Positions 1 through 64,000 of a stretch of 64,000 nucleotides of DNA are shown one piece after another. Location of the stretch: positions 124,001 to 188,000 of the forward strand of contig CAMYID010000023.1 of the NCBI GenBank assembly GCA_947258435.1. Reading direction: 5' to 3'. Numbering within the stretch: the first letter of the stretch is position 1; each line of letters starts with the position of its first letter. Both the position numbers and the translations under genes were made by a program. The notes below the pieces were generated by a model. The model did no database searches, had not been told where the DNA came from, and was given only the letters and a program-made list of their open reading frames with translations. The stretch is from an uncultured Alphaproteobacteria bacterium. Its GTDB lineage: Bacteria > Pseudomonadota > Alphaproteobacteria > UBA11222.

Positions 1-107
1 ATGAAAAAAGCCAGCAGAATAAGAAACAGCGACAGAAATACAACGGTATTCTGCGCTGCGCCTGCCGCTTGCGGCTCCGTCTCCTGCTGTTGATATTCGT
101 CTAGCAC
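1..107 (-). CDS. MotB/OmpA-like membrane protein, N-terminal part only
   Basis: The gene runs off the left edge, so only 35 codons are visible. I place the start at a GTG at 107 because AAGGAG lies six bases upstream on the minus strand. The peptide has a short Gln/Glu-rich cytoplasmic head followed by a hydrophobic helix (about residues 22-35, VVFLSLFLILLAFF). This is the usual start of MotB-type and other OmpA-family stator proteins, and the gene follows motE and fliM on the same strand. A stator or envelope anchoring role is inferred from context. The peptidoglycan-binding domain would lie outside the window, so the family is not proven. Confidence 0.5.
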   Translation of the reverse strand, partial: MLDEYQQQETEPQAAGAAQNTVVFLSLFLILLAFF

Positions 108-165
108 GCCTGACTCCTTACAATGAAAAAGTCACAATAAAAACAATAGGATTCCATCGTCCGAC

Positions 166-828
166 TCAGCCGGCCGTATCGGGAAGCTGACGCTGCCGCG
201 CCATCTCAATAGTCAACTCCTGCGCTGCTTTCGGATTCATTTTGCCCAGCACCTCGGCCATTTTGGCCTCATTCATCCGCATCGCGACAGCAAGCAGCAC
301 GCGCATATCGAGTTCATTGAAAATACGCGCGGCGTTCTTTGCCTTCATCTTCTGATAGACTTCGACAAGCTTGGATATGCGCGCTTCTTCCTGGGTATCG
401 AACTGCTCGATCAGCCCCGCAACCGTTGCTTCAAGTTCCTCAAGTTTCGCGATCCGCTCCGCGACCCGCTTTTCCGCCGCAACAAGCAAGGTCCGCTGTG
501 TATCCAGTTCCCGCGCCTGTGCCTCAATCTCTTCACGACGGTCAGACAGGCGCTGCAGCAACTGTACCTCGGACTCGCTGATCTCCCCCGTATCGCCAAG
601 GTTCGCCGCAGCAGGGGCGGCAGACAGGGCCTGCGACATATCGTTCTTGTCTGACTGCGGCTCAACCGCCTTTACATCGGTTGCAGCCTGTGCGGAACTG
701 ATCCCGGCTTCAAATTCGATCACCCCGTTCCAGACGTCATTTATCTTCAGGCCGAACAGCATCGCCGCACAGCCCATTACCACCGGCAATAGCCGTACCC
801 GCTCAATTGCAAAAAAACGGCCCAGCAT
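166..828 (-). CDS. motE: MotE-like flagellar motor chaperone
   Basis: A 220-residue protein with one N-terminal membrane helix (about residues 12-30), a long coiled coil (about 85-145, rich in Glu, Arg and Gln) and a C-terminal MgtE-N-like helical domain (about 150-215). The C-terminal domain has the pattern KMKAKNAARIFNELD and MNPKAAQELT, which is typical of MotE. In rhizobia MotE stabilises the periplasmic motor protein MotC. Here it probably helps stator assembly at the inner membrane. Its ATG overlaps the stop of the upstream DUF6468 gene by one base (TAATG), so the two are translationally coupled. A MotB-like gene follows downstream. Confidence 0.82.
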   Translation of the reverse strand: MLGRFFAIERVRLLPVVMGCAAMLFGLKINDVWNGVIEFEAGISSAQAATDVKAVEPQSDKNDMSQALSAAPAAANLGDTGEISESEVQLLQRLSDRREEIEAQARELDTQRTLLVAAEKRVAERIAKLEELEATVAGLIEQFDTQEEARISKLVEVYQKMKAKNAARIFNELDMRVLLAVAMRMNEAKMAEVLGKMNPKAAQELTIEMARQRQLPDTAG

Positions 829-1301
829 TATCGCACCGCCCGCAATGCGTTACGCAATGCCAGTTTGTCATCGCCGTCATTATCGTCAGCCGGCAGACGC
901 CCCTCGTCCGGCCCGAATTTGGGCACTTCCGCAACAGCCGCCTCCGGGGTACCGGCGAATGTCGGTTTTCGTCCTGCGCTGCTGCGCCCTTCAACATCGG
1001 CCGCAAGACGATCGGCAAGGTTATTACCCGCCTCGACAATCATGGCGAGCTCATCCGACAGCGCCTTCGCCCCGGCAACCTGCGATGCAAGTTTTTCACC
1101 GACAGTGTCACCCGCCTCCTGCAGATTGCGAATGCCAAGCCGTGCCTGTTCGGTGGCGCTGTTCAACTCGCGAACGACTTTCAGCAGGCCGTCCTGGCCG
1201 CTGCGCAGCGCACCAAGACGCCGGTTCAGCAAGAAACAATAGGCAACCGTGACCCCCAACAAGACAGCAACCAGGATGTCTAACATCAGTTCGGTCAACA
1301 T
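828..1301 (-). CDS. DUF6468 protein, PflI-like flagellar positioning protein
   Basis: A 157-residue bitopic protein. The N-terminal membrane helix covers about residues 5-25 and is followed by a predicted coiled coil (about 30-95). The tail is polar and looks disordered. DUF6468 proteins sit next to fliL-fliM in alphaproteobacteria; the Caulobacter member PflI is needed for correct placement of the flagellum at the pole. Position between fliM and motE fits that role. The assignment rests on length, topology and neighbourhood more than on a catalytic motif, because the family has none. Confidence 0.7.
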   Translation of the reverse strand: MLTELMLDILVAVLLGVTVAYCFLLNRRLGALRSGQDGLLKVVRELNSATEQARLGIRNLQEAGDTVGEKLASQVAGAKALSDELAMIVEAGNNLADRLAADVEGRSSAGRKPTFAGTPEAAVAEVPKFGPDEGRLPADDNDGDDKLALRNALRAVR

Positions 1302-1325
1302 GGCGCGCTCCTCAACAAATCACTG

Positions 1326-2507
1326 CTAAACCGACAGGCCGTCGGTAATGCCGGTCATCCGGCTGTTAATACGGACTGCAATCTTTGTGCCTATCCGCCC
1401 CATTTTCCCATCGACCAACCCGATACTGCCGCAACGCATCTTCACCACTGAATCGGCGGTGCAGTTCAACATCACAGTTTGGCCGACTTCAAAATTCATG
1501 ACATCGCGCAGGCTCATCGCCTGCTCATCCAGAACTGCTTCAATCGGGATTTGCGTGTTCCAGAGTTCGGTCGCCAGATGGCTTTCCCAAATTGAGTCAC
1601 GACCGAATTTTTCGCCCATGAACATCTGCAACAGCAACTCGCGGATCGGCTCGAGCGTCGCATAGGGCAGCGCCAGTTCAATGCGACCGCCGCGATCTTC
1701 CATATCAATGCGCAACCGCACCAGAATAGCGGCATTGGCCGGGCGCGCGATTGCCGCAAAACGCGGATTTGTCTCCATCCGGTCGAGCTTGAATGTAACC
1801 GGCGACAGCGGTTCAAACGCAATCGACATATCGTTGAGCACAACCTCGACCATCCGCTCCACCAGGGAACGTTCAATCGTTGTATAGGGGCGCCCCTCGA
1901 TCCGCATCGCAGCGGTACCGCGCCGGCCGCCAAGCAACACGTCGACAATCGAATAAATCAGGTTTGAATCAACGGTGAACAGACCGTAGTTGTCCCACTC
2001 TTCGGCCCGATGAACCGCCAGAATTGCGGGCAACGGAATGGAGTTCAGATAATCGCCAAACCGAACAGAGGTAATATTGTCGAGACTGACTTCGACATTG
2101 TCCGAGGTGAAATTGCGCAGCGAGGTGGTCATCAGCCGTACCAGCCGGTCAAATACGATTTCAAGCATCGGCAGGCGTTCATAGGACACCAATGCCGAGT
2201 TGATCATCGCCTTGATGCCGCTGCGATCCTGCTGCGTGGCATCGTCATCGTCGAAACCGAGCAGACTGTCGATTTCATCCTGATTGAGGACACGCCCCGA
2301 CGAACCGGTATCTGTCGGCTCGTCGTCATCGACCATGGCCGCCCATTCCGCAGCCATCTCGCCATCATCGCCGTCGCCGTCGCCCTCGGTTTCGGCCTCC
2401 CAGGCGGCGGCTAGCGCCTCATCATCGTCGCCGTCACCGGCTTCCGCTTCGGTTTCGGCTTCCCATGCCGCGGCGATGGCCTCATCATCAAGTTCTTCTT
2501 CAGACAT
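1326..2507 (-). CDS. fliM: Flagellar switch protein FliM with acidic repeat extension
   Basis: A 393-residue C-ring protein that binds phospho-CheY and controls rotation direction. The conserved EIDSLLGF CheY-binding peptide normally begins within the first few residues; here the motif LNQDEIDSLLGF starts at residue 74. The 73 residues before it are very acidic and hold three copies of a DE-A-(I/L/M)-AA-W-A-type unit (about 8-20, 29-44, 49-63). The CheC-like middle domain covers about 95-290 and the SpoA/FliN-like domain about 310-390. It lies 15 bases after fliL, so they are probably one operon. Confidence 0.95.
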   Translation of the reverse strand: MSEEELDDEAIAAAWEAETEAEAGDGDDDEALAAAWEAETEGDGDGDDGEMAAEWAAMVDDDEPTDTGSSGRVLNQDEIDSLLGFDDDDATQQDRSGIKAMINSALVSYERLPMLEIVFDRLVRLMTTSLRNFTSDNVEVSLDNITSVRFGDYLNSIPLPAILAVHRAEEWDNYGLFTVDSNLIYSIVDVLLGGRRGTAAMRIEGRPYTTIERSLVERMVEVVLNDMSIAFEPLSPVTFKLDRMETNPRFAAIARPANAAILVRLRIDMEDRGGRIELALPYATLEPIRELLLQMFMGEKFGRDSIWESHLATELWNTQIPIEAVLDEQAMSLRDVMNFEVGQTVMLNCTADSVVKMRCGSIGLVDGKMGRIGTKIAVRINSRMTGITDGLSV

Positions 2508-2522
2508 TGCTATTCATGCACC

Positions 2523-3047
2523 CTACTGAACGAGCATTTCTTTAAAGAGGATGTCCTGCACCTCGATCGGCTGAACCGAGATGTTAACCCGGCGCAGCAG
2601 CTCTTCCTTCAGCCGGATCATGCCCGCCGAGCCGCGCAGATCCTCAACCCGCATTTCACGCAGGAACACCTGAAAATTATCCACAACACGCGGCAGCAAC
2701 GGCTCAAGCGCCATCGGAGCCTCCGGATCATCAAGCTCTAGCGACACGCGCAGCTTAAGGAAGGATCCCCGCTTGTCGGAAGAAGACAGATTTACAAGGA
2801 TTTCAGGCATGTCATAGAAGACGACCTGCTTTTCCTCTTCCACCACCTCTTCCTCGGCAAGCGCTTCGGCTTCCTCATCCGATGACGAACCAAGGAAAAG
2901 AAACGCGCCACCACCGGCAAGAACCAGCAGCAGCACAGGCAATGCGATGAAGAGAATGATCGTCTTGCCACTCAGCTTTTTCTTCTTCGCGCCCTCGGCT
3001 TCTTCACCTTCGGCTGCTTCGGCTTCTGTATCTGCGTCTTCCGCCAT
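2523..3047 (-). CDS. fliL: Flagellar basal-body protein FliL
   Basis: A 174-residue inner-membrane protein. The acidic N-terminus (1-19) is followed by a Lys-rich stop (KKKKLSGK), one membrane helix (about 29-53), an acidic linker (55-72), and the periplasmic FliL domain (about 75-174) with the typical FYDMPEILVNL strand and a C-terminal DILFKEMLVQ. FliL associates with the stator around the motor. It is the first gene of the minus-strand fliL-fliM-DUF6468-motE run and diverges from flgF. Confidence 0.92.
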   Translation of the reverse strand: MAEDADTEAEAAEGEEAEGAKKKKLSGKTIILFIALPVLLLVLAGGGAFLFLGSSSDEEAEALAEEEVVEEEKQVVFYDMPEILVNLSSSDKRGSFLKLRVSLELDDPEAPMALEPLLPRVVDNFQVFLREMRVEDLRGSAGMIRLKEELLRRVNISVQPIEVQDILFKEMLVQ

Positions 3048-3242
3048 GTTCTGTCGCCCAAATCTGATTTCATGCAGCGCGATGCTGCAACTTTCCCAAG
3101 ACTAAATTTTATCGGTTAACGGAGTCTTGCGATTGGCGCTAAAGCGCAAAAACAACAGGGCAAAATCTGCCACGCGGCAGGCTTTTCTCAGGAACCGCGC
3201 CCGCACCGGACAAAAAACCGGACTTGTCGGCCATTTCCCAAC

Positions 3243-3258
3243 TGGCACGCAAACTGCA
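3243..3258 (+). promoter_or_regulatory. Sigma-54 (RpoN) promoter of flgF operon
   Basis: TGGCACG, four bases, then CTGCA. The GG and GC dinucleotides have the exact -24/-12 spacing of RpoN promoters, and only one base of the TTGCA element differs. The expected transcription start is near 3269, about 50 bases before the flgF ATG. RpoN control of rod and hook genes is established in Caulobacter, so a FlbD-like activator is the likely partner. Confidence 0.85.
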
Positions 3259-3319
3259 ATTGGGGGCAGGCAGCACGGGTTTCGTGCAAACAACGCGACA
3301 GAACGGTGGCGGGCAGCAC

Positions 3320-4057
3320 ATGGAAAACAGTTTTTCAATCAGCCTATCCAATCTGACCTCCCTGCGGCGGCAGATGGATGTTATCGCCAATAACCTGGCG
3401 AATATGAACACCGGCGGCTTCAAGGCCGAACAGGTGCTGTTTCAGGAATATCTCGCACCTGTCGCGCAAGGCGCGGGGCCTGCCAAGAATGTTTCACTTG
3501 TACTGGATTACGGCGTCAAGCGCGATTTTGCGCCGGGCAATATCTCCCCCACCGGAAATGCCCTGCATGTTGCCTTGGGCGGTACGGGCTTTTTCGCCGT
3601 CGAATACAAGGACGGGGTCGCCTATACGCGCGCCGGTAATTTCACGCTGAGTAATGAAGGCGATCTTGTGACCCAGGCCGGCTTCCGGGTGCTGGATGAG
3701 GATCTGCAACCCATCACGCTGGATCCCGAAAACGCCATGCCGGACATTTCGACAAATGGCGCCATCTCCATCGAAGGGGATGAGCCCAAACAGCTTGCTA
3801 TTGTGGATTTCAACAATCCTCAGACGCTGAAGAAGGCTGGCGCGAATATCTATACGAGCGAAGAAGAGGGTAAACCGGTTGAGCAGAACGATATCGTCAT
3901 CCAGCAAGGATATCTGGAGGATTCCAATGTCGAACCGATCCTGGAAATCACGCGCATGATCGATGTGATGCGTCGCTATCAGTCGGCCAAGGGGCTCATC
4001 GATACAGGCGACGATCTGACCACGAAGGTCATCGATCAGCTATCGCAAATTCGCTAA
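3320..4057 (+). CDS. flgF: Flagellar proximal rod protein FlgF
   Basis: A 245-residue rod protein. I chose the ATG at 3320 because the flagellar rod N-terminal motif begins just after it and an upstream in-frame ATG at 3224 precedes the sigma-54 promoter. The N-terminal domain has the signature QMDVIANNLANMNTGGFKAE (about 19-38). The C-terminal helix has MIDVMRRYQSAKGLID. Proteins of this family are exported by the flagellar type III system without a cleaved signal and form the proximal rod. It is the first gene of flgF-flgG-flgA-flgH. Confidence 0.95.
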   Translation: MENSFSISLSNLTSLRRQMDVIANNLANMNTGGFKAEQVLFQEYLAPVAQGAGPAKNVSLVLDYGVKRDFAPGNISPTGNALHVALGGTGFFAVEYKDGVAYTRAGNFTLSNEGDLVTQAGFRVLDEDLQPITLDPENAMPDISTNGAISIEGDEPKQLAIVDFNNPQTLKKAGANIYTSEEEGKPVEQNDIVIQQGYLEDSNVEPILEITRMIDVMRRYQSAKGLIDTGDDLTTKVIDQLSQIR

Positions 4058-4096
4058 ATCACGCCATTTTCCGCAAAAAAGGAAAGATAACTGCCC

Positions 4097-4885
4097 ATGA
4101 AATCCTTAAGCATCGCAGCGACCGGCATGTTGGCACAGCAGCTCAATGTTGAGGTGATCTCCAACAATATCGCCAATATGAACACGACGGGCTTCAAGCG
4201 CCAGAGGGCGGAATTTCAGGACCTGCTTTACCAGAATCTCCGCCGTATCGGCGCTGACAGCTCAAATGCCGGCACGATAGTCCCCTCGGGCGTCCAAATC
4301 GGCACCGGTGTCCGGGCCGGTTCGGTTTACCGCATCACCGAGCAAGGCAACCTTGCATCGACCGAAAACACCTATGACCTGGCTATTCAGGGCCGTGGTT
4401 TCTTCAGAATACAGCTTCCCAGCGGCGATGAAGCCTATACCCGTGCCGGGTCGTTTTCCCTGAGCGCAGAGGGCCAGATTGTGACCGGCGACGGTTATGT
4501 TGTCTCCCCCGGTATCGCGATCCCCGCCGAAGCAACCGATGTCTTTATCAACACCCAGGGCGAAGTTCAGGCAAAACTGCAGGGTCAGGTGGAACTTCAG
4601 ACTGTTGGCCAGCTTGAGCTTGCAATTTTCTTCAATGAGGGCGGGCTTGAAGCACAGGGCGACAATCTGTTTCTGGAAACCCCGGCCTCAGGCGCTGCGC
4701 AAATCGGTGCCCCCGGCAGTCCGGGGTATGGCACTGTTCTTCAGGGCTTCGTGGAAACCGCAAATGTCAACCCTGTCGCAGAGATTACCGCCCTGATTTC
4801 TGCACAGCGCGCCTATGAGATGAATTCCAAGGTCATCAGCGCATCAGACGAAATGCTGTCGACAACTTCCAACCTCCGCAGGTAA
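4097..4885 (+). CDS. flgG: Flagellar distal rod protein FlgG
   Basis: A 262-residue distal rod subunit. It shows VISNNIANMNTTGFKRQR near the N-terminus (about 19-36), the FlgG segment YQNLRRIG followed by the long loop before GVQIGTGV, and the C-terminal AEITALISAQRAYEMNSKVI helix. Length matches the family (about 260). It begins 39 bases after flgF and ends five bases before flgA. Confidence 0.97.
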   Translation: MKSLSIAATGMLAQQLNVEVISNNIANMNTTGFKRQRAEFQDLLYQNLRRIGADSSNAGTIVPSGVQIGTGVRAGSVYRITEQGNLASTENTYDLAIQGRGFFRIQLPSGDEAYTRAGSFSLSAEGQIVTGDGYVVSPGIAIPAEATDVFINTQGEVQAKLQGQVELQTVGQLELAIFFNEGGLEAQGDNLFLETPASGAAQIGAPGSPGYGTVLQGFVETANVNPVAEITALISAQRAYEMNSKVISASDEMLSTTSNLRR

Positions 4886-4890
4886 GGCAA

Positions 4891-5934
4891 ATGGCTGAGA
4901 CACCCCTAATCCGCACCTCATGGCATAGCCGGTTCGGGATACTGACCCGCATCTCCCTTGTCAGCCTTGTGGTTTTGCTGCTCAGCCTGTCCCGGGCAGA
5001 GGCAAATCTGCGGCTGGAAACGCGGGTCAGCGTCGAGAACACCGATATCACACTCGCAGACGTGGTCAGCGGCCTGTCACCCGCTATGATGCAGGAACAT
5101 GCACTGGATGAAATCATCATTGCCGCCGCACCAAATCCGGGTGAGAGCCGTACTTTGCTTGTCTCCACCGTATTGCGTGCGTTACGCGCACAAGGGCTTG
5201 AGATTGCTGCCCTGCCCGCCGCCAAGCGCATCAGGCTGACACGGACAGGCAAATCCATTGCGCGAAGTGCCATTGAGCGTGAAATTACAAGCTATCTGAT
5301 CCAGCAGGGCGCGCCCGCCTCCATTCGCGTGGAAATCGCCCGCAACGCACCGCGGCTTTATGTCCCGACCGATGAACCCCAAAGCTTTGATATTGTCGAT
5401 CTGCGTTACCAGCGCAAAAGAGGCCGGTTTGTAGCCAAATTAAGAGCGCCCGCCGGCGACAGCGGGGCGCCGGTCCAGGAAATTACAGGCCTTGTATACG
5501 AAACCGTTATGGTGCCCGTACTTGCGCGTGCGATGTCGCGCGGCGAAATTATCGGCAAATCCGACGTCACGATGATCCGGCTGCGCGCCAACTGGTCCAA
5601 CCGGACTGTTGTGACCGACAAATCCGAGTTGCTGGGGATGGCAGTGCAGCGCTATCTGAGCGCCGGCGCGGTGATCCGGCAAAACGATATCGACCCGCCG
5701 CTTCTGGTGCAGAAGGGCGAGCTGGTGATCGTGCATTTCAACGCGCCAGGGTTGCGCCTGACAACACAGGCACGCGCGCTGGAAAACGGTGCCCGTAATG
5801 CACTCATCCGTGTGGTCAACACTCAGACAAACCGAATTCTGGAAGTGAATGTTACCGCCCCGGGACGCGCAAAAGTGAGCAACTTTGCACCCGCATTCGG
5901 CGGAGCGGGCCAGATTCTGGCTGCCAGCCGCTAA
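4891..5934 (+). CDS. flgA: P-ring assembly chaperone FlgA
   Basis: A 347-residue periplasmic protein with a long signal anchor (about residues 15-38, ISLVSLVVLLLSLSRAEA). A SAF-like domain and the C-terminal FlgA chaperone domain follow (about 205-335), including ARAMSRGEIIGKSDV and the closing GRILEV-type strand (NRILEVNVTAPGR). It helps FlgI assemble into the P ring. It is longer than the enterobacterial protein (about 220) but normal for alphaproteobacteria. AAGG lies just upstream of the ATG and overlaps the flgG stop region. Confidence 0.9.
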   Translation: MAETPLIRTSWHSRFGILTRISLVSLVVLLLSLSRAEANLRLETRVSVENTDITLADVVSGLSPAMMQEHALDEIIIAAAPNPGESRTLLVSTVLRALRAQGLEIAALPAAKRIRLTRTGKSIARSAIEREITSYLIQQGAPASIRVEIARNAPRLYVPTDEPQSFDIVDLRYQRKRGRFVAKLRAPAGDSGAPVQEITGLVYETVMVPVLARAMSRGEIIGKSDVTMIRLRANWSNRTVVTDKSELLGMAVQRYLSAGAVIRQNDIDPPLLVQKGELVIVHFNAPGLRLTTQARALENGARNALIRVVNTQTNRILEVNVTAPGRAKVSNFAPAFGGAGQILAASR

Positions 5935-5966
5935 TTTCCTGAATCAAGAGAGCGCAGGCCCGAAAT

Positions 5967-6743
5967 ATGACAGATCAGAACCACCCCATCGCCGGCAAAT
6001 TTTCACGCCTTGCCCTGCTGCTGTTATTACTGTCCGGGCTTACCGCCTGCGGCAGCACAGTGGACCGGCTTTCCCAGGTCGGCGCCCCGCCGCCCCTGAC
6101 CCCGCTGGAAGGCACCCAAACCGCCGTGCCACGCGCTACGCGTGTCGCAATGCCCATGCCCACGCCACAGATTACCGCAAGCCAGCCGAACTCCCTGTGG
6201 CGCACCGGTGCCCGCTCCTTCTTCAAGGATCAGCGTGCCTCGGCGGTTGGCGATATTCTGACCGTGAATATTGCAATTACCGACAGCGCCCAGGTCGACA
6301 ATCGGACAACCCGCACACGGGCGGCCAATGAAGGCGTCGAAGCGCCAAATCTGCTTGGTTTTGAAAGCAATCTGAACCGCATTCTGCCCGAAGCGGTGTC
6401 GCCAAGCTCCCTTGTGGATGCGACATCGACAAGTTCGTCTACCGGCCAGGGTACCGTAAACCGCCGTGAATCCATCACAATGACGATGGCGGCTGTGGTG
6501 ACGCAGATCCTGCCCAATGGCAACCTTGTCATTCAGGGGCGACAGGAGGTCCGGATCAATTTCGAAGTCCGTGAAATCGCTATCGCCGGCGTTGTTCGCC
6601 CTGAGGATATCAGCAATGGCAATACCATCCAGCATTCGCAGATTGCTGAAGCGCGCATTTCCTATGGTGGCCGCGGGCAGCTGACCGATGTACAGCAGCC
6701 GCGCTACGGCCAACAGGTATATGATATCCTGTTTCCGTTCTGA
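5967..6743 (+). CDS. flgH: Flagellar L-ring lipoprotein FlgH
   Basis: A 258-residue outer-membrane lipoprotein forming the L ring. It has a type II signal with lipobox L-T-A-C (Cys at about residue 28), the family motif NSLWRTGARSFFKDQRA and GDILTVNI (about 73-100), and the C-terminal GVVRPEDISNGNTI and ARISYGGRGQL strands. It is the last gene of the flgF operon, and a strong hairpin follows 48 bases after its stop. Confidence 0.95.
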   Translation: MTDQNHPIAGKFSRLALLLLLLSGLTACGSTVDRLSQVGAPPPLTPLEGTQTAVPRATRVAMPMPTPQITASQPNSLWRTGARSFFKDQRASAVGDILTVNIAITDSAQVDNRTTRTRAANEGVEAPNLLGFESNLNRILPEAVSPSSLVDATSTSSSTGQGTVNRRESITMTMAAVVTQILPNGNLVIQGRQEVRINFEVREIAIAGVVRPEDISNGNTIQHSQIAEARISYGGRGQLTDVQQPRYGQQVYDILFPF

Positions 6744-6791
6744 GGGTTGTAACTTGCAATTGGCGCGGCACTGTACCGGGTGCCCAAAAGC

Positions 6792-6817
6792 AAAAGGACC
6801 CGCTGCGGGTCCTTTTT
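6792..6817. terminator. Bidirectional terminator between flgH and dksA
   Basis: An 11-bp perfect stem (AAAAGGACCCG / CGGGTCCTTTT) with a three-base loop. The T run serves the plus strand and the A run on the other side serves the minus strand. It sits between two convergent genes, so it can end both transcripts. Confidence 0.9.
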
Positions 6818-6858
6818 CGTCACAATGCCGCAAGAGCCATTCGCACGGGCAAAGCGCG

Positions 6859-7275
6859 CTAATCGTCCCGGAATACCTTTTCGCGTTTTTCGTGCCGCTC
6901 CTGTGCCTCGATACTCAATGTTGCAACCGGCCGCGCATCCAGCCGCTTCAGGCCGATCGGCTCCCCGGTTTCTTCACAATAGCCATATGTGCCTTCCTCG
7001 ATCCGCTGCAGCGCCGCGTTGATCTTGTTGATCAGCTTGCGTTGCCGGTCCCGCGTGCGCAACTCCAGCGTACGTTCGGATTCATCGGAAGCGCGATCTG
7101 CAATATCGGGATGCTGACTCGTATCCGATTGCAGATGCTTCAGCGTTTCCTTGTTTTCCTCAAGGATTTCATTCTTCCAATTCAATAGCTTGCGCCGGAA
7201 ATATTCTTTCTGGCGGGCATTCATGAACGGTTCGCTTTCTGAAGGGCGATAATTCGCAGAAAGTCGCGTAGCCAT
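6859..7275 (-). CDS. dksA: RNA polymerase-binding protein DksA
   Basis: A 138-residue transcription factor that enters the RNA polymerase secondary channel and works with ppGpp. The start at 7275 is chosen because GAGG lies seven bases upstream. The coiled-coil tip motif D-I-A-D-R-A is present (Asp57, Asp60). In the zinc-finger region only Cys100 remains of the four classical cysteines, a pattern seen in alphaproteobacterial DksA proteins. It converges on flgH and lies between flagellar operons. Confidence 0.9.
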   Translation of the reverse strand: MATRLSANYRPSESEPFMNARQKEYFRRKLLNWKNEILEENKETLKHLQSDTSQHPDIADRASDESERTLELRTRDRQRKLINKINAALQRIEEGTYGYCEETGEPIGLKRLDARPVATLSIEAQERHEKREKVFRDD

Positions 7276-7425
7276 CGGATATCCTCTAAATACCCTCATC
7301 CATTAGCAAAACGCCGTGGAGTATATGTTCGGCCTTTCACTTGGGCAACCGTTCACATCCCCTATGGGGAAGAAACTTTTGATAAGAGGAAAAATATAGA
7401 CAAATCAGTAGATTAGATGCGCTTA

Positions 7426-7860
7426 CTAAGCGGATTTTGCTTCCAGTTTCGCCAGTTCCACCTTCGCGCGCAGTTCAATTTGCCGGATAATCGATTGCAG
7501 CCTGGGGTCACAATAGCTGTTAACGGGCAGCGCGCTGAGTCTCTCCAGTTGCTGCAGCCGGGCGACCGAAACCTGACCGCTCAACAGACCATGGCGAATG
7601 TCATCCAGCAGCTTCAGCATGCGCTCCGCGCGGTCCTGTTCGCTGTCATCAGCTGTGGAACCCTGCCCGGCTTCCTGCACATTGAGCAAGGAACTGACCG
7701 GCGCGACGGCACCGTTTCCCGCAACCTCTGCCGTCGCAGTGGACGCATTGCCCCCGGTCTGCGCGGTATTTTCCAGCGTGAAAGCGCGATCGGTCTTCTT
7801 GCGCCCTTCGCTGCGCCGGACCTGGCTGGTACCGACGCTTCCTGTATTACCTATCCGCAT
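7426..7860 (-). CDS. fliX: Flagellar assembly regulator FliX
   Basis: A 144-residue protein with a variable N-terminal half and a conserved helical C-terminal half (about 75-142: RMLKLLDDIRHGLL, then DPRLQSIIRQIELRAKVELAKL). FliX is an alphaproteobacterial protein that couples basal-body assembly to the sigma-54 activator FlbD. It is divergent from flgI across a 258-bp region that carries a sigma-54 promoter, the same arrangement as in Caulobacter. This supports FliX/FlbD control of the neighbouring operon. The Shine-Dalgarno is weak. Confidence 0.85.
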   Translation of the reverse strand: MRIGNTGSVGTSQVRRSEGRKKTDRAFTLENTAQTGGNASTATAEVAGNGAVAPVSSLLNVQEAGQGSTADDSEQDRAERMLKLLDDIRHGLLSGQVSVARLQQLERLSALPVNSYCDPRLQSIIRQIELRAKVELAKLEAKSA

Positions 7861-8050
7861 GGATTCCGGCCTGTGACAAATATGCTTGGTCCACAGATTG
7901 CGCTTGTTTCGTTAACAAGCAGTAAAACCGGCACGCCAGAACTGCCGCCAGATCAGGCTTTGCCGCCCCGTTACGGTAAATTTTGCCGCCCTGAACAGCT
8001 GGCACGGCTGAACCCGCTCTGTAACCGGGGCAATTCCCGGTATGGTAATC

Positions 8051-8066
8051 TGGCACGGAATTCGCA
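8051..8066 (+). promoter_or_regulatory. Sigma-54 (RpoN) promoter of flgI operon
   Basis: TGGCACG, four bases, then TCGCA with exact GG-to-GC spacing. One mismatch in the -12 element. The predicted start is near 8077, about 42 bases before the flgI ATG. It lies between fliX and flgI. Confidence 0.85.
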
Positions 8067-8118
8067 TTCCCAAGCTCAGTCACCGTGACTTCAACGACCT
8101 GCAGGCGTAAAACCGATC

Positions 8119-9237
8119 ATGCTTCCACTCCGTACTCTCGTCGCTGCTCTTGTTCTCAGCCTCCTGGCAACGGTCGCTGCGCCGCCCGCGGCGGCGTCGC
8201 GTATCAAGGATGTCGTGAATTTCGAAGGTATCCGCGACAATATGCTGATTGGTTACGGGCTTGTTGTCGGCCTCGCCGGCACAGGCGATTCCCTGAGAAA
8301 TGCACCATTTACCCGGCAAAGCCTTGAATCGATGCTGGAACGGCTGGGCGTTAATACCCGTGGGGCCAATCTCAATACAAACAATGTCGCCGCAGTCATG
8401 GTGACCGCCAGTTTGCCGCCCTTCTCCATTCAGGGGAACCGCATCGACGTTTCAATCAGTACGATGGGCGATGCGAATGATCTGCGCGGCGGCACATTGC
8501 TTGTCACACCGCTGATGGGGGCGGATGGTGAAGTTTATGCGGTGGCCCAGGGCCCGATTGCGACAGGCGGTTTTACAACCGGTGGCCAGGCAGGCGGCGT
8601 GACCAAAGGCGTGCCGACTACCGGCATGATTTCCAACGGTGCCATCATCGAACGCAGCATCGACTTTGACTTGGCCGCACTGGAAAAAGTGAAAATTTCA
8701 CTTCGGAATCCCGACTTTACAACAGCAAGACGCATTGCGCGTGTCATCAACAAGAATATCTCAGGCACGCCTGCAGAAGCGATCAACCCCTCGATCGTTC
8801 AGTTGACAGTGCCGACAGCCTATCCGGGTGGGACAATGGCGCTCCTGACCGATGTCGAGCAGTTACGGGTGACACCGGATCAACCTGCCAATGTGGTGAT
8901 CGATGAAAGCTCCGGCATTATTGTGATGGGGAAAGATGTCCGCGTCAGCACGGTTGCTATCGCACAGGGCAATCTGACGATCCGCGTCACCGAGACGCCG
9001 CAAGTCAGTCAGCCTAATCCCTTCTCGCAAGGGGGCACAACCCAGACCGTACCGCGCACAGACATCGAAATCGAGGAAGGTTCCGACAAAAAACTCACGG
9101 TTCTCAGGAACAGTGTCAGCCTTGATGAGCTCGTAAACGGACTGAACGCACTCGGCGTCGGCCCGGCGGACATGATTTCAATCCTGCAGGCTATCAAGGC
9201 AGCCGGTGCCTTGCAGGCCGATATTACGGTGATGTGA
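8119..9237 (+). CDS. flgI: Flagellar P-ring protein FlgI
   Basis: A 372-residue periplasmic P-ring subunit with a clear Sec signal peptide (about 1-26, ending APPAAA-SRIKD). The mature start RIKDVVNFEGIRDNMLIGYGLVVGLAGTGDS is diagnostic of the family (shown here only as RIKD...GYGLVVGL). The C-terminus ends LGVGPADMISILQAIKAAGAL...DITVM. First gene of the second sigma-54 flagellar operon. Confidence 0.97.
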   Translation: MLPLRTLVAALVLSLLATVAAPPAAASRIKDVVNFEGIRDNMLIGYGLVVGLAGTGDSLRNAPFTRQSLESMLERLGVNTRGANLNTNNVAAVMVTASLPPFSIQGNRIDVSISTMGDANDLRGGTLLVTPLMGADGEVYAVAQGPIATGGFTTGGQAGGVTKGVPTTGMISNGAIIERSIDFDLAALEKVKISLRNPDFTTARRIARVINKNISGTPAEAINPSIVQLTVPTAYPGGTMALLTDVEQLRVTPDQPANVVIDESSGIIVMGKDVRVSTVAIAQGNLTIRVTETPQVSQPNPFSQGGTTQTVPRTDIEIEEGSDKKLTVLRNSVSLDELVNGLNALGVGPADMISILQAIKAAGALQADITVM

Positions 9238-9590
9238 TGACGATCGGCGCAGCAATGTCCCCCCATATGGCGGATCTGGCGATTGCACAGACGCAGCAGC
9301 CGAACCCGCGCCATCTACAGCATGCGGCAGATGCGGGCAGCAAAATCAATTCCCTATCGCAGCAGCAGGCCCGCAAGGTCGCCGATGACTTTGAGGCTGT
9401 GTTTCTGTCGCAAATGCTGGCCCATATGACGGCGGGTGTGAAGCTGGAGGAACCGTTTGGCGGTGGACCGGGCGAGGATATGTTCCGCTCCCTCCTGAAT
9501 AACGAATATGCAAAAGCCATCGCATCACGCGGTGGTATTGGCGTTTCCAATCAGATCTATCGCCAGATCCTGGCCCTGCAGGAAGTTTAA
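9237..9590 (+). CDS. FlgJ-like rod-binding protein (no muramidase domain)
   Basis: A protein of about 117 residues matching the N-terminal rod-binding domain of FlgJ: ARKVADDFEAVFLSQMLAHM (about 43-62) and GGGPGEDMFRSLLNNEYAKAIA. It lacks the C-terminal peptidoglycan hydrolase domain of enterobacterial FlgJ, as is usual in alphaproteobacteria, where a separate SltF-type enzyme cuts the wall. The ATG at 9237 overlaps the flgI stop (TGATG); a GTG at 9234 is an alternative. Confidence 0.88.
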   Translation: MTIGAAMSPHMADLAIAQTQQPNPRHLQHAADAGSKINSLSQQQARKVADDFEAVFLSQMLAHMTAGVKLEEPFGGGPGEDMFRSLLNNEYAKAIASRGGIGVSNQIYRQILALQEV

Positions 9591-9594
9591 GATA

Positions 9595-10134
9595 ATGACA
9601 CAACATATTGATTTAAAAAGCACTCAATCGAAAGATGCCGAACAAATCGCGACCGAGCGCGACACTATCGCAAATGGCTCCGACCCGCTTGGCGCAACAA
9701 GTCCCGGCGACCGGGTCAGTCAGATTCTGGCCTTGACCGGGGAGCTTTCCACCCTGCTCGAAGCTGAAAATGAATTCCTCAAGCAGCGCCAGATTGCCAG
9801 CCTCACAGCCAATGAAGCAAAAAAATCCAAACTTTCCAGACTATATGCACAGGAAATGCGTGCAATTGCGGCCCGCCCCGAATTGCTTGCCGGCATTACA
9901 AATCAGCAGCGTTCGGCGCTGAAAGCCGCCGCGGGCAAGTTTCGCGATCTCACAGCAGATCATGCCCGCCGCCTGGCGCGCGCGAAAGCAGTGACTGAGG
10001 GGCTGGTCAAGGCAATCGGCGATGAGGTCGCAAAAACCCAGAACTCATCGAAAGGCTATCGTGGCCCCGGACAGATGAACGCCACAACAGCCTATAGCCG
10101 CCCCGCGGCGTTGAGCCTTGATCGCTCGGTCTGA
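9595..10134 (+). CDS. FlgN/FlbY-like flagellar protein
   Basis: A 179-residue mostly helical soluble protein. A FlgN-type core covers about residues 45-135 (LTGELSTLLEAENEFLKQRQ, then SRLYAQEMRAI), and the tail is polar with YSRPAALSLDRSV at the end. FlgN proteins are export chaperones for hook-filament junction proteins; FlbY is the related Caulobacter protein. I chose the ATG at 9595, four bases after the preceding stop, because the reading frame upstream overlaps flgJ-like coding sequence. It is the last gene of the flgI operon. Confidence 0.7.
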   Translation: MTQHIDLKSTQSKDAEQIATERDTIANGSDPLGATSPGDRVSQILALTGELSTLLEAENEFLKQRQIASLTANEAKKSKLSRLYAQEMRAIAARPELLAGITNQQRSALKAAAGKFRDLTADHARRLARAKAVTEGLVKAIGDEVAKTQNSSKGYRGPGQMNATTAYSRPAALSLDRSV

Positions 10135-10178
10135 TCGCAAGCACCGCACAACCAGACCGCTCGCCCGCAGGAAAATCG

Positions 10179-11183
10179 TCAATTCGCGACCTTCAGGATG
10201 ATTTTGCCGATATGCGCCGCATCCATGCGGGCATGTGCTTTGGCAGCCTCCGGCAGTGCGAATGTGGAATCAATCACCGGGCTGATTTTACCCTCCGCAA
10301 GCAATGGCCACACCTTGTCGCGCAAAGCTTGCGCGATTGCCGCTTTTTCCGCAACGCTACGCGGCCGCAAGGTCGAACCGGTCAGCGTCAGACGCTTCAG
10401 CATAATCGGCATCAGGTTCATCTGAACCTTGAACCCTTCGAGAAAGGCGATATAGACAAGCCGCCCATCTTCAGCCATGCAATCGATATTGCGCGCGGCA
10501 TAGTCCCCCCCGACCATATCGAGAATGACGTCAACGCCCTTGCCGCCAGTAAACTCTTTCGCTACCGAAACAAAATCTTCGCTGCGGTAATTAATCGCCC
10601 GATCCGCCCCCAGATCGCAACATACGGCACATTTTTCATCGCTGCCCGCGGTTGCCAGCACTCTGGCCCCGAATGCATGCGCAAGCTGGATCGCAGTTGT
10701 GCCAATTCCGCTCGTTCCCCCATGCACCAGAAAGCACTCACCCCCCTCAAGCCGCGCCCTGTCGAAAACGTTCGACCAGACGGTGAAGAAGGTCTCCGGC
10801 ACGCCGGCAGCGGCCACCATGTCGAGATTGGCCGGCACCGGCAGGACTTGCGGCGCGGGCGCGACACAATATTCCGCGTAACCACCGCCTGACACCAAAG
10901 CGCATACCCGGTCACCGAGCGATAAGCCGGACACACCAGACCCGATCGCCGCAATCGTCCCTGATACCTCCAGCCCGGGAGTATCGGGGGCACCGGGCGG
11001 CGGTGGATAAAGCCCGATGCGCTGCATCACGTCAGGGCGATTGATACCCGCAGCCGCGACTTTTATCAGCACCTCACCCTGTCCGGCCTCCGGCGTCGGG
11101 ATTTGTTTTGGAACCAAAACATCCGGTCCGCCCGGTTCGCGAATGGCAATAGCTTGCATCATGGATGGAACTGATTCCGACAT
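10179..11183 (-). CDS. NAD(P)H:quinone oxidoreductase, zinc-independent MDR family
   Basis: A 334-residue medium-chain reductase of the quinone oxidoreductase/PIG3 type. The N-terminal GroES-like domain has AAAGINRPDVMQRIGLYPPPPGAPDTPG-type sequence (about residues 44-70), and the Rossmann fold has VHGGTSGIGTTAIQLAHAFG (about 145-165). No zinc ligands are seen. It probably reduces quinones or enones with NAD(P)H in the cytoplasm. The start at 11183 has GAGG ten bases upstream. It converges with the flgI operon over a 44-base gap in which I see no hairpin. Confidence 0.85.
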   Translation of the reverse strand: MSESVPSMMQAIAIREPGGPDVLVPKQIPTPEAGQGEVLIKVAAAGINRPDVMQRIGLYPPPPGAPDTPGLEVSGTIAAIGSGVSGLSLGDRVCALVSGGGYAEYCVAPAPQVLPVPANLDMVAAAGVPETFFTVWSNVFDRARLEGGECFLVHGGTSGIGTTAIQLAHAFGARVLATAGSDEKCAVCCDLGADRAINYRSEDFVSVAKEFTGGKGVDVILDMVGGDYAARNIDCMAEDGRLVYIAFLEGFKVQMNLMPIMLKRLTLTGSTLRPRSVAEKAAIAQALRDKVWPLLAEGKISPVIDSTFALPEAAKAHARMDAAHIGKIILKVAN

Positions 11184-11389
11184 TGAAGGCTTTCCTCTTA
11201 CTTCAGCGACAGGCGTCAAAAATCCGCCCTGACTCCCAAACTGGGGTAAATGAAAACGTGAAACAGGGATCAGGCGTGCAGGATCCGGCTACTGGTATAA
11301 AGACACCCACGTCTCACACACAAGACAGCATCCTTTCCCAAGGCAAGCCCTTGGCCCCGCGGCACGACCGGCCTGCCCCTGCACTATGG

Positions 11390-11776
11390 CTATGCAGCCG
11401 CATTGATGGCGGCGAGCTGTTGCTGAAACTGGCCGATATCGAAATAGTCACGCCATTTTGTCAGTTTACCGTCAGCAAACTCAAAGGTCCCCATGACCGG
11501 TAGTTCAAGCCACTGCTCCTTGATCCGGAATTTGTCGGTCCGTTCGGTCAGCACCACGCCATCTGCGTTTTCGGCGATGAAATGCGTCTCGAACTCGATC
11601 TTACTGCCCATCGATACGAATTGGCTGATTGTCTGCCGCACCGCTTCTGTGCCCTGTACCGGGTCGAGCGGAATATTGTGATAAATCGCATCTTCAGCAA
11701 AAAAGCTCATGATTTCATCAAGATCCTGTTTGCCCCAGGCTGCGATAAACGCTTTGACCGCTGGAATATTACTCAT
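11390..11776 (-). CDS. Limonene-1,2-epoxide hydrolase-like protein
   Basis: A 128-residue NTF2-fold protein. Arg79, Asp81 (R-T-D) and Asp110 (W-R-D-Y-F-D) match the Asp-Arg-Asp catalytic triad of limonene epoxide hydrolase, so it may open small or terpenoid epoxides with water. The substrate cannot be told from sequence. GGGAGG lies 11 bases before the ATG. It could share a transcript with the downstream quinone reductase, but 206 bases separate them. Confidence 0.78.
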   Translation of the reverse strand: MSNIPAVKAFIAAWGKQDLDEIMSFFAEDAIYHNIPLDPVQGTEAVRQTISQFVSMGSKIEFETHFIAENADGVVLTERTDKFRIKEQWLELPVMGTFEFADGKLTKWRDYFDIGQFQQQLAAINAAA

Positions 11777-12105
11777 TTTGGCGGCACCTCCCTCTTACCG
11801 GCTTGTCTGAGTTGATCCGCAAAGCCTGACAGAGACAGACAGCAAATTCCACATCCAAGTTAACTCACCTTGCAGAGACTCAGACAATAAATGAAGAAAC
11901 CTGTTTAAAATACTGTTATATATAATTATTTTAGAAATTCACAAAATTATGACTGCCGTCACACCCTGCCCTGTTATGCTTTTCCTCCTATATATCTATT
12001 CGCTAGAGTAAAAACTGCAATTCGCCCAAAACGGTGCCTGTGGATCTCCGGGCGTGAGCGGATGACCTAACTGTTAGACAGAGACGAGAGGCGAGATGCG
12101 ATACA
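11777..12105. other. Intergenic region with an AT-rich core
   Basis: A divergent 329-base region. Positions 11900-11960 are far more AT-rich than the surroundings and contain TATAAT (11921-11926), but no convincing -35 at the right distance. It probably carries promoters for both neighbours. I see no RNA gene. Confidence 0.45.
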
Positions 12106-12519
12106 ATGCAGCCAGGTGAAATTCCTATCCAACGTTGGAGCCGAGCTTCAGGGATTGCACTTCTTCTGGCATCCGCTGCGGCTTCAGGCGCAGCCGCCGG
12201 GCCCGCTGCACGGTCTGAATGCGACGGCAAAAATCGCATTACCGCTGAATATTTCGATTGTGAAGGGAAAAGGTTGCTCATCGCAGGACAGAAACTGCGC
12301 GATGAAGCCCGGCAACAAATTTTACAAAGCAACCGGATAGCACAGCAATGCAGCGAGATATCAGACAATGATGCGGCAGAGAATTGCTATCTACTATCGT
12401 CAGACCTGACAATTGATGCGGGCTTCAAACATGCTGAGGCTGTCGATATGTTGCAGGAATCTGAGCGCATGTTCGCCCGCGCTGCCGATATCAGCGACAC
12501 CCCGAAAAAATCGCCCTGA
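12106..12519 (+). CDS. Small secreted protein of unknown function
   Basis: A 137-residue protein I do not recognise. The first 36 residues look like a signal peptide (Arg, then ASGIALLLASAAASGAAAG). The mature part has four cysteines (E-C-D, D-C-E, Q-C-S, N-C-Y), which could form two disulfides in the periplasm, and is otherwise helical and polar. It lies 42 bases before msrP on the same strand, so it may be co-expressed with this periplasmic methionine-sulfoxide repair enzyme. A GAGAGG is 13-15 bases upstream of the ATG, so the start is uncertain. Confidence 0.6.
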   Translation: MQPGEIPIQRWSRASGIALLLASAAASGAAAGPAARSECDGKNRITAEYFDCEGKRLLIAGQKLRDEARQQILQSNRIAQQCSEISDNDAAENCYLLSSDLTIDAGFKHAEAVDMLQESERMFARAADISDTPKKSP

Positions 12520-12561
12520 CAGGCCGCGCAATCCGCGTGCCCTCCCTGAAAAGGAAAACCG

Positions 12562-13533
12562 ATGCTCATAAAGACGCCGAAATCCTGGGAAATATCGGAA
12601 AATCAGACAACGCCCGAGGCAGTTTTCGAAAATCGCCGTAAATTCATGCGTGGCATGATTGGCGCGGCGACCATTGCGGGCGCCGGTCTTTCGGTAACGC
12701 AATCGGCGGTGCAGGCGGCAGCATCAACCAATGACGGACTTTATCCGGCGCCGCGAAACCCCGCATTTCAGGATGCGGGCCGGCCGATTACCGATGAAAA
12801 GCTCGCCTCTACCTATAACAATTTCTATGAATTCGCGTCCCACAAACAAGTCTGGCAAGCAGCGCAGGCACTACCCACCGATCCCTGGAAAATCGAAATA
12901 GACGGGCTGGTCGCACAGCCTTTGACACTGGATTTCGACGATCTGATCCGGAAATTACCCATTGAAGAAAGGGTTTACCGACATCGCTGCGTGGAACGAT
13001 GGTCGATGACGGTCCCCTGGTCTGGCTTTCCCATGCGTAAGCTGGTTGATCTGGCGCAGCCCCAAAGTGACGCGAAATTCGTCCGATTTGAAACCTTTCA
13101 CAATCCCGACATTGCATCCGGCCAGCGACAATTCTGGTATCCCTGGCCCTATGTCGAAGGGATTACGATGGCCGAAGCGCAGAACGATCTGAGTTTCCTT
13201 GTTACAGGTGCCTACGGCAAGCCGCTGGCCAAACAGTTTGGTGCACCGCTACGCCTCGCCCTGCCCTGGAAATATGGTTTCAAGTCGATCAAGTCGATTG
13301 TCAGGATCAGTTTCACAGATAAACGCCCGGTCAGCTTCTGGGAACAGACCAATAATCGGGAATATGGCTTCTGGGCCAACGTTAACCCAAATGTTCCCCA
13401 TCCCCGCTGGAGCCAGGCGGTCGAGGAACCGCTGGGGTCAAATGACCGTGTGCCGACACTGCTTTTCAATGGCTATGAAGCGCAGGTTGCCGACCTCTAC
13501 AAAGGTTTGTCAGGGCGAACCCTGTTTATGTAG
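12562..13533 (+). CDS. msrP: Periplasmic methionine sulfoxide reductase, catalytic subunit MsrP
   Basis: A 323-residue molybdopterin enzyme of the sulfite-oxidase fold. A Tat signal is present (RRKFM at 25-29, then a hydrophobic stretch), the Mo-ligand Cys is Cys143 in YRHRCVERWSM, and the C-terminal WANVNPNVPHPRWSQA is typical. It repairs oxidised Met in periplasmic proteins. Its usual haem partner MsrQ, often the next gene, is absent here; a HAD phosphatase follows. Confidence 0.93.
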   Translation: MLIKTPKSWEISENQTTPEAVFENRRKFMRGMIGAATIAGAGLSVTQSAVQAAASTNDGLYPAPRNPAFQDAGRPITDEKLASTYNNFYEFASHKQVWQAAQALPTDPWKIEIDGLVAQPLTLDFDDLIRKLPIEERVYRHRCVERWSMTVPWSGFPMRKLVDLAQPQSDAKFVRFETFHNPDIASGQRQFWYPWPYVEGITMAEAQNDLSFLVTGAYGKPLAKQFGAPLRLALPWKYGFKSIKSIVRISFTDKRPVSFWEQTNNREYGFWANVNPNVPHPRWSQAVEEPLGSNDRVPTLLFNGYEAQVADLYKGLSGRTLFM

Positions 13534-13594
13534 GCTCCACCTGAGTGCAGCCGCTACAGCCCGGCTGTGATTTCACAGGCAACAGGGCGGTAAC

Positions 13595-14260
13595 GTGAAC
13601 AAGAAGCTTGTTATTTTCGACTGTGACGGCGTGCTGGTCGATAGCGAACCGATTGCGAATGCGTTGCTGTGCGAGGCGATTAACGCGCTCGGCCAGCCCA
13701 TGACCATCGCACAAACCAGGGAACGGTTTGTCGGCCGCTCCATGACTGATGTAATGCAGTTGATCGAGGGGCTGACAGGGAAAAGCCTGCCGCCGCGGTG
13801 GCTTGATCAACTGCAGGCGCGAACTTACGCGGCATTCCAGGCACAGCTCACTCCCATCGCACATATCAGCACAACACTTGCGCAACTGGCCGAAAAGCGG
13901 CAGCCCCTATGCGTTGCTTCATCGGGCAGCCTGGAAAAAATTGCGCTGAGCCTGCGTTGCACAAATTTGGCCGGCTTTTTCGGCGACAGGATTTTTTCCT
14001 CCAGCATGGTTGCGCGCGGAAAACCGTATCCCGACCTGTTTCTGCATGCCGCAGACAAGATGGGGGCGGCCCCTGCCGATTGTATTGTCGTGGAGGACAG
14101 CGTGCCCGGCGTTACCGCCGCGCAGGCGGCGGGGATGACGGTTCTGGCCTATGGCGCAGATCCCGACGCGGACCCAAATGCGTTGCAAACTGCCGGCGGC
14201 AGGCTGTTTCACGATATGCGCGACCTGCCACAGCTTGTTGCGGTGACCGCGCAAAACTGA
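13595..14260 (+). CDS. HAD-superfamily phosphatase (subfamily IA)
   Basis: A 221-residue soluble HAD hydrolase. Motif I is VIFDCDGVLVDSE (nucleophile Asp9, acid Asp11), motif II Ser in VASSG, motif III Lys in ARGKPYPD, and motif IV in VVEDSVPG. The alpha-helical cap suggests a sugar phosphate or phosphoglycolate-like substrate; the exact one is unknown. The start is a GTG at 13595 with AGGGCGG upstream. It follows msrP by 61 bases. Confidence 0.85.
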   Translation: MNKKLVIFDCDGVLVDSEPIANALLCEAINALGQPMTIAQTRERFVGRSMTDVMQLIEGLTGKSLPPRWLDQLQARTYAAFQAQLTPIAHISTTLAQLAEKRQPLCVASSGSLEKIALSLRCTNLAGFFGDRIFSSSMVARGKPYPDLFLHAADKMGAAPADCIVVEDSVPGVTAAQAAGMTVLAYGADPDADPNALQTAGGRLFHDMRDLPQLVAVTAQN

Positions 14261-14390
14261 ATTGATTCGATAAAGAGCGGCACGCAGGATGGCATATGGC
14301 GAAAGCGGCGGCTCTCCCGAGTTGCCGCAGAAACCTGTAATACCACCTTAAAAACAATGAGATAAGTTAGCTGCCGGATGGAGCTAAAGA

Positions 14391-14446
14391 GGGGCCAATT
14401 CGCACTTGGGGGGCTACGAATTGGCCCCGGTGCACAAAAATGCACC
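14391..14446. repeat. Two adjacent perfect hairpins
   Basis: A 12-bp perfect inverted repeat (GGGGCCAATTCG at 14391-14402, its complement at 14417-14428, 14-base loop) is followed directly by a 6-bp one (GGTGCA, six bases, TGCACC, 14429-14446). They sit between the convergent HAD phosphatase and lysR genes. They may end transcription, though no long T run follows, or may be a protein-binding or structured RNA element. Confidence 0.7.
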
Positions 14447-14553
14447 CGCAATTGTGGGATGAAACAATTGCCTAGCCAGAATTACCAAAATCCCCGGAAA
14501 TGTACACCCTAAAAAAACTGCCATGGGCATGCGCTATACGCATAGCAGCAAGT

Positions 14554-15471
14554 TTAGCTCGATATTCGTGAGGCACTACTGAACGCATTCAGTTCTTCAA
14601 TGAGAAAATCCCGGAAAGCCTGCACCTTTCTGAAGTTTCGCAGCTCTTCAGGATAGACTAGATGCATCTCGAATACCGGCCCACAGAATTCCGGTAATAC
14701 CTGCTGAATATCGGGATCGTGCAATATCAGATATTCAGGCAACATCGCGATGCCGGTTTCGTTCTTCACCGCCAGCAGCACACCATAGACATTGTTCACC
14801 CGCAGGACAGGGCGCCGCGGGCCGGCCTTCCCTGATCGACCGGCAGTCAGCAATGTGTTGATTTCGGCAAAATACCCCGGCGCAAACTCGCCATATGTCA
14901 CAATGGGATGCGCATCGAGGTCGGAAATTGTCTGCGGGACCGGCGCCTTTTCGAAATAGCGCTTCGCACCACATACCATAAACCTGATATCACGCAGTTT
15001 GAGCTTTACCAGACGTTCTTCTTGCGGCGGTCGCAGACGGATACCGATATCCGCCTGATGCAGTGGCAAATCCAGTTCTTCATCATCCAGAATGAGCGAA
15101 ACATTGATTTCGGGATAAAGCGCCAGGAATTTCTTGATCCGCGGCGTCAGCCAGGTCGACCCGAATGCAACAGTCATTGCAATCCGCAAATCACCCGCGG
15201 CTTCTTCCTTGATATCGCGCAGGGTTGTTTGCGCGACAGATATCCTGCGCACAATGTCCTTCGCCGTGCCGTAGAGATGCTGCCCCTGTTCCGTCAGACG
15301 CAGCCCCCGCGTATGTCGGTAGAACAGCGGGAACCCCAGCTCCATCTCCAATGCGCTTACCTGCCGGCTGACCGCCGATTGGCTGAGCGACAAACGCTGT
15401 CCTGCGCGTGTAAAGCTGCCAACATCAGCAACTGTATGAAAAACGCGCAACTTATCCCAATCCAAGATCAT
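14554..15471 (-). CDS. LysR-family transcriptional regulator
   Basis: About 305 residues. The N-terminal winged helix (about 3-62) reads WDKLRVFHTVADVGSFTRAG and LSQSAVSRQVSALE; the periplasmic-binding-like effector domain follows (about 90-295). Proteins starting this way often lie beside trxB in alphaproteobacteria, as here (110 bases downstream of trxB on the same strand). The start is chosen at ATG 15471 by family alignment; a GTG at 15489 adds six residues. The target genes are unknown. Confidence 0.85.
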   Translation of the reverse strand: MILDWDKLRVFHTVADVGSFTRAGQRLSLSQSAVSRQVSALEMELGFPLFYRHTRGLRLTEQGQHLYGTAKDIVRRISVAQTTLRDIKEEAAGDLRIAMTVAFGSTWLTPRIKKFLALYPEINVSLILDDEELDLPLHQADIGIRLRPPQEERLVKLKLRDIRFMVCGAKRYFEKAPVPQTISDLDAHPIVTYGEFAPGYFAEINTLLTAGRSGKAGPRRPVLRVNNVYGVLLAVKNETGIAMLPEYLILHDPDIQQVLPEFCGPVFEMHLVYPEELRNFRKVQAFRDFLIEELNAFSSASRISS

Positions 15472-15581
15472 CCCTTCTGAAAAGCTCACTCCGTTTCAAC
15501 TGAACGCAAAAAGACAAATCGGGATCAGCACGGGATCGACCCACAGAAATGCGGCTCAGTTGCAAACTGTGCGGCGCACGC

Positions 15582-16529
15582 CTATTCGTCAAATTCAGCC
15601 AGAAACTTCTCAGCTTCCAACGCGGCCATACATCCCATACCTGCCGCCGTTACCGCCTGGCGGTAGAGCTTATCGGTCACATCGCCCGCCGCAAATACCC
15701 CCGCTACGTCCGTTGCGGTGGAATCGGGTGCTTTCACCAAATAGCCTTCCGGATCCATGGGCAGATGCCCCTTGAATATCTCCGTCGACGGGCTGTGCCC
15801 GATCGCTACGAATACACCATGAGCGTTAATTTCTCGTATTGCGTCATTATTCACATCGCGCAACCTGATACCGGTGACGCCGAGGGGGTCTTCTGTACCC
15901 AGCACTTCGTCGACAACGCTGTTCCAGATTATTTCGATCTTTTCATGCGCCAACAGGCGGTTCTGCAGAATACGTTCCGCGCGCAGGCTGTCGCGTCGAT
16001 GTACAAGCGTGACCTTGCGCGCGAAATTGGTCAGAAACAAGGCTTCCTCAACTGCGGTATTACCGCCGCCGATAACGAAAACTTCCTTGTCGCGGTAGAA
16101 AAAGCCATCACATGTCGCGCAGGCAGACACCCCGAAACCTTTGAATTTTTCCTCACTCGGCAGGCCCAGCCAGCGCGCCTGCGCACCGGTAGCCACAATG
16201 ACGCTGTCCCCTGTATAGCGCGCACCGCTGTCACCGACCGCACGAAATGGCCGCGCGGAAAAATCCACCGAAACAACATGATCGTTGATCAGTTGAGTAC
16301 CGACATGGGCAGCCTGCGCCTGCATCTGCTCCATCAGCCATGGCCCCTGAATGGCCTCGGCAAAGCCGGGATAGTTTTCGACATCGGTCGTGATCGTCAA
16401 TTGGCCACCCTGCTCAATCCCTGTGACCAAAATCGGTTCAAGCATCGCACGTGCCGCATAAATCGCCGCCGTATAGCCTGCCGGTCCCGAACCGATAATC
16501 AGGACTTTCGAATGATAGGACTCGCTCAT
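15582..16529 (-). CDS. trxB: Thioredoxin reductase
   Basis: A 315-residue flavoprotein that reduces thioredoxin with NADPH. FAD motif [16 protein letters not shown] (about 13-28), redox-active Cys137-A-T-Cys140 in [15 protein letters not shown] motif [13 protein letters not shown], and the C-terminal FAD motif [11 protein letters not shown]. Length fits the low-molecular-weight class. Together with lysR downstream and msrP nearby this forms a loose thiol/redox neighbourhood. Confidence 0.97.
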
Positions 16530-16654
16530 CGGTTCTTCCCGTTACTTATGGCTGTTCTTGGCGTGAACCCGCAGGCAAGGGCAATCGATAGCTGTAAAGC
16601 CATGCGGAGAGACAGGCTTCTAACTAGTAGCTCTCAAACGAATAGGCAAGTGCA

Positions 16655-16671
16655 GGCGGATGTTGTCCGCC
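16655..16671 (-). terminator. Hairpin after the receiver-protein gene
   Basis: A 6-bp perfect stem (GGCGGA / TCCGCC) with a five-base loop, 14 bases past the stop of the upstream minus-strand gene. No T run follows on the minus strand, so termination is uncertain. Confidence 0.35.
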
Positions 16672-16684
16672 CGATTGCGGCAAA

Positions 16685-17197
16685 CTAGCGGTTTGTGCGG
16701 CGTTCAGGTCCGCGATACGGGTTGCGCAGGCGCCGCCTGTCGGGACCGGTAAATCCAAACACCTCAACGAAGTCGCGCGGCTTCCGCAGGACATTATTGA
16801 TATGGCGCGCCACCTGTTCTGAGGAAAAGGGCCGCACCAGAAATTCATGCACGCCGGCATCGCGCGCAGTCTCCACAAGCGGCTGGGTCGGCTCGGCAGT
16901 TTGAATGATCACCGGAATACGGCTGTTCAGGCTATCGGAGCTGTGACGCACCATCCGGACAAACTCGATCCCGTCGAGTTTGGCCATCCGGTATTCAACA
17001 AGCACAATATCGACGACATGTTCGCGCAGGATATCGAGTGCACGCACCGGGTCGGTTTCCTTGATCACCGCCCGAATACCGGCACCTTCCAGGACTGTCT
17101 GGGTAATTGCCTGACGATCCTTGCTATCGTCAAGCAGTAATACAGTAATGCTGTCAGCGGCCTTTTTCTGCTGCTTACTCATTGCACGGCTCGTCAT
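16685..17197 (-). CDS. Stand-alone receiver-domain protein with Glu at the phosphorylation site
   Basis: A 170-residue CheY-like protein. The receiver domain covers about residues 16-135 with the acidic pair Asp23-Asp24 and Thr100. The residue that should be the phosphorylated Asp is Glu68 (V-L-V-E-Y-R-M), and the conserved Lys is Arg122 (L-V-R-P-F). The Arg-rich tail GPDRRRL...YRGPERR is seen in small alphaproteobacterial receivers. The Glu may mimic the active state, so it may not respond to a kinase. An internal ATG (17182) is an alternative start. Confidence 0.85.
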   Translation of the reverse strand: MTSRAMSKQQKKAADSITVLLLDDSKDRQAITQTVLEGAGIRAVIKETDPVRALDILREHVVDIVLVEYRMAKLDGIEFVRMVRHSSDSLNSRIPVIIQTAEPTQPLVETARDAGVHEFLVRPFSSEQVARHINNVLRKPRDFVEVFGFTGPDRRRLRNPYRGPERRTNR

Positions 17198-17307
17198 CCA
17201 CTACGCAGAACAGGGCAGTTTGATTGCCCGGACAGACCACAACTGTGCCAGCCAGATGTTAAGAAACTACCAAGTTGCATTCAGTGGCGGCTGCAAGGAA
17301 AACTGGC

Positions 17308-18174
17308 TTAACCAAGCACAAGCCCCGCAAATTCGCGGATGGCTTCAATATGCGCCTGTGGCCCCTTACGCCCGCCAGCCATCGTATTGAGTGAGGCATG
17401 TGTCGCCCCTTGCGCGCGCCACCAATCCAGCTCTTCCGCCCAATCACCAGGGCTGCGCTTTTCACCCTGAATCATGGGATCGATACCGAAATTTGCCGCG
17501 TCACGCCCGGCTTCATCCAGATAACCGCGCATCCGATCAATCCGGGCAGCCCCCTTATCGCCGGGCCCAAATAACGGAAACCAGCCATCGGCGAGCCGCG
17601 CAATCCGGCGCAGCGCGACATCTGCATTGCCACCGAACCAAAGCGGGATTGTCTCCTTAACCGGACGCGGGTTGATGCCCGCATCGGGGATCTGGTCCCA
17701 TTCCCCCTTAAATGTGATCAGTTCGTTCCCCCATAATTCCCGCAGCAATCGGGTTTGTTCCTCAACCCGGCGACCGCGTGTATGAAAATCCTCTCCCAGA
17801 CATTCATATTCCACATCGTTCCAGCCGATCCCCACTCCAAGCCGCAACCGCCCGCCGCTCAACACATCAATCTGGGCCGTCTGCTTGGCGACCAATGCGG
17901 TCTGCCGCTGCGGCAGGATCAGCACGCCGGTTGCCATTTCGATCTTTTCCGTGATGCCGGCAATATAGCCAAACAGAACGAACGGTTCGTGAAACGGATG
18001 GGTATAGCTATAGGGCCCACGCCAGTTGGGGCGGCTTTCAAGCCCCGCACCCAACACATGATCAAAGGCAATAATATGGCTGAAACCAAGCTCTTCGGCC
18101 GCTTGCACATAATCACGGATACCAACCGGATCCGTACCGATTTCCGAAGTCGGAAAGATAACCCCCACACGCAT
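17308..18174 (-). CDS. LLM-class flavin or F420-dependent oxidoreductase
   Basis: A 288-residue TIM-barrel protein of the luciferase-like monooxygenase superfamily, closest in style to the putative F420-dependent group (MRVGVIFPTSEIGTDP at the start, LRLGVGIGWNDVEYECLG at about 118-135, IPLWFGGNADVALRR at about 180). It would use reduced F420 or FMN to oxidise or reduce a substrate; cofactor and substrate are not shown by the sequence. The start at 18174 is chosen because AAGGGAGG lies six to nine bases upstream. Last gene of the catabolic cluster. Confidence 0.83.
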   Translation of the reverse strand: MRVGVIFPTSEIGTDPVGIRDYVQAAEELGFSHIIAFDHVLGAGLESRPNWRGPYSYTHPFHEPFVLFGYIAGITEKIEMATGVLILPQRQTALVAKQTAQIDVLSGGRLRLGVGIGWNDVEYECLGEDFHTRGRRVEEQTRLLRELWGNELITFKGEWDQIPDAGINPRPVKETIPLWFGGNADVALRRIARLADGWFPLFGPGDKGAARIDRMRGYLDEAGRDAANFGIDPMIQGEKRSPGDWAEELDWWRAQGATHASLNTMAGGRKGPQAHIEAIREFAGLVLG

Positions 18175-18297
18175 TGCAAACCCTCCCTTGATTATTTCGG
18201 TCGCTTTGCCTGCCAGCAACCCTTGCCGGGCTGTCCTGTTACACCAAGTCTAGCGCAGTTTGTGCGAAGGCCCCAACATTACAGGCAGCGGATTATT

Positions 18298-19125
18298 CTA
18301 TCCGCCCTGCCAGTTGGCCGGTCGTTTGCCAAGCCAGGCGCGCAGCCCCTCTGCATAGTCAGGATGCGTCACCGCCTCGTCCAGCAGCCGTTCAGCATCT
18401 GTCACAGCTTCCGCCGCGCTGCGGTGCAGATCTGCATAGATCTGGAATTTGGTATCGCGCAGTGAACCGGGCGCCACCGACCGAACAAGCATGCGTGCAT
18501 AATCCATCACCTCGGGCATCAGAGCATCGGCGGGCAGTAACCGGTTGAGAAGCCCCATCTGCATCGCCTCCTCCGCCAGGAAGATGCGGCTCGACAGCAG
18601 AATATCCTGCGCATGGGTCAATCCGACAATGCGCGGCAGCAACCAGGACAGCCCGAATTCAGCGGGGAAATTGAACCGGCCATGGGCAGCTGTGAACTTG
18701 GCCCCTTCAACCGCGAAACGCAGATCGGCATAACAGGCCAGAACAAGCCCGACCCCGGCTGCCGCGCCGTTGATCGCCGCGATGACAGGCTTTGTCAGCC
18801 CGAAATGATAGGCGAATGTCGCATCAAATTCAGAGCGAATACCAAATCCGGGCCGGGCGATATCCGCATCGGTGCCTGAATCATACTTGCCCTTGTCCGA
18901 ATGCCCCTCAAGTGCCGCCGTATCGGCCCCCGCACAGAATGCTTTGCCTTCCGGGTCCCCGGTCACGACGATCACACGGACATTACAATCACGATCCGCC
19001 TCAGCAAGCGCCCAGCGATATTCGGTATGCATACGCCCGGTCCAGGCATTCATCCGCGCTGGCCGGGACAGGGTGATTGTCGCGATCTGCTCGGCAATCT
19101 CGTAGCGAATGGTCTTGAGCTGCAT
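18298..19125 (-). CDS. Enoyl-CoA hydratase/isomerase family protein
   Basis: A 275-residue crotonase-fold protein. Oxyanion-hole segment AFCAGADTAAL (about 62-72) and GAAAGVGLVLACYADLRFA (about 118-136); a Glu lies at the usual catalytic place in FPAEFGLSW. It probably hydrates or isomerises an acyl-CoA in the pathway of this cluster. AGGATAAG precedes the ATG at 19125; an in-frame upstream extension is not family-like. Confidence 0.87.
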   Translation of the reverse strand: MQLKTIRYEIAEQIATITLSRPARMNAWTGRMHTEYRWALAEADRDCNVRVIVVTGDPEGKAFCAGADTAALEGHSDKGKYDSGTDADIARPGFGIRSEFDATFAYHFGLTKPVIAAINGAAAGVGLVLACYADLRFAVEGAKFTAAHGRFNFPAEFGLSWLLPRIVGLTHAQDILLSSRIFLAEEAMQMGLLNRLLPADALMPEVMDYARMLVRSVAPGSLRDTKFQIYADLHRSAAEAVTDAERLLDEAVTHPDYAEGLRAWLGKRPANWQGG

Positions 19126-19196
19126 GAGACTTATCCTGTTCTGCACCGACCGCCCGAAAAAGCCCACCCGAAAAAGCCAAATGCCGCGATGCCACG

Positions 19197-19940
19197 CTAT
19201 CCGGGAAGGTAAAGCCCACCGTTCACATGGATGGTCTGGCCGGTAATATAACCTGCCCCCTCAGATAGCAGGAACGCTACGGTCGCGGCAATTTCCTCCG
19301 GCTTTCCAGAACGTTTCATCGGCACCTCATCAAAGGTCGGCTCCGCATTACCGGGGAAGACTTCGGCCAGCCTTTCATGCCAGATAAAACCCGGTGCGAT
19401 GGCATTGACCGTGACACCCTGCGCCGCAAGATCAAGGGCGGTTGAACGGGTATAGCCGGTAATCGCCGCCTTACCTGCCGCATAAGGCCCCTGCCCGCGC
19501 CCCGGCGTATAGGCATACATGGACGCAAGGTTAACGATACGGCCAAACCCGTCTTCCACCATTGCCTCACAAAAGGCGCGCGTCAGATAAAAGGTCCCGT
19601 CGATATTCACGCGCATCACCCGCTGCCAGGTTTTTGTATCCATTTCCCATGGCTTCGCCGCGCCTTGAATCCCCGCATTATTAACAAGATACGAGATTTT
19701 TATATCACGTGACTTTAATGTTTGCGCCAACTCGACAACCGCATCTTCCTTGGTAACGTCCAACGGATAGAAGCTCACATTATCGCGCGCGACAGGCGGC
19801 AATCCCGCACGCCAGGGCTCAAAATCCTCTGCCCTCCGATCCGCGGCGACAACCGGAATTCCCGCCTCGCTGATTGCCACTGTCATGGCCGTGCCAAGTC
19901 CGCCCAGCGCTCCTGTCAGTAGTGCATGTCCGCGCGCCAT
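19197..19940 (-). CDS. Short-chain dehydrogenase/reductase (3-oxoacyl reductase type)
   Basis: A 247-residue classical SDR. Cofactor motif T-G-A-L-G-G-L-G (about 9-16), NNAG (about 89-92), catalytic Ser in NLASMYAY and Tyr-Lys in YAAGK, and the C-terminal GYITGQTIHVNGGLY. An oxidation or reduction of a hydroxy/keto group on a pathway intermediate is likely. GGGAG lies upstream of the ATG. It is followed by the enoyl-CoA hydratase after 71 bases. Confidence 0.88.
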   Translation of the reverse strand: MARGHALLTGALGGLGTAMTVAISEAGIPVVAADRRAEDFEPWRAGLPPVARDNVSFYPLDVTKEDAVVELAQTLKSRDIKISYLVNNAGIQGAAKPWEMDTKTWQRVMRVNIDGTFYLTRAFCEAMVEDGFGRIVNLASMYAYTPGRGQGPYAAGKAAITGYTRSTALDLAAQGVTVNAIAPGFIWHERLAEVFPGNAEPTFDEVPMKRSGKPEEIAATVAFLLSEGAGYITGQTIHVNGGLYLPG

Positions 19941-20022
19941 CCTGTTTCTCCCTTGTTTGCTGGTTCTTATTGTTTTCTTCGGGATTCAACCGGTGCACCG
20001 GCCCTTTCCACCAGACCGGCGG

Positions 20023-20784
20023 CTAGATCCCCTTGCCGCCGTCAATATCAAGGCATACGCCTGTCAAAAACTCCGCATCGTCTGAAGCCAAGAACAAGGC
20101 GGCATTGGCAACATCACGCGGTTCAGTCAAGCGGCGCAACGGCACCTCATTCATCATGAATTGACGCGCCTCGTTCGAAATACGGTCCAGCCCCGTCGTC
20201 GTCTTGATAAAGCCTGTTTCAGAAACGACGGGACAAAGCGCATTGACGCGGATTTTATGCTGCGCCAACTCAACAGCGAGCCCGCGCGTCATGGTGACAA
20301 CAGCACCTTTGGACGCATTATAGGCAGTAACGTTGGGGCGCGGCCGTTTGGCACCAATTGACGCGGTGTTGACAATCACACCGCCGCCAGCCTTGATCAT
20401 TTCGGGAACAGCATATTTCACCGACCAGTAAATACTTTTTGTATTGGTATCGAAAACCAGGTCATAGCCATCCTCCGGCAATTCATGCATTGGCATCGAC
20501 ATATGGCCAAGCCCGGCATTGTTGATCGTGATATCAAGCTGACCAAAGGCTTCGACCGCTGCATCGACCATTGCCTTGTTGTCGGGACCGCTACGCACAT
20601 CGCAGGCCAGGGCGATCGCTTTGCCACCGTCGCTCAGTATGCCGTCCGCAACTTTGCGCGCACCGTCCAGATTGATGTCTGACGCCACGACATTTGCACC
20701 CTCGGCACCGAACTGCGCCGCAATTGCGGCACCAAATCCCGATGCTGCCCCCGTAACGATAACGGTTTTCCCCTCAAAGCGCAT
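20023..20784 (-). CDS. Short-chain dehydrogenase/reductase
   Basis: A 253-residue classical SDR with T-G-A-A-S-G-F-G (about 11-18), a D at the end of beta-2 (ASDIN), which favours NAD over NADP, NNAG, catalytic Ser in NTASIGAK, Tyr-Asn-Ala-Ser-Lys (YNASK), and the C-terminal FLTGVCLDIDGGKGI. AGGAG lies upstream of the ATG. It is the second gene of the cluster and is separated from the amidohydrolase by a 17-bp tandem repeat. Confidence 0.88.
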   Translation of the reverse strand: MRFEGKTVIVTGAASGFGAAIAAQFGAEGANVVASDINLDGARKVADGILSDGGKAIALACDVRSGPDNKAMVDAAVEAFGQLDITINNAGLGHMSMPMHELPEDGYDLVFDTNTKSIYWSVKYAVPEMIKAGGGVIVNTASIGAKRPRPNVTAYNASKGAVVTMTRGLAVELAQHKIRVNALCPVVSETGFIKTTTGLDRISNEARQFMMNEVPLRRLTEPRDVANAALFLASDDAEFLTGVCLDIDGGKGI

Positions 20785-20806
20785 AAACCCTACTCCTCAT
20801 ACTCTT

Positions 20807-20874
20807 GATTTTACAAAGCCGGTGATTTCACAAAGCCGGTGATTTCACAAAGCCGGTGATTTTACAAAAACCGT
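20807..20874. repeat. Four tandem copies of a 17-bp repeat
   Basis: Units at 20807, 20824, 20841 and 20858. The two middle copies are identical (GATTTCACAAAGCCGGT); the first differs by one base and the last by three. The array fills most of the gap between the amidohydrolase stop and the SDR ribosome binding site. The unit is not a multiple of three and is outside both genes. No spacers, so it is not CRISPR. Confidence 0.95.
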
Positions 20875-20875
20875 T

Positions 20876-22015
20876 TCAATCCATCGGAAATCCGTAGAGC
20901 TTTGCCGCGTTCTCGTAAGTCACCTTACGCACAACCTCTGTGTCGATGCCCGTAAACTGCTCGCGCAGCAGGTCCTGGGAATCCGGCCAGACCCCGTCTG
21001 GATGCGGGAAGTCATTCCCCCACATGACATTATTGACCCCGATACGTTCGAGATTTTCGATGCCGGTGCGATCAAGCTGGAAAGTCGCAAACATCTGCCC
21101 ATACCAATACTCACTTGGCGGGCGGGGCACGACATCCTTGAACTGGTCTTCCCATTCATAATCCATGCGCTCAAGTACATAGGGAATCCAGCCGATCCCC
21201 GATTCACCAATCACCACTTTCAGATCCGGGTAGCGTTCAGGCGCGCCACCGAAAATGACCCCGGCCAGCACGGTCAGCATGTTGATCTGAAAGCCCGTCA
21301 TATGGGTTGCAAACCAGGGCCTGCGGGTCTTGGTGTCGCCATACCAGCGGTTATCGATCGGCGGACCGATCGTATGCAGATGCACAGGCACTCCGGTTTC
21401 AGCCGATGCCTGCCAGACCGGTTCCCACTCATGATGCCACAGGGGCAACATATCATGCGACAGCCCAAGCTCGGCCCCCTTCAGTCCCAGTGAGGCAATT
21501 TCGCGCAGTTCACGCGCCGCATCTTCAGGCGACAGGGACGAGATGCACCCCACTCCCGCGAACCGGCCCGGCATCGCCGCGCAGAATTCGGCAAGCCATT
21601 CATTATAGATGTGCAGCACGCAGGCCGTGACTTCCGGGTCTTCCAGCCGGTTGGCTGCCCCCAGGATGCCGTAGACAACCTCCCCCACTATACCGTCAAG
21701 ATCCTGATCTTTGGCGCGCAGCTCAGGCACGGTGGGCCGCATGATTCCCCTGGACTGGTCTTCATAGAGCCCCTGCTCCGCCATCCGGTCGGACCGATGG
21801 ATCTGCCCCGGTACATAGCGGCGCCCGCCCGAACCCATACCGCCAACAAGCCCCAACGTCTGCCCCTTGGCCGACTGCCAGATCCGGTCCTCACCGCGAT
21901 CAACTACCCGGGGCATGCGGTCTTTCAGTGCTGCAGGCGCGTTATCGTACCACAGATTTTCAGGCAGAAGCGGAAAGTCGATATGTCCGTCCGCTGAAAT
22001 CACCTTATGCTGCAT
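20876..22015 (-). CDS. Amidohydrolase family protein (ACMSD-like, amidohydrolase_2)
   Basis: A 379-residue TIM-barrel metal hydrolase or decarboxylase. Metal ligands fit the family: D-G-H near the N-terminus (SADGHID, residues 8-14), HLH (PVHLHTIG, about 228-233), and the late Asp in MWGNDFPHPDG (about 327). Such proteins in catabolic clusters act on aromatic-ring-derived acids or lactones; the substrate is unknown. GGGGAGG lies six bases upstream of the ATG. First gene of the minus-strand cluster. Confidence 0.85.
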   Translation of the reverse strand: MQHKVISADGHIDFPLLPENLWYDNAPAALKDRMPRVVDRGEDRIWQSAKGQTLGLVGGMGSGGRRYVPGQIHRSDRMAEQGLYEDQSRGIMRPTVPELRAKDQDLDGIVGEVVYGILGAANRLEDPEVTACVLHIYNEWLAEFCAAMPGRFAGVGCISSLSPEDAARELREIASLGLKGAELGLSHDMLPLWHHEWEPVWQASAETGVPVHLHTIGPPIDNRWYGDTKTRRPWFATHMTGFQINMLTVLAGVIFGGAPERYPDLKVVIGESGIGWIPYVLERMDYEWEDQFKDVVPRPPSEYWYGQMFATFQLDRTGIENLERIGVNNVMWGNDFPHPDGVWPDSQDLLREQFTGIDTEVVRKVTYENAAKLYGFPMD

Positions 22016-22102
22016 CCGTCTACCTCCCCGTCTGTCGCCGTTGAACTGATGGCTTATTCATGCCGGCGCTTTGTTCTCCGCCAGCAAATATGTTATCGCA
22101 TT

Positions 22103-22112
22103 TATGATCATA
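22103..22112. promoter_or_regulatory. 10-bp palindrome in divergent promoter region
   Basis: TATGATCATA is a perfect palindrome in the 174-base gap between the divergent amidohydrolase and epimerase genes. A second small inverted repeat (CCGAC, six bases, GTCGG, 22159-22174) lies just before the epimerase ribosome binding site. Either could be an operator of a cluster regulator. Short palindromes also arise by chance. Confidence 0.3.
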
Positions 22113-22189
22113 GTTCGCGGCGTATTTGTCGACCGTATTCTTGATAATTTTGGCATATCCGACCGATTTGTCGGCACAGGGAAAAGATA

Positions 22190-23302
22190 ATGAAAGCACT
22201 CGTCGTCGGCGGCACCGGCCCCACCGGCCCCTATCTTGTGAATGGATTGCTGGCACGCGGCTATGAGGTTGCCATCCTGCATCGTGGCACCCACGAGATT
22301 GATGAAATCCCGCCGGAAGTTGAACATATTCATGTCGACCCGCATTTTCGCGAAACCATCGATGAAGGGCTGAAGGACCGCGAATTCGACCTTGCCATCG
22401 CCACCTATGGCCGTATCCGCATTGTGGCGGAAGCGCTGATCGGCAAGACACCAAGGCTGATCGCGGTGGGTGGCACCCCAAGCATGCGCGGTATGGTAAA
22501 CCCCGCCGACAATTTCCCAATCGGCATGCCGATCCCTGCACCGGAGAGCGCGCAGCGCATCGAATCGAAAGAAGAGCTCGATTTCGGCTATCTCATCCGC
22601 CAGACCGAAGATGTGGTTCTGAAAGGTCACACGGACGGCCATTATAACGGCACCATGTTCCGCTATCCGCTGGTTTACGGACCAAACGAGATCAGCTCAT
22701 TTGAATGGCTGATCATGAAACGGGTCCAGGATCGGCGGCGCGAACTTGTCCTGCCCGATGGCGGGCTCAGCATTGTGTCGCGCGGATACGCAGAGAATAT
22801 GGCCCATGCGGTGCTACTGGCAGTCGATCAGCCTGAGAGTTCAGCAGGCAAGCTCTATCACTGCGCCGATGAACAGCAGCTTACGCTGGGACAATGGGCG
22901 CAGGTGATCGCACGGCATATGGACTGGGAGTTTGAGATCTATGGCGTCCCGGACGAGGTTGCCTATACGGCGCGGGAATATCTGCCGATCGGAACGTCTG
23001 CCAACCATCAGATGATGGATATCGCGCAAATAAAGGCCGATCTGGGCTATCGCGACATCGTACCGACCGTGGAAGCGCATCGCCGGACGATTGAATGGCT
23101 GCTCAAATACAAACCTGACAATGACGGCAAATTCACCCGCCGCGAGGATCCGCTGCAATACGGTGTTGAAGATCAGTTGATCGCGATCCAGAAAGAGGCG
23201 CTGAAACAGATGCGTGCTGTCGAACATCGCCGGAAAAGCACGCGTCACAGCTACGCGCATCCGAAGCAGCCCGGCCTTGGCAAGGATCATCGCGCGCGCT
23301 GA
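22190..23302 (+). CDS. NAD-dependent epimerase/dehydratase family protein
   Basis: A 370-residue extended SDR. GGTGPTGPYLVNGLL (residues 7-21) is the cofactor-binding motif. The downstream part has FRYPLVYGPNEISSFEW (about 157-173) and a substrate region rich in Tyr and Trp. The tail (about 335-370) is basic and looks disordered. The function may be an epimerase or reductase on a small molecule rather than on a nucleotide sugar, given the catabolic neighbours. AGGGAAAAG precedes the ATG. Confidence 0.78.
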   Translation: MKALVVGGTGPTGPYLVNGLLARGYEVAILHRGTHEIDEIPPEVEHIHVDPHFRETIDEGLKDREFDLAIATYGRIRIVAEALIGKTPRLIAVGGTPSMRGMVNPADNFPIGMPIPAPESAQRIESKEELDFGYLIRQTEDVVLKGHTDGHYNGTMFRYPLVYGPNEISSFEWLIMKRVQDRRRELVLPDGGLSIVSRGYAENMAHAVLLAVDQPESSAGKLYHCADEQQLTLGQWAQVIARHMDWEFEIYGVPDEVAYTAREYLPIGTSANHQMMDIAQIKADLGYRDIVPTVEAHRRTIEWLLKYKPDNDGKFTRREDPLQYGVEDQLIAIQKEALKQMRAVEHRRKSTRHSYAHPKQPGLGKDHRAR

Positions 23303-23335
23303 GGCAGGTTACCTGACTATTCGCGTTCCAGGCGG

Positions 23336-25240
23336 CTAGACGCTATCGCCGTTTTTTGGCGGGACAAGGGGGCGGTTCAGGGGATCGCCCTCCAATGCAG
23401 CCAGCAATACCCTGCGGGCAATGGGTGCGGCCACCTTCGACCCGCTGCCCCCATGTTCAACGACGACCGATACGGCGTAACGCGGTGCGGCAATCGGCGC
23501 GAAGCCGACAAATAACGCATGGTCGCGCTGTGCCCAGGGAAGATCCTCATTCCTGATCACCCCCTCTTCACGCTCGCGTTCACGCAGACTGATCCGGCGC
23601 ACCTGCGCGGTACCGGTCTTGCCGGCGAACTGCCACTCCGGTTGGCTCGCATGAACCGCGAAGGCTGTCCCCTGGGGGCTGTTGACGACATCGGCCATTG
23701 CTTGGCGTACGATCTGCAGATGCTTTTGCGGAACAGCCAGTTTCTGCGGGACGGAAGCGGCTTGCGGAACTGCATGGGTAAACAGATGCGGTGTAACAGT
23801 GTTGCCGCCATTGGCCAGCTGCGCAGTCATCACGGCCAGTTGCAATGGCGAGGCCTGCACATAACCCTGCCCGATGGCCACCATCAGGGTTTCACCGCCA
23901 ACCCAGGGCTTACCCATCCGCTTGCGTTTCCACTCCGGCGTCGGAAATATGCCGTATTTTTCACCCGGCAACCCAAGCGTTACGGCTTCCCCCAAACCGA
24001 ATTTGGCGGCCATGCGCGCAATCGGTTCGATACCGATCCGCCGGGCAATCTCATAATAGTAAACATCGCAGGACAGTTTCAGGCTGTCATGCAGATCCAC
24101 GGCCCCATGACCATGCTCACGCCAGCAATGAAAAACCTGATCTCCCAATTGCACCTTGCCGCCACAGAAGATCTTTTCCCGCGGTGATATACCTGCCGCC
24201 AGCGCCGCCAGCGCGATCACCGGCTTGATCACCGACCCGGGCGGGTACAACCCCGAAACGGCCTTGTTGATAAAAGGCTTACGCGGATCGTTCAGCAATG
24301 TTTGCCATTGTGTGTTAGTCAGCCCGATATTAAAGGCATTCGGGTCGAAGCCCGGTGTTGAGGCCATCGCCAGAATTTCACCGCTCTCGACTCCCATACA
24401 GACAACCGCGCCGGTCTCGCCTTCAAGTGCCGCCACGGATGCGCGCTGCAGCGTATTATCCAGTGTCAGCTGAACGTCCCGCCCGGCAATGGCAGGCTGC
24501 ACACTCAGCTCGCGGATCACACGGTCATAGGCATTCACCTCGACCCTCTGGCTGCCTGCGCTCCCCCGCAAGGCGGCATCATGAATTTGTTCGACACCGC
24601 TGCGACCGACCTTGAACCCCGGCAGGCGGAACAGCGGATCAGGTGTCTTTGCACTTGCCAGATCACTTCTGGTCGGTGCCGCCACATAGCCAACCAGATG
24701 AGCCACATCCGGCCCAAAAGGATAATCGCGGGTTTCACCAACAACCGGTTGTATTCCCCGCAAGCGGGGGCTGTTGACGTTAATCTGCGCAAACTGTTCC
24801 CAACTGAGATTGTCGGCAACAACCAGCGGCACATTGCCGCCATAGGATTTTGCCTCTTTCAGGATACGGGCATATTGGGCGTCCGATATCGGGATAAGCG
24901 TTGCCAAAGCATCCAGCGTATCGGCCAGACTTTCAGACCGTTCCGGCACCAAAACAACCTGAAAATTCTGCCGACTTGTGGCCAGTTCGGTTCCGAAACG
25001 GTCCAGGATCCGCCCCCGTTGTGGCGCGACAAGCCGCAGGCTGATCCGGTTTTCCTCTGCCAGCAGCTTATATTCGTCGGACTCGATAACCTGCAGATAA
25101 TAGACACGCCCCGCCAGCCCGCCGAAAACAGCAAGCTGCGCGGCACCCAGCAATGCGGCGCGGCGTGTTAGATTGCCCAATTGGCTGTCTTCACGGCCAT
25201 CGGGGCGGCGATCTGGGCGGAATGTCCGTTTTTTCCTCAT
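23336..25240 (-). CDS. mrdA: Peptidoglycan transpeptidase PBP2 (MrdA)
   Basis: A 634-residue class B penicillin-binding protein for cell elongation. Short cytoplasmic basic N-terminus, one membrane helix (about 25-45, LLGAAQLAVFGGLAGRVYYL), dimerisation domain, and a transpeptidase domain with S-V-I-K (in GLYPPGSVIKP), S-C-D (LSCDVYYY) and K-T-G-T. It cross-links new wall under the MreBCD scaffold. The ATG at 25240 comes one base after the mreD stop. Last gene of the mre block; I see no rodA after it. Confidence 0.95.
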   Translation of the reverse strand: MRKKRTFRPDRRPDGREDSQLGNLTRRAALLGAAQLAVFGGLAGRVYYLQVIESDEYKLLAEENRISLRLVAPQRGRILDRFGTELATSRQNFQVVLVPERSESLADTLDALATLIPISDAQYARILKEAKSYGGNVPLVVADNLSWEQFAQINVNSPRLRGIQPVVGETRDYPFGPDVAHLVGYVAAPTRSDLASAKTPDPLFRLPGFKVGRSGVEQIHDAALRGSAGSQRVEVNAYDRVIRELSVQPAIAGRDVQLTLDNTLQRASVAALEGETGAVVCMGVESGEILAMASTPGFDPNAFNIGLTNTQWQTLLNDPRKPFINKAVSGLYPPGSVIKPVIALAALAAGISPREKIFCGGKVQLGDQVFHCWREHGHGAVDLHDSLKLSCDVYYYEIARRIGIEPIARMAAKFGLGEAVTLGLPGEKYGIFPTPEWKRKRMGKPWVGGETLMVAIGQGYVQASPLQLAVMTAQLANGGNTVTPHLFTHAVPQAASVPQKLAVPQKHLQIVRQAMADVVNSPQGTAFAVHASQPEWQFAGKTGTAQVRRISLREREREEGVIRNEDLPWAQRDHALFVGFAPIAAPRYAVSVVVEHGGSGSKVAAPIARRVLLAALEGDPLNRPLVPPKNGDSV

Positions 25241-25241
25241 A

Positions 25242-25757
25242 TCAGCCTGATGAAACAATCTTGCGCGCGCACAGGATCAGCAGCCACGCCACAGCCGGAT
25301 AGGCCAACAGGGTCAGTGTGGACTGGACCATGATCGGCTTCATCGGCAACATATGGCCATAGTAAAAACTGGCGCCACCCCATGCCGCAAGCCCGGCCAA
25401 ATAACAAACAAGAATGAAAGACGCCCAACTCAACAAAAACCTGATACCGACCAGAACCTGGCGCTGCGAAATTGTCACAAATTGAACAAGCAGAAATATC
25501 ACGGCCCATAATCCAATGGGTCCGCCTGACAAAGAATCCTCAATCAGCCCCACAAGGAAAACCACCAATGGCGGCAATAAGTTGGGGCTGGTAACAGTCC
25601 AGAAAAATATCGCACACAAGGAAAATAACGGCCCGACCGTGGCAAAGCCAGGTAACCCAAGCGGCACAGCCCCCAGCAATACGAAAAATACGGCCGTCAG
25701 TGCCGGCACAAGGCGCATGGCAAGGCGCACCAATTCACCCAGGGGGCCGCGGTTCAC
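25242..25757 (-). CDS. mreD: Rod-shape protein MreD
   Basis: A 171-residue inner-membrane protein with about five hydrophobic helices and the family-typical GLIEDSLSGGPIGLWAVIFLLV (about 92-113, written here as GLIEDSLSGGPIG). Together with MreC it links the MreB filament to periplasmic wall synthesis. Its ATG overlaps the mreC stop by four bases, and mrdA follows one base after its stop. Confidence 0.9.
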   Translation of the reverse strand: MNRGPLGELVRLAMRLVPALTAVFFVLLGAVPLGLPGFATVGPLFSLCAIFFWTVTSPNLLPPLVVFLVGLIEDSLSGGPIGLWAVIFLLVQFVTISQRQVLVGIRFLLSWASFILVCYLAGLAAWGGASFYYGHMLPMKPIMVQSTLTLLAYPAVAWLLILCARKIVSSG

Positions 25758-26773
25758 CTGACTGAACTAAACGGCAAAACTTCCGCCTGCGGCATCGATT
25801 GCACAGGCTTTGGACGCGGAACAAGCTGCGGGTCGATGGCTGCAATATCAACCCTGCCAGCCTGACCACCGGCGATCGCCCCGTTTTGCGCACCCTCTTC
25901 TTCCTGCATCAGCGGCAGTTCATAACCCAGAATACGCACGAAAGTCGTATTACCGCTATCGACAAAAGGCCGTACGACCGGGCTTGTTACCTGCCCCCCC
26001 GGCTTTGCCGCACTTACCGTACCGACAGGAATTCCCGGCGGGAACATACCGCCATGGCCAGACGTAACAAGCCGGTCACCCGGATTCACGCGCACCTTGT
26101 TCGGCAGATAAACAAGTTGCGGCAATCCGTCATTATTTCCTGACAAGACAGCGCGATAGCCACCGGGTTCGACAATCACCGGCACCTTGCTGTTCAGATC
26201 GGTTAACAACAGAATACGGGAAGCATCGGTGCCGCTCGATATAATCCGCCCCAGCAATCCCCCTTCACCAACAACCGCCATTCCTTCGCGCACACCCTGC
26301 CGCGCGCCGGTATTGATCAGCAATGTATCGACAAACGGGCTGGTCGCATCCCCGATCACCCGGCCTGAAATAAAATGCGCACCAGGCAAATCAGCGGTCT
26401 TCAGCAACCCTTTCAGCCGGCTGTTTTCCTGCTCAAGATTAAGGGCGGCAACCTGCCAGTTACGCAAGCGCCGAACCTCCTCGCGCAGCCGTTCATTTTC
26501 CGACAATGCATTGAGATAATTATCGACTTCGACAACACCGCTACGCAGCGCCTGTACCGGGCGGGACATCAGATCCAATGCGGGTGTGGTGAGTTCAGTC
26601 AGAAACATGCCGATTCTCCAGACCGACACATGATCCGCACGGCCCAAAACCAACAATGTGCACGCAACCGCGACCAAAGCAAAAAATGAGAATTTTTGCC
26701 CAATAGATTGAAAACTAACAGCTATTCCCTGTGCACGGTATCGCGGTTTTTGCACCCTGCTGTCCCCCGTCAT
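25754..26773 (-). CDS. mreC: Rod-shape protein MreC
   Basis: A 339-residue bitopic protein: basic cytoplasmic N-terminus, membrane helix (about 27-45), coiled coil (about 85-125, ENERLREEVRRLRN), and two beta domains with VIGDATSPFVDTLLINTGARQGV-type sequence and LVTSGHGGMFPPGIPVG. The proline-rich tail (about 300-339) is variable in alphaproteobacteria. It activates PBP2. I chose ATG 26773, preceded by AAGGA, over an upstream ATG. Confidence 0.93.
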   Translation of the reverse strand: MTGDSRVQKPRYRAQGIAVSFQSIGQKFSFFALVAVACTLLVLGRADHVSVWRIGMFLTELTTPALDLMSRPVQALRSGVVEVDNYLNALSENERLREEVRRLRNWQVAALNLEQENSRLKGLLKTADLPGAHFISGRVIGDATSPFVDTLLINTGARQGVREGMAVVGEGGLLGRIISSGTDASRILLLTDLNSKVPVIVEPGGYRAVLSGNNDGLPQLVYLPNKVRVNPGDRLVTSGHGGMFPPGIPVGTVSAAKPGGQVTSPVVRPFVDSGNTTFVRILGYELPLMQEEEGAQNGAIAGGQAGRVDIAAIDPQLVPRPKPVQSMPQAEVLPFSSVR

Positions 26774-26896
26774 CCGTCCTTTTATTGAGGCTCCATAAAA
26801 CTGGACCGCTCCCACCCAAAAAACACGGCCGTTCGCAATTCACGCTATCACGCTATGCTGAAAATGTTCAACAAAACACTAAGTTCTGTCTTTTTT

Positions 26897-27952
<1,056 letters not shown>

Positions 27953-27974
27953 TTAAGTTGCCTGTCACACAATA

Positions 27975-27997
27975 ACCGCCGGACCAGATCCGGCGGT
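27975..27997 (-). terminator. Hairpin between leuA and mreB
   Basis: A 9-bp perfect stem (ACCGCCGGA / TCCGGCGGT) with a five-base loop, 64 bases after the leuA stop on the leuA transcript, followed by TTATTGTG. The T run is poor, so it may be a weak terminator that leaves some read-through into mreB. Confidence 0.5.
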
Positions 27998-28060
27998 CGT
28001 CTCGTTCCTGCTGCGCACTGCACGCCGCAATATTCCACCCGTTTTCAGCCGGCACTGCCG

Positions 28061-29620
28061 CTAGACGGTTGCGGTCAACGCCACCGGCATTGTCTTGTCC
28101 CGTTTGACAAGCAGCCGGTTCAGCGCATTCACATAGGCGCGCGCACTGGCCACAAGCGTATCGGGATCCGCCCCCTGGCCGGTCACCGCCTTGCCGCTCT
28201 GCTCCAGCCTGACGCTGACTTCCGCCTGCGCATCGGTACCTTCGGTTACGGCATGCACCTGGTAAAGCTGTAAATTCGCCTCATGCGGATAGAGCTCGTG
28301 AATGGCATTGAAGATCGCATCAACCGGTCCATTGCCGGTTGCTGTGGTCTCCCGCACCTCGCCGCCAATATCGAGGGACAATGTCGCCTGTTGCGGTCCT
28401 TTTGTCCCGGCGGCAACCGCCAGCGAAACAAGCCGCATCGTCTCCTGACCACGCAGCATCTCATCGCTGACCAATGCTACAATATCTTCGTCGTAAATCT
28501 GCTTTTTCCGGTCCGCCAGTTCCTTAAAACGCACAAAGGCGTCCTGAATGGCATTCGGCCCCAGATCAAAGCCCATTTCCTCAATTTTCTTGCGGAATGC
28601 GTGCCGGCCCGAATGCTTGCCCATGACGAGCGAGCTTTGATGCACGCCGACACTTTCGGGAGTCATGATCTCATAGGTTTCAGTATGCTTCAGCATGCCG
28701 TCCTGATGGATACCGGACTCATGGGCAAACGCATTCTTGCCGACAATTGCCTTATTGTACTGCACCGGAAAGCCCGTGGCGTTCGAGACAAGCCGTGATG
28801 CCACGGTCAGCTGCTCAGACACCACACCGGTTGTATAGGGTAAACGGTCGCCCCGCACCTGCAAGGCCATGACGACCTCCTCCAACGCGGCATTACCGGC
28901 ACGTTCACCGATTCCGTTGATCGTACATTCGATCTGACCCGCGCCATTGGCAATCCCGGCCAGGGAATTGGCAACAGCAAGCCCCAGATCATTATGGCAA
29001 TGGGTCGAAAAAACCGCCTTGTCACTATTGGGAATGGTGGCGATCAGATCAGCGATCAGCTTGCCATACTCTTCCGGCGTCGCGTAACCGACCGTATCGG
29101 GAATGTTGATCGTCGTCGCCCCGCACCGGATCGCCGCATCCACACATTTGCACAGGAAATCCCACTCGGTCCGTGTCGCGTCTTCTGCAGACCATTCCAC
29201 ATCGCCGCACAGGTTCCGCGCATGTGTAACGCTTTCAACAACAGCTTCAAGCACATCTTCGGGGCTCATCTGCAGCTTGTGCTTCATATGCACAGGGCTT
29301 GTTGAGATGAATGTATGAATGCGGGGCCGGCTAGCGTGAGTGAGCGCCTCCCATGCCCTGTCAATATCCTTCAGACCCGACCGGGCGAGCCCGCAAACGA
29401 TTGATTTATCAATAATTTTTGAAACTTCGCGCACCGATTCAAAATCACCGTTCGATGCGATCGGAAAACCTGCTTCGATAACATCAACACCCATATCCTC
29501 GAGCATTTCGGCAATGCGCAGCTTTTCTTCCAACGTCATCGACGCGCCAGGCGACTGTTCACCATCGCGCAATGTCGTATCGAAGATTTTGATTGGTTTG
29601 GCGTCCTGTGTGCCGGTCAT
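28061..29620 (-). CDS. leuA: 2-isopropylmalate synthase
   Basis: A 519-residue cytoplasmic enzyme that condenses acetyl-CoA with 2-oxoisovalerate, the first step of leucine synthesis. HMGL-like TIM barrel (about 8-280) with DTTLRDGEQSPGASM near the N-terminus and metal ligands in STHCHNDLGLAVANS. The C-terminal LeuA domain for leucine feedback covers about 370-505. The ribosome binding site AAGGA lies nine bases before the ATG, and its sequence is complementary to a Leu-codon run about 110 bases upstream. Confidence 0.97.
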   Translation of the reverse strand: MTGTQDAKPIKIFDTTLRDGEQSPGASMTLEEKLRIAEMLEDMGVDVIEAGFPIASNGDFESVREVSKIIDKSIVCGLARSGLKDIDRAWEALTHASRPRIHTFISTSPVHMKHKLQMSPEDVLEAVVESVTHARNLCGDVEWSAEDATRTEWDFLCKCVDAAIRCGATTINIPDTVGYATPEEYGKLIADLIATIPNSDKAVFSTHCHNDLGLAVANSLAGIANGAGQIECTINGIGERAGNAALEEVVMALQVRGDRLPYTTGVVSEQLTVASRLVSNATGFPVQYNKAIVGKNAFAHESGIHQDGMLKHTETYEIMTPESVGVHQSSLVMGKHSGRHAFRKKIEEMGFDLGPNAIQDAFVRFKELADRKKQIYDEDIVALVSDEMLRGQETMRLVSLAVAAGTKGPQQATLSLDIGGEVRETTATGNGPVDAIFNAIHELYPHEANLQLYQVHAVTEGTDAQAEVSVRLEQSGKAVTGQGADPDTLVASARAYVNALNRLLVKRDKTMPVALTATV

Positions 29621-29629
29621 TTTCCCACT

Positions 29630-29752
29630 TCCTTATCCTTGTGCCCCGTTGCTGACAATCGTCTTGCGGGGCCTTGTCTTGTCCAGGTTTCGATCTCCCC
29701 TAAACGCCCGGCCCAAATCACAAGCCTGCCGACGCCTAGGGGCGGATAAGGA
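29630..29752 (-). promoter_or_regulatory. Candidate translational attenuator of leuA
   Basis: On the minus strand TCCTTATCC (29752-29744) is a perfect nine-base complement of GGATAAGGA (29638-29630), which contains the leuA ribosome binding site. Between them lie a 10-bp stem with two G-U pairs (29733-29742 with 29697-29706) and a 6-bp stem GCCCCG/CGGGGC (29643-29648 with 29667-29672). The upstream complement falls on the Leu-Leu-Leu-Ile codons of a short frame. No terminator T run is present, which favours control of translation. Not proven. Confidence 0.5.
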
Positions 29753-29879
29753 GAAGCTCCGGAATTAGCGCAGCACCGTGCGGAATGCAGGGAAGGTCAC
29801 CATGCACAGCAACAGGCGCAACCGCGTCGTCAAACGCCGGCCGGCCTAACCCTGGCTGCACATTGCCTCTACCCGTCAT
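29736..29879 (-). CDS. Putative leucine leader peptide
   Basis: A 47-codon frame upstream of leuA ending ALIPELLLIRP-stop. Three consecutive Leu codons and one Ile lie five to two codons before the Arg-Pro end. A weak AGGTG is about seven bases before the ATG at 29879; internal starts are possible. The body of the peptide is not Leu-rich and shows no known family, so only the tail is suggestive. If real, ribosome stalling on the Leu codons would uncover the leuA ribosome binding site. Confidence 0.4.
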   Translation of the reverse strand: MTGRGNVQPGLGRPAFDDAVAPVAVHGDLPCIPHGAALIPELLLIRP

Positions 29880-29949
29880 CAAGACACCTAATCGCTGTGG
29901 GCACCCGATTGTCCGGCTGCCCGGGCTTTCTAGTCAACTGTCTAACAAG

Positions 29950-29970
29950 CAGGTTCTGAAAACCAACCTG
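29950..29970 (-). terminator. Inverted repeat downstream of lysR
   Basis: CAGGTT, nine bases, AACCTG, followed on the minus strand by CTTGTT. It lies about 150 bases past the lysR stop in the 502-base gap before leuA. It could be a weak terminator or an operator. Apart from this and the leuA leader I see nothing in the gap. Confidence 0.3.
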
Positions 29971-30122
29971 TTGGGAAACACACTTGCCATCAATACGTAA
30001 AGGCAAGCTAAAGACCAAGCATAAATCGCATGAAAGCATCGAATCCGCAAGTCGCAAGCCAGACAAATTCTCAAACTTTTCAGGCAAATTTGTGGCATTG
30101 GCGCTGTGCGCAGTGATCAGCA

Positions 30123-31013
30123 CTAATTTATGCCACGCAGTCTTTCACGCCGACTTTGCACCAAAGTCACCACCGAATCCACCAGCAAGCGGATACGCGC
30201 AACTTCCCGCGCTTGCCAGTGCGTAACAAGCCACAATTCCTGATGCCCGACCGCATCGGGCCCTGCAATACGGGTCAACCCGGGCAACTGGTCGGCCATA
30301 AAGCACGGCAAGCAGGCAAACCCCATTGCCGATTGTACAGCGGCAAGCCGGCAGGACGCATCATTTGAACGGAAAACCACATCACTGCCGGCCGAACAAT
30401 GCCCGTTCATCCATTCCGCGGGCCCGGATGCCGGCTCGTCATGGGCAAAGCCGATCAGGGGGAGTCTGGCGATATCAAGCGGGCCGCGCCCGCGCCGCGC
30501 CAAGAGTTCAGCCGCCCCATAAAGACCGTAACCTATCTCGCTCAGCTTGCGGGTCAGCATATCCCCCTGCACCGGCGCGCCATAGCACAGAGCCGCATCA
30601 AGATTGCTCAGCGCCGTCGGCGGCAGGCCACGGATGGTGGACAATTCCACAAGCAGGGCCGGCTGTTCGATCCGCAACTGACGCAGACGCGGCGCAAGAA
30701 AATAGCCGGCAAATGCAGCCGGCGCCGCAAGCTGCACGCGCAGCTCAGTCCCCGCGCCATCTTCCCCGAAACCACGCTCGATCCCGGCAAGGCGCTGCTG
30801 CACCGGCCGCAATGCGGTAACAAGCCCCGCCCCCTCTTCTGTCAGTTGATAGCCCGCCCTGCCACGCACGAACAGACGCACCCCGACCGCTTTCTCCAGC
30901 GCGGAGATACGCCGCAATACAGTAGATGCATTAACTTCCAACGCCTCCGCCGCGGCCGTCAGACTACCTGAATCCGCTACAGCGAGCGCAAAACGCAAAT
31001 CGTCCCAATTCAT
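30123..31013 (-). CDS. LysR-family transcriptional regulator
   Basis: A 296-residue regulator. Winged helix: WDDLRFALAVADSGSLTAAAEAL and VNASTVLRRISALEK (about 3-45), typical of the short-effector-binding LysR branch that has Thr-Val in the recognition helix. The effector domain covers about 90-285. I chose ATG 31013 because it opens with the family MNWDDLRF; an upstream TTG has no support. It lies 98 bases after the enoyl-CoA hydratase-like gene on the same strand and may regulate it. Confidence 0.85.
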   Translation of the reverse strand: MNWDDLRFALAVADSGSLTAAAEALEVNASTVLRRISALEKAVGVRLFVRGRAGYQLTEEGAGLVTALRPVQQRLAGIERGFGEDGAGTELRVQLAAPAAFAGYFLAPRLRQLRIEQPALLVELSTIRGLPPTALSNLDAALCYGAPVQGDMLTRKLSEIGYGLYGAAELLARRGRGPLDIARLPLIGFAHDEPASGPAEWMNGHCSAGSDVVFRSNDASCRLAAVQSAMGFACLPCFMADQLPGLTRIAGPDAVGHQELWLVTHWQAREVARIRLLVDSVVTLVQSRRERLRGIN

Positions 31014-31111
31014 GCCACCAACCAATTGCAGGAAAGCAAAACTTTATTGCGTTTTTACAGCAATTGGTCTTCGGAAGATACCGAAAGCGGTCGCACGGGC
31101 AGAACAGAGGG

Positions 31112-31900
31112 TTAAATACCCCTGAATTGCGGCTTTCTTTTTTCCATGAAAGCGCGGCGGCCTTCGCGATAATCCTCACTAGCAAAGCAGTCAAAGACCA
31201 GGGAATCGCACCGTGCCGCGTTAAAGTCCCCTGATGCCTGCTGGATTTCGGCAATTGTCTGTTTAACTGCCGTGATCGTTAGGGGCGCGTTCTCGGCAAT
31301 CATGGCGCAATAGTCGCGCGTCACATCACGCAGCTCCGCGCGCGGCACAATACGGTTGATCAGACCGATTTCGAGCGCCTCTGCCGAAGAAAACTGGCGC
31401 GCTGTGAAGAATATTTCTTTCGCCGCCGCCGGGCCGACGAGATTGAGCAGACTGCGCACTCCACTATGCCGGTAGCCGAGCCCAAGCCGCGCGGCAGGCA
31501 CGGCAAACCGCGCATGGTCGCTTGCAATGCGCATATCGCAGGACACCGCAAGCCCGACACCACCGCCCATGCAAATGCCATTGATCATCGCAATGACAGG
31601 CTTGTTACAACCCGCGACCGCCGCCATCGCGGCATCCACATCATCCTCATAGCGCGCAACACCTTCCGGCGTTGCGCGCAATGTCTCAAATTCGGAAATG
31701 TCGGCACCTGAAACGAACGCCTTGTCGCCGCCCCCCTCCAGCACGATGACGCGGATATCCCGATCACACGCCCATCGCTCAATCAGGGGGGGCAATGCCT
31801 GCCACATATCAAGCGACATCGCATTGAACCGCGCCTGATTGTTCAGGGTAATCCAGCCAATAGCCCCGTCCTTCCGGCCTACAACGCGTTCGGCATCCAT
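31112..31900 (-). CDS. Enoyl-CoA hydratase-related protein
   Basis: A 262-residue crotonase-fold protein with the oxyanion segment AFVSGADISEF (about 61-71) and GICMGGGVGLAVSCDMRIA (about 108-126). At the first catalytic position the family Glu is not seen (PAARLGLGYR), so it may be an isomerase, a decarboxylase or a hydratase with altered chemistry. GGAAAAG lies before the ATG. It is downstream of the CoA-transferase on the same strand (72 bases), so the two probably act in one acyl-CoA pathway. Confidence 0.85.
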   Translation of the reverse strand: MDAERVVGRKDGAIGWITLNNQARFNAMSLDMWQALPPLIERWACDRDIRVIVLEGGGDKAFVSGADISEFETLRATPEGVARYEDDVDAAMAAVAGCNKPVIAMINGICMGGGVGLAVSCDMRIASDHARFAVPAARLGLGYRHSGVRSLLNLVGPAAAKEIFFTARQFSSAEALEIGLINRIVPRAELRDVTRDYCAMIAENAPLTITAVKQTIAEIQQASGDFNAARCDSLVFDCFASEDYREGRRAFMEKRKPQFRGI

Positions 31901-31972
31901 ATAATCTTTTCCATTTTACTGTAAGTCGTTCGACCGGCCTGACAGATCCGTGCCGGCGGGACCGCATCGCAA

Positions 31973-33193
31973 CTAGATTATGCCCCGCGCGCGATAGTCG
32001 GCAATGGCATCGGGATCAACCCCTGCCTCGCTCAGCACTGCATCTGTATGCGCCCCCTGTTCGGGCGTCGCATTGATGATTTTAGACGGTGTGCGGGACA
32101 GCTTCACGCCCTGCCCGACCAGACGGATTTCCCCCATATCCGGATGCGAAACCGGCACGGCCATTCCCAGATGCTGCACCTGCGGATCATCAAATACCTG
32201 TTTGATATCATTGATCGGCCCACAGGGTACACCCGCCATATTGAAATCCTCCACCCATTCCGCGCTGGTCCTGGCGATCACAATCTCCTGAATGATGGCA
32301 TTGATACCGTCACGGTTTTTCGACCGCGCGCGCGGGGTGGCATAGTCAGGATCGCTCAACAGATCCTCACGCCCGATCACAGCGCAAAAACGCCTGTAGA
32401 TTGCATCCCCTGTCGCGGCGATATTGATGTAGCCGTCTTTTGTCTGAAACACGCCGGTCGGGATGCCAACAGGGTGATTATTGCCGGCCTGCGGCGGAAT
32501 GGTCCCGTCAATCAGATAGCGGGTGGCCTGAAAATCCAGCATCGCCACCTGCGCCTGCAGCAAAGATGACTGGACCCACTGCCCCTCGCCCGAGACTTCG
32601 CGCTCAAGCAGCGCAATCAGAATTCCCTGAGCACAGTAAAGCCCCGCCGTCAGGTCGGCAACAGGAATACCCGCCCGCACCGGCCCCTGCCCCGGCAGGC
32701 CGGTGATCGACATCAGCCCCCCCATCCCCTGTGCAATCTGGTCAAAGCCCGGACGCTTGCCATAGGGGCCATCTTCGCCAAAGCCTGAAATGCTTGCATA
32801 GACCAGCCGCGGATTGACTGCGCGCAGGCTCTCATAATCAACACCCAGCCGGTGCTTTACTTCGGGCCGGTAATTTTCGACCACAACATCCGCATCCGCC
32901 ACCAGCTTTTTAAGGAGCTCGACCCCGTCGGGTTCCTTCAGATTCAGGGTCATCGCGCGTTTGTTTCGATGCAGATTCTGGAAGTCGGAACTCTTGCGTG
33001 ACCCGCCCAGCCCGTCATCCACATGGGCGGTACGCGGTGCTTCGATCTTTATGACATCAGCCCCCCAATCGGCGAGCTGTCTGACGGCGGTCGGCCCGGC
33101 GCGCACCCGTGTCAGGTCAAGCACCCTGAAGCGCGCAAGCGGACCTTGCCAGTTACCCTCACATCCCCCGGCCTGCTCCGCACCCGTCACCAT
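31973..33193 (-). CDS. CaiB/BaiF-family CoA-transferase
   Basis: A 406-residue class III CoA-transferase. The catalytic Asp fits Asp180 in AGIPVADLTAGLY, and the N-terminal VLDLTRVRAGPTAVRQLADWGADVIKIEAP segment (about 24-53; shown here as VLDLTR...VIKIEAP) is typical. It would move CoA between carboxylic acids without covalent energy input. The first 20 residues are variable, so the start is tentative. With the crotonase downstream it forms a small degradation unit for an unknown acid. Confidence 0.88.
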   Translation of the reverse strand: MVTGAEQAGGCEGNWQGPLARFRVLDLTRVRAGPTAVRQLADWGADVIKIEAPRTAHVDDGLGGSRKSSDFQNLHRNKRAMTLNLKEPDGVELLKKLVADADVVVENYRPEVKHRLGVDYESLRAVNPRLVYASISGFGEDGPYGKRPGFDQIAQGMGGLMSITGLPGQGPVRAGIPVADLTAGLYCAQGILIALLEREVSGEGQWVQSSLLQAQVAMLDFQATRYLIDGTIPPQAGNNHPVGIPTGVFQTKDGYINIAATGDAIYRRFCAVIGREDLLSDPDYATPRARSKNRDGINAIIQEIVIARTSAEWVEDFNMAGVPCGPINDIKQVFDDPQVQHLGMAVPVSHPDMGEIRLVGQGVKLSRTPSKIINATPEQGAHTDAVLSEAGVDPDAIADYRARGII

Positions 33194-33275
33194 CGGCTCC
33201 CCCGATCATTTCTTGTCGTTTTCAATTCTGCCGCGCTGCGACAAGGGCTGCCCGCCAGATCGCCGCGGCTAATCG

Positions 33276-34052
33276 TTATTTGCGCGCGCGCTGCCCGAAC
33301 AGGGTTGCGCGTGCCTTTTCGTTGGTGCGCAGATCAGCCTTCTGACGCCAGTCGAGTCCGGCTTCAAATCCGCGCTGCACGGCAGGTCGTTCGCGGATCC
33401 GCTCGAACCACTTTTTCAGATACCTGAACTCATCGAGATCCTGCCCCTGGTTTTTCCAGGGCACGACCCAGGGCCAGATCGCCATATCTGCAATGGAGTA
33501 TTTTCCCGCAATGAAATCATTGGTTCGCAGTTGCTTGTTCAGCACCCCGTAGAGCCGGTTGACCTCATCGGTATAACGATCAATCGCATAGGGGATTTTA
33601 TCCTTGGAATATTGCCGGAAATGATGCGCCTGCCCGGCCATCGGCCCAAGCCCGCCCATCTGCCAGAACAACCACTGATCGACAGCAACACGCGCACGTG
33701 TCGCCTTGGGATAAAATCTCCCGGTCTTGTTGCCCAGATACTGCAAAATCGCGCCAGATTCGAAAACCGAGATCGGCTTACCGCCGGGGCCTGCCGGATC
33801 GACAATCGCCGGCATTCTGTTATTGGGAGAAATTTTCAGAAAAGAACGCTTGAACTGATCGCCGGCGCCAATATTTACCGGAATAAGATTGTAGGGCAGT
33901 TTCGCTTCTTCACAGAAGATCGAAACTTTCCAGCCATTGGGCGTTGGCCAGTAATAGAGATCAATTGGCTTTTGCGCCTTGGCTGTTGTCTGTCGCGCGC
34001 TAACCGTTTTCTTGCTTTGCGATTTGGCTTTTGCGGTGCGGCTTGTGCTCAT
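33276..34052 (-). CDS. Glutathione S-transferase, Nu-class-like
   Basis: A 258-residue GST. The thioredoxin-fold domain (about 30-110) has YYWPTPNGWKVSIFCEEA, the TPNG motif used by YfcG/YghU-type enzymes that act as disulfide reductases with glutathione. The helical domain covers about 118-235. The first 27 residues are rich in Lys, Ser and Ala and are not part of the fold; a later start is possible but no ATG lies at the domain edge. Possible roles are disulfide reduction or organic peroxide detoxification. Confidence 0.85.
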   Translation of the reverse strand: MSTSRTAKAKSQSKKTVSARQTTAKAQKPIDLYYWPTPNGWKVSIFCEEAKLPYNLIPVNIGAGDQFKRSFLKISPNNRMPAIVDPAGPGGKPISVFESGAILQYLGNKTGRFYPKATRARVAVDQWLFWQMGGLGPMAGQAHHFRQYSKDKIPYAIDRYTDEVNRLYGVLNKQLRTNDFIAGKYSIADMAIWPWVVPWKNQGQDLDEFRYLKKWFERIRERPAVQRGFEAGLDWRQKADLRTNEKARATLFGQRARK

Positions 34053-34172
34053 CAGTTGCGTCCCCTGTCTGAGTTATTCGCTGCGCTCTCTTATCACCGA
34101 ACGCAGCATAGGTTGGCATTATGGCAAACTGCAACCCATGCATGACTGCCGAAGACATCAATTCATGCAATT

Positions 34173-35591
34173 TCATGCGGCGATACGCACAACCCGATTT
34201 GATGGGAAGATGATCCGTGCTGTGGTTCCCTCACCTTGCTGACTTTCCAGCTGAAGGCACCCGCCATGGGCTGTGATCATCGTTTCCACAATCGCAAGCC
34301 CCAGCCCTGATCCTTCCGTACCCGACGCAATCGCGCGTTCAGTTCGCGTGAAGGCTTTCCTCACCTGTCGCAACTCATCCACCGACATCCCCGCCCCGTT
34401 GTCGGACACCGCAACAACAAACTCGCCTGAAGAAGACAGCGAGGCGGCAATCGCAACCGTGCCACCTTCCCCGCTATACTTCAGGGCATTGCCGATCAGG
34501 TTCAGCATAATCTGTTTGACGCGCATCGGATCGGCCAAAACCGGGGGCAAGTCAGGCTCGAGCGTGATGCGGAGACTGATCTGCTGCGACTGCGCGACAT
34601 CGCGCAGGATATGACAGGCATCCTCGACAATCGGCGCGATATCCAGCTCTTCTTCCACCAGCCGCAATTTGCCTGCATCCGCCTGGGATATATCCAGCAG
34701 CTGATTGATAAGCGACAGCAAATGCTGTCCCGAAGCATGAATATCCTCGGCATATTCAGTGTAGCGCGGATCCCCGACCGCCCCCCAAAGCTGCTGCTTC
34801 AGGACATCGGAAAAACCAAGAATGGCGTTCAGTGGCGTCCGTAATTCATGGCTGATATTGGCCAGAAATTCGCTTTTTGCGCGATCCGCATTCTCCGCAT
34901 TGGTGCGCGCCTTGTTCAGAACCTGATTGGCGTCAATGAGCTTATGCGCCAGCGCCTGGTTGGTTGCGGCAAGTTCGATGGATTTGCGTACTGTATCCCC
35001 GATCGAGATCGCAACCCTAGTCGTGACCGCCGCATAAAGAGCGGTAAAAACAACGATAATTGCAATCTGATCGGAAAGTACCGAAAAAGAGGCGGCCCAT
35101 AAAACAACCAGCAGGCCACCGACAAATGAAAAATACCCTGGCATGAAGATTCCGACAGGGGTCGTCCCGACCATAAGGCCGCCCAATGTAAACAGGTAAA
35201 GCAGAGCACAGAATTGAAGCTCGGGCGCCAGAAAAAGGAACGCGCCGGCACCTTGCGCCGCGCCGCCGAGTATATTGGTTCCGCAAAATGACCAGCGCCA
35301 GACAGTCGGTGATGTGTATGGCCCGATACGGTTTTTGAAGAAATAAACCGTACTGAGGGAGAGACCGTTCGCGATGACAACGCCACAGAACCATAATTCG
35401 ACAAAGGCATAGCCGTCGAACCAGCCAATGACCGCCATCAGCAACCCACATAACGTGTTGCCGATCAGCAGCGAGGGACGGTTACGATAAAGGGTCTCGA
35501 ATCGCGCTTGCTCTGCATCGAACCTCTTGGGAGTACCGTCTTCACAATGCGCATCCATGCCCGTTGCTGCCTGTGGCGACAGGGTTGTCAT
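34173..35591 (-). CDS. Membrane sensor histidine kinase
   Basis: A 472-residue kinase. About six membrane helices in the N-terminal half (43-200) with no large periplasmic domain, a coiled coil (205-240), a HisKA domain with phospho-His248 in [17 protein letters not shown], and a HATPase domain with N box MLNLIGNALKYS, G1 DNGAGM and G2 GSGLGLAI. The DHp region ([21 protein letters not shown]) resembles PleC/DivJ/PdhS cell-cycle kinases. No response regulator lies beside it. Its membrane domain probably senses something within or near the bilayer. Confidence 0.88.
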   Translation of the reverse strand: MTTLSPQAATGMDAHCEDGTPKRFDAEQARFETLYRNRPSLLIGNTLCGLLMAVIGWFDGYAFVELWFCGVVIANGLSLSTVYFFKNRIGPYTSPTVWRWSFCGTNILGGAAQGAGAFLFLAPELQFCALLYLFTLGGLMVGTTPVGIFMPGYFSFVGGLLVVLWAASFSVLSDQIAIIVVFTALYAAVTTRVAISIGDTVRKSIELAATNQALAHKLIDANQVLNKARTNAENADRAKSEFLANISHELRTPLNAILGFSDVLKQQLWGAVGDPRYTEYAEDIHASGQHLLSLINQLLDISQADAGKLRLVEEELDIAPIVEDACHILRDVAQSQQISLRITLEPDLPPVLADPMRVKQIMLNLIGNALKYSGEGGTVAIAASLSSSGEFVVAVSDNGAGMSVDELRQVRKAFTRTERAIASGTEGSGLGLAIVETMITAHGGCLQLESQQGEGTTARIIFPSNRVVRIAA

Positions 35592-35758
35592 GACGCAAGG
35601 ATTTCGGTTGGCACCGCAACCGCGATGATACGCAACTTAACCTGTTTACCAGAAACCAAGAAATTCCCCCCACTCGGATTTTCAGCTAAAACCGGTTTGC
35701 CTGACCATGGTACAACACACCGCAGCCTGCCAATATGATCAAATTTGAAGGGCTTTGG

Positions 35759-37168
35759 TTAATAATTACTTTCATTTTTCCCGGCTTGTGCTGGCGCTTG
35801 AAATATTGCACGCGCGACGGTCCCTTGCCCAACGCGACTGGAAAGCTCGAAACGCCCTCCATGGGCTTCCATAATCGCCTTCACAATCGGCAGCCCAAGG
35901 CCGGTCCCCTCACTGGTACAGTGTTCAGCCCGCTGATTGCGGCCAAATACAGAAAGCGCCACATCAATCTCTTCCTCCGTCATACCCGAACCATCGTCGG
36001 CGACCTGCAAGACCGGCTCCCCCTTGCGCGTATATTCGGTGCTGACTGTTACATGGCTGCGCTCAGGACAATATTTGACCGCATTGGCCAGCAAGTTTAC
36101 CAGCACCTGCTTTACCCGAACGGGATCGGCCCATAATTGCGGAAAATCTTCCGGAACCTGCAGCGATACCGCAATTGATCTGGCAGCCGCCTGATCATGC
36201 AAAAGAACATAGCTCTCCTCAGCCAGTTGCGCGACATTCACCGCTTCCGGCGATACGGACAGTTTACCTGCCTCGGCGCGCGAGATATCCAGAATTTCAT
36301 TGATGAGCCTGAGCAGATGGTCGCCTGACTGCTGAATATATCGTGCATAGTTGCGCAACTTCTCAGTATTTTTTGGGACATCGGGCATATCGCTCAGAAT
36401 TTCTGCAAATCCCAGTATCGCGTTTAATGGCGTACGCAGTTCGTGGCTCATATTCGTCAGGAAAGCGCTTTTGGCATGATTGGCCCGCTCTGCCTCAAGC
36501 TTCGCCTGAACCGCCTGATTGCTGGATTCAACCGCCTGCCTGGCAAGCAAGGTGTTGTAGACAGAAGTATAAAAAGACCGACTCAGGGCACGCCCGATGA
36601 TCAGCGAAACAATCGTCGAACCGATGACCGTCAGCGTACCGACACCCAGAATGAGCCAGGATTGTTCACTGTTCAGCCATATGCACCGCGCAGCAAAAGG
36701 GATAAAACCGCCAATAGCTAATGCCGCAAAGCCCTTGAAGAAGATGCCGGCGGGCACAGCGGTTATGGACAGGCTGGCCAGTAGCAAAAGAAAAAAATAG
36801 GCCGAACCGTCCAGCGTCTCGTTAAAATACAGCCAGCTACCGCTACCCCAGGCCAGTCCGGTGCAAAGATTCGTCAGGTAAAAAAGCCGATACCAGACGC
36901 GATCTGGCCATCGCAAGGCCGCGCGACGACGAAACATGAGTGCGCTGCCCACCCCTGCCGCAGCGCAGATAGTGACAGTAATGAACCAGGCAGAAATCCA
37001 TATCGCCTGCCCCGCATTCCAGTTCAGATAGGCGATGGGCGCAGCCACCAGACTGCCCAGAGAAACGATAACGAGACGGTTTTGATAGATCACCTGCAGG
37101 CGGATCTGGCTGACCTTTTCGTCAATCCCGGAACGATCCAGCAATTCATCTGCCGCCGCCTCAGACAT
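35759..37168 (-). CDS. Membrane sensor histidine kinase, paralogue of the next gene
   Basis: A 469-residue kinase with the same layout as the kinase 167 bases downstream: about six membrane helices (32-195), a coiled coil (205-235), HisKA with His242 in [18 protein letters not shown], and HATPase with VNLLANAVKY, DDGSGM and GTGLGLPI. The match suggests a tandem duplication that has since diverged. I chose ATG 37168 (AGGGG ten bases upstream), which aligns with its paralogue; an ATG at 37273 would add 35 residues without family support. Confidence 0.85.
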   Translation of the reverse strand: MSEAAADELLDRSGIDEKVSQIRLQVIYQNRLVIVSLGSLVAAPIAYLNWNAGQAIWISAWFITVTICAAAGVGSALMFRRRAALRWPDRVWYRLFYLTNLCTGLAWGSGSWLYFNETLDGSAYFFLLLLASLSITAVPAGIFFKGFAALAIGGFIPFAARCIWLNSEQSWLILGVGTLTVIGSTIVSLIIGRALSRSFYTSVYNTLLARQAVESSNQAVQAKLEAERANHAKSAFLTNMSHELRTPLNAILGFAEILSDMPDVPKNTEKLRNYARYIQQSGDHLLRLINEILDISRAEAGKLSVSPEAVNVAQLAEESYVLLHDQAAARSIAVSLQVPEDFPQLWADPVRVKQVLVNLLANAVKYCPERSHVTVSTEYTRKGEPVLQVADDGSGMTEEEIDVALSVFGRNQRAEHCTSEGTGLGLPIVKAIMEAHGGRFELSSRVGQGTVARAIFQAPAQAGKNESNY

Positions 37169-37303
37169 TCCAAACTGACCCCTGTTCCTGATCCAGGTCT
37201 GAGCGACAGATGCAGGCCCCGACAAAACCACCCGCTGCCCGCAAACAGCCAACAGTCTGCGCCCGTCGATCATTTTAGGTGCATGGCCGCGATCTGCGGC
37301 AAG

Positions 37304-38797
37304 CTATAAATCGAATTTGCCGCGCAGCATCTCATTCACGATCTGCGGATTGGCCTTGCCCTGGGTCGCTTTCATCACCTGCCCCACAAACCAGCCCAGC
37401 AACTTGTCCTTGCCGGCTTTGACCTCTTCCACCTTGTCAGGGTTTTCCGCCATCACCCGATCAATCGCGGCTTCGATTGCCCCGGTATCGGTGACCTGCT
37501 TCAGCCCGCGATCCTCGACGATTTTTTGCGGATCGTCGCCTGTTTCAAACATGATCTCGAAGACATCTTTTGCCAGCCGGCTCGACAGTGTCTTGTCAGC
37601 CAGCAGATCAAGCAGGCTGCCAAGCTGTTCCGCGCTGACCGGTGACTCTGCGATCGTTTTGCCGATTTCGTTCAACGCACCGAACAGATTGGTGATGACC
37701 CAGTTCGCAGCGATTTTCGGGTCACGACCGCGCGCCACGGCTTCATAGAAATCGGCGGTCTCCCGCTCGGCCACAAGCACGCTTGCATCATAGGGCGACA
37801 GGCCGAACGCATCGATAAAGCGCGCCTTCTTCTCATCAGGCAGTTCCGGCAAGCCACGCGCAATATCATCGACCCATGGCTGAGTCAGTTCGAGCGGCAA
37901 CAAGTCAGGATCAGGGAAATAGCGGTAGTCATGCGATTCCTCTTTCGACCGCATCGCCCGCGTCTCACCCTTGCCCGGATCGTAAAGACGGGTTTCCTGA
38001 TGTATTTCGCCGCCATCTTCCAGAATGTCGATCTGGCGGCGCGCTTCATAATCGATTGCCTGACGGATGAAACGCATGGAATTGACATTCTTGATTTCGC
38101 AACGCGTGCCAAGCGACGTACCGGGCTTGCGCACAGACACATTGATATCCGCCCGCATCGACCCTTCCTGCATATTGCCGTCGCAAGTGCCAAGATAACG
38201 CAGGATTGTACGCAGCTTCTCAAGATAAAGCGTTGCTTCCTCCGCCGACCGGATATCGGGCTGTGACACAATCTCCATCAGCGCGACGCCAGAGCGGTTA
38301 AGATCCACATAGGACATGGACGGGTGCTGATCATGCAGGCTCTTGCCCGCGTCCTGTTCAAGATGCAGCCGTTCGATCCGCACTACGCGCGTTCCCCCAT
38401 CAGGCAGGTCCACGCGCACTTCACCACGTCCCACAATCGGATATTTGAACTGCGAGATCTGATAGCCCTGCGGCAAATCCGGGTAGAAATAGTTCTTGCG
38501 ATCAAACACCGAATAGAGATTGATCTCCGCCTTCAGTCCAAGTCCGGTCCGCACGGCCTGCTCAACGCAGAAATTATTGATCACTGGCAACATTCCAGGC
38601 ATCGCGGCATCAACCAGGCTGACATGATCATTCGGTTCGCCGCCGAAATCGGTCGGGGCACCCGAAAACAGTTTCGCGCGGGAGGCGATCTGCGCATGCA
38701 CCTCCATCCCGATAATTATCTCCCAGTCGCCGGTTGCGCCCGCAATCAGTTCACCGCCCGCATCATGTTTGGCGTCGTAAATTTCCTCAATCGACAT
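37304..38797 (-). CDS. gatB: Aspartyl/glutamyl-tRNA amidotransferase subunit B
   Basis: A 497-residue subunit that phosphorylates misacylated Glu-tRNA(Gln) or Asp-tRNA(Asn) and presents it to GatA. Catalytic cradle with [18 protein letters not shown] (about 30-47), [15 protein letters not shown], and the C-terminal YqeY-like tail ending [26 protein letters not shown] (about 470-497). It begins three bases after gatA. Confidence 0.97.
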
Positions 38798-38800
38798 GGC

Positions 38801-40279
38801 TTAGTCCTTCCACCAGGTCTGCGGCCGCGCCGCAAATCCCGCCGCCTGCTCCAACACACCGGCTGCCCGGAATAAGGTTTCCTCATCAAAGGCGCGTCCG
38901 ATCAGTTGCAAGCCAAGCGGCAGTCCCGATTCCGACAGCCCCGCCGGGACTGAAATGCCCGGCAGGCCGGCAAGGTTCGCAGGCACGGTGAAGACGTCAT
39001 TGAGATACATGGAAATCGGATCATCCGTCCGCGCGCCAATCGCAAATGCAGGGCCCGGCGTCGTTGGGGTAAGGATGACGTCAACCTTGTCATAAGCCGC
39101 ACGGAAATCTTCCGCAATCAGCGTCCGCACGCGCTGCGCCCGCAGATAGTAAGCATCGTAATAGCCCGCCGACAAAACATAGGTGCCGATCAGAATGCGC
39201 CGCTTCACCTCCGCGCCAAAACCTTCGGCACGGGTGTTTTCATACATTTCGATCAGATCCTTGCCCGGCATGCGCAAGCCATATTTCACCCCGTCATAGC
39301 GGGCGAGATTGGAGGACGCCTCCGCCGGCGCAACTATATAATATGCAGGCAGCGCATATTTGGTATGCGGCAGGTTGATATCGATAAGTTCTGCCCCCCC
39401 GTCGCGCAACCATTGTTGTCCCGCCTGCCACAGCTTCTCGATTTCGGGCGGCATGCCGTCAACCCTATATTCCGCCGGAATGCCAACCCGAAGCCCGCGA
39501 ATATCGCCGGTCAGGGCCGCTGAATAATCGGGCACCGGGCGATCGACGCTTGTCGAATCCATCGTGTCATGACCAGCCATGGCCTGCAGCAGGATCGCCG
39601 CGTCGCGCACGCTCCGCGTCATCGGCCCCGCCTGATCGAGCGAAGAGGCAAAGGCCACAATCCCCCAACGTGAGCATCGCCCATAGGTGGGCTTCATCCC
39701 CACGGTACCGGTCAGGGCACCGGGCTGCCGGATCGACCCGCCTGTATCGGTACCGGTTGCGGCAAGGCACAAACGCGCGGCAACCGCCGCCGCCGACCCG
39801 CCCGAAGATCCGCCCGGCACAAGCGGCGCGTCATCATCTTTCCGCCGCCAGGGATTGACGACACCGCCGTAATAACTCGTCTCATTGGATGAACCCATTG
39901 CGAATTCATCGAGATTGAGCTTACCGAGCAGCACTGCCCCCGCGCCCCACAAATTGGCGCTGACCGTCGATTCATATGCCGGAGTAAACCCGTCCAGAAT
40001 ATGACTTGCCGCCGTGGTCAGCACATCTTTCGTGCAGAACAGATCCTTGATTCCAAGGGGAATACCCTCCAGCATGCCTGCCGTGCCGTCAGCCAACCGC
40101 CCGTCAGACGCACGCGCCATCTCAACTGCGCGCTCAGGCACCTGCGTAATGAAGCAATTCAGCGCCTCGCCACGCGCCATTTCCGCAAGGTAGGCTTCGG
40201 TCAGTTCGACCGCGGAGAATTCCTTTGCCCGCAACCCGTCCCGCGCGGCGGCGAGATCCAGTTCAATCAGATCGCTCAC
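38801..40279 (-). CDS. gatA: Aspartyl/glutamyl-tRNA amidotransferase subunit A
   Basis: A 492-residue amidase-signature protein that makes ammonia from glutamine. The Ser-Ser-Lys triad: Lys in [10 protein letters not shown] (about 76), cis-Ser in [12 protein letters not shown] (about 155-166), and nucleophile Ser in [11 protein letters not shown] (about 174-184). It starts five bases after gatC and ends three bases before gatB. Confidence 0.97.
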
Positions 40280-40284
40280 CGCCC

Positions 40285-40572
40285 CTACTCCACCACTTTC
40301 GGCACAACGAAAAAGCCAAGCTCGGTTTCGGGCGCGTTTTTCAGTATATCATCGGGAATATGACCGGCCGTCACCGCATCATCGCGTTGCTTCAGCGTGG
40401 TTTGCACCGCGCTCGTCATCGGCGCAACCTGGGCGATATCAACCTCATTGAGCTGCTCCACCCAGCCGAGTATGGCATTAAGCTCGCCTGCCAGGGGCGG
40501 CAGTTCCTCATCCTTCACCGCAATGCGCGCAAGCCGGGCAATACGCCGGACCGTTTCGTTATCGACCGTCAT
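40285..40572 (-). CDS. gatC: Aspartyl/glutamyl-tRNA amidotransferase subunit C
   Basis: A 95-residue linker subunit that wraps around GatA and GatB. It has the family start [17 protein letters not shown] and [15 protein letters not shown], ending [20 protein letters not shown]...FFVVPKVVE. First gene of gatCAB; gene order is the common alphaproteobacterial one. The coxM gene ends 140 bases upstream on the same strand. Confidence 0.96.
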
Positions 40573-40712
40573 CTGGACCTTAATTCATGCGTTTTCCGAT
40601 AGGGGAAAGATGCGGGCAACCGCTTCCTTCCGATGCGGGCGGAACCTATCACCGCGGGCGCTGTCCGGGCAAGCTGCAGTACGCAGACCTGCCCCTGACT
40701 TCACCCCCCTGT

Positions 40713-41507
40713 TCAAAGCGCGGACTGCACTGCCCGCTTTGCCATAACCGTTACAAGATTGGCCCTGTATTCAGCCGAACCGTGCAAATCCTCAAGCAAC
40801 CCGTCCGATGGCACGGAAATATCCGCGATCGCCTGCGCTGAAAAGTCCGATGCAAGTGCAGTTTCCATTGCCGGCACCCGGAATACGCCGGGCCCCGCAC
40901 CGGTCACCGCCACACGAACCGCATTGCCCGTCTGCGCGACAAACACGCCAACCATCGCATAACGCGATGCGGGGTTCGGAAATTTCGCATAGCCCGCTTT
41001 TCGGGGCACAGGAAAGGCCACGCCAGTAATAATTTCATCCTCTTCAAGCGCTGTTTCGAACATGCCGAGGAAAAATTCATCCGCGCCAATCTCGCGCCTG
41101 TCGGTGCTAATCGTCGCAGCAAGCGCCAGACAGCCCGCCGGATAATCCGCTGACGGATCATTATTCGCGATCGAACCACCGAGTGTTCCGCGATGGCGCA
41201 CAAGCGGATCGCCAATCCCGCCTGCAAGCGCGGCAAGCGCGGGGATCGCCTGCCGGACCTCATCGGAGGCCGCAACCGCTGCATGCCGCACCATGGCCCC
41301 GATGCGAAGCGTATCGCCCGCGCCGGTGATCCCGTCAAGACCTGTAACCTTGCGCAAATCGATCAGATCGGACGGCGCGGCGAGCCGCTGCTTCATGGTG
41401 GGTAGCAGGGTTTGCCCGCCCGCCAGTAATTTGGGATCGTCCCGCCCCGACAGAAGCGCCCGTGCATCGTCAATCGTCTGCGGCGTGTGGTAATCGAATT
41501 CATACAT
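40713..41507 (-). CDS. coxM: Molybdenum hydroxylase FAD subunit (CoxM-like)
   Basis: A 264-residue FAD subunit of the xanthine-oxidase family. FAD motifs KLLAGGQTLLPTMK (about 26-39) and TLGGSIANNDPSADYPAG (about 108-125). It passes electrons from the iron-sulfur subunit to an acceptor such as quinone. Last gene of the operon. The coxM name is by homology; CO oxidation is not implied. Confidence 0.9.
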   Translation of the reverse strand: MYEFDYHTPQTIDDARALLSGRDDPKLLAGGQTLLPTMKQRLAAPSDLIDLRKVTGLDGITGAGDTLRIGAMVRHAAVAASDEVRQAIPALAALAGGIGDPLVRHRGTLGGSIANNDPSADYPAGCLALAATISTDRREIGADEFFLGMFETALEEDEIITGVAFPVPRKAGYAKFPNPASRYAMVGVFVAQTGNAVRVAVTGAGPGVFRVPAMETALASDFSAQAIADISVPSDGLLEDLHGSAEYRANLVTVMAKRAVQSAL

Positions 41508-41533
41508 GGACAGCTTCCTTCCCTGTCACCTGC

Positions 41534-43903
41534 CTAGCTATTGATGGCGCGCCAGACACGCTCGGGCGTGACCGGCATGGCAATATCGCGAATGCCGAGC
41601 GCATCGGTCACCGCATTGACAATCGCCGCAGGCGCACCGATGGCTCCCGCCTCCCCACACCCTTTGATGCCCAGCGGATTGGTTGTGCAGGGCGTCTCCG
41701 TCATGCCAACGACGAACTCCGGCAGATCGTCGGCGCGCGGCATGCAGTAATCCATGAAGGAACCACTCAAAAGCTGACCGCTTTCCGGATCATAAGCGCA
41801 ATTTTCAAGCATTGCCTGGCCAATACCCTGGGCCACGCCGCCATGCACCTGCCCCGCCACAATCATCGGATTGATAATTGTGCCAAAATCATCGACGGCG
41901 ACAAAATTCTCAATATGAGTGACACCGGTTTCCGGGTCGATTTCGACCTCGGCAATATGACAGCCCGCAGGAAAGGTAAAATTCACCGGGTCATAAAATG
42001 CGCTTTCCTTCAGGCCCGGCTCAATCTCGTTTGTCGGGAAGCCGTGCCCGGTATAAGCCTGCAGCGCAAGATCTGCGAAAGGCACCGCCCGGTCGGTACC
42101 CGCAACCTGAAAACTGCCGCCATCGAAGGTGATATCCTCTTCCCCAGCCTCAAGCAGATGCGCAGCGATCCTGCGCCCCTTGGCAATGACCTTGTCGAGG
42201 GCAAGCTGTATCGCCGACATCCCGACAGCACCAGAGCGCGAACCATAGGTTCCCATGCCAAACTGCACCTTGTCGGTATCGCCATGCACGACTTCCACAT
42301 TTTCAATGGGAATACCAAGCTGGTCAGATACAAGCTGCGCAAAGGTCGTCTCATGCCCCTGCCCGTGGCTATGCGAACCGGTCAGGACTTCGACGCTGCC
42401 GGTGGGGTTGACCCTGACTTCCGCCGACTCCCAAAGTCCGACACCCGCACCGAGCGACCCGACCGCTTGCGAGGGCGCGATTCCGCAAGCTTCGATATAG
42501 GCTGAAAAGCCGATGCCACGCTTCCTGCCGCGTGCTTCTGAGGCTGCGCGGCGATCCGCAAAACCCGCATAATCGACCAGTCGGCACGCCTCATTGAGCG
42601 AGGCGTCGTAATCGCCGATATCGTAATTCATGATCACCGGCGTCTGATGCGGAAATTCACGGATGAAGTTGCGACGCCTGAATTCTACCGGATCCATGTC
42701 GAGTTCACGCGCCGCTGTTTCAACGATCCGCTCAACCAGATAAGTCGCTTCCGGCCGCCCCGCCCCGCGATACGCATCAACGGGCGCTGTATGGGTAAAG
42801 ACGCCATCCACTTCCACATAGATCGCGGGGATATCGTACTGCCCGGACAGCAATGTGCCATAGAGATAGGTTGGCACGGAGGATGCGAAAGTCGACAGAT
42901 AAGCCCCGAGATTGGCCCGGGTATGCACCCGCAGTCCAAGCATCCGTCCGTCCGCATCCAGCGCAAGCTCCGCATGGCTGACATGATCGCGCCCATGGGC
43001 ATCGGACAGGAAGGATTCGTTACGCTCGGCGGTCCATTTCACCGGGCGGCGCAATTTGGCAGCCGCCCACACACAGACCGTTTCCTCGGCATAGATAAAG
43101 ATTTTCGAGCCAAAGCCACCGCCAACATCCGGTGCAATCACCCGCAACTTGTGCTCGGGCGCAACCCCGACGAAAGCGGACAGGACAAGTCGCGCCACAT
43201 GCGGATTCTGACTTGTCGTATAAAGCGTATAATCGCCGGTGCCCCGATCATAGTCGCCGATTGCCGCGCGCGGTTCCATGGCATTGGGGATCAGCCGGTT
43301 ATTGGCAAACGTCAGGGTGACACGCCGGGCGGCACGGTCAAATGCAGCCTCTGTTGCTGCCTTGTCGCCAAGCTCCCACGCAAAGCAGAGATTGCCCGGC
43401 ACCTCGTCATGCAGCTGAGGCGCATTTTCAGCCAGCGCGGCCTCAACGCCGACGACCGCATCATACTCCTCATAGTCAACGTCAATGAGCTCAGCCCCGG
43501 CCTTCGCCTCGGCCAGGCTTTCGGCAATCACGACAGCAACATGATCGCCGACATAGCGTACCCGGTCGAGCGCCAGGACCGGATGCGCGCCCGTACGCAT
43601 CTCGCTACCGTCTTTTGAGTGGATCATCCAGCCGCAGATCAATCCGCCAAGCCCGTCTGCCGCCACATCCTTTCCGGTAAAAACAGCGACAACGCCCGGG
43701 CTTGCCTCCGCTGCTGCAATATCGATCGCGGCAATCTGCGCATGCGCATAAGGCGAGCGCAGAAAATAAGCATAACTTTGCCCAGGCAACGTGATGTCAT
43801 CGGTATACCGTCCCGCCCCTGTGATGAAACGAAAATCTTCCTTCCTGCGCACGGCGGCGCCGATCCCGCTCTGTGCGCCGTTTCCGCCCTTATCCGCCGG
43901 CAT
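41534..43903 (-). CDS. coxL: Molybdenum hydroxylase large subunit, form II CoxL-like
   Basis: A 789-residue molybdopterin-cytosine-dinucleotide subunit. The active-site loop reads A-Y-R-G-A-G-R, the form II signature, not the A-Y-x-C-S-F-R of true aerobic CO dehydrogenase. The catalytic Glu is in [14 protein letters not shown] near the C-terminus. It probably hydroxylates an aldehyde, a heterocycle or an aromatic acid. I prefer the second of two adjacent ATGs (43903), five bases from AGGAGG. Confidence 0.9.
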
Positions 43904-43912
43904 CATCGCCTC

Positions 43913-44374
43913 CTACATCGCTTCGGAGGCGGCTTTGATCGCCTTCACGATATTATGGTAGCCAGTACAACGGCAGAAATTGCCTTCCAGTTCGGCGCGG
44001 ATTGTCGGTTCGTCAGGTTCTGGAATACGGCGCAGCATATCGACCGCAGTCATGATCATGCCCGGCGTACAGAAGCCACATTGCAATCCGTGATGCTCCT
44101 TGAAGGCCGCCTGAATCGGATGTAGCTCCCGGCCCTTTGCCAGCCCCTCGATAGTGGTGACTTCAGCCCCGTCAGCTTGCACCGCAAGCAGGGTGCAGGA
44201 CTTCACCGCAACACCGTCAACATGCACGACGCAAGCGCCGCACTGGCTTGTATCGCAGCCCACATGGGTCCCGGTCAGGCCAAGCTGTTCGCGCAGGAAG
44301 CTGACGAGCAGCGTGCGGGTTTCAGCTTCCGCCGATCGCTGCTTGCCGTTTACGGTCATTGTCACAGTCGGCAT
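43913..44374 (-). CDS. coxS: Molybdenum hydroxylase 2Fe-2S subunit (CoxS-like)
   Basis: A 153-residue protein with two iron-sulfur sites. The plant-type site uses C-x4-C-x2-C...C ([21 protein letters not shown], about 40-60; shown here as CDTSQCGAC and KSC), and the second uses CGFC and CRCTGYHNI (about 98-140). It relays electrons from the Mo site to FAD. It ends nine bases before coxL. Confidence 0.95.
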
Positions 44375-44440
44375 TGTGTCAACCTCCCCCTGGTTTGCGG
44401 TGCTTACTCCGCGAGCTGCTCTTTTGCGTTAACGTCGTTA

Positions 44441-45079
44441 TTACCTTGCAAAAACAAACACGAGAATTGCCATCAAACCGATCAGCCCGGCAATCCAGAC
44501 CACCGGCGGCAGCCCGGCCTGTTCTTCATCTGCGTCAGGCACATTCGCGTCAGATGCAGCGATATCGGATTCAGCCATAGTCGCGGCGGGCGTCTCATGA
44601 TCCGTCTCAGTCGCTGCGCCGGATGGTTCCTGCCCGGGCGCACCGCCAAGCCGGGCCGCAAAATTACCGAAAAATTCATCTGACAGTTTTTTCGCCGTGC
44701 CGTCGATCAGCCGCTGACCCAGCTGCGCCAACTTGCCGCCCACCTGCGCATCGACATCGTAGCGCAAAAGCGTGCCCTCAGGAACATCGGACAGCGCAAC
44801 CCGCGCGCTGCCCTTGGCAAAACCGGCAGCACCCCCCTTTCCCTGCCCGCTCAGGACATAGCTGTTGGGTGCATCAACTTCCGAAAGGGTGACATTGCCC
44901 CTGAAGGTCGCCTTGACCGGCCCGATTTTCGCGGTCACCGCGCCCGTCATCTCGGTCGCGTTCACCTGATCCAGCGCCTCGCAGCCGGGAATGCATTGAC
45001 GCAGGACATCCGGATCATTGAGCGCCGACCAGACGGCCTCGCGCGGCGCGGCAATCTGGTACTCACCGGACATTTTCAT
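44441..45079 (-). CDS. coxG: CoxG-like membrane-anchored SRPBCC protein
   Basis: A 212-residue protein. The N-terminal START-like/SRPBCC domain (about 1-145) has the CoxG signature MSGEYQIAAPREAVWSALND and QCIPGCEAL. A low-complexity linker follows (150-185) and one C-terminal membrane helix (about 190-211, GLPPVVWIAGLIGLMAILVFVFA). In Oligotropha CoxG anchors CO dehydrogenase to the membrane, so the same job for this hydroxylase is likely. Confidence 0.88.
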   Translation of the reverse strand: MKMSGEYQIAAPREAVWSALNDPDVLRQCIPGCEALDQVNATEMTGAVTAKIGPVKATFRGNVTLSEVDAPNSYVLSGQGKGGAAGFAKGSARVALSDVPEGTLLRYDVDAQVGGKLAQLGQRLIDGTAKKLSDEFFGNFAARLGGAPGQEPSGAATETDHETPAATMAESDIAASDANVPDADEEQAGLPPVVWIAGLIGLMAILVFVFAR

Positions 45080-45126
45080 CGACTAGTCCTCCCGTCGGCG
45101 CGATACGGCAGACCGCAGCGCAACCG

Positions 45127-45969
45127 TCACGGCAAGCCCGCGCCGGGCACCTTGACGGCTACCGCCTCGATACGGCCTGTACGGCTTTGCTTGCTTGATT
45201 CAGGGTCGGAATCCTGGGCGGTGCAGATGAACAGGGTTTTCCGATCCGGCCCGCCAAGCGCGCAGGCAAAGGCCTGATTTTCGACCTCAACCCGGTCGGT
45301 GATCTCACCTCCCTCGACAACCCGAAGACAGGCGCCGCTGATCGGCGAGGCGACCCAGATCCCCATCTCCGCATCCAGCGCAATGCCGTCCGGCAACGCC
45401 CCTTCCATCTGCGCCCAGACCCGCCGATTGCTCAACGAGCCATCATCTGCAATATCGAAGGCGGTCAGACAGGCACCCATCGATTCCCCGACGATCAGTG
45501 TCTTGCCATCGGGGGTGATCACGGTTCCATTGGGGAACTGCATCTGTTCGGCCACGATACGCGCCTTGCCATCCGGTTCCACGAGGATCAGCTCTGCCGG
45601 TTTCCGGTCCGCGCCGGTAAACAGGTCATAGCCGAAATTACCGACATAGGCGCGGCCCTTCCTATCCACCACCATGTCATTGCAATGGAAGCTTGCAAGC
45701 TCGGACAGATCCGCATGGACACTTAGTCCGTCCGGGTCCATACGCAGGATCTTACGGTCCCGCATCGATACGATCAGCAGCCGCCCGTCGGGCAGCCAAC
45801 CAAGCCCGGACGGCGAATTCTCAACCTCGGCAATAACCTCTGATTTTCCATCAAGCCCCAGCGCATAGACCTTTGGCCCATGCATGTCCGAAAACCACAG
45901 CCGGCCCTCATGCCAGCGCGGCCCCTCATTGAAGCAAAGCCCGTCCATCAGGATGTTTGTTTCTGTCAT
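45127..45969 (-). CDS. SMP-30/gluconolactonase-family protein
   Basis: A 280-residue six-bladed beta-propeller lactonase. Metal ligand Glu in LCFNEGPRWHEGRLWFSD (about 11-28), and Asn/Asp in HCNDMVVD and PDGIALDAEMGIWVA. It may open a lactone formed by or related to the product of the molybdenum hydroxylase encoded downstream. It is 47 bases upstream of coxG on the same strand and 68 bases after the antiporter operon. Confidence 0.85.
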   Translation of the reverse strand: MTETNILMDGLCFNEGPRWHEGRLWFSDMHGPKVYALGLDGKSEVIAEVENSPSGLGWLPDGRLLIVSMRDRKILRMDPDGLSVHADLSELASFHCNDMVVDRKGRAYVGNFGYDLFTGADRKPAELILVEPDGKARIVAEQMQFPNGTVITPDGKTLIVGESMGACLTAFDIADDGSLSNRRVWAQMEGALPDGIALDAEMGIWVASPISGACLRVVEGGEITDRVEVENQAFACALGGPDRKTLFICTAQDSDPESSKQSRTGRIEAVAVKVPGAGLP

Positions 45970-46037
45970 CGCTGTCCCCTGCCCATTGTTTGCGCATGTG
46001 CACTATTGTCGTTGATGTCAGGGTAACAGCAGATCGG

Positions 46038-47729
46038 TTACAGATAATAGAGGAAAAGGGTCACTCCCAGCAGAAGCGCCACCCACAGAACCGTCGAACC
46101 GGTCGGCCAGGTGCGCGCCAATACGCCCTGCGGACCATGATGGCGATAGACCGTATCGATCAGACGCGCCACACGCCGCCGCCGGACATCAACCGCGGAA
46201 TGGAATATGCGCCGCACAATACTGTCCATCCGAACGATAATACCGGGAAACAGCCGGCGATAAACCCAGTCACTGTCCAGATTGACCGAGCGCAGTTCCG
46301 ATGGATAAAGCCCGCTACGCATCAAAAGCGTAAAGGCCAGCGTAGCAAAAGCCAGCAATTGCAGCTGCGTCAGTACATGGCCTGTCGTATAGGGCGCGTA
46401 ATCGACCTGATAGGGCAGCATGTCATACAACAGCTGCGGATAAACACCGATACCGATACACAGCGCCGCAGTCAGCCCCATTGCAAGCAGCATATTCCAC
46501 GGCGCTTCCTTGCACCGGATGCCGCTGTCACGACCGAAAAACGTGAAATAGGGAACTTTGAAGCCCGAATTATGGAATACCCCGACAGAAGCGAAGATCA
46601 GCACAAGCCAGACGACCCAATAGCCTTCCGCCGCCGCCGCTTTGAGAATAAGCGCTTTTGAAATAAAGCCGATAAACAATGGGAACGCCGAAATCGAGGC
46701 CGCGCCGACAAGGCAGAAAACCATAGTCCAGGGCATGAATTTGTAAAGCCCGCCTAACTCGGATGCTTTCACTGTACCCGCGCGCAGCAGCACCGCCCCC
46801 ATACTCATGAACAGCAGCGCCTTGTAGAGAACACTGCTGAATGCATGGGCCGCAGTACCATTGATCGCCATCTCCGTGCCGATTCCGATGCCCACGACCA
46901 TGAAGCCAAGCTGGTTGTTCAGATTGTAAGTCAGAACGCGCCGGAGATCATTCTCGATCACCGCGTAAAAGATCGGGAATGCGGCCATCACCGCTCCGAT
47001 GGGGATCAGAATTTCCTCCCCCGGAAAACCGCGCGCGAGCGCATAGACCGCCAGTTTCGTCGTAAAGGCGCTGAGCGCCACCGTGCCTGTGACCGTGGCC
47101 TGGGGATAAGCGTCGTGCAACCAGTTATGCAGCAGCGGGAAGGCGCATTTGATGCCAAAAGCGATAAAGATCAGCCAGGTCGCCAGACTATCAAGCGACA
47201 TCTTCGTAAATTCGACCGATCCCGTCTCCCGGGCATAGAAAATCATCCCGGCCAGTAATATCAGTCCCGAGCCGACCTGGATAAGAAGATAGCGCATGCC
47301 GGCGCGATATGCGCTTTCGGTCCGCCGCGCCCAGATCAGAAAGACAGACGCGATCGCGGTCAGTTCCCAGTAAAGGAACAGCGTAATCATATCCCCCGCG
47401 AACACCGCACCGATCGCAGCCCCAGCGTAAATCAATGCTGCGACATGTTGCATTGTGTCGCGCACATGTAGCGCATAGACGATCACAAGGAAGGTCGCGA
47501 TATGGAAAATCGTCCCGAAGATGATGCTCAGCGCATCGACCCGCAAGGTGGTGATAGTGTAGCCGATGACCTGAAAAACACCGTGATCGACCTGTTCGAG
47601 ACTGAACAGCTGTATCAGCCCGAGCACCGGCAGCGACAGCATATAGATCTTGCGCGCGCCCGATTGCAGGAAGGGCACAAGCAGTGCCCCCAATATCAGG
47701 ATCAGTGCGGGGGACAGGCCCTCAATCAT
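46038..47729 (-). CDS. Antiporter/complex I-like NuoL-family membrane subunit
   Basis: A 563-residue membrane protein with about 14 hydrophobic helices and the proton-transporter core: Glu in LFLYWELTAIASVFLIW (about 100-116), Lys in GIKCAFPLLHNWLHDAYPQA (about 198-217), and FVSSVLYKALLFMSMGA-type helices. It is the last gene of the Mrp-type operon. The ATG at 47729 overlaps the previous stop by eight bases and has GAGG six bases upstream. It may replace the NuoL-like N-terminal part of MrpA. Confidence 0.87.
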   Translation of the reverse strand: MIEGLSPALILILGALLVPFLQSGARKIYMLSLPVLGLIQLFSLEQVDHGVFQVIGYTITTLRVDALSIIFGTIFHIATFLVIVYALHVRDTMQHVAALIYAGAAIGAVFAGDMITLFLYWELTAIASVFLIWARRTESAYRAGMRYLLIQVGSGLILLAGMIFYARETGSVEFTKMSLDSLATWLIFIAFGIKCAFPLLHNWLHDAYPQATVTGTVALSAFTTKLAVYALARGFPGEEILIPIGAVMAAFPIFYAVIENDLRRVLTYNLNNQLGFMVVGIGIGTEMAINGTAAHAFSSVLYKALLFMSMGAVLLRAGTVKASELGGLYKFMPWTMVFCLVGAASISAFPLFIGFISKALILKAAAAEGYWVVWLVLIFASVGVFHNSGFKVPYFTFFGRDSGIRCKEAPWNMLLAMGLTAALCIGIGVYPQLLYDMLPYQVDYAPYTTGHVLTQLQLLAFATLAFTLLMRSGLYPSELRSVNLDSDWVYRRLFPGIIVRMDSIVRRIFHSAVDVRRRRVARLIDTVYRHHGPQGVLARTWPTGSTVLWVALLLGVTLFLYYL

Positions 47730-48006
47730 AATAATCCTCATCCCGCATCAGGACTTTGCGCATCGCCTTTGCCGCGAGCACAAACCCCGCACAAACCAGA
47801 AAACCATACCAGGCATAAAAGCCGGGCCAGGCCTCGAAACTCAGAATTGCATGCCGGTGGTAAATCAGATCAACCCCGGCCAGCAGCACGCAGACAGCAT
47901 AAAGCCCATAGACGATCCTGTTCACATTGCCCTGATAATCGAGCCAGCGCGGCTTTTCCCCGTTCGGGGGAACAGCAGGGCCGCGGGATTGCTCATGCGC
48001 ACTCAT
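47722..48006 (-). CDS. Small two-helix membrane protein in the antiporter operon
   Basis: A 94-residue protein with two membrane helices (about 29-48 and 62-80), HxH between them (DLIYHRHAILSFEAWPGFY), and the acidic end MRDEDYYD. I do not know a named function. Its tight placement between two antiporter subunits, nine bases after one and overlapping the next, suggests an accessory subunit of this complex. Confidence 0.75.
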   Translation of the reverse strand: MSAHEQSRGPAVPPNGEKPRWLDYQGNVNRIVYGLYAVCVLLAGVDLIYHRHAILSFEAWPGFYAWYGFLVCAGFVLAAKAMRKVLMRDEDYYD

Positions 48007-48015
48007 ATGCCGCTC

Positions 48016-49524
48016 CTATTGTCCTACTATCGGGCTGATGAATGCCGCAATCGTCGGCGCGGCAAAATACACCAGCACAGATAAGACAGCCGTCAGACAA
48101 GGGGGCACCACGCACCAAATCGGCGCCTCGCGCATCTCCGACCAGCGAATTGTGGAGATTTCATAGCCCGGCGGCTGCGGTCTGTCCTCCTGATCCGACA
48201 GCGGCAGAAAGAAGCCGCGCGCCACAACCGGAATAAGATAGGCAATCGCAAGCAGGGACGATCCCATCAGGACCCCGATCATCACCAGTTGGCTTGTATC
48301 GGCCGCTCCCATGACGAGGTACCATTTGCTCCACGCGCCCCCCGTGGGCGGCAAACCGATAATACTGAACGAACCAAGCAGAAACGCCCCGAAGGTAAAG
48401 GGCATCAACCGGCCAAGCCCGCGCATCTGGCTGATTTCTGTCTTATGCGTCGCCACATAAATCGCCCCCGCGCACATAAACAGGGTGATCTTGCCAAGCG
48501 CGTGGGCAACGATCTGCATCGTGCCGCCCACAATTCCCATGGAGGTCGCAAGCCCGACGCCAAGCGTCACATAGGCAAGCTGGCTGACTGTCGAATAGGC
48601 CAGCCTGGCTTTCAGATTGTCTTTCGTAACCGCGATGACCGACGTGGCGATCAGGGTAAATGCCGCCACCCATAACAGCCAGTCCGCCGCACCGCTTTCG
48701 GCCAGAAAATCAACGCCGAAAATATAGACCGCGACCTTCAGCACCGTGAACACGCCCGCCTTGACGACCGCAACCGCATGCAGCAGCGCGCTGACCGGCG
48801 TTGGCGCAACCATGGCGGCGGGCAGCCAGCCATGAAACGGCAGCAGCGCCGCCTTGCCGATCCCGAACATGTAAAGCGCGAACAGAATCGCGACAGCGGG
48901 CCCTTCGATCTGGCCCGCCAGTATTCCACCCAGACGGAAATTGAGTGTGCCGGCCTCGAACCAGGTCCAGATCAGTGCGGTCAGCAGGAACAGGATCGAC
49001 GTCGTCAGAAGAATCCCCAGATAGATCCGCGCCCCGGCCTTTGCCTCAGGCGTTTCCTTATGTGCAACAAGGGGATAGGTCGAAATCGTCAGGATTTCAT
49101 AGAACAGGAACAATGTCAGCATATTGCCCGCAAACGCAATGCCGACAGCGCTGGCCAGTGCAATCGCAAAACAGACATAAAACCGGGTCTGGTTTGCCTC
49201 ATCATTGCCGCGCATATAGCCAATGGAATAGACCGACGTCACGATCCAGAGGCCTGACGCCACCAGCGCAAAAACAAGCCCCAGCGGCTCCACCGTGAAG
49301 GCTATGGGCAGGTTGGGCAGCAGATTAAGGACAGTAAGCGTGGCCACACCACCTTCCAGGTGGTGCTGTAACAACCATAGCACCACCGCGAACAAGGCCC
49401 CGGCCGTAAGCAGGGTTACCGCTTCACGCAGGTTCGGACGCGCACCGGTTACAGCAATTCCCAGCGCCCCGATTGCCGGGATCGCCAAGGACAGAATAAG
49501 CGCAAGTTCCGGCGTCATCATCAT
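48016..49524 (-). CDS. Antiporter MrpD-like membrane subunit (second copy)
   Basis: A 502-residue complex I-like proton transporter subunit with about 14 helices. Conserved Glu in LFLFYEILTISTYPLV (about 136-151) and Lys in GIGKAALLPFHGWLPAAMVAPTPVSALLHAVAVVKAG (about 225-260; key part GKAALLPFHGWLP). It starts with an ATGA overlap to the first mrpD and is followed by the small two-helix protein. Confidence 0.9.
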   Translation of the reverse strand: MMMTPELALILSLAIPAIGALGIAVTGARPNLREAVTLLTAGALFAVVLWLLQHHLEGGVATLTVLNLLPNLPIAFTVEPLGLVFALVASGLWIVTSVYSIGYMRGNDEANQTRFYVCFAIALASAVGIAFAGNMLTLFLFYEILTISTYPLVAHKETPEAKAGARIYLGILLTTSILFLLTALIWTWFEAGTLNFRLGGILAGQIEGPAVAILFALYMFGIGKAALLPFHGWLPAAMVAPTPVSALLHAVAVVKAGVFTVLKVAVYIFGVDFLAESGAADWLLWVAAFTLIATSVIAVTKDNLKARLAYSTVSQLAYVTLGVGLATSMGIVGGTMQIVAHALGKITLFMCAGAIYVATHKTEISQMRGLGRLMPFTFGAFLLGSFSIIGLPPTGGAWSKWYLVMGAADTSQLVMIGVLMGSSLLAIAYLIPVVARGFFLPLSDQEDRPQPPGYEISTIRWSEMREAPIWCVVPPCLTAVLSVLVYFAAPTIAAFISPIVGQ

Positions 49525-51041
49525 GGCCCATCCATCGGCGGCAGCCCGGCACCGGGATCAAAGAAAAGCGATTGTGCCGCCGTCTCTGCAATTGTGACCG
49601 TCGGATCCGCATAAACCCCGAAGACCACGCAAGCCAGGATCAGTACCCAGCAGGGCAGCAGCAGGGACAGCGGCGCCTCTTTTACAGCAACACCCGCCGG
49701 CGCGGGCTGCAGATAGGCAATCTCGACAACCCGCCAGATGTAAATGACCGCCAGAAGCGAGCTTGCAACGATCAGAAGCGCAACGGGCCACCAGCCCCGC
49801 TCGAACGCACCCAGCACAAGATACCATTTACTGACAAAGCCAACGGTCGCCGGCAAGCCGATCAACGCCAGCCCGCCAATAACAAAAGCTGCCATTGTCC
49901 AGGGCATCTGCCGCCCCAGCCCGCGGAATGCATCGATCGAGTGCGATCCGGTCCGGAAAATCACGCAACCGACGGCCAGAAACAGCCCCCCCTTCATCAG
50001 GGCATGGTTGAACAGATGCAGGATCGTCGCGCTCAGCCCCGTGACATTGCCGTAACTCACCCCAAGCACCATGTAGCCAACCTGCGCGATGCTGGAATAG
50101 GCCAATAATCTTTTGACATCGGACTGAAAGATGGCCACCGCCGAAGAGGCAAACATCGCCACAAGCCCAAGCGGCAGAAACAGGAACAACAATGTGCGTT
50201 CCTCGAACGCGAAATCCGCCGCAAAAACGGTGTAGATAAAGCGCAGGCTTGCATAGCCTGCGACTTTGGTCGATGTCGCCGCCAGAAACGCCGTCACGAC
50301 GGTCGGCGCGTAGGTGTAGGCATTGGGCAGCCATAAATGCAGCGGATACATCGCAAGCTTCAGCGCCAGCCCGACCAGAATGAACGCAAAGGCAACCGGA
50401 ATGGTGCGGGTCTGTTCCAGCTCTCCGATCCGGGCCGCCATATCCGCCATATTGAGCGTACCCGTGACGGTATAAATCAGGCCGATCCCGATTACATAGA
50501 AGGTCGCGCCGATCGTTCCCATCATCAGATAGGTATAGGCCGACGTCAAAGCGCGTTTGTCACGCTCTGCCCCCATGGCGATGATGACATAGGATGAGAG
50601 TGACGAAATTTCGAGGAAAACAAACAGGTTGAACGCGTCGCCTGTTGCCGCGACGCCCATCAGCCCCGCCAGGCAAAGCAGCATCGCCGTATAAAAAAGC
50701 GGTTGCGCGGCACGCGAAATTTCCTGCCCCACGCTGGCGCGGGCATAGGCCATCGTCACGGCGCCAACGCCCGCGACAATTACCAGAATGATGGCATTTA
50801 CCGCATCCAATCGGAATTCGATTCCCCAGGGCGGTGCCCAGCCGCCCAGATAATAGCTGAGTGGGCCACCTGCCATCACCATTGCCAGCAGGCATAGCGA
50901 ACCGGCGAATGCGGCTGCCGTAACCAGCATCGATACCGTCCAGGCAAACAGGGGGTGCCGGAACAGCGCGCAAAGCGGCGCGGCAAATAACGGCACCGCG
51001 ACAAGCAGAATCGGCAGATGCGCCTTCAACGCCGCGATCAT
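49521..51041 (-). CDS. mrpD: Cation/proton antiporter subunit D
   Basis: A 506-residue membrane subunit with about 14 helices. Conserved Glu in FNLFVFLEISSLSSYVII (about 138-155), Lys in LVGLALKLAMYPLHLWLPNAYTYAP (about 222-246), typical MrpD/MnhD. It conducts protons in exchange for Na+ or K+. Start overlaps the mrpC stop by four bases, and the gene after it overlaps its own stop. Confidence 0.92.
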   Translation of the reverse strand: MIAALKAHLPILLVAVPLFAAPLCALFRHPLFAWTVSMLVTAAAFAGSLCLLAMVMAGGPLSYYLGGWAPPWGIEFRLDAVNAIILVIVAGVGAVTMAYARASVGQEISRAAQPLFYTAMLLCLAGLMGVAATGDAFNLFVFLEISSLSSYVIIAMGAERDKRALTSAYTYLMMGTIGATFYVIGIGLIYTVTGTLNMADMAARIGELEQTRTIPVAFAFILVGLALKLAMYPLHLWLPNAYTYAPTVVTAFLAATSTKVAGYASLRFIYTVFAADFAFEERTLLFLFLPLGLVAMFASSAVAIFQSDVKRLLAYSSIAQVGYMVLGVSYGNVTGLSATILHLFNHALMKGGLFLAVGCVIFRTGSHSIDAFRGLGRQMPWTMAAFVIGGLALIGLPATVGFVSKWYLVLGAFERGWWPVALLIVASSLLAVIYIWRVVEIAYLQPAPAGVAVKEAPLSLLLPCWVLILACVVFGVYADPTVTIAETAAQSLFFDPGAGLPPMDGP

Positions 51042-51430
51042 GCCTGCGGCTCCGTTTCCGATTCCAGCGCGTGCTCGATCTCAAGGATGTCATCCTCCTC
51101 GATCGTCCCGAATGCCTCCTTGATTCGCACGACAAGTGCCAGTCCCAGCGCGGTCGTGGCGACCCCCACCACAATGGCGGTCAGGATCAGCACATGCGGC
51201 AGGGGATTGGAATAAACGGTATCGGGATCACCGGTCAGGATCGGCGCGGTTCCGCCTGCGACCTTGCTGATCGTGATGTAAAAAAGAAAAACGGAAACCT
51301 GAAAAATATTCAGCCCGACAATCTTTTTGATCAGGTTACCGCGCGCAACGATGATGTAGAGCCCGGTCATCATCAGCGTGATGATAACCCAGTAATTGTA
51401 ATGGCTCAGGACCTGGGCAAAGTCGATCAC
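51038..51430 (-). CDS. mrpC: Cation/proton antiporter subunit C (NuoK-like)
   Basis: A 130-residue protein with three membrane helices (about 12-32, 38-58 and 80-105) like NuoK/MnhC: GLYIIVARGNLIKKIVGLNIFQ and PLPHVLILTAIVVGVATTALGLAL. It lacks an acidic partner outside the helices apart from the Glu-rich tail (110-130). Overlaps both neighbours by four bases. Confidence 0.93.
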   Translation of the reverse strand: MIDFAQVLSHYNYWVIITLMMTGLYIIVARGNLIKKIVGLNIFQVSVFLFYITISKVAGGTAPILTGDPDTVYSNPLPHVLILTAIVVGVATTALGLALVVRIKEAFGTIEEDDILEIEHALESETEPQA

Positions 51431-51867
51431 GCGTCGTCTTCTCCCTCGGTCGCTATCTTGCGTCCCGCATAGACCTCAAAGATAATAAGCATCGTTGCTG
51501 CAACTGTAATTCCCACGCCAAGCTCAATCAGCAAGATGCCGATATGCTGCCCTGCCACCGGGTCCGCCGCCAGAAAATCGTAGTCAAGGAAGCGACCGCC
51601 CAACAGCATGGTGGCAAACCCGACTCCGACATAAAGCAGCCAGCCCAGCGCCATCACCGAACATAACAACTCAAGAGACGCAAAACGGCGTAAAGCCGTC
51701 AAATCAAAGACAAGCCCGTACAGGATTAATGCCGCGGCGAAAATCACACCCGCCTGAAACCCGCCGCCCGGGCCGAAATCGCCGTGAAACTGCACATAGA
51801 GCGCAAACAGCATGATCGGGCCGACCATCAGCTTGGCAATGACCCGTAGGATCAGGTAATGGGTCAT
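51427..51867 (-). CDS. mrpB: Cation/proton antiporter subunit B
   Basis: A 146-residue MnhB-type membrane protein with about four helices. It starts VIAKLMVGPIMLFALYVQFHGDFGPGGGFQAG (about 9-40; key motif HGDFGPGGGFQAGV), the hallmark of the family, and ends ITVAATMLIIFEVYAGRK. Its stop overlaps mrpC and its start overlaps the DUF4040 gene by four bases. Confidence 0.95.
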   Translation of the reverse strand: MTHYLILRVIAKLMVGPIMLFALYVQFHGDFGPGGGFQAGVIFAAALILYGLVFDLTALRRFASLELLCSVMALGWLLYVGVGFATMLLGGRFLDYDFLAADPVAGQHIGILLIELGVGITVAATMLIIFEVYAGRKIATEGEDDA

Positions 51868-52451
51868 GCGCGGTCTGGCCCCTTCCGCTTGTCAGTCGGC
51901 GCGGAAACCGGGGGTGCCGCCCCCTCGCCGCCATTGCGCCGCGCGCGACCGCCCAGCCCTCCATTGAGCAGCAGCAATACCCCGACACCTGCAGTGAAAA
52001 TCACCCCGACTTCCCCAAGCGTATCGAAGCCACGATAGCTGGCCAGAACCGCTGTAACGATATTGGGCAGTCCGATCTGTGTTTCGGTACCACTGACATA
52101 TTCGGGCATGACATATTGATGGGGTGCCGCCGCCGGGTCCCCAAATCCGGGCAGATCCATTGTCCCGTACACAAGCGCCGCACCGGTGATCAGAACCACG
52201 GCAAGTGGCAGGGTCGGCAGATGCGTTGCAGGTTTTTCCCGCGACGTCGTCAATGACAATGTGCCCAGAAACAGAACGGTCGTGATACCCGCACCGACCG
52301 CAGCTTCGGTGAACGCGACGTCGACCGCATCCAATGTGATGAACAATCCTGCCGTCAACAAACTGAAAGCCCCCGTCAGCATGACCACCGCAAACAGGTT
52401 ACGCATGCGGATAATCATCACCGCGGTGGCCAGCAGGAAGGCAAGCATCAC
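51864..52451 (-). CDS. MrpA C-terminal-like (DUF4040/MbhD-E) subunit
   Basis: A 195-residue protein with about five helices. N-terminal part TAVMIIRMRNLFAVVMLTGAFSLLTAG and FTEAAVGAGITTVLFLGTL match the DUF4040/MbhD domain, and the C-terminal FDTLGEVGVIFTAGVGVLLLLNG matches the MbhE domain. In classical Mrp this is the end of the giant MrpA; here it is its own gene. The reading frame stays open upstream of the ATG with the hydrophobic sequence VIEQLIDIV, but no start codon is there except GTG at 52454. Confidence 0.88.
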   Translation of the reverse strand: MMLAFLLATAVMIIRMRNLFAVVMLTGAFSLLTAGLFITLDAVDVAFTEAAVGAGITTVLFLGTLSLTTSREKPATHLPTLPLAVVLITGAALVYGTMDLPGFGDPAAAPHQYVMPEYVSGTETQIGLPNIVTAVLASYRGFDTLGEVGVIFTAGVGVLLLLNGGLGGRARRNGGEGAAPPVSAPTDKRKGPDRA

Positions 52452-52459
52452 GATATCGA

Positions 52460-52801
52460 TCAGCTGTTCGATGACGGGCCCCCTTCGACGGTGATATGCC
52501 CGGACCCCTTCGGGCGCAGACCGGCATGAAATGCCACATTGGCCAGCGCATGGCTTGCGGTGGGGCTTGTGAAATAGAGCAGGAACAACATCAGAAACAG
52601 TTTCAGGCTGACCAATGACCAGCCCCCCTGCAACATGAGCCCCAGAATAAGCAGCGTTGCCGCCATCGTATCGGTCAGCCCGGCCCCGTGCAGGCGCGCG
52701 TAAAAGTCAGGCAGCCGAAGCACGCCGACCGCACCGATCACCATAAACAGGCTGCCCGCAAGGATCAGCCCCCAGCTGAGCAAATCAGTAGCCATTGCCA
52801 C
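52460..52801 (-). CDS. mrpG: Cation/proton antiporter subunit G
   Basis: A 113-residue protein with three membrane helices and the MnhG motif GVLRLPDFYARLHGAGLTDTMAA (about 26-48; key part LPDFYARLHG), then YFTSPTASHALA. Follows mrpF after three bases. Confidence 0.95.
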   Translation of the reverse strand: MAMATDLLSWGLILAGSLFMVIGAVGVLRLPDFYARLHGAGLTDTMAATLLILGLMLQGGWSLVSLKLFLMLFLLYFTSPTASHALANVAFHAGLRPKGSGHITVEGGPSSNS

Positions 52802-52804
52802 CGG

Positions 52805-53089
52805 TTAGTCCCCCACCCCGTCGCGCGGCGACACATCGCCCAATGCGCGATACCGAATAACTTTCAGGATCGCAATCGTGCCGATGAAATTAATCAGCGC
52901 ATAAACAATTGCGATGTCGACAAAATCTGGCCGGCCGGTCAGAAACCCGATGACCGCAATCAGCAGCACCGTCTTGGTGCCGAACAGATTAACCGCAAGG
53001 ACCCGGTCGTAAACCGACGGCCCGACAAAAAGCCTGAGCAAGGCGACCGCCATCGTTACGAGAATTGCCAAAGCCGCCGCGACAAACAT
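52805..53089 (-). CDS. mrpF: Cation/proton antiporter subunit F
   Basis: A 94-residue protein with three membrane helices. Family motif RLFVGPSVYDRVLAVNLFGTKTVLLI (about 18-43; key part GPSVYDRVLAVN) and DFVDIAIVYALINFIGTIA. Three bases separate it from mrpE. Confidence 0.95.
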   Translation of the reverse strand: MFVAAALAILVTMAVALLRLFVGPSVYDRVLAVNLFGTKTVLLIAVIGFLTGRPDFVDIAIVYALINFIGTIAILKVIRYRALGDVSPRDGVGD

Positions 53090-53092
53090 TTT

Positions 53093-53566
53093 CTAGGCCT
53101 TCTCAAGCGCTGCTACGCGCCGATCCATATCGCAGGATTCAGCACCCCAGGCGAAATCTGCCGACAAGGTATGCACAAGAATCGAATCCCCCTGCACTTC
53201 AATAGCAACGGTACCAGGGGTCAGGGTGATGCTGTTGGCGAAAACGACCTTACCCAAATCGCTTTTCTGACTGGCCGGTGCGTGAAAGAAATTCGGGCTG
53301 ACAGGCAACCGCGGATGCAGGATCAAACGCGCCACCTTGATATTCGCAACGACAATTTCCTTGAACAACCAGACCCAGTACCCGATCACGCCGAAAAACA
53401 GATGAAAAGGCACCCCTTCCTCATCGATGACACCGAGCCTGCGGCACAGCAATGCCACGAAAATGGAGGACAACGCCCCAAGCGCCAGTAAAAGCGGGGT
53501 GTAGATGCCGGACAGGCCCAGCCACAAAAGAAACAGCACAATTGCCAGCGCGAACGCTCTCACCAC
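53093..53566 (-). CDS. mrpE: Cation/proton antiporter subunit E
   Basis: A 157-residue subunit with two or three N-terminal membrane helices (about 4-42 and 58-75) and a cytoplasmic part with SITLTPGTVAIEVQGDSILVHTL (about 108-130; key part SITLTPGT), diagnostic of MnhE. First gene of the ten-gene antiporter operon; the 318-base gap upstream should hold its promoter. Confidence 0.93.
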   Translation of the reverse strand: MVRAFALAIVLFLLWLGLSGIYTPLLLALGALSSIFVALLCRRLGVIDEEGVPFHLFFGVIGYWVWLFKEIVVANIKVARLILHPRLPVSPNFFHAPASQKSDLGKVVFANSITLTPGTVAIEVQGDSILVHTLSADFAWGAESCDMDRRVAALEKA

Positions 53567-53884
53567 CGAAATCTACTTTCCGACTGTCCAGGACAAGTTG
53601 AATGTTATGCGTTTCTAACTGGCGTTCAACATATGTTTCAAGGCTTTTCCCACACCGGCACCCCGGCAGCAAACGACACCACGCAGATGCGCGGATGACT
53701 TCGCGCCACCTGGCACCGCACAGCCCGATCGTCCGCCGCCCGTGCGGATATCCTGCCCGTGCGGGGACAAACCAGCGATCAAGGTCAGTTTTTAAAACTG
53801 AATCATTGTCAGTTTTAATTTCCATGCTACTATTGACGCTGTGTGAGGTAGGGGCATTTCGTAAACGGAATGTCAAAATAGAAA
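53567..53884. other. Divergent intergenic region between mrpE and the cold shock gene
   Basis: 318 bases holding regulatory sequence for both directions. The plus side has a clear sigma-70 promoter (53806-53833). On the mrpE side I see no convincing promoter or operator. The last 100 bases are much richer in A and T than the rest. Confidence 0.6.
53806..53833 (+). promoter_or_regulatory. Sigma-70 promoter of the cold shock gene
   Basis: TTGTCA, 16 bases, TACTAT. The start would fall near 53840, giving a leader of about 45 bases before the ATG at 53885. Confidence 0.65.
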
Positions 53885-54418
53885 ATGAGTACAGAAACAG
53901 AACTTAGGGAGGATGTAAAAGAATCGATTTTTGAACTTGCAGGCACTGTAAAATGGTTCGACCCGGCCAAGGGATATGGCTTTATCGTACCTGAGAGTGG
54001 CGGCAAGGATGTTCTTTTACATCAGACATGCCTGCGTGAAGCGGGTTTCGATGCGGTTCCACAGGGGGCTACGGTTCGCGTCTCGGTCGCCGAGCGATCG
54101 CGCGGCCTGCAGGCTGTGCATCTTGTCCATATGGATGAAAGCACAGCCATTGAAGCATCTGACAATCGTAATCCGAAACCGGCCTCAGCCTGCGAATTGA
54201 CAGCGATCACGTCTTTTCAGCCTGCGAAGGTAAAGTGGTTCAATCGCGTGCGCGGTTACGGCTTTGTAACGACGGACGAAAATTCTCCGGATATTTTCGT
54301 GCATATGGAAACGTTACGGCGCGCGGGGCTGGAACTGCTCGAACCTGGCCAGGATGTGAACGTCAAGGTCGGGCAAGGCCCGAAGGGATTGATGGTCGCC
54401 GAGATTTCGCACGCCTGA
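53885..54418 (+). CDS. Tandem cold-shock-domain protein
   Basis: A 177-residue nucleic-acid chaperone with two cold-shock domains (about 19-87 and 110-175). The first has KWFDPAKGYGFIVP and DVLLH; the second has KWFNRVRGYGFVTTD and DIFVH. These are RNP1 and RNP2 of the OB fold. Two-domain Csps are common in alphaproteobacteria, such as CspC and CspD of Caulobacter. It binds single-stranded RNA or DNA and may act in cold or stationary phase. A DUF192 gene follows, a common pairing. Confidence 0.92.
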   Translation: MSTETELREDVKESIFELAGTVKWFDPAKGYGFIVPESGGKDVLLHQTCLREAGFDAVPQGATVRVSVAERSRGLQAVHLVHMDESTAIEASDNRNPKPASACELTAITSFQPAKVKWFNRVRGYGFVTTDENSPDIFVHMETLRRAGLELLEPGQDVNVKVGQGPKGLMVAEISHA

Positions 54419-54752
54419 CCGCGCGGGCATAGACATGGCTATTGCGTGACCGCAGATCACGCCGCCTGGTCGGTGTCAGCCGACATTGCGGCGCGATGCC
54501 GCTTGGTATGCGCCCTGATCCCTGATCGGTAAAGAGGCGGCGCTCAACAGACCGGCGCGGCGCGCCTTTCTACACAAGCTGATTGCCGTTCATACATGCC
54601 CGTTCATACAAAGCTGACGGCCATTTTCACGTAAGCTGATTCAGCGGGGCCGCTGATACTGGGAACAACCATGAGGCGGACCATGACGTCACACCGGGCT
54701 TACGATAAATAGTGGTGTCAAACTGCGACAGGCTCGGCTATCACTTATCGTT
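54419..54752. other. Intergenic region with short stuttered repeats
   Basis: 334 bases without a convincing gene. CGTTCATACA occurs twice (54587 and 54601) and AAGCTGA three times (54576, 54611, 54633). ACGATAA (54703-54709) and TTATCGT (54746-54752) form an inverted repeat that ends at the DUF192 ATG. No Shine-Dalgarno is visible before that ATG. Confidence 0.5.
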
Positions 54753-55223
54753 ATGTTGCGCTCTGTTTTCTTTGTTATCGCCGTGTTGGCATTTGCGGCA
54801 AGGCCGGCTTTCGCCACGCCCGAGACTCTCGATATCGTTACCGAAACCGGACGTGTCGAATTCACGATTGAAATTGCCGATACGGCGGCGGCCCGCCAGA
54901 CCGGCCTGATGCATCGCCACTCGATGCCGGCCACCCACGGCATGTTGTTTGACTTCGAAGCGACCCAGCCCGTCTCCATGTGGATGAAGAATACATTCAT
55001 ACCGCTGGACATGCTGTTTGTCGCTGCGGACGGTACAATCATCAATATTATCAAGCGTGCAGTTCCTCTTACCCTGACCCCCCGGCAGTCGGCGGCACCG
55101 GTACGCGCTGTTCTGGAGTTGAACGGCGGCACGGCGGACAGGCTTGGCATAAGGCCCGGGGATCGGCTGCTGCATCCGCTGTTCACGGCGCCACCGCAGG
55201 TCGGGCAGCACCGTCCCCAATGA
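54753..55223 (+). CDS. DUF192 secreted protein
   Basis: A 156-residue protein with a signal peptide (1-21, ending RPAFA) and a DUF192 domain (about 28-145): RQTGLMHRHSMPATHGMLFDF, then MWMKNTFIPLDMLFV and AVLELNGGTADRLGIRPGD. The role of DUF192 proteins is not settled; they are small exported or membrane-associated beta-rich proteins. The ATG lacks a ribosome binding site, so a leaderless message or hidden initiation is possible. Confidence 0.88.
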   Translation: MLRSVFFVIAVLAFAARPAFATPETLDIVTETGRVEFTIEIADTAAARQTGLMHRHSMPATHGMLFDFEATQPVSMWMKNTFIPLDMLFVAADGTIINIIKRAVPLTLTPRQSAAPVRAVLELNGGTADRLGIRPGDRLLHPLFTAPPQVGQHRPQ

Positions 55224-55253
55224 TCCGTAACCCCCTGTTCTGAGGCCGAACCG

Positions 55254-55721
55254 TTGGCAAATATGTCCTCTTCTCCCCCGCCGCTTCCGGAATTTCTGTC
55301 CCAACCGGGTTGGGAAATTCACGAAACCACAAGTCCCTTCACCGCGCCGCATGGCCGCATGTACCAGAAATTTGATGCAGACGGGGTGTGCTGGCGGGCA
55401 TTTCAGGCGGCCGAGGACCATTGCAATGCCGCCGGGATTGTCCATGGCGGCATGCTGATGACTTTTGCCGATGCGCTGATGGGGTTAACGGTGGCACATA
55501 ACGCGCAAGCCACCGCACTGACTGTCCGTATGACGACGGACCTGCTGTCGATTGCACGACCGGGCGACTGGGTGGTGGGACGTGGAGAAGTCAGCAAACT
55601 CACACGGTCGGTGGCATTTGTCGGTGCGGAGGCACATGTGGGCAAACGCCCGTTGCTGGCCTGTCAGGGGCTGTTCAAGCTGATGCGCCGGCGTGAGCTG
55701 AAAAACCCCAGACAGAAATAA
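55254..55721 (+). CDS. PaaI-family hotdog thioesterase
   Basis: A 155-residue hotdog-fold protein. Family motif HGGMLMTFADALMG (about 64-77), with Asp74 at the PaaI-type catalytic position, and a closing strand ACQGLFKLMRR. It hydrolyses acyl-CoA thioesters; the chain is unknown. The TTG at 55254 has GAGG eight bases upstream and is preferred; an ATG at 55263 has no ribosome binding site at a normal distance. Confidence 0.85.
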   Translation: MANMSSSPPPLPEFLSQPGWEIHETTSPFTAPHGRMYQKFDADGVCWRAFQAAEDHCNAAGIVHGGMLMTFADALMGLTVAHNAQATALTVRMTTDLLSIARPGDWVVGRGEVSKLTRSVAFVGAEAHVGKRPLLACQGLFKLMRRRELKNPRQK

Positions 55722-55861
55722 CAGGGCCAAGGGCCCGACCGGCGCGGAAATTCGCTCGGGCGACTTGCTCAGCTTACCGTGATCGTGTATTTCCGGCACG
55801 CCTGAACGCTGTCGGCATGCATCATGTTATTTACAGGCGGTTCAGCACATCACGCATCAGT

Positions 55862-55938
<77 letters not shown>

Positions 55939-56075
55939 TCATTCAGTTCCCGGAAAGTTTGCCACCCTTAATAATGGTTATCGGCCTTGTTGGCGGTAAG
56001 CCGGTCCGTGGCATGAGCCCGTTTCTGACGGCCCGCCCTGTATTCTGCCGCCTGAGCAGCAAATAGTGTGCGCCC

Positions 56076-56091
56076 TGTGACGGCTGTCACC
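56076..56091. promoter_or_regulatory. CRP/FNR-family-like operator
   Basis: TGTGA, six bases, TCACC matches the TGTGA-N6-TCACA consensus at nine of ten positions. It lies about 150 bases upstream of the histidine kinase ATG. Single sites of this kind can arise by chance, so the regulator is not established. Confidence 0.45.
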
Positions 56092-56123
56092 TGTTTCCAG
56101 AGCATTCCCAGGAATATGAACAG

Positions 56124-56145
56124 CCTTTAGCTGCGCAGCTAAAGG
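56124..56145. promoter_or_regulatory. 22-bp perfect palindrome
   Basis: Each half is CCTTTAGCTGC and its complement, with no spacer. It lies about 95 bases upstream of the histidine kinase. It could be a transcription-factor operator or, as RNA, a hairpin. No T run follows, so it is a poor terminator. The rest of the 301-base gap between tRNA-Pro and the kinase shows nothing else. Confidence 0.6.
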
Positions 56146-56239
56146 ATTAGTTAGGGAAATTACATTATCAAGGTCTATCAAGTCCGATTTTGGGCGCGAA
56201 ACAGTATTAAGTAACCAAACCAATCTATGTGGCCGGAAG

Positions 56240-57484
56240 ATGCAGCAGGCACTTGGGGAAGCATCACAGTCTGATCAGGGCGACATGTTAAGCGACAGGG
56301 AAAAATTGTCGCGCTTGCTGTCCTTTTCTACCCAACTGAACAGCGGGGTCTATGATCTGCCCCGGTTGCCCGACGCATTTTGCACGAATTCCTGCGCGAT
56401 ACTTGATCTTGCGGCCTGTGAGGTCTGGCAGCAGGGCCGCGCCGGAAACTCAGACTGGCACCGCATCGGATCTGCCGGTTTATACGCCGCAAGTACGACA
56501 GATATCCCGCAAACGATCAGCCCCGGGACAGATCAGCTACCACAAACCTGTCATGAAATTCATATGCAGTCAGACAAAATGCCGCCGCTGCTTGTCCGGC
56601 TGCTTCTGCCAAACGGCACATCGTGGACGCAAAGCAGACTGGCATTGGCCGACCAACTTGTCGAACTGCTGACGTCTGCCGTTGAAAACATCCATAAACA
56701 GACCGATGTGCAAACGCTCATTCAGGCAAAGCAGCAGGCCGAAGACGCTGACAGGTCGAAAGTCGAATTCATGGCGAATATGAGTCATGAATTGCGAACG
56801 CCGCTCAATGCCATCATCGGATTTTCCGAAATCCTGTCACAGGAATATTTCGGCACCCATTCGACGCCGCGCTACCGCGAATATGCGAACGATATTCTGC
56901 ACAGCGCGCAACATTTGCTGTCGCTGATCAACGACATTCTCGATTTATCGAAAATTGAAACCGGCAATCGCCATTTGCTGGAGGAAACCACCGAGCTGGC
57001 CGATCTTGTCTCCGGCACCATCCGGCTGGTGCGCGACCGGGCGATCGGAAAGAATATTGCCATCGCGATCGATACGGACCCCCACCTCACGCTCTACGTC
57101 GAATCCCGTGCGATCAAGCAGATCCTGGTGAACCTGTTTGCCAATGCGATCAAGTTCACCCCTGCCGGCGGACAGATTTCACTCAGCAGCATAAGGAATG
57201 ACAAAGGGCTGGAACTTGCAATCCACGACAATGGCATCGGCATCAGCGAGCAGAACCTCGCCACCCTTTTTGAACCCTTCCGTGCCGGACGTGAAGCAAT
57301 CGATCAGATCGAGCAGGGAGCCGGTCTCGGTCTTGCGATTTCCCGCAAGCTCGCACGATTGCACGATGGCGATCTGACGATTTCAAGCAAGCAGGGCAGC
57401 GGCACAACAGCAACACTCTTTTTACCCGACGACCGGATTATCGGAACAGCGAAAGCGATCCGCCCTTGGGAGCTGGACTGTTGA
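56240..57484 (+). CDS. Soluble sensor histidine kinase
   Basis: A 414-residue kinase without membrane helices. The N-terminal 150 residues look GAF-like (Cys-rich, with [10 protein letters not shown]), then a helical linker, HisKA with His183 in [20 protein letters not shown], and HATPase with [17 protein letters not shown] and GAGLGLAI. The DHp helix 2 ([28 protein letters not shown]; key part [17 protein letters not shown]) is close to PleC/DivJ/PdhS. It is translationally coupled to the next gene. An ATG at 56285 is an alternative start. Confidence 0.9.
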
Positions 57485-58809
57485 AGAACACATCGGCACC
57501 GCAAAAACTGACGCATATCGATCAGTCCACGCTGAACACAGTCTTGGCTGCACAAGCTGATTACGTCAAGACAGGCCGCGGCATGCCTGCTGACTTATCC
57601 TTCCACGACCTGTCTGGTATGGACCTGTCGGGCCGTGACCTGACAAGCGTTAATTTCATTGGCGCCAATCTGACCGATGCCACCCTCAACAGCACAAAAT
57701 TATGCGGTGCACGGCTGAAAGGCGCGACCTTGCGGCTGGCCAGACTGGAGGCTGCGAATCTGAGCAACGCAGATCTGCGCGGCGCCTCACTTCAAGGCAC
57801 CGAGTTGACCGATGCATTTCTCCGCTTCGCGGATATGCGCGAGGGAATCTATTACAGATTTCAGGAAAATGGCGAACCGGCGGCTGAAAGTAGCGATGTT
57901 GTGCCCACAGAGATGATCGCAGCGAATTTGTGTCATGCAGATCTGTCGGGGGCGAAGATCTCAAAAGGCCGCGCCATGCAGGCAAAACTGCAGGATGCGG
58001 TGCTGCATGACACGCTGCTCGACGGGGCGGACCTTCGCGGCGCGAATTTCGAAGGTGCCGATCTTGAGGGAACGGATTTTGCGAATGCCGACCTGACTGA
58101 CGTTTCTCTGCGCGGTGCTGTACTGAGGCATACGCAGCTTAACGGCGCAACACTCAGAAACACCGACTTTGCGGGCAGCATCATTGATGACAGCCAGATT
58201 GAGGCGGGCGCGGATGCCAGGAACCTGCCAGTCCGGTGTGAGAAAACCCTGGCTGAACTTCCCGATCTAATCGCCCGGCATGAAGAATGGGCCGCCTCTA
58301 ACGGCGCCGGTGGCCAGCGGCTTGAATTATCGAATCTGGATCTCAGCGGCTGTGTGTTCGGCGCGGCGGATCTGTCCGGGGCGCGGCTGATCAACTGCAA
58401 TCTGTCGCAGGCGGATTTCACCGGGGCGAAACTCAGACTGGTTGACTTCTCACTATCCAATCTGGAACGCGCGGTTTTACAGAATGCCGATATGCGCGCC
58501 GCAATTCTGAAGCGTGTCTTCTGCCGCAATGCGGATCTGAAGAAAGCCAATTTCGCGCAGGTTGGCGCGCAATCCAGTTCCGACCGCATTATCAGAGCCA
58601 ACCTTCAATATGGCCGGTTTCAGGATAGCGATTTCAGCGGCTGCAATCTGACCGGCGCGAATATGACCCGCTGCAACCTGATCGGAACGGTTTTTACCGA
58701 TGCCAATCTGTCAGACGCAAAGCTCCTGAACGCGGTCACCTGTCAGGAAACCTATGCGCAGATCGAACTGGCTGGCGGACAGGTCCTGGATGTGCGGTTA
58801 GAGGAATAA
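57481..58809 (+). CDS. Two-lobed pentapeptide repeat protein
   Basis: A 442-residue right-handed beta-helix protein. Pentapeptides of the A(D/N)LxG type fill about 40-245 and 285-430. Each block is preceded by the same kind of helical cap: HARY-like [10 protein letters not shown]...[10 protein letters not shown] near the N-terminus, and [20 protein letters not shown] at about 280. So it looks like an internal duplication of cap plus helix. Such proteins can mimic DNA and bind type II topoisomerases (Qnr, MfpA), and parE lies next. The TTG start overlaps the kinase stop by four bases, with GGGAG eight bases upstream. Confidence 0.88.
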
Positions 58810-59018
58810 ACCTCTTGCCTCTTCGCTTCGCAACATGTGCCGGCCCGGCTGTGCGAACGTGACGGCTGAATTGCCTTTACTCCCCCCGAACATCCCCCAT
58901 TATTGCCACTAGATCGCGAATCGGGATTCAGGCTGAACGGACACACGACGCGGTACTGTATTGCGCCCGACCCCGATTGCAGACAAGTTGATTCAAGCGC
59001 AGCTAAACAGGCAAATTC

Positions 59019-61061
59019 ATGGCCGGCACCCCGGATCTTTTTGGCAATTCCCCTTCCACTTCCGGCGCCAGGGCTGGTTCCAAATCCGGTTCCACAGGGA
59101 AAGCCAAGACCCAAACCGGGAACGATGGCAGCAGCTACACCGCCCACGACATTGAAGTGCTGGAGGGGCTGGAGCCTGTCAGACGGCGCCCCGGCATGTA
59201 TATCGGGGGGACCGATGAGCGCGCCCTGCACCATCTGGCTGCGGAAATCATCGACAATGCGATGGATGAGGTGGTCGCGGGCCATGCAACGCGTATCGAG
59301 GTATCGTTAAGTGCCGGCAATTGCCTGACAATCGAAGATAATGGCCGCGGCATCCCCATCGATCCGCACCCGAAATTCAAGGACAAATCAGCACTTGAGG
59401 TTATCCTGACGACACTGCATTCGGGCGGCAAGTTCGGCAGCAAGGCCTATGCAACCTCAGGCGGGCTCCACGGTGTGGGGCTTTCGGTTGTCAACGCGCT
59501 GGCCCGGCACTTGTTGATTGAAGTCGCACGTGATCGCATCGTCTATGCGCAGAATTACGCGCGTGGATTGCCTCAGGACAAGCTGCAGGAAATCGGCAAG
59601 GCAGCCAACCGGCGTGGCACCCGCATTCAGTTCACCCCCGATCCGGAAATTTTTGGTGAAAAAGCCGCCTTCAAACCCGCAACGCTTTACAAGATGGTGC
59701 GTTCGAAAGCCTATCTCTATGCCGGTGTGGAACTGCGCTGGCGCTGTGACAGCGAATTAATCGCCGCGGACAGTGCGACCCCTGAAAGTGAAAGTATCTG
59801 TTTTCCCGGCGGCATAGCAGACTATCTCGAGACGACCATTGCCGGGCGCACGCTGATCACGGATACAGCATTTCGCGGCAAGGAAACATTGCCAGGTGAT
59901 CGCGGCTCGGTCGAATGGGCGATCAGCTGGTATGGCGATGCCGACGCCTTTATTCATTCTTACTGCAATACCGTCCCGACCCCGCTTGGCGGCACTCATG
60001 AAAGCGGTCTGCGCACAGCAGTCCATCGCGGCTTACGCAATTACGGTCAGCTAGTCGGCAATAAAAAAGCCTCGCTGATAACCGCCGACGACGCCATGAA
60101 CAGTGCCGGAGCAGTCTTGTCCCTGTTCATCCGTGAACCGGAATTTCAGGGACAGACGAAAGAAAAACTTGCGACCGCCGAAGCAGCAAAGCTTGTTGAA
60201 AACGCAATCCGGGACCATTTCGACCATTGGCTGTCGGGCAGTCCGGCCATGGCCAACAAGTTGCTCGACTGGACGATCGATCAGGCTGAGGAACGGATCC
60301 GGAAACGCCAGGAAAAAGAGGTCTCGCGCAAGACCGCGACGCGGAAGTTGCGACTGCCAGGCAAACTGGCCGATTGCAGCAGCAACAGCGCGGAAGATAC
60401 CGAAATCTTTCTGGTGGAGGGGGATTCCGCCGGCGGTTCGGCAAAACAGGCCCGGAACCGGAAAACGCAAGCCATCCTGCCGCTGCGCGGCAAAATCCTG
60501 AATGTAGCAAGCGCCGCCGCAGGCAAGCTTCAGAACAACCAGGAGATTTCCGATATCGTGCAGGCGCTTGGAACCGGCATGCGCGACAAATATAACGATG
60601 CGGATTTGCGGTACGGGAAGGTCATCATCATGACTGATGCCGATGTCGACGGCGCACATATCGCGTCACTGCTTATCACTTTTTTCTACCGCCAGATGCC
60701 GCAACTGATCGACAGCGGAAAATTGTTTCTCGCCCTGCCCCCGCTTTACCGGCTCAGCCGCGGCGGCAAGATGGCCTATGCCCGGGATGAAGCACATAAA
60801 GACATGCTGCTTGAAAGTGAGTTTTCGGGCCGTGGTAAAGTAGATATCGGTCGTTTCAAAGGGCTTGGCGAGATGATGCCCGCCCAACTGCGTGAAACAA
60901 CCATGGATCCGGCAAAACGCAACCTCTTGCGGGTCGTGCTGTCCGATATAGCAGACCGCGGCACAGCCGATCTTGTCGAGCAGCTGATGGGCAAAAAACC
61001 TGAATTGCGATTTCGTTTTATTCAGGACCGTGCCGCTTTTGCACAGAATCTCGATATCTGA
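59019..61061 (+). CDS. parE: DNA topoisomerase IV subunit B
   Basis: A 680-residue ATPase subunit that decatenates chromosomes with ParC. GHKL motifs: EIIDNAMDE (about 76-84), DNGRGIP, GGLHGVGLSVVNAL; transducer Lys in QTKEKL; TOPRIM motifs EGDSAGGSAKQ and DADVDGAHI; C-terminal KGLGEM. The first 40 residues are Ser/Gly/Thr/Lys-rich and unlike the family core. It begins 209 bases after the pentapeptide repeat gene. Confidence 0.96.
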   Translation: MAGTPDLFGNSPSTSGARAGSKSGSTGKAKTQTGNDGSSYTAHDIEVLEGLEPVRRRPGMYIGGTDERALHHLAAEIIDNAMDEVVAGHATRIEVSLSAGNCLTIEDNGRGIPIDPHPKFKDKSALEVILTTLHSGGKFGSKAYATSGGLHGVGLSVVNALARHLLIEVARDRIVYAQNYARGLPQDKLQEIGKAANRRGTRIQFTPDPEIFGEKAAFKPATLYKMVRSKAYLYAGVELRWRCDSELIAADSATPESESICFPGGIADYLETTIAGRTLITDTAFRGKETLPGDRGSVEWAISWYGDADAFIHSYCNTVPTPLGGTHESGLRTAVHRGLRNYGQLVGNKKASLITADDAMNSAGAVLSLFIREPEFQGQTKEKLATAEAAKLVENAIRDHFDHWLSGSPAMANKLLDWTIDQAEERIRKRQEKEVSRKTATRKLRLPGKLADCSSNSAEDTEIFLVEGDSAGGSAKQARNRKTQAILPLRGKILNVASAAAGKLQNNQEISDIVQALGTGMRDKYNDADLRYGKVIIMTDADVDGAHIASLLITFFYRQMPQLIDSGKLFLALPPLYRLSRGGKMAYARDEAHKDMLLESEFSGRGKVDIGRFKGLGEMMPAQLRETTMDPAKRNLLRVVLSDIADRGTADLVEQLMGKKPELRFRFIQDRAAFAQNLDI

Positions 61062-61208
61062 ATCTAACGACATATCTGAATTTAACGACAATGCCCGCCG
61101 CTGCCTTGAAATTACCCTATTTCACGTCAAAATAGTCAAGCAACCTGATCTGATACGTCTGCGACAATGGTTTGAGCGGCGGCGGGAAATATACGGGGCA
61201 GATTGGCA

Positions 61209-61832
61209 ATGCAGTGCAGCGTAACAAATAACTGGCCAGTTTCACTGTTTCCTGAGGGCCCTCGCGCCCGCGCGCTGTTTCTGACCAAGGCCCTGCTGCT
61301 GTCATGGTGTCTTCTACTGCTTGCCGCCTGTACAAACGGCAGCATCAACACGCGGGTTGATCATTCCAGTTTATTCCGGCCAAGCCTTCTGCACTACGGC
61401 AGCAATGGTGAGGCGCTGCCGCTCCTCATATTCGGCGCGCCCTTGCAGCCCCCCCTGTCGGGCGAAAAACTGGCCCAGGCGACCTCAATGCCAGCGCAAT
61501 ATCACCCGATCCGGCTGCGCTTTATTGAAGACCCCGATCGTGAGATCGATTCTGTGCGGCTGGTCCTGCTGATCAACCCAAGCCGGATTCCGCAACCCGA
61601 AGCCATGTGCCGGGAACCCGAAAAGGCACAGTCAGTGGCAACACAACCGAGCTCTGTATTTGTCGTGCTGTGCGCGGGAAGCCGCTATGTCGCCAAAGGT
61701 ATGGTAAGTTCTGCCGCAGGTGGCACATCGGACATCGATGTACTGGCCGACATGCTGCATGGTCTTCTGGTAGATATGCTGCGGCAACCACGTCGCTCAC
61801 CCAATGGCCCCCTTTTTGCGCGACTGATGTAG
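61209..61832 (+). CDS. Predicted lipoprotein of unknown function
   Basis: A 207-residue protein with a basic N-terminus and a lipobox L-L-A-A-C (Cys at about residue 41) after a hydrophobic stretch, so it is probably a lipoprotein. The mature part has VRLVLLINPSRIP (about 120-132) and ADMLHGLLVDMLRQPRRSP, and no domain I recognise. I prefer the ATG at 61209 over an upstream TTG. Independent of its neighbours by spacing. Confidence 0.65.
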   Translation: MQCSVTNNWPVSLFPEGPRARALFLTKALLLSWCLLLLAACTNGSINTRVDHSSLFRPSLLHYGSNGEALPLLIFGAPLQPPLSGEKLAQATSMPAQYHPIRLRFIEDPDREIDSVRLVLLINPSRIPQPEAMCREPEKAQSVATQPSSVFVVLCAGSRYVAKGMVSSAAGGTSDIDVLADMLHGLLVDMLRQPRRSPNGPLFARLM

Positions 61833-61907
61833 ATCCTCTCCCCCTGATCATGGGGCTCAATCGGGGCCGTTGCCTGACTTCCTGCCGGCCGCGCGGGGCC
61901 GCACCAT

Positions 61908-61935
61908 TTGACATCTACGCAAAATGGACTATGTT
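61908..61935 (+). promoter_or_regulatory. Sigma-70 promoter far upstream of the helicase
   Basis: TTGACA (perfect -35), 16 bases, TATGTT. Start expected near 61942, about 450 bases before the helicase. It may drive a long leader or a separate small RNA. Confidence 0.6.
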
Positions 61936-62270
61936 GCGGCGCAGCATCCCCTGCACAGGCCCACTGGAAAGTTGCGCCTGCGACGACAATATGTAAAACA
62001 GGCGGATGTAAAACAACCGGGCAAAATGCAAAATAACCGGGAAACGTGGTGAATTTGCAACCAAATGCAAAAATTTCTGATCTAAACCGATACAGCAAAC
62101 GATCGGCTTGTGTCATTTGTCAGCAACACTAACGTGATATCGGCGTTTTCCGTCTTGAATAGCTGGACCGGAAAGCAAACAGCATGAACAGGAATGTAAT
62201 TGCGCTTTAATTGCATTGTCTGTTTCAGAGATGGCCTGAATATTTCCGGCCCCGATTACATACGCTGACA

Positions 62271-62325
62271 GTTCATGACACACAGGTTCCATGAAGCCAG
62301 GGTTTCATGACAAAAGGGTTCACGA
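62271..62325 (+). repeat. Four phased GTTCATGA-like units
   Basis: GTTCATGA, GTTCCATGA, GTTTCATGA and GTTCACGA begin at 62271, 62286, 62302 and 62318, about 15-16 bases apart. They lie 70-120 bases before the helicase ATG. They could be protein-binding sites, or RNA elements in the leader. Confidence 0.65.
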
Positions 62326-62393
62326 TTTACGAACGCAGACGCCCTGCATTTCCTGCAAAAGTACTGCGGCAAAGTAAGGTTTGATAGGAATTT

Positions 62394-63791
62394 ATGGGTT
62401 TTTCCAGTCTTGGTCTCAGTTCGCAATTGTTGCAGGCAATTTCCGACGCAGGTTATGAGCAACCAACCCCCATCCAGGCAAAAGCCATACCGGAAGTCCT
62501 GAACAGGAAAGATATTCTGGGTATTGCCCAGACCGGCACGGGCAAGACCGCCTCCTTCACACTACCGATGATCGACATGCTGGCCGCGGGGCGCGCCAAA
62601 GCCCGTATGCCGCGCACGCTCATTCTCGAACCCACCCGCGAATTGGCCGCTCAGGTTGCGGAAAATTTCGATACTTACGGCAAATATCACAAACTTTCGA
62701 TGGCGCTTCTGATCGGTGGCGTATCTTTCAACGAACAGGCAAAGCTGATCGATCGTGGTGTCGATGTGCTCATCGCGACGCCGGGACGGCTTCTTGACCA
62801 TTTTGAACGCGGCAAACTCATGCTGCACGGGGTTGAGATTCTGGTGATCGACGAAGCTGACCGGATGCTCGATATGGGATTTATCCCCGATGTCGAGAAG
62901 ATCTGCAGTCTGCTGCCAATTACCCGGCAAACCCTGTTCTTTTCAGCAACCATGCCCGCCGAGATCGAACGGCTGGCCGACCGCTTCCTGCATCTACCCG
63001 TTCGTGTGGAAGTGTCCCGCCCTGCCTCGGCTGCGGAAACCGTTTCGCAAGCGCTGGTCGAGGTTGCTCCGCGCCAGAAGCGCAAGGCGCTACGCACGCT
63101 CTTGTCCGAACAGGACGTTGCGAACGCCATTATCTTCTGCAATCGCAAACGTGAAGTCGACACCCTGAATGAAAGCCTGAAGCGACACGGATTCAGCTGC
63201 GCCGCCTTGCATGGCGATATGGAACAACGCCATCGGCTGGATGTACTTGAACGCTTCAAGACGAATAACGTTCAACTTCTGGTGGCCAGCGATGTCGCAG
63301 CCCGCGGCCTGGATATTCCAACCGTAAGCCATGTTTTCAATTTCGACGTGCCGGTGAATTCAGATGACTATATTCACCGCATTGGACGAACCGGACGCGC
63401 CGGCCGCGAAGGCCATGCATTTATGCTCGCAACCGATAAAGACGACAAATATCTCGACGCGATCGAGAAAATGCTGGGCAATGCGATCCCGAAAGTCACA
63501 CTCGAAAAGCTTGAAAAGGGTGACGCCCAACCCACAGAAACAAAGCAATCGCGCCGCAACAAAACGGAATCTGGAAGAGAAGACGGCAAGCAGAAAACAC
63601 GAAGCGGCAACCAGAAGCAGAAAAGTTCGAAAGAACCGTCAAACGACCAACCGCAAAGCGCCCGGCCTAAAAAGAATCAGGGACGCGATACGCAGGTTGT
63701 TGGCATGGGAGATCACGTTCCCGCGTTCATGCTGCGCCCCGTTGTCCGGCCAGCCAAGGCCGCCAACCCGGCGAATAACGATATAGATTGA
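62394..63791 (+). CDS. RhlE-type DEAD-box RNA helicase
   Basis: A 465-residue ATP-dependent RNA helicase. Q motif YEQPTPIQ, motif I AQTGTGKT, Ia PTRELA, Ib TPGR, II DEAD (VIDEADRML), III SAT, IV IIFCNRK, V ARGLDIP, VI HRIGRTGRAG. The Lys/Gln/Arg-rich tail (about 375-435) and the ending VVGMGDHVPAFMLRPV are alphaproteobacterial. It remodels structured RNA, often at low temperature. TAGGAA precedes the ATG. Confidence 0.96.
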   Translation: MGFSSLGLSSQLLQAISDAGYEQPTPIQAKAIPEVLNRKDILGIAQTGTGKTASFTLPMIDMLAAGRAKARMPRTLILEPTRELAAQVAENFDTYGKYHKLSMALLIGGVSFNEQAKLIDRGVDVLIATPGRLLDHFERGKLMLHGVEILVIDEADRMLDMGFIPDVEKICSLLPITRQTLFFSATMPAEIERLADRFLHLPVRVEVSRPASAAETVSQALVEVAPRQKRKALRTLLSEQDVANAIIFCNRKREVDTLNESLKRHGFSCAALHGDMEQRHRLDVLERFKTNNVQLLVASDVAARGLDIPTVSHVFNFDVPVNSDDYIHRIGRTGRAGREGHAFMLATDKDDKYLDAIEKMLGNAIPKVTLEKLEKGDAQPTETKQSRRNKTESGREDGKQKTRSGNQKQKSSKEPSNDQPQSARPKKNQGRDTQVVGMGDHVPAFMLRPVVRPAKAANPANNDID

Positions 63792-63802
63792 ACATTTTGC
63801 GC

Positions 63803-63823
63803 GGGTTAGCAGACACTTAACCC
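63803..63823 (+). terminator. Hairpin after the helicase gene
   Basis: GGGTTA, nine bases, TAACCC, eleven bases after the helicase stop, followed by CTTTAAC. Short stem and weak T run. Confidence 0.4.
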
Positions 63824-63989
63824 CTTTAACTGCAATCATATTTTCGCCGCAATTAGCACTCAATCTATAATGATGCGTAAACTCACCTTGGAATTTGCAC
63901 CAAGTTACGTTAGAAAACGCGGCTGGTATGGTAGCTTGCGCGAAGAACGCGGACTGAACCACTTTAATTAATAGGGAGAAAAGCGCTTC

Positions 63990-64000
63990 ATGTTTCTCAA
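63990..64000 (+). CDS. Start of an unidentified gene
   Basis: ATG with GGGAG eleven bases upstream at the right edge. Only the first three codons are visible (M-F-L), so no function can be given. The upstream 166 bases hold its promoter region. Confidence 0.4.

Follow-up and report, generated by a model that had tools for sequence, protein, structure and literature searches.

The gene leuA encodes 2-isopropylmalate synthase, and in the window (the whole 64,000-nt stretch of alphaproteobacterial DNA analyzed here) it is preceded by a short frame that ends in leucine codons. An initial annotation of this locus proposed that these codons hide the leuA ribosome-binding site until leucine runs short, with the caution that CTT and CTC leucine codons resemble an anti-Shine-Dalgarno sequence by nature. 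The question is thus whether the complementarity is part of a leucine-sensing switch or a by-product of the codons that spell leucine.

The leuA locus of the window

The protein encoded by leuA in the window matches the NCBIfam profiles NF002087 (4.9e-260) and TIGR00973 (4.6e-216). The 47-codon frame ending LLLIRP-stop that had been described upstream of it is present (29879-29736, Table 1). Its ATG is at 29879, its TAG at 29738-29736 and its product is MTGRGNVQPGLGRPAFDDAVAPVAVHGDLPCIPHGAALIPELLLIRP (47 aa); in the mechanical list of open reading frames its start is TTG 29882, one codon further upstream. Within the leader, TCCTTATCC (29752-29744, Leu, Ile and Arg codons) is, as had been claimed, a perfect 9-nt complement of GGATAAGGA (29638-29630) in the leuA ribosome-binding site. 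In the window alone this match is suggestive, as an event of about 1% by chance: when the leader peptide was recoded synonymously according to the codon usage of the long ORFs in the window, 114 of 10,000 recodings had a complement of at least 9 nt to the 30 nt before leuA. We consider the nine-base pairing firm because the comparative tests described below back the single-sequence match.

The 10-bp stem reported over the leader stop codon was also recovered: CCCCTAGGCG (29742-29733) pairs with CGTTTAGGGG (29706-29697), and G-U pairs account for two of the ten. The 6-bp stem reported before the ribosome-binding site (GCCCCG/CGGGGC) fared less well: it is present in the window and visible by eye in the same-genus genome, but it is unrecognizable by eye in the sister-genus alignment and therefore probably lies outside the conserved device. 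No minus-strand terminator-like site was found within 29550-30200, and the stop-codon hairpin has no U-run. A candidate promoter upstream of the leader is weak (one found, 0.5 expected in shuffles).

Table 1. Features of the leuA leader region, in window coordinates.
Feature	Position	Strand	Remarks
leuA (2-isopropylmalate synthase; putatively controlled gene)	28061..29620	minus	ATG at 29620
Leader frame, 47 codons + TAG, end ELLLIRP-stop	29736..29879	minus	upstream of leuA
Closing helix, 5' strand UCCUUAUCC	29744..29752	minus	within Leu-Leu-Ile-Arg codons; covariation
Closing helix, 3' strand GGAUAAGGA	29630..29638	minus	includes leuA Shine-Dalgarno core AAGGA
Stop-codon hairpin, 5' arm CCCCUAGGCG	29733..29742	minus	carries stop codon
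Stop-codon hairpin, 3' arm CGUUUAGGGG	29697..29706	minus	7 of 11 predicted pairs changed on both sides
6-bp stem, 5' arm GCCCCG	29667..29672	minus	genus only
6-bp stem, 3' arm CGGGGC	29643..29648	minus	
Possible leader Shine-Dalgarno AGGTG	29885..29889	minus	by eye; AGGTG also in same-genus genome
Candidate -35 box TTGACT	29932..29937	minus	paired with GACAAT 29913-29908; consensus match alone

Further upstream, a minus-strand ORF (30123-31025) looks by eye like a LysR-type regulator. The genome of the window also encodes a second LeuA-like protein (L002, G000:C24:180164-181672, 30% identity).

The leader is widespread in Alphaproteobacteria

The initial annotation had raised the possibility that relatives keep leuA and lose the frame. 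We collected 82 upstream regions, comprising the best 80 of 583 confirmed LeuA loci, the window and a same-genus genome. A strict pattern of a Leu-codon leader with a stop hairpin was found before leuA in 71 of these 82 close loci, and it was absent from the other 11 (L006, L009, L014, L017, L027, L038, L039, L040, L041, L072, and L083), of which L038 has a degenerate version of the leader. A leuA without the frame is thus, by the strict pattern, the case in a minority of loci. The 71 loci together with three more from the family of the window form the 74-locus set used below.

In an even draw of 289 genomes across the class Alphaproteobacteria, 88 contained a match (E<=0.01) to a covariance model of the leader (R1); this is a lower bound because the filters are strict. 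For 88 of the 89 R1 matches a LeuA gene lies downstream on the same strand within the 1 to 1.5 kb fetched, and in 82 of 87 measurable loci no more than 130 nt separate the hairpin from the assigned start (the longest gaps are 406 and 417 nt). These start codons were assigned by script and are wrong at least for L098 and L157; L098 was omitted from the class pairing sample and is represented in the 74-locus set by a manual entry, L086, and L157 was removed by the linker filter. The sole R1 match without a LeuA gene after it (L175, G199:C20) has an E-value of 0.003, is itself the second, weak match in G199, and is possibly due to chance. In the genome of the window R1 gives one strong match (1e-12) and the next has an E-value of 0.39; the three matches at E<=10 are on contigs other than that of L002. 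A phylum-wide draw of 299 genomes, whose class make-up is not stated, gave 53 genomes with an R1 match, all from the class of the window.

The leader matched no family of Rfam 15. At gathering level the window gave one tRNA, at E<=10 the leader region gave two chance matches and no leader family, and 20 relatives at gathering level gave two tRNAs and no leader. The sole gathering-level match of the window is a tRNA gene on the plus strand (55862-55935). A search of plasmid DNA with the leader returned one match, with an E-value of 0.8.

The leucine codons covary with the start region of leuA

Duplex energies were computed between two segments of each locus, the 27 nt that precede the hairpin and the 50 nt that lead up to the leuA start. 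The own pair of each locus was then set against all mismatched pairs after removal of row and column means. The mismatched pairs share the codon bias of the leaders, so this design answers the caution about anti-Shine-Dalgarno resemblance. The first sample consisted of 62 non-redundant loci, after removal of nine near-duplicates from 71 (the window was kept instead of L004). Own pairs were at -19.0 kcal/mol versus -16.4 kcal/mol for mismatched pairs (z -6.5), a difference reached in none of 5000 permutations. The class sample started from 88 loci with LeuA, of which 87 were usable (L166 was lost, no hairpin arm being found), 79 were left after removal of three loci from the family of the window and of linkers of at least 132 nt, and 69 after removal of near-duplicates. 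Own pairs were at -18.8 kcal/mol versus -14.7 kcal/mol for mismatched pairs (z -10.8, 0 of 5000 permutations). The two samples are nearly, not wholly, independent, because L121 of the class sample is identical in sequence to L021 of the first.

Ten controls in the first sample (three segments further upstream, two leuA segments, the reversed leader, the hairpin interior, and the leader against three other stretches) gave z-scores from -2.5 to +2.7, the value of the reversed leader being reached by 25 of 5000 permutations. Seven controls in the class sample ranged from -2.7 to +1.4, and the values of two upstream stretches were reached by 30 and 47 of 5000 permutations. There is thus a background of similarity within a genome; it is small and well below the pairing signal.

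For the analyses of leader type, perfect complements, pairing probability and masking, 130 of 152 loci were used. Leaders were divided by the codon at their middle position into a CGA type (n=55, z -10.0) and a CTN type (n=68, z -5.5; reversed control -2.6), and seven further loci were too few for testing. At least eight perfect complementary bases were present in 33 of the 130 own pairs, compared with 4.35% of mismatched pairs (permutations: mean 5.9, maximum 16). When complements were required to keep one fixed register, the signal was weaker, with 6 of 61 loci versus 1.1 expected and a permutation maximum that was also 6; this test is too strict, as the register shifts between lineages. There was no own-pair advantage in 14 of 62 loci.

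Individual loci illustrate how the two strands change together. In L085, from the same family as the window, a double compensatory change gives TCCTTATTT/AAATAAGGA versus TCCTTATCC/GGATAAGGA in the window. Within this family, at least eight perfect bases are found in the window and L085 only, and the other sister-genus loci L005, L086 and L088 are below eight. Further versions of the Leu run and its partner include TCCTTATCAG/CTGATAAGGA in L013, CCTTCGACTTAGGTG/CACCTGAGTCGAAGG with one G-U pair in L070, and GATTCTTCG/CGAAGAATC in both L146 and L162. The partner reaches past the Shine-Dalgarno sequence in L012, L070, L073 and L114, and in some lineages (e.g., L010 and L011) it lies mostly just 5' of it. 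On the leuA side, the pairing probability is greatest (0.37-0.38) between positions -15 and -11 relative to the start codon, and its mean never exceeds 0.38. The covariation between the Leu run and the ribosome-binding site envisaged by the initial annotation is thus seen in both samples and in both main leader types, and these comparisons strongly support that pairing between the Leu run and the start region of leuA has been kept by evolution.

Coding features of the leader and the stop-codon hairpin

Across the 71 loci of the strict pattern, the last 12 leader codons contain 4.97 leucines in frame (3.97 without codon -4, which the pattern fixes) versus 1.51 and 1.39 in the other two frames, and a looser screen that demanded at least four leucines in the last 14 codons gave the same picture. 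Leaders with a single leucine in the last 12 codons are rare (3 of 148) and the final codon is proline in 140 of 148. Codon -4 is leucine in 100% and codon -6 in 93% of leaders, percentages that are biased upward because the search pattern and the model partly fix both codons. In 148 of 157 loci the hairpin contains the stop codon (71 of 74 in the earlier set). The kept leucine codons, the final proline and the stop codon inside the hairpin fit the pattern expected of codon sensing. The openness and length of the frame are not discriminating: 39 of 71 loci have an open leader frame with a start, compared with 31 and 9 for the two alternative frames.

The choice among leucine codons is skewed. 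CTT makes up 50% of the leucine codons of the leaders (n=301), or 35% when the fixed codon is left out (81 of 230), versus 7% in the leuA genes (n=2433), where CTG dominates, and 18% in the long ORFs of the window. This choice would be explained by a double constraint, in which the same bases code for leucine and mask the start site.

A function for the encoded peptide itself was also considered. Of the codon changes that separate the leader of the window from that of the same-genus genome, 4 are synonymous and 10 non-synonymous, peptides within the family are dissimilar except for the last codons, and N-termini are unalignable outside the genus. A functional small protein is disfavored because the peptides of the family diverge outside their end and the non-synonymous changes are many.

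In an alignment of the hairpin from 64 of the 74 loci, with a nested structure modelled, 7 of 11 predicted pairs have both partners changed in one or more of the 64 sequences. These co-changes include TGA swapped with TAA or TAG and matched on the opposite arm. A T-rich tail follows the hairpin in one of 74 loci, and the linker between the hairpin and leuA is 43-124 nt long in the 74-locus set. Comparison thus establishes, at the level of sequence, a conserved leader, a stop-codon hairpin and a covarying helix before leuA.

Several variations on this layout were observed. Nine of 157 loci (L022, L048, L052, L096, L146, L152, L160, L162, and L167) have kept the Leu run and the hairpin and have no stop codon at the usual hairpin place. 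The hairpin interior is near-invariant in one group (GGGCCGGCYGGGC...GCCTGGGC; e.g., L024, L053, and L071), which perhaps exceeds the needs of base pairing alone and may reflect a tertiary contact or a protein site. In 55 of 130 leaders an arginine codon, CGA, is placed between two conserved leucine codons (e.g., L010, L070, L103, L114, and L128), with peptide ends such as LRLxCP-stop. This codon may owe its retention to pairing or to slow decoding.

Predicted folds and masking by a ribosome

In the predicted fold of the window, the whole of GGAUAAGGAAG is paired with the Leu run and the stop-codon hairpin is nested inside; a 30-nt ribosome footprint placed over the leucine codons largely releases GGAUAAGGA. 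The masking analysis was rerun with a Shine-Dalgarno sequence located for each locus in place of a fixed window. Averaged over the 130 loci, a mask over the Leu run raises the predicted unpaired fraction of the Shine-Dalgarno sequence from 0.31 to 0.44 (p 2.6e-8). In the window, the predicted accessibility is 0.15 unmasked, 0.41 under this mask and 0.94 with the whole leader covered, and masks further upstream give 0.14 and 0.05, with no rise over 0.15. The corresponding predicted means over the 130 loci are 0.37 for a mask over the adjacent upstream stretch and 0.31 for one further upstream. The predicted gain is modest and not universal: it exceeds 0.2 in 43 of the 130 loci and is below -0.2 in five, and with the fixed Shine-Dalgarno window (-15 to -5) it is smaller (0.38 to 0.46 on average, 0.25 to 0.31 in the window locus). 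A mask over the stop codon gives a predicted mean of 0.39, and 0.36 in the window versus 0.41 for the Leu-run mask. Since a ribosome at the stop codon would free the start almost equally well, repression would have to rely on prompt release.

A model for leucine control of leuA and its alternatives

We propose that the leuA leader acts as a translational attenuator responsive to charged leucyl-tRNA, and we put the probability of this reading at roughly 75%. The leader peptide would end in leucine codons just before a stop codon housed in the hairpin. When leucine is plentiful, ribosomes would finish the leader and depart, the stop hairpin would fold, and the adjoining stretch of leucine codons would pair with the ribosome-binding region of leuA, which would then be poorly translated. 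Under leucine shortage, the 5' strand of the helix would lie beneath a ribosome held up at the leucine codons, so that the ribosome-binding region stays free and leuA is translated. The codons of the sensor would thus form half of the lock. From the comparisons, which support the attenuator interpretation of the initial annotation, we infer that the leader is translated, that ribosomes stall in it and that leuA output is affected. The initial annotation had also placed the switch on translation for want of a T run, and the single T-rich tail among 74 hairpins agrees: the lack of a U-run fits control of translation rather than of transcription.

The same observation bears on two alternatives that act on transcription. 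In classical attenuation, the stop hairpin or one downstream would serve as an intrinsic terminator whose formation depends on ribosome stalling, and a Leu-rich leader peptide with RNA structures that affect each other is indeed what the enterobacterial leu leaders have; we give this very little weight, given the near absence of T-rich tails, the lack of a minus-strand terminator-like site within 29550-30200, and the failure of Rfam leaders to match the window or, at gathering level, 20 relatives. Attenuation that depends on Rho, with leader translation or release exposing the linker to the factor and the closing helix modulating this, needs no intrinsic terminator and is compatible with the linker lengths of the 74 loci (43-124 nt) and with a covarying partner that sometimes lies 5' of the Shine-Dalgarno sequence. 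It leaves unexplained that the partner centers on the start of leuA (peak at -15 to -11), and we regard it as unlikely.

A regulatory protein or other factor could instead bind the structured leader, translation of the leader being secondary. The strongly conserved hairpin sequence speaks for such a site, but conservation of the stop codon inside the hairpin and of leucine codons in frame would be unexplained without translation, and the Streptomyces results that have suggested a protein come from an element other than the alphaproteobacterial one, which makes binding of this kind quite improbable. The complement could finally be an accident of CTT and CTC codons that resemble an anti-Shine-Dalgarno sequence. 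Complementarity is indeed partly generic, in that mismatched species pairs bind too (-14.7 to -16.4 kcal/mol), but at constant bias the excess of own partners was reached in none of 5000 permutations in either sample, CTT is enriched in the leaders, and the partner is often longer than the Shine-Dalgarno sequence (L012, L070, L073, and L114). We consider an accident scarcely credible.

If the attenuator reading is true, a large bacterial class would regulate its first leucine-specific step at translation, in a way that sequence alone reveals. For genome annotation, the element would indicate where leuA starts and flag a short, possibly translated ORF.

Relation to known leader systems

The enterobacterial leucine operon leader, which we take to be Rfam RF00512, resembles the present element in that a Leu-rich leader peptide senses the supply of leucine before a leu gene. 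It differs in that no U-run terminator and no Rfam match were seen for the alphaproteobacterial element, whose pairing partner is the start region of the gene itself. In the translational attenuators of erm and cat genes, a ribosome stalled in the leader frees a sequestered Shine-Dalgarno sequence, and by analogy the alphaproteobacterial element most likely works in this way. The signal there is a drug with nascent-peptide arrest, whereas here it would be uncharged leucyl-tRNA at codons, and these sensing codons would themselves supply the 5' strand of the helix that sequesters the start.

A similar base stem was predicted in 2005 for the actinobacterial LEU element (PMC1262725). That element is a leader with a Leu run before leuA, whose leucine codons are described as pairing with the leuA Shine-Dalgarno sequence around a pseudoknot. 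An upstream ORF with a run of leucine codons before leuA is thus common to both, as is a base stem between this run and the leuA Shine-Dalgarno sequence, which in Alphaproteobacteria is supported by covariation and in some lineages is mostly 5' of the Shine-Dalgarno sequence; on the same partial text, a classical attenuator is described in neither. The base stem of the LEU element holds a conserved pseudoknot or an alternative hairpin, whereas here it holds the stop-codon hairpin (a nested structure was modelled), and the LEU element is from Actinobacteria whereas the present one is from Alphaproteobacteria, with a LeuA of the TIGR00973 class in the window. Seliverstov et al. (2005) favored regulation by a protein, since previous findings in Streptomyces disagreed with classical attenuation, and one statement there, if transferable, counts against a model of occlusion (PMC1262725). 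Alphaproteobacteria may offer a second lineage in which to examine the LEU element.

Among other actinobacterial reports, the available text on Streptomyces lividans gives the leuA leader MRFGLLLLSCRGEGL and describes the terminator as missing (PMC8079986), and that on Corynebacterium glutamicum gives a leuA leader with four consecutive leucine codons (PMC4046766). In the portions available of further reports, one names an alphaproteobacterial ilvB leader and is silent on leuA (PMC1273637), another leaves leuA unmentioned (PMC4833913), and those on leader peptides of Caulobacter (PMC4117421) and Sinorhizobium (PMC10117765) leave a leuA leader unmentioned, although for Sinorhizobium a translated small ORF upstream of leuC was validated. 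Among the matches listed in the open literature, none describes an alphaproteobacterial leuA leader, and two subscription articles (Vitreschak 2004 and Lopatovskaya 2010) may list one. The kind of device is known; its lineage and layout appear to be new.

Two classes of LeuA behind one kind of leader

In three loci (L167, L169, and L171), the leader precedes a LeuA protein that, as far as the partial proteins go, fits PRK03739/TIGR00970 far better than TIGR00973. This LeuA class is presumably the usual actinobacterial one. The same kind of leucine leader thus appears, from these sequence matches, to serve two LeuA classes, and either a swap of the enzyme behind a kept leader or a transfer of the leader is possible. 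By eye, L157 also has a LeuA of the PRK03739/TIGR00970 class behind its leader.

A broader reading is that this is a minimal switch, in which the sensing codons are the sequestering strand, that it extends across Alphaproteobacteria and both LeuA classes, and that it is possibly the same ancient device as the LEU element. We hold this combination to be doubtful; if true, leuA would be governed by a widespread module of translational leucine attenuation, one able to persist when the enzyme it controls is replaced. Two Streptomyces plasmid entries are annotated as citramalate synthase. Several alphaproteobacterial leaders end in LLLLSCP.
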